A DNA stretch of 11,161 nucleotides from Oscillospiraceae bacterium (GTDB lineage: Bacteria > Bacillota_A > Clostridia > Oscillospirales > Oscillospiraceae). Under the pieces are notes generated by a model. The model was not told the DNA's origin and ran no database searches. It was given only the letters and a program-made list of their open reading frames with translations. The stretch lies in the NCBI GenBank assembly GCA_021771675.1, contig JAETOP010000119.1:1-11161 (forward strand), in the 5' to 3' direction. Positions within the stretch are counted from its first letter, which is position 1. Each line of letters opens with the position of its first letter. Position numbers and translations under genes: made by a program. Positions 1 to 11,161 of the stretch are shown here, in pieces.

Positions 1-165
1 GAGGAACAGATGGGCCACATCACCAACGCCCCCGCCGGGTGCGGGCTTATCAAGTACGGCTCGGCCCTGGTGCCCTTTGTCAACCGCTTCCCCTCCAATA
101 CGGAGCTGTACCGCTTAATGACCACCCGGCCCGGTGAGGGCCGCTTTGCAGGGGGCCAGACATGA
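1..165 (+). CDS. VirB4-like conjugation ATPase, C-terminal end only
   Basis: The reading frame enters from the left edge and stops at TGA 163-165, giving the last 54 residues of a larger protein. The stretch with NAPAGCGLIKYGSALVPF, then a PSNTELYRLMTT segment and an acidic/glycine-rich tail, looks like the extreme C-terminus of the VirB4/TraE-type ATPases of Tn1549-like elements. Those proteins energise the type IV secretion channel at the inner face of the membrane. No Walker motifs fall inside the window, so the assignment rests on this tail and on the CHAP hydrolase downstream. The stop overlaps the next start by ATGA, which implies a shared operon and translational coupling. Confidence 0.75.
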   Translation, partial: EEQMGHITNAPAGCGLIKYGSALVPFVNRFPSNTELYRLMTTRPGEGRFAGGQT

Positions 166-1070
166 AAATCGGCCTGATAGACGTGGACGGGCACCGCTGG
201 CCTAACCTTTGCCTGATGAAGCTGTCCGCCTACCACAAAGCGAATGGGGATGATGTTGAGTGGTGGACGCCGGTGGGCCGCTATGACCGGGTGTATAAAA
301 GCCGGGTGTTCACGGACACCTATTCCAAGGACACGATCACGGTTGAAAATGCCGGTGAAGTCATAAAGGGCGGCACCGGCTATGGCCCCGGCCCTAACCT
401 GCCGGACGAGGTAGAACACACCCGCCCGGACTACGCTTTATATCCGCAGTTTTCCGGCACAGCCTACGGCTTTTTGACCCGTGGCTGTCCCCGAAACTGC
501 GGATTTTGCATTGTGTCCAAGAAAGAGGGACGGTGCAGTACCCATGTCGCTGACCTGTCCGAATTTTGGGACGGGCAAAAGGAAGTCAAATTGCTTGACC
601 CGAACCTGCTTGCCTGTCCCGACCACGAAAAGCTGATTTTGCAGCTTGCGGAGAGCGGCGCATGGGTGGACTTCACCCAAGGTCTGGATGTGCGCCTGAT
701 TACCCCGGACAATGTTTCCCTGCTGAACCGAGTAAAGACAAAAATGCTCCATTTTGCGTGGGACGACCCCAACACGGACTTGACGGACTATTTCAGGCGG
801 TTTTCCGAGCTGACCAGCATCCGGGACTTTCGACGGCGGCGGGTATATGTCCTGACCAACTTTGGCAGCACCCATGAACAAGACCTTTACCGGGTGGAAA
901 CCCTGCGGGATATGGGGTATGACCCCTTTGTGATGATCTACGAGCGGCCCACCGCCCCGCCCATCACCCGCCAGCTTGCCCGGTGGGTAAACAACAAGCG
1001 GATATTTCGCGTTGTCCCGAATTTTGCCGACTATATCCCCAATCCCAACAAAAAGAGCGCCAGACCGTGA
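162..1070 (+). CDS. Radical SAM domain protein
   Basis: A 302-residue protein. The radical SAM cluster motif CX3CX2C is at C109, C113 and C116 (sequence RGCPRNCGFC). These cysteines should bind a 4Fe-4S cluster that cleaves S-adenosylmethionine to start radical chemistry. The first 100 residues begin with a Rossmann-like strand (MKIGLIDVDG), as in radical SAM proteins with a B12-binding-like N-domain, but I see no DxHxxG cobalamin motif. Later segments (KLLDPNLLA, FTQGLDVRLI, YVLTNFG) fit strands of the partial TIM barrel. The start overlaps the VirB4 stop, with a G-run ribosome site about 8 bases upstream. The substrate is unknown. Its place inside a transfer operon and next to an acyltransferase-like gene suggests a modification role, which is inference. 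Similar short radical SAM proteins occur in phages and mobile elements. Confidence 0.82.
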   Translation: MKIGLIDVDGHRWPNLCLMKLSAYHKANGDDVEWWTPVGRYDRVYKSRVFTDTYSKDTITVENAGEVIKGGTGYGPGPNLPDEVEHTRPDYALYPQFSGTAYGFLTRGCPRNCGFCIVSKKEGRCSTHVADLSEFWDGQKEVKLLDPNLLACPDHEKLILQLAESGAWVDFTQGLDVRLITPDNVSLLNRVKTKMLHFAWDDPNTDLTDYFRRFSELTSIRDFRRRRVYVLTNFGSTHEQDLYRVETLRDMGYDPFVMIYERPTAPPITRQLARWVNNKRIFRVVPNFADYIPNPNKKSARP

Positions 1071-1084
1071 ACAGGATATGACCC

Positions 1085-1121
1085 GGAGGGGGATGGGCTT
1101 GAAGCCTGTCCCTCTCCTTTT
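1085..1121 (+). terminator. Terminator-like hairpin between radical SAM and XF1762 genes
   Basis: Bases 1085-1098 pair with 1104-1117 over 14 positions, all Watson-Crick or G-U, around the 5-base loop TTGAA. TTTT follows at 1118-1121, then GATT. This has the shape of a Rho-independent terminator. It lies in the only real gap of an otherwise overlapping operon, so it may be partly read through or lower expression of the genes downstream. Confidence 0.55.
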
Positions 1122-1137
1122 GATTGGAGGGATGAAA

Positions 1138-1596
1138 ATGCCATTGAAAATCAAGCCCTGCCACCTGCGGGCCGCGAGAGACTATGTAGGCCGGTATCAC
1201 CGGCACAGCATCCCGCCCGTGGGCGGCAAGTTCGCCGTGGCCTGCTATGACGGGGACGATTTGTGCGGCGTCGCCATTTGTGGCCGTCCCGTCGCCCGGT
1301 ATCTGGACGATGGGCTGACCCTTGAAATCCTGCGCTGCTGTACGGACGGGACAGACAACGCCTGTTCCAAGCTCTATGGGGCCTGCTGCCGCATCGGATT
1401 TGATATGGGCTATGAGCGCATCGTCACCTATACGCTGGCAGCGGAAACCGGGGCGTCCCTGCGGGCCGCTGGCTTTGCCTTTGACGGCGTGGCCGGGGGT
1501 AAAGAATGGACAGGCCAGCGCCGCAGGGATTACTATGTGGCCCCCGCCGAGCTGAAACACCGCTGGATGAAAAGACGGGCAGGTGAGCGGCCATGA
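1138..1596 (+). CDS. XF1762 family protein, GNAT/Mom-like acyltransferase fold (putative)
   Basis: A 152-residue protein from ATG 1138. The GGAGG at 1126-1130 is 7 bases from this ATG but only 1 base from the in-frame ATG at 1132, so 1138 is chosen. The frame stays open upstream to 1012 without a ribosome site, and that part overlaps the preceding gene. The protein shows a GNAT-like order: a GVAICGRPV strand, an LEILRCCTDGT segment, a helix with NACSKLYGACCR, a GYERIVTYTL strand, then GASLRAAGF, and a basic-aromatic end. I recognise it as the XF1762 family, common on phages and mobile elements and of unproven function. The order 'LEIxRxCTDGT / LYGA / GYxRIVTYT / SLRAAGF' recalls the Mom DNA-modification acyltransferase fold, but this is inference. 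Its stop overlaps the CHAP gene start by ATGA. Confidence 0.72.
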   Translation: MPLKIKPCHLRAARDYVGRYHRHSIPPVGGKFAVACYDGDDLCGVAICGRPVARYLDDGLTLEILRCCTDGTDNACSKLYGACCRIGFDMGYERIVTYTLAAETGASLRAAGFAFDGVAGGKEWTGQRRRDYYVAPAELKHRWMKRRAGERP

Positions 1597-3767
1597 GCAA
1601 GATCAAGACCCGTGAAAAGGGCAAGGACATTAAAGTGCTGGACAAGTCCGCCGTGGTGGGCCAGCGCATGAAGAACGCCTTTATCCGCTCCAAGCGGAAC
1701 GCTGCGGCGCTGATGGACGACCGACAGGCCACCCCCAGCGAGTACGCCGAGGACAAGGTGGAGTTTGCCGCCGATGATCTGGCCCATGATACGGCGAATG
1801 TGGCCGTGTCCAGCACGAAAACGGCGGTACGCCAGGGGCGAAACCTGTTCCAGCGCCAGCGGGAGAAGCGGGCAGCGGAGAAGCGCCGGGAGAACACCGC
1901 CCCCACTGAACAGGCCCCCGCCCCCGAACCGCCCCAGGGTACGGCCCCGGAGGGCCAGACCCCGCAGCGGCATAGCGGGACGGCCCCGGAGGGACGGCTC
2001 CCGCGCCAGCTCACCGACCCGCCCAGGGATGGACAGCGCCCCCGGCAGGGCACCGGCCCTACCCAGGACAGACGGCTCCCAAGCCAGCGGACACACACAG
2101 CCCCGGAGCGTCAGCCCCTCCCACGGTATGAGCGCACGGTGGAGCGGCCCCCGGCCCATGCTGACGTTGAGCGCCCCGCCGATACTGTAAATTCCTTTGT
2201 AGAACGTGGGCGGACTTTTGCCAAGAAACAGGCCGCAAAGTGGGCCGAGCGGAAACGGCAGGTGAAAAACCGGGCCGTCCAATCCGACCGGCCACCGCAG
2301 ATAAAGCCCCAGGACGCCGCCAAAGCGCCCCGGCAGGTGGAAACGGCGGTCAACACCGTGGAAACGCCCGTAAAAGCGGCAAAACGGCCCGCCCAGGCTA
2401 TGGGGCAAACCGCAAAGGCCACCGGCAGAGGCGCAAAGGGCACCATCAAGAGCGCACAGCGGACAGTAAAAACGGCACAGCACACCGCAAAGGGCACCGT
2501 AAAAACCGCCCAGCACACGTCTAAAACCGCTATCAAGACCGTAGACCATGCGGCAAAGGCGGCACAGAAAACAGCCCAGGCAACCGCAAAGGCGGAGAAA
2601 ATGACCGCTCACGCCGCCCGTGCCACGGCCAAGACCGCCGCCACCACCGCAAAAGCCGCAGCAAAGGGCGTTTCCGCCACGGTAAAGGCCATGATTACGT
2701 CTGTTAAGGCACTTGTGGCCGCTATTGCCGCTGGAGGCTGGGTTGCCATCCTTACTATTGTGATTATCTGCTTGATTGGCCTGATCGTCGGCTCCTGCTT
2801 CGGTATCTTTTTCTCCGGGGAGGACAGCGGCACAGGACAGACCATGCCCGCTGTTGTCCGGGAGATCAATCAGGAGTATGAGGGCAAGCTGGACGAGATC
2901 AAAAACGGCACCGCCCATGACACGCTTGAAATGTCCGGCTCCCGCGCCGTCTGGCCGGAGGTGCTGGCAATATACGCCGTTAAGACCACCACCGACCCGG
3001 ACAACCCCCAGGAAGTCGCTACGATGGACGACAGCAAAAAGGAGTTGTTGAAAGAGATATTTTGGGCGATGAACGAGATAAGCAGCCGCACCGAAACCGC
3101 CACCACCACCCAAACCGTGGAAACGGACGATGGGGCGGGCAATATCATTGAAGAAGAAGTTGAGGTAACGACAACGACCCTCTATATCACTGTGACCCAC
3201 AAAACCGCCGATGAAATGGCGGACGCCTACAACTTCACCGCTGACCAGCGGGCGCAGCTTGCAGAGTTACTGGCTGAAGAAAACCGCAGTATGTGGAGCA
3301 GCGCCCTATACGGTATCGGCGTGGGCGATGGGGAGATCGTGGTGGTGGCCCTCTCCCAGCTCGGCAACGTGGGTGGCCAGCCCTATTGGTCGTGGTACGG
3401 CTTCAATTCCCGTGTGGAGTGGTGCGCCTGCTTTGTCAGTTGGTGCGCCAACGAGTGCGGCTATCTGGACGCTGGCGTGATCCCCAAGACCGCGGGCTGT
3501 GTCACCGGCTCTAACTGGTTCAAGGAACGGGGACTCTGGCAGGACAACAGCTATGAGCCACGCCCCGGCGACATCATCTACTTTGATTGGGACAACAAAG
3601 GCAGCTCCGGCCCCCAGGACGGCCTTGCCGATCATGTGGGCATCGTGGAGAAGGTGGAGAACGGCCTTGTCTACACCGTGGAGGGCAACTCCGGCGATAG
3701 CTGCCGGGAGAACCGCTATGCCATAGGCCATTATGAGATTTACGGGTACGGGACACCTGCCTACTAA
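1593..3767 (+). CDS. Conjugative element CHAP-domain peptidoglycan hydrolase with long cytoplasmic N-region
   Basis: A 724-residue protein. Residues 1-100 are basic and polar. About 100-200 are Pro/Arg/Gln-rich. About 265-370 form a long Ala/Lys/Thr-rich helical repeat (TVKTAQHT-like units). About 374-408 are one strong membrane segment. About 409-580 are acidic and Thr-rich, and 590-722 are a CHAP (NlpC/P60-like) amidase domain. Likely catalytic residues are C611 (in EWCACFV), H681 (in ADHVGIV) and E697 or N699 (in VEGNSGD). CHAP enzymes cut peptidoglycan cross-links. In conjugative elements of Gram-positives this protein opens the wall for the mating channel, in the role of VirB1. The domain should face outward, with the repeat region inside. 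The start overlaps the XF1762 stop. The N-terminal region is unusually long, and its repeats may bind DNA or scaffold the channel (inference). Confidence 0.85.
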   Translation: MSKIKTREKGKDIKVLDKSAVVGQRMKNAFIRSKRNAAALMDDRQATPSEYAEDKVEFAADDLAHDTANVAVSSTKTAVRQGRNLFQRQREKRAAEKRRENTAPTEQAPAPEPPQGTAPEGQTPQRHSGTAPEGRLPRQLTDPPRDGQRPRQGTGPTQDRRLPSQRTHTAPERQPLPRYERTVERPPAHADVERPADTVNSFVERGRTFAKKQAAKWAERKRQVKNRAVQSDRPPQIKPQDAAKAPRQVETAVNTVETPVKAAKRPAQAMGQTAKATGRGAKGTIKSAQRTVKTAQHTAKGTVKTAQHTSKTAIKTVDHAAKAAQKTAQATAKAEKMTAHAARATAKTAATTAKAAAKGVSATVKAMITSVKALVAAIAAGGWVAILTIVIICLIGLIVGSCFGIFFSGEDSGTGQTMPAVVREINQEYEGKLDEIKNGTAHDTLEMSGSRAVWPEVLAIYAVKTTTDPDNPQEVATMDDSKKELLKEIFWAMNEISSRTETATTTQTVETDDGAGNIIEEEVEVTTTTLYITVTHKTADEMADAYNFTADQRAQLAELLAEENRSMWSSALYGIGVGDGEIVVVALSQLGNVGGQPYWSWYGFNSRVEWCACFVSWCANECGYLDAGVIPKTAGCVTGSNWFKERGLWQDNSYEPRPGDIIYFDWDNKGSSGPQDGLADHVGIVEKVENGLVYTVEGNSGDSCRENRYAIGHYEIYGYGTPAY

Positions 3768-3798
3768 TAAAAACCAGCCACCGAAATCGGCGGCTGGT
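3766..3798 (-). terminator. Rho-independent terminator for the XRE gene, possibly bidirectional
   Basis: ACCAGCC at 3773-3779 pairs with GGCTGGT at 3792-3798. CCGA/TCGG extends the stem, with one A-C mismatch at 3780/3791. Read on the minus strand the hairpin is followed by TTTTATT, a proper U-tract. On the plus strand it follows the CHAP stop by only 5 bases but lacks a clear T-run, so termination there is weaker. It lies 43 bases beyond the XRE stop. Confidence 0.7.
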
Positions 3799-3840
3799 AC
3801 ATAAAAATAAGAACCGCTCTGCATATCAACAAAGCGATTC

Positions 3841-4182
3841 CTATTTGCTTTCGATAGCCCCGTCTAATGCTCCCTCAATAACCGGCAGATGTTCTTCTGG
3901 ACACTGCATCACCTTACGGCTGATGCGCTGGCGCTGGTCGTTTTCCTCTCCAGCCACAAGCTGATTGAAATACTTTGCGGCAGGCAGATCGAAAATGTGT
4001 ATAAGCTGTATGATAACTGGCAGAGCCGGTATGATATGGTTATTTTCAATGTTGATAAGATAAACTGTGGAGATGTCCGCCATTTCAGCGGCCTCCTGCC
4101 TGGACAGCCGCCGCTTCTTCCTCGCCGCCTTGACATCCGCCCCAAAGGGTTCAAAACCGGGGCAATCTCGAATATTAGCCAT
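3841..4182 (-). CDS. XRE-family helix-turn-helix regulator
   Basis: A 113-residue protein on the minus strand. Residues 14-70 form a Cro/C1-type HTH: ADVKAARKKRRLSRQEAAEM, a recognition helix around STVYLINIENN, and a hydrophobic IPALPVIIQLIHIF segment. The tail (about 84-113, with CPEEHLPVIEGALDGAI) is typical of small regulators found on Tn1549-like elements. A weak ribosome site (GGGTGA) is about 7 bases before the ATG. The only AT-rich upstream stretch carries a perfect 10-bp inverted repeat over the likely promoter, which suggests autorepression. It diverges from the two-component operon. Regulation of the element's transfer genes or the sigma-like gene is likely but not shown. Confidence 0.85.
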   Translation of the reverse strand: MANIRDCPGFEPFGADVKAARKKRRLSRQEAAEMADISTVYLINIENNHIIPALPVIIQLIHIFDLPAAKYFNQLVAGEENDQRQRISRKVMQCPEEHLPVIEGALDGAIESK

Positions 4183-4202
4183 ATTATATCACCCATCTAT
4201 AT

Positions 4203-4240
4203 TGTATACTTTACTTTTTGAATTGAAAACAAAGTATACA
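4203..4240. promoter_or_regulatory. Inverted-repeat operator upstream of the XRE gene
   Basis: TGTATACTTT at 4203-4212 and AAAGTATACA at 4231-4240 are perfect reverse complements separated by 18 bases. On the minus strand, TTGTTT lies next to the distal arm and TATACA lies in the proximal arm, 18 bases apart, so the arms cover plausible -35 and -10 elements of the XRE promoter. This geometry fits two operator half-sites for an autoregulating HTH dimer or tetramer. Who binds is inference. Confidence 0.6.
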
Positions 4241-4278
4241 GAGCAAAAAACTATTCTTTATTGTTTATTTTTCGGCAC

Positions 4279-4307
4279 TTGTTTTATTTGAGAGAAAGAA
4301 GTAAAAT
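4279..4307 (+). promoter_or_regulatory. Sigma-A-type promoter for the two-component operon
   Basis: TTGTTT at 4279-4284 and TAAAAT at 4302-4307 are separated by exactly 17 bases, close to consensus for the housekeeping sigma. The response regulator start lies about 45 bases downstream. No TTTCACA-like repeats occur here, so the TCS genes may be constitutive while the transporter is controlled. Confidence 0.6.
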
Positions 4308-4351
4308 GTTGATAGCAAGAAAATCAACAGAGGAAGGATGGGGTGCAGTCT

Positions 4352-5020
4352 ATGTCAAATATTCTGATTGTCGAAGATGAGAAGTCCATGCAAGACATTA
4401 TTGCGGATTATATGCAGAAAGGCGGACATACCTGTTTTACTGCTGATGATGGAATAGATGCCCTGGTCATGCTTAAAGGCAATCCTATGGATTTAATGAT
4501 CTTGGATGTGATGATGCCTCACCTGGACGGTTTCTCCGTCTGCAAAATGGCGCGGGAAATGAGCGATATGCCCATTATCATGCTGACCGCCAAAAGTGCG
4601 GAGGACGATAAGCTGAAAGGCTACGACTACGGTGCAGACGACTACATGACAAAGCCGTTCAGTCCCAAGGTGCTGTTAGCAAAGGTGAACGCCCTCCTGC
4701 GCCGTTCCTCCAATCTGTCCTCTGGAGCGATCAGCGCCGGAAAAATCCTGCTCCAGCCCAATGCCCACAAGGTCTATCTGGACGGGCAGGAAATCACCTT
4801 GACCCACAAGGAATATGAACTGCTTTCTTTTTTGATGGCAAATCCAGGACAGATTTTCAGCCGGGAGCAAATCCTAAACCGTGTTTGGGGCTATGACTTC
4901 GAGGGAACGACCCGCACCGTGGACACCCACATCAAGACCCTGCGGCAAAAGCTGGGGGACGAGGGCAGGCATATTGTCACACTGATACGCTCCGGCTATA
5001 AATTTGAGGTGACAGCATGA
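4352..5020 (+). CDS. OmpR/PhoB-family response regulator
   Basis: A 222-residue protein from ATG 4352. The receiver domain (1-115) has acidic D9/E10, phospho-acceptor D52 (in MILDVMMP), T79 (in IIMLTAKS) and K101 (in YMTKPF). The C-terminal winged helix (about 128-220) contains LTHKEYELLSFL, then FSREQILNRVWGYD, then TRTVDTHIKTLRQKLG and an RSGYKFE hairpin. The protein should bind direct repeats as a dimer when phosphorylated by the kinase encoded next. The start is uncertain: AGGAAGG at 4331-4337 also suits GTG 4343, which adds three residues. ATG 4352 gives the usual N-terminus and has GGGGTG upstream. The stop overlaps the kinase start (ATGA). The likely target is the 11-bp repeat array before the transporter genes. 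Confidence 0.92.
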   Translation: MSNILIVEDEKSMQDIIADYMQKGGHTCFTADDGIDALVMLKGNPMDLMILDVMMPHLDGFSVCKMAREMSDMPIIMLTAKSAEDDKLKGYDYGADDYMTKPFSPKVLLAKVNALLRRSSNLSSGAISAGKILLQPNAHKVYLDGQEITLTHKEYELLSFLMANPGQIFSREQILNRVWGYDFEGTTRTVDTHIKTLRQKLGDEGRHIVTLIRSGYKFEVTA

Positions 5021-6045
5021 AAGAAGCATTTTCGCTCCGTACTGTTCGGAAGAAGATTTTAATGCTGTCAAAGCTGGCAGGGCTGGTACTGATTTTTTCC
5101 TACATCCTATCCACCCGCCTGCCCGTCAGCGAGGACATTTCTTTCCTGATCTGGCTGAGTTTTCTTATGCTGCTGGTTTTGGGGATAGATTTTTTTATGG
5201 GCCGCTTTATCACAAAACCGATTGACAAACTGAACGCCTCCGCAAAACGAATGGCGGAGTTGGACTTTTCGGTCCCCTGCGAGGTAACGGCCCAAGACGA
5301 ATTTGGGCAGCTTTCCGCCAGTCTGAATACGATGGCGGAAAATCTGCAACAGGCTCTGGCCCGGCTGGAAAACTCTCTGGACGAGCGCAAGGAACTTGTT
5401 GACAGCCTATCCCACGAAATGAAAACGCCGCTGGGCATTATCCGGGCCTATGCGGAGGGCTTGCAGGACGAAACGGACGAGGCCAAAAAACAGAAATATG
5501 CCCAAGTCATTGTTTCCGAAGTGGAGCGCATGAACGATCTGATCGTAACGCTGCTGGATTTATCCGCCCTGGAAAGCGGGGCCGCTCAACTGAACATTAC
5601 CCGGTTTGACTTTGTGGAGCTGGTGGAAACAGTGGCTGGACGGCTCCTGGTAGATACGCCTGATGCCGACTTTGAACTGCAATATGAATTGCCGGAACAA
5701 AAGGTTTTCGTGCGAACCGACCAGCGGCGCATGGAGCAGGTTTTAAGCAATCTGATTATCAACGCCAAGAAAAATGTGCGCCCTGGTGGTGTGCTGGGGC
5801 TGGAACTGGCAGCAGAAGATGGAACACTTCTTTTCTCCATTTTCAATCAGGGCAGACCTATTCCAGAAAGCGACCTGCCGAAAATCTGGACAAAATTTTA
5901 TCGGGACAGTGGCACGGAATATAGTGGCTCCGGGCTGGGGCTGTCCATTGTGGCACAAGTCCTGTCCATGCAAAATCTTCCCTATGGTGCGGAAAACCAA
6001 GCGGACGGGGTGCGGTTCTATTTCTCCGTCCCCATCACCGAATAA
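5017..6045 (+). CDS. Sensor histidine kinase with minimal extracellular loop
   Basis: A 342-residue kinase. There are two membrane segments (about 14-32 and 43-61) joined by only about 10 residues, then HAMP (about 62-115), a HisKA domain with the phospho-acceptor H133 in LSHEMKTPLG, and a HATPase_c domain. The N box is N245/N249 (SNLIINAKK). The G1 region is FNQGRPIPESDLP, with N in place of the usual D, and the G2 box GSGLGL is at 304-309. With almost no outside domain, the signal is probably read within the membrane or from a partner protein, as in intramembrane-sensing kinases of Firmicutes linked to antimicrobial-peptide resistance. It is co-transcribed with the response regulator by a 4-base overlap, and its stop touches the repeat array controlling the next operon. 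The ligand is unknown. Confidence 0.92.
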   Translation: MKEAFSLRTVRKKILMLSKLAGLVLIFSYILSTRLPVSEDISFLIWLSFLMLLVLGIDFFMGRFITKPIDKLNASAKRMAELDFSVPCEVTAQDEFGQLSASLNTMAENLQQALARLENSLDERKELVDSLSHEMKTPLGIIRAYAEGLQDETDEAKKQKYAQVIVSEVERMNDLIVTLLDLSALESGAAQLNITRFDFVELVETVAGRLLVDTPDADFELQYELPEQKVFVRTDQRRMEQVLSNLIINAKKNVRPGGVLGLELAAEDGTLLFSIFNQGRPIPESDLPKIWTKFYRDSGTEYSGSGLGLSIVAQVLSMQNLPYGAENQADGVRFYFSVPITE

Positions 6046-6085
6046 TTTCACACGGATTTCACAGCGGCCTCACACCAATTTCACA
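6046..6085 (+). promoter_or_regulatory. Four 11-bp-spaced direct repeats, likely response-regulator binding sites
   Basis: TTTCACA occurs at 6046-6052, 6057-6063 and 6079-6085, and the variant CCTCACA at 6068-6074. The starts 6046, 6057, 6068 and 6079 are exactly 11 bases apart, one helical turn. OmpR/PhoB-family regulators bind this way; the TT-N-ACA heptads resemble the PhoP box of Bacillus. Four heptads would hold two dimers on one face of the DNA. The array starts directly after the kinase stop and lies upstream of the transporter operon. That the adjacent regulator binds here is inference from position and architecture. Confidence 0.72.
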
Positions 6086-6094
6086 CCACCTTTC

Positions 6095-6100
6095 TAAACT
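6095..6100 (+). promoter_or_regulatory. Possible -10 element of an activator-dependent transporter promoter
   Basis: TAAACT lies 9 bases after the last heptad. There is no good -35 at the right distance, as expected where bound regulator replaces it. Initiation 6-8 bases downstream would fall near 6106-6108, at the end of the 5' arm of the following hairpin. Confidence 0.4.
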
Positions 6101-6130
6101 CTCCTTATCACAAATAAGGAGGGTTTTTTT
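6101..6130 (+). terminator. Intrinsic terminator whose 3' arm is a ribosome site
   Basis: CTCCTTAT at 6101-6108 pairs perfectly with ATAAGGAG at 6114-6121 around the loop CACAA, followed by GG and TTTTTTT (6124-6130). This is a textbook terminator for transcripts coming from the regulator and kinase genes. The 3' arm plus GG is also AAGGAGGG, an ideal ribosome site 7 bases before the ATG at 6131. In a transcript starting upstream the ribosome site would be paired. In one starting near 6107 most of the 5' arm would be absent and the site would be open. Confidence 0.75.
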
Positions 6131-6283
6131 ATGTTCTTGGGTTTAGCGTGGTACTGGTGGCTGGTGATCGTGGTGGTGCTGATTATCTCCATTCCTTTCA
6201 AGGTCAAGTTTATGAAGTGGTGGAGCAAACGTCAGCAGGAGCAAAAGAAAAACCAGCGAGGGAAATGGGGTGACGATGAGTGA
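6131..6283 (+). CDS. Small membrane protein, 50 residues
   Basis: The ATG at 6131 is 7 bases from the strong ribosome site AAGGAGGG and the frame stops at TGA 6281-6283. Residues 5-23 are one hydrophobic, Trp-rich membrane segment (LAWYWWLVIVVV and on). The rest is a basic cytoplasmic tail (KFMKWWSKRQQEQKK) with an acidic end (GDDE). The stop overlaps the GTG start of the ABC ATPase by GTGA, so it is translated with the transporter. I do not recognise a family. Its place as first gene of the regulated operon suggests a transporter subunit, a regulator of the exporter, or a link between transporter and kinase; these are inferences. Confidence 0.72.
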   Translation: MFLGLAWYWWLVIVVVLIISIPFKVKFMKWWSKRQQEQKKNQRGKWGDDE

Positions 6284-7128
6284 TCGAGGTCAAGAACCTG
6301 ACATTCTCCTACGGCAAAGATAAGCAGGCCCTCCACGGCCTGGACTTCACCGTGGAGGATGGGGAAATTTTCGGTTTCCTGGGGCCAAATGGCTCTGGAA
6401 AGTCCACGACCCAAAAAATCCTGACCGGTATTTTGAGGGGCTACGGAGGAAAGGCATCTTTGTTTGGGCAGGATGTTTCCGCCGTCCACGGCCCAGGATT
6501 TTTTCAGAAAATCGGCGTACTCTTTGAATTTCCCTATTTGTACGCCAATTTGAGCGCCGTAGACAATCTGAACTATTTTGCCTCGTTTTATCCCAAGGAG
6601 CAGCGGCGGGATGTGGGGGAACTGCTTGACACTTTGGAATTTAAGCCGGACTTTCTGAAAAAGCCGGTATCCTCCTACTCGAAAGGGATGCGCCAGCGGG
6701 TGAGCATGGCGCGGGCGCTGGTGAGCAATCCCCAACTGCTGTTCCTGGACGAGCCTACCAGCGGCCTTGACCCCTCCGGCGCGGTGCTGTTCCGCAGAAT
6801 TATTGAGCAAGAGCGCAAAAAGGGAACTACTGTTTTCGTGACTACCCATAACATGATGGACGCTGATCTGCTTTGTGACCGGGTGGCGTTTATCTCCAAC
6901 GGAAACATTGTAGCGTTAGACACGCCCAAAAATCTGAAAGAGAAAAACAGCAATCACCGGGTCATTATTGATTATCTGTATCAGGGGCAGCGGGAAACAA
7001 AAACTGTTGAGGCCCCGGAATTGGACGCTGGCCTCCCCTTTGCCCATGACGAGATCATCAGTATCCATTCCCAGGAGCCAACCTTGGAGGATATGTTCAT
7101 CCAGTACACCGGGAGGGGGCTGTCCTGA
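6280..7128 (+). CDS. ABC transporter ATP-binding protein (ABC-2 exporter type)
   Basis: A 282-residue ATPase starting at GTG 6280. Walker A is GPNGSGKST (35-43), the signature is YSKGMRQR (133-140), Walker B is LLFLDEPTSGLD (D157, E158) and the switch histidine is H190. The Q-loop position carries E rather than Q (GVLFEFPYLY, about E83), as in some ABC-2 exporters. Residues from about 215 form the C-terminal extension usual in drug or peptide exporters. It powers the two permeases encoded downstream at the inner membrane face. The upstream GGGGTG is 7 bases from the start, and the start overlaps the small membrane gene. The stop shares its last base with the next start. The cargo cannot be read from sequence; antimicrobial export or immunity fits the linked TCS. 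Confidence 0.92.
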   Translation: MIEVKNLTFSYGKDKQALHGLDFTVEDGEIFGFLGPNGSGKSTTQKILTGILRGYGGKASLFGQDVSAVHGPGFFQKIGVLFEFPYLYANLSAVDNLNYFASFYPKEQRRDVGELLDTLEFKPDFLKKPVSSYSKGMRQRVSMARALVSNPQLLFLDEPTSGLDPSGAVLFRRIIEQERKKGTTVFVTTHNMMDADLLCDRVAFISNGNIVALDTPKNLKEKNSNHRVIIDYLYQGQRETKTVEAPELDAGLPFAHDEIISIHSQEPTLEDMFIQYTGRGLS

Positions 7129-8120
7129 TGTGGAAATGCTTTTGCTCCCTGTTCAAAAAAGATTGCAGGATGCTGGCATCTGGAAAATTCTTTCTCATGG
7201 CAATCGGCTTTCTGGCCCTCTATACGGCGTATGTGAACCTGGGCTATATCCGTTTTATGCAGATGCCGCCCTACACCGTGTATCTGTATGACCCTGCCGG
7301 AGCGCAAACAGAAGTGTCGGCCCTGGTACAATCGGTTTCGTCTATGGAGGCCATGAACGAGGCTCTGTTGGCTGACGCAAACGGTGTGGGACTGGACGCC
7401 AGCGCAGAGGATGTGCGGGTGATACTCTATGCCGGGTCAGAACTCGTTGACCACCACCGGGCGGACTATGCTCTGTCCCTGCTGCGCCCATCTTCCAACA
7501 GCACCCCGGAGATCGTCGGGACGAACACGCCAGAGCAAAAGGCCAGGAAAGAAATTACCTGTGAACTGCTGTTCTTTGAACTGGCGGCTGTGGGATTTTT
7601 GGGAATTGCCGCTGTGCTGTTTAAGGAAAAAAGTATGGGGGTCATTCGTGTTCACGCTATCCTCCCCATGCAGAAAAATCTGTTCCTCCTGTCCAAGCTG
7701 GCGGTGTTCCTGCTCTCCGATCTGGCCTTTGCGGTACTGCTTACCCTGCTGAATGTAGGATTTTCTGACGGAGCGGCGTTATTGCCTGCTGTCCTGCTCC
7801 AAACCGCAATTCTATCGCTTGTCATGGCCCTGGCGGGACTGCTCTGCGCTCTGGTGCTGAAGGACTTCCGGCAATTCACATTGGCCTATCTGGTGATTGC
7901 CATTTTTGCGGCGACACCTGTGTTCCTGTCCGCAAATACATCAGTAAAGTTTGACTGGATTAACTACCACCCGTTCTACCATGTCTATATGGGGCTAAAA
8001 AACGCCTACTTCGGCGCGGCAATTTCACCGGTCTATTATCTCGGCTCCGTGTGCGCCATCGCATTGTTGTTCCTGGCTGTGCAGCTTGCGTTCCGCCGTG
8101 AAATGGGAAAGGAGGGATGA
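7128..8120 (+). CDS. ABC-2 type permease subunit 1
   Basis: A 330-residue membrane protein. There is one N-terminal membrane segment (about 21-38), an outside domain of roughly 105 residues, then about five more segments (146-166, 190-212, 218-243, 251-268, 302-322). This is the usual ABC-2 exporter plan. After the second segment it has KEKSMGVIRVHAILPM, matching the same place in permease 2 (SEKEDGVAFVNAILPM). The cytoplasmic loop there probably contacts the ATPase. The start overlaps the ATPase stop by one base (TGATG). Proteins of this type are sometimes annotated as fluoroquinolone transporter permeases, but nothing here proves the substrate. Confidence 0.85.
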   Translation: MWKCFCSLFKKDCRMLASGKFFLMAIGFLALYTAYVNLGYIRFMQMPPYTVYLYDPAGAQTEVSALVQSVSSMEAMNEALLADANGVGLDASAEDVRVILYAGSELVDHHRADYALSLLRPSSNSTPEIVGTNTPEQKARKEITCELLFFELAAVGFLGIAAVLFKEKSMGVIRVHAILPMQKNLFLLSKLAVFLLSDLAFAVLLTLLNVGFSDGAALLPAVLLQTAILSLVMALAGLLCALVLKDFRQFTLAYLVIAIFAATPVFLSANTSVKFDWINYHPFYHVYMGLKNAYFGAAISPVYYLGSVCAIALLFLAVQLAFRREMGKEG

Positions 8121-8123
8121 GGT

Positions 8124-9137
8124 ATGAAAGGCTTGAAATACCAGCTTAAAAGCGTTCTGAAAGACAAGTTTTGCCTGATGACATTCCTACTTCCTATTGT
8201 GGTTGCTGTGGCGCTGAATTTTATGGGTTCTATCGACCTGTCCAGCCTGGGAGAACACCACTTCGGCGTGTTGGAAAATGACCTCTCCCCGCAGACTATC
8301 GCATGGCTGGAACGGTACGGCCCGGTGACGGCCTATGGAACGATGGAGGAATTGACCGCCGCCGTCAAAGAGCCGTCCACCAGCATGATCGGCGTGAAAG
8401 CGGATGGAGCAAGTATCAAAACCGTGATTGCCGGGGACGAACTGGACATTTTTCGGCAAGCGGCGGTTACACTCCCGGCCCTCTATGAACAAAGGGCGAA
8501 TGCTGAACAAGCAGAAGTCCAGATATTGGAGCGGCCTGACATTCTGGAAAGTTTTCAGGACATATTCATTCCCGCTGTGCTGATCGTCGCCATGTTCATG
8601 GGCTGCACATTCAACGCTATGAACATCATTTCTGAAAAGGAGGACGGAGTAGCTTTTGTCAATGCAATCCTGCCCATGACGCCCAGCCAGTACATTTTGC
8701 AAAAGGTGATCGTGGGCTTTCTCTGCGGAAGTCTGTCCTCCATCATAACAGCGGGTATCTGTTTCCGGCTATCCTGGCAGGATGTGTGGATGATGCTGGC
8801 CCTAATTGTGCTGTCCTCCTTTGTGGCTGCGCTGATTGGGCTGTTTATCGGAAAACTCTCCGAGAATTTGATGATCGGCGTGGTCTATATCAAAATCGTC
8901 ATGCTGCTGTTTATCGCAGTACCCATTGTATGCGCTCTGGTTGGCGTGAGCGGGCCGCTGGCTATCGTTTGCAACATCGTTCCATCCCAGCCTGCCTTTG
9001 AGGGCATTTTGGCCCTATCTGGTGGGAGTATGGGAACGGCAATAAAAGATGTTGGCATCCTGGCTGTTCACTGTATCTTATGGTTTGCACTCTATGTTTT
9101 GATTTCTACCCAGCACAAAAGATTGGTAATTCAATAA
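8124..9137 (+). CDS. ABC-2 type permease subunit 2
   Basis: A 337-residue membrane protein. It has an N-terminal membrane segment (about 17-35), an outside domain of about 110 residues, then segments near 149-169, 192-212, 220-243, 252-274 and 309-328. The shared EKxxGVxxxxAILPM motif (about 171-185) and the same topology show it is a paralogue of permease 1, so the exporter is probably a heterodimer with one ATPase type. AAGGAGG at 8109-8115 is 8 bases upstream of ATG 8124, and the gap from the previous gene is 3 bases. It is the last gene of the cargo operon; a terminator follows at 9219. Confidence 0.85.
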   Translation: MKGLKYQLKSVLKDKFCLMTFLLPIVVAVALNFMGSIDLSSLGEHHFGVLENDLSPQTIAWLERYGPVTAYGTMEELTAAVKEPSTSMIGVKADGASIKTVIAGDELDIFRQAAVTLPALYEQRANAEQAEVQILERPDILESFQDIFIPAVLIVAMFMGCTFNAMNIISEKEDGVAFVNAILPMTPSQYILQKVIVGFLCGSLSSIITAGICFRLSWQDVWMMLALIVLSSFVAALIGLFIGKLSENLMIGVVYIKIVMLLFIAVPIVCALVGVSGPLAIVCNIVPSQPAFEGILALSGGSMGTAIKDVGILAVHCILWFALYVLISTQHKRLVIQ

Positions 9138-9148
9138 TCGGAAAGATG

Positions 9149-9190
9149 TCTGCCCAGCGGCAGAAAAGAAAAAAACCGCTGCTGGGCAGA
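9149..9190. other. Long hairpin after the transporter operon
   Basis: TCTGCCCAGC (9149-9158) is the reverse complement of GCTGGGCAGA (9181-9190), with an A-rich loop. AGCGG/CCGCT inside can pair as an alternative. No T-run follows on either strand, so this is a weak terminator at best, though it could stabilise the 3' end of the transporter mRNA. Confidence 0.45.
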
Positions 9191-9218
9191 CCGATTTCTC
9201 ATGCCTATTTGTTCCATG

Positions 9219-9255
9219 CGGCGGTTTTAAGAGATTAAAGCCGCCGTTCTTTTAT
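9219..9255 (+). terminator. Rho-independent terminator of the transporter operon
   Basis: CGGCGGTTTTAA (9219-9230) pairs with TTAAAGCCGCCG (9235-9246) with one G-U pair around the tetraloop GAGA. TTCTTTTAT (9247-9255) follows. It lies 82 bases after the stop of permease 2 and closes the cargo block. Confidence 0.8.
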
Positions 9256-9292
9256 CCCTCAAAAGGAACGATGCGGTAACGCTGGCAAGTGC

Positions 9293-9316
9293 GGCGGCTG
9301 ACAGGAGGCAGCCGCC
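9293..9316 (+). promoter_or_regulatory. Hairpin presenting the ribosome site of the 38-codon ORF
   Basis: GGCGGCTG (9293-9300) pairs perfectly with CAGCCGCC (9309-9316). The 8-base loop ACAGGAGG is the ribosome site itself, and the ATG begins at 9317, the base after the stem. The structure could hold the site open for ribosome loading or block the start codon. Confidence 0.55.
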
Positions 9317-9433
9317 ATGAAATACATAACCATTCGACACACTCCGACAGCATTTGAACTGTCAAAAAAAGCCTGTTCCCCGCCTGGGAGAATTGCGGCC
9401 ACGAGGTTATACTATACAATGCAGATAAGTTAA
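9317..9433 (+). CDS. Leader-like small ORF, 38 residues
   Basis: The frame runs from ATG 9317 to TAA 9431-9433, with AGGAGG 8 bases upstream. The peptide (begins MKYITIRHTPTAFELSKK, ends YYTMQIS) has no membrane segment and I recognise no family. It is followed within 13 bases by a strong terminator-like hairpin and then the sigma-like gene. That order recalls leader-peptide attenuation, as described upstream of tet(M) in Tn916, but I see no sequence match to that leader. It could also be the degraded start of a former gene. Confidence 0.45.
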   Translation: MKYITIRHTPTAFELSKKACSPPGRIAATRLYYTMQIS

Positions 9434-9446
9434 ACTATACAAAGCA
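9411..9446 (+). repeat. Two 13-bp near-identical direct repeats 23 bp apart
   Basis: ACTATACAATGCA (9411-9423) and ACTATACAAAGCA (9434-9446) differ at one base. The second, in its wider form AAACTATACAAAGCAA (9432-9447), matches AAAGTATACAGAGCAA (4231-4246) at 14 of 16 bases, which contains the XRE operator arm. A possible promoter overlaps the first copy (TTGCGG at 9393, 16 bases, TACAAT at 9415). They may be binding sites for the element's regulator. Confidence 0.5.
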
Positions 9447-9486
9447 ATTTGCCCGGTGGGTCTATGACCTACCGGGCAAATTTTGT
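9446..9486 (+). terminator. Attenuator-like terminator before the sigma-like gene
   Basis: AATTTGCCCGGTGGGTC (9446-9462) pairs along all 17 bases with 9466-9482 (one G-U), with the triloop TAT, and is followed by TTG. The right arm with the bases after it gives a short TTTT run (9481-9484). It sits between the 38-codon ORF and the sigma-like gene with no other gene to end, so conditional termination is likely. Confidence 0.62.
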
Positions 9487-9549
9487 CGTAACCTGTCAAA
9501 TCTGATAAACAGGCTCTTATGGAGTGTAGGGTGCCGCAGTCCGCCTTCT

Positions 9550-9575
9550 AATCTGAATTTTCAAAAATTCAGATT
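9550..9575 (+). promoter_or_regulatory. 12-bp inverted repeat directly before the sigma gene ribosome site
   Basis: AATCTGAATTTT (9550-9561) and AAAATTCAGATT (9564-9575) are perfect reverse complements with CA between. The ribosome site GGAGG starts at the next base, 9576. As RNA it would form an AU-rich hairpin next to the site; as DNA it could be an operator. AATCTGA also occurs about 52 bases upstream, within the stretch following the attenuator-like hairpin. Confidence 0.55.
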
Positions 9576-9589
9576 GGAGGTAAAACAAA

Positions 9590-10111
9590 ATGGCAGACGG
9601 CCATCCAAAAAACCTTGATCCCCGGCCCAAGCGCCGGAGGGATGAAGAAAGCCCCTATGAGATATACACCGCTGGCATCAATACTGCCCACCCGTGTTAC
9701 TTCTTGTCGTTTACAGACGGCGGCAAGGTAAAACGTTGGATGGAGATCGACAAGGCTCTGTTCGATGCGTTCAACGAGTTTGAGCTGGACGATCTTTCTT
9801 TTTTCAATGAAGTGGACAGGCACTATGAAAAATCCGAGGTGACGGAGGCGACGCTGAACAGGCGGGCCGCAAAGCCCCAGGAGAGCGTGGAAGAAACCGT
9901 TTCCCAGCGGATGGAGGTAGACAAGCTGCATCAGGCAATCGCCAAACTGCCTGAAAAGCAGCGCCGCCGTCTGGTGTTGTACTACTTTGGGGAGTTTACA
10001 TACGAGCAGATTGCGGATATGGAGGGATGTAAGCACCCCGCTGTGATGAAGTCAATTTCTTCTGCATTGAAGAAACTTAAAAATTTCTTGTCCGGGGAGG
10101 TTACAATTTAG
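9590..10111 (+). CDS. Sigma-70-like factor, region 4 HTH
   Basis: A 173-residue protein. The C-terminal part (about 112-165) is a sigma region 4: AIAKLPEKQRRRLVLYYFGE, then FTYEQIADMEGC and the recognition helix with HPAVMKSISSALKKLK. The N-terminal half has a basic start (PRPKRRRDEE) and a segment with aromatic residues (CYFLSFTDGGKVKRWMEID), with no recognisable region 2. GGAGG is 9 bases upstream of the ATG. Such proteins are standard on Tn916/Tn1549-type elements, where they control element genes, for example excision functions. An attenuator-like hairpin and an inverted repeat precede it and a hairpin follows, so expression appears tightly controlled. It may act as an activator rather than a full sigma factor. 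Confidence 0.85.
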   Translation: MADGHPKNLDPRPKRRRDEESPYEIYTAGINTAHPCYFLSFTDGGKVKRWMEIDKALFDAFNEFELDDLSFFNEVDRHYEKSEVTEATLNRRAAKPQESVEETVSQRMEVDKLHQAIAKLPEKQRRRLVLYYFGEFTYEQIADMEGCKHPAVMKSISSALKKLKNFLSGEVTI

Positions 10112-10120
10112 CGTTTGAGT

Positions 10121-10165
10121 GAGGAAACAGGTGGAGGGCGATGGAAAGCCTCCCACCTGTTCCTC
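10121..10165 (+). terminator. Hairpin after the sigma-like gene, probable terminator
   Basis: GAGGAAACAGGTGGAGG (10121-10137) pairs with 10149-10165 apart from one bulged A and one bulged G, giving about 16 pairs. The following U-tract is poor (GTTTGTG), so ending may be partial. Confidence 0.5.
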
Positions 10166-10706
10166 GTTTGTGCGGCGAATGGGTTTGACCTTTGACAACT
10201 TCATACCCATTCATCAAGCACATTCCTATTGCCGCGAGCCACTTTTGCCGCCGCGCCAGGATGTGCCGGACAGGACAGCGGGATGCCACAGTATCATTTC
10301 GTCCACGGTCTGTTATCCGGCACGGAGCGAGAACCAGCGGCCATAAAATACCGGGCGGCTCCCGGTACGGCCACGACCGGCAATAGGGCCAACGATACTC
10401 CTGTTCAGTCACAGTCCGAGCGTGAAAGTGTTTCCAGCACTATGCCGTCGCAGGCAATGAGAGCAGCCGCATGAGAACCATGCGGGGGTGAAATTCCCGT
10501 GGAGCTGGTCGCCGCCAGCCGCTTGATGACTTCCCACAGCGGGCCGGGGTGTCGCGGACAAATAGGCTTGCTTTGATATAAGCCGGACAGCGGGACAGGT
10601 TTATGGAAACGGGAGCGTTTATGCTCCACCAACCTTGATATGTCATGCTGTCCGGCCCCTACATAGGCGGCGCAGGCCGTCTAATTTTTATAGGAGGTCA
10701 AACACC
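10166..10706. other. Structured non-coding region before mazF
   Basis: About 540 bases with no gene I can support. It is rich in short perfect inverted repeats: GAATGGGT/ACCCATTC (10177-10184 and 10205-10212), TACCGGG/CCCGGTA (10349-10355 and 10361-10367), CCGCAT/ATGCGG (10467-10472 and 10480-10485), GCTGG/CCAGC near 10503-10519, and the nested structure at 10582-10656. Open frames here lack ribosome sites. Candidates are an origin of transfer, a structured RNA or a decayed gene. The mazF ribosome site lies at 10692-10697. Confidence 0.5.
10582..10656 (+). other. Nested three-level stem-loop, possible structured RNA or oriT element
   Basis: The outer arms GCCGGACAGC (10582-10591) and GCTGTCCGGC (10647-10656) are perfect. 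Inside, AGGTT (10597-10601) can pair with AACCT (10631-10635) and GGAGC (about 10612) with GCTCC (about 10623), in correct nested order. This 75-base fold lies about 50 bases before the mazF start. A similar string, GCCGGACAGGACAGC, occurs upstream near 10265-10279. Confidence 0.4.
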
Positions 10707-11161
10707 ATGAGCAGGACATATTTACGCGGCGACCTGTATTACGCCGACCTGGGCCACGGGATCGGCTCGGAACAGAAGGGCACCCGGCCCGTCGTTATCA
10801 TCCAGAACAACGTGGGCAACAAGTACAGCCCCACCGTTATCATCGCCGCCATCACCAGCAAGGCCAACGTCAAAGCCAAGCTGCCCACCCACTACTACCT
10901 GGACGCTGGGAACGGGCTGACGCAGCCCTCCCTTGTCCTGTTGGAGCAAATTCGCACCGTGGACAAGCGGCGGTTGTCCGGCTACATCGGCAGGCTGGAC
11001 GAGAAACATATCCGGGGCATCAACCACGCCCTGGCGGTCAGCATTGGCCTGATCGAACCCGTACCCCCGAAACTGACCCTTTGCTTATGCGGCGCTTGTG
11101 CTGACGCTTTTCGCGGCACAGGCGCTTTTGCTTTGCGGGAGGCCGCGCCGGGACAGGCTGA
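10707..11161 (+). CDS. MazF/PemK-family endoribonuclease toxin with cysteine-rich tail, partial at right edge
   Basis: 151 residues are visible and the frame is still open at the window end. Residues 1-117 match the MazF fold closely: RGDLYYADLG, GSEQKGTRPVVIIQNN, SPTVIIAAITSK, LPTHYYL, LVLLEQIRTVDKRRL, and a final helix. The likely catalytic residues are R27 and T50, equal to R25 and T48 of Bacillus subtilis MazF. These enzymes cut single-stranded mRNA at short motifs. Ordinary MazF ends near residue 115; here it continues with a Cys cluster (C126, C128, C131 in LCLCGAC), probably half of a zinc-binding domain completed beyond the window. AGGAGG is 9 bases upstream. No MazE-type antitoxin gene precedes it. 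It may be a stabilising toxin or a regulatory RNase of the element. Confidence 0.85.
   Translation, partial: MSRTYLRGDLYYADLGHGIGSEQKGTRPVVIIQNNVGNKYSPTVIIAAITSKANVKAKLPTHYYLDAGNGLTQPSLVLLEQIRTVDKRRLSGYIGRLDEKHIRGINHALAVSIGLIEPVPPKLTLCLCGACADAFRGTGAFALREAAPGQA

Follow-up and report, generated by a model that had tools for sequence, protein, structure and literature searches.

A conserved four-heptad array predicted to be the PhoB-type operator-promoter of a two-component-linked exporter operon

Four heptads repeated at an 11-bp period lie between a histidine kinase gene and an exporter operon in the window (the whole stretch of DNA analysed, 11,161 nucleotides), raising the question of whether this array is the site through which the adjacent response regulator controls the exporter. 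The window carries, in order, an XF1762-family gene, a CHAP-domain protein, a divergent HTH gene (3841–4182), the regulator, the kinase and the array, followed on the 3′ side by a small ORF, an ABC ATPase, two ABC-2 permeases (to 9137), a sigma-70 region-4 protein and a PemK-type protein. The response regulator (4352–5020, + strand; the ORF as listed begins at GTG 4343) is of the OmpR/PhoB type, with a receiver and a winged-helix DNA-binding domain (Pfam PF00072, PF00486), and the kinase (5017–6045, + strand) contains HAMP, HisKA and HATPase domains (PF00672, PF00512, PF02518), with a short loop between two hydrophobic stretches, as read from its sequence. The first gene of the exporter operon is the small ORF (6131–6283, + strand; 50 aa with a hydrophobic stretch), which has 190 homologues and gave no match when the window proteins were searched against Pfam and NCBIfam. 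It overlaps the start of the ABC transporter ATP-binding protein (6280–7128, + strand; PF00005), and, L044 excepted, it is present at all exporter-checked kinase loci with a close adjacent ATPase match. ABC-2 type permeases 1 (7128–8120) and 2 (8124–9137) follow on the + strand (both PF12698), the latter having no sequence relatives among solved structures.

The order regulator, kinase, small ORF, ATPase, permeases and sigma-70 protein is also annotated on the Pusillibacter faecalis plasmid pMM59_01, and we infer from the genes and relatives of the window that it is part of an integrative conjugative element of a Clostridia host. No kinase relatives were confirmed in viral contigs. Literature searches, mostly without subscription journals, found no paper on this cassette, which does not imply its absence from print. 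Between the divergent HTH gene and the regulator gene, an inverted repeat (GTATACTTT...AAAGTATAC, 4204–4239) was noticed by eye, and is a possible operator of the HTH protein.

The array itself consists of TTTCACA at 6046–6052, 6057–6063 and 6079–6085, and a deviant third copy, CCTCACA, at 6068–6074, all on the + strand. These heptads are exactly as given in the preliminary description, which also placed the array directly 3′ of the kinase stop and 5′ of the exporter operon, in agreement with the coordinates (stop codon TAA at 6043–6045, immediately 5′ of heptad 1); it overlooked a −10-like hexamer 9 bp downstream and a hairpin at 6096–6126 that extends as far as the next gene. The best four-copy score against TTCACA at 11-bp spacing was 23 of 24 in the window, compared with maxima of 14–19 in 500 dinucleotide-preserving shuffles searched on both strands, and a word-free test (any hexamer, four copies, any period of 8–25, + strand) gave the window a score of 23, compared with a maximum of 22 over 100 shuffles. 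A chance origin of the array was ruled out by these shuffle scores. The two-heptad pattern with three mismatches allowed is weak by itself, with 3 matches against a mean of 1.01 expected, and 3 or more in 14 of 200 shuffles.

We then investigated conservation in 66 genome loci retrieved with the kinase protein alone, placing arrays by a weight matrix of the heptads only, with the clearer arrays among these loci as its training set and a threshold score of ≥30. An array was found in 58 of the 66 loci (the weakest kept being L015, L050 and L055), so that these loci and the window all show the pho-box operator form of at least two direct 7-bp repeats with 4 bp between them. Across 55 distinct sequences, the heptads hold 1.65 bits of information and the spacers 1.03 bits, and the deviation of heptad 3 recurs, with C at base 1 in 36 and at base 2 in 42 of the 55. 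The 58 loci form two clades, the TAAACT clade to which the window belongs (n = 31) and another clade (n = 27) whose kinases are 61–67% identical to that of the window; in this other clade, the spacers, hexamer interior and flanks vary, and the heptad cores and TA...T hardly do. The plasmid pMM59_01, typed as conjugative, has a full array with a matrix score of 46.2 and TACCTT 9 bp after it.

Eight loci fell outside the 58. Two heptads are kept in L056, and three in L059, where TAAACC stands at the −10 distance; L027 is truncated at a contig end, and a second kinase copy in the same genome has both array and exporter (L088). The other five (L026, L040, L048, L052 and L061) have neither exporter nor array beside the kinase, and the genome of L061 has two weak array matches only, without the small ORF. 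Genome-wide searches for the four-heptad pattern with one mismatch recovered the exporter site in all of 12 genomes with no reversed-control match, besides an extra array at L079, a second and more distant system copy in the genome of L065, and one overlapping double report. Twelve further genomes, picked for their odd loci, gave a match in 8 and none in the reversed control; in the four without a match (those of L050, L055, L056 and L059), the arrays are weak or short.

Some loci differ in arrangement. The kinase stop codon is lost in L008 and L031, where the kinase frame crosses all or part of the array, respectively, and an otherwise intact array lies about 1.8 kb (L062), 1.2 kb (L024) or 0.1 kb (L011) from the kinase stop. 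L046, L047 and L057 join an other-clade kinase (63–66% identity) and promoter to a close-clade exporter, with ATPase and permease 1 being 90–92% and 82–83% identical to those of the window; exporter modules therefore seem to have been exchanged just after the promoter.

The hexamer TAAACT (6095–6100, + strand) lies 9 bp after heptad 4, and its pattern TAnnnT, which played no part in placing the array, was found at exactly this offset in 58/58 array loci, compared with at most 5 at any other offset from 0 to 27. Thirteen different hexamers occupy the position in the 27 other-clade loci (25 distinct sequences), with the T, A and last T invariant. Seven bases after the hexamer (a 6-bp gap), a purine is found in 60/60 distinct leaders, being A in 58 (40 A and 2 G among 42 leaders of the other clade, and A in all 18 of the close clade); the 60 exclude duplicates and leaders without a recognised small-ORF start (e.g. 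L009, L015, L016, L019, L021 and L044), and the leader of the window is identical to that of L031. From the fixed TAnnnT and purine, we predict a −10 element at 6095–6100 and a transcription start at A6107 (+ strand). At 17-bp spacing, a −35 element would be ACACCA at 6072–6077. The promoter scan of the window listed no −35 consensus at the array, and a sigma-70 promoter with a −35 was rejected on this ground; the lack of a −35 consensus suits activation. By sequence, the repeats overlap the −35 region at a fixed distance to the −10 in 58/58 loci. PhoB sites likewise overlap the −35 site at phoA, according to the accessible part of PMC3348028.

Does the array follow the kinase or the exporter? 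In five genomes (those of L015, L026, L040, L048 and L052), no exporter accompanies the kinase, and a small ORF–ABC–permease unit with a full array ahead of it lies elsewhere, on a different contig in four of them and about 3.2 Mb away in that of L052. For L026, L040, L048 and L052, the separate units (L089, L083, L084 and L072, respectively) have the array directly 5′ of the small ORF, ATPase and permease, and the first three of these genomes carry kinase and array on contigs C142 and C29, C11 and C50, and C87 and C128; L015 has three good heptads at its exporter-less kinase locus and the full array–exporter unit (L087) on another contig. Where kinase and exporter lie apart, the array thus goes with the exporter, consistent with reading of the operator in trans. 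The kinases of L048 and L052 match in a single frame over only part of their length and may be damaged, so that these two loci count for less as examples of trans control.

A second sample, 299 genomes of the family of Faecalicatena orotica, was drawn by the small ORF, and overlaps the first in at least three genomes (G005, G015 and G028). The small ORF was found in 17 genomes (18 loci), and 16 of the 18 loci had an array (18–22 of 24) upstream with TAnnnT at +9. Of the remaining two, L100 has an array with CATTAT at +9, and L110 has no array and a stop within its small ORF. The kinase (E value of 1e-80 or better) was present in 20 of the 299 genomes, including all 17 with the small ORF (hypergeometric 5e-25, genomes treated as independent), and small ORF and kinase lie on different contigs in G015 and G208. 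Thus the search of related elements proposed in the preliminary description found the array after the kinase in 58/66 loci and before the small ORF, with TAnnnT at +9, in 16/18, and the pattern that it named as contrary, coding regions kept with the array lost, was looked for and seen in edge cases only (L110, L056, L059 and L100). Taken together, comparison of the loci shows that four heptads, the 11-bp period, the 9 bp to TAnnnT and the 6-bp gap to a purine travel with the exporter genes.

The adjacent regulator was considered as the protein that reads the array. Its best NCBIfam model was PhoB (TIGR02154), at 218.5 bits and under the cut-off of 296.2, which places it outside the PhoB equivalog. 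Over a set of 65 regulators that contains the window's own, identity to the latter is 98% in the recognition helix, compared with 87% in the receiver and 84% in the linker and DNA-binding domain. In PhoB, Arg201 hydrogen-bonds a guanine, and Thr194 and Val197 touch thymines, as described in the accessible part of PMC3973317. In an alignment made by eye, with the PhoB letters confirmed against 1gxp/1qqi, Thr194, Val197 and Arg201 correspond to Thr189 (kept), Thr192 and Thr196 (both changed), so that the base-reading set of PhoB is not reproduced; the three threonines are conserved in 65, 65 and 64 of the 65 regulators. We infer that the change of Arg201 to threonine and that of the G of TGTCA to T go together. 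PhoB Trp184 and Gly185, which are polymerase contacts according to the part of PMC3348028 available, align by eye with Trp179 (65/65) and Gly180 (61/65). A search of the 250 bases upstream of the regulator gene gave no heptad pair in any of 63 loci, and an autoregulatory array of this kind at that position was rejected.

The closest known arrangement compared was that of Escherichia coli pstS, where the fetched sequence has, 46 bases upstream of the gene, a repeat stretch that we take to be the PhoB site (two pho boxes) and −10. Both have four 7-bp direct repeats with an 11-bp period, of which the third is the most irregular, and in the TTTCACA register the fourth repeat is followed after 9 bp by a −10 hexamer (TATTTT in pstS); they differ in half-site (TGTCAT/C compared with TTTCACA), and pstS serves phosphate uptake, whereas the array of the window fronts an exporter. 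In Firmicutes, two-component systems of the Bce and LanFEG/Cpr type stand beside peptide-exporting ABC transporters, and share with the window a single cluster of regulator, short-loop kinase, ABC ATPase and permeases; a further likeness is the match of the window's ATPase to the lantibiotic-protection model TIGR03740, at 156.1 bits and below the cut-off of 309.75. Unlike them, the window has a kinase HAMP domain, the 50-aa small ORF and a pair of ABC-2 permeases, each of about 330 aa. The PhoP sites of Mycobacterium tuberculosis (TCACAGC-N4-TCACAGC) and Streptomyces coelicolor (GTTCACC-N4-GTTCACC), as given in the accessible parts of PMC4832192 and PMC4415409, resemble the array in their 7-bp repeats, 4-bp spacer and TCAC core, and differ in the bases flanking the heptad core and, within what those parts describe, in having two repeats in the PhoP complex rather than four. 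The recognition-helix residues of the window regulator (RTVDTHIKTLRQKL) also differ from those of PhoP.

We consider it highly probable that the array is a PhoB-type operator-promoter with pstS geometry, used by the adjacent response regulator to activate the exporter operon; the role as target of that regulator, already put forward in the preliminary description, is supported by the conserved array, its travel with the exporter, the OmpR/PhoB type of the regulator and its 98% identical recognition helix. In this model, two dimers of the upstream-encoded regulator would line up head to tail on the array, each monomer contacting a single heptad, and heptads 3 and 4, lying over and beside the −35 position, would when bound recruit RNA polymerase to TAAACT at 6095–6100, so that the exporter RNA would start at A6107. 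Binding is presumed to be phosphorylation-dependent, and its effect to be activation rather than repression. The switch would be of a kind already known; its conservation here is unusually high, and its start appears predictable to the base.

The array could instead be a regulator site read by a different host OmpR/PhoB-type regulator (for example, one responding to phosphate), or one at which the adjacent regulator represses, and we regard this as unlikely. Its half-site is near known pho boxes (the S. coelicolor GTTCACC and M. tuberculosis PhoP TCACAGC given in the accessible part of PMC4832192), and similar sites occur elsewhere in excess of the reversed control, so that another PhoB-type regulator could read it. 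Exact TTCACA-N5-TTCACA pairs, with those of exporter arrays counted, matched 55 times across 15 of 16 genomes, compared with 4 matches in the reversed control; the heptad motif offered by the preliminary description does recur as an array in relatives, but is not exclusive to this system. Among the 299 genomes, four-heptad matches with one mismatch were found in 37, of which 14 had the small ORF, and reversed-control matches in 4. TAnnnT stood at +9 in 17 of 22 off-exporter array loci examined, a chosen subset of the off-exporter matches that includes L090 and in which L114, misplaced by the script, counts as a miss. The array-to-−10 geometry thus appears to be common to PhoB-type promoters across the Faecalicatena orotica family, and what is specific to this system, among the loci compared, is the exporter linkage. 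Set against reading by another regulator, or repression, are the presence of this kinase in every small-ORF genome (17/17 of the 299-genome sample), the linkage of the array to regulator and kinase in most loci, and the fit of the absent −35 consensus with activation. Far less credible still is a functionless array, conserved through recent common descent of a mobile cassette or through coding constraint. The clade of the window is similar overall, the kinase stop abuts the array, and the kinase frame overruns it in L008 and L031, all of which would suit such an origin; yet the other clade varies in spacers, hexamer interior and flanks and hardly in the heptad cores and TA...T, and the array–exporter unit persists at places without a kinase gene. 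The retention of TTCAC cores, 11-bp period and 9-bp distance across a wider sample likewise counts against a functionless array. Conservation via the kinase coding sequence was rejected, as the array occurs without the kinase.

Off-exporter four-heptad arrays with TAnnnT at +9 include those of L131, L120, L125, L123, L129, L113, L119, L122 and L090 (array near 1500). Behind the array, L090, L120, L125 and L131 have about 100 bases and a terminator-like stretch in which the pattern 'cataat-agcc ... ggg-cactcctcat' is shared, and which may represent a short RNA or leader controlled by a different PhoB-type regulator; seven off-exporter array loci searched against Rfam gave no match.

The predicted promoter is itself overlapped by a hairpin with a T-run (6096–6126, + strand; core arms CTCCTTAT at 6101–6108 and ATAAGGAG at 6114–6121), which has 13 pairs, 4 of them G-C, a T tail and a fold z of −3.15, and has the sequence features of a terminator, terminator-like for RNA reading through from the kinase gene; a terminator scan of the window gave 9 such sites compared with 6.1 in shuffles. 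The Shine-Dalgarno sequence of the small ORF (AAGGAGG, 6116–6122, + strand) lies largely within its downstream arm. A terminator-like hairpin follows the −10 in 27 of 31 TAAACT-clade loci (2.4 expected in shuffles; L001, L010, L015 and L019 lack the simple form), compared with 3 of 27 in the other clade (0.4 expected). Terminator-like hairpins upstream of the array were sought where kinase stop and array are 16–499 bases apart (24/58 loci), and were found in 21 of the 23 other-clade loci tested out of 27 (2.1 expected); L011, the sole TAAACT-clade locus tested, had none. Their absence from the TAAACT clade is mostly due to lack of room (29/31), the gap between kinase stop and array being 0 in 26 of 31 loci; L011 and L024 have insertions, and the counted first heptad of L015 is degenerate and lies before the kinase stop. 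The hairpin and T-run of the window's clade appear to take the place of the separate pre-array terminator of most other-clade loci.

Computed folds of 17 distinct close-clade leaders (L001 excluded) ranged from −11.2 to −22.2 kcal/mol from the −10 to the ATG, and from 0 to −9.2 kcal/mol when started at the predicted +1 (−11.2 to −15.6 and 0 to −3.6 kcal/mol without L010, which has an insert), the leader of the window changing from −15.3 to −1.1 kcal/mol. This difference suggests that the upstream arm is lost in promoter-made RNA. The arm, CTCCTT (CTTCTT in L010), precedes the predicted +1 in 18/18 distinct close-clade leaders. Hairpin pairs are broken in L017 and L020, and in L001 the structure stays in promoter-made RNA because of an insert; since the 5′ arm hardly varies, the hairpin is unprovable by paired changes. 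L089 keeps the hairpin though no kinase gene was found alongside in its 3-kb locus.

With its upstream arm between −10 and +1, the hairpin would be formed only by RNA read through from the kinase gene, which it would end while hiding the ribosome site of the small ORF; RNA made from the promoter would start inside the hairpin and stay open. That the hairpin acts as such a filter of transcript origin, with read-through sensor RNA terminated and its ribosome site masked and RNA started at A6107 escaping both, is a tentative reading to which we give a nearly even chance. A serious possibility, still clearly short of an even chance, is that it is the ordinary regulator–kinase terminator, and that its overlap with the exporter start is compact packing without effect on translation. 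A plain terminator-like hairpin does lie between kinase and array in the other clade (21/23 tested), where one after the −10 is found in only 3/27; against plain packing, the downstream arm of the hairpin is the Shine-Dalgarno sequence itself, and the upstream arm stands before the predicted +1 in all 18 distinct close-clade leaders.

A short stem-loop of another kind was observed in the other clade, where 26 of 42 leaders, compared with 4.0 expected, carry it 2–6 bases from the predicted 5′ end. Its arms, counted by script because the MAFFT alignment A1 (L102 left out) mis-registered them, differ in sequence yet pair (L032–L064, L087, L095, L101, L106, L139 and others), and it is possibly an mRNA stabiliser.

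Through this analysis, DNA sequence alone yields predictions of the target site, of the −10 and of the base at which transcription starts, for a two-component system carried by an apparent conjugative element, one conjugative plasmid and many uncultured gut Clostridia. The motif and the 9-bp rule can locate exporter promoters even where the sensor genes are far away. The overlapping hairpin would be a less familiar refinement of a known kind of operator, and bears on how a cassette, once transferred, is kept off until its own sensor responds; if the filter holds true, a promoter and a terminator sharing bases would give leak-free control of a mobile exporter.
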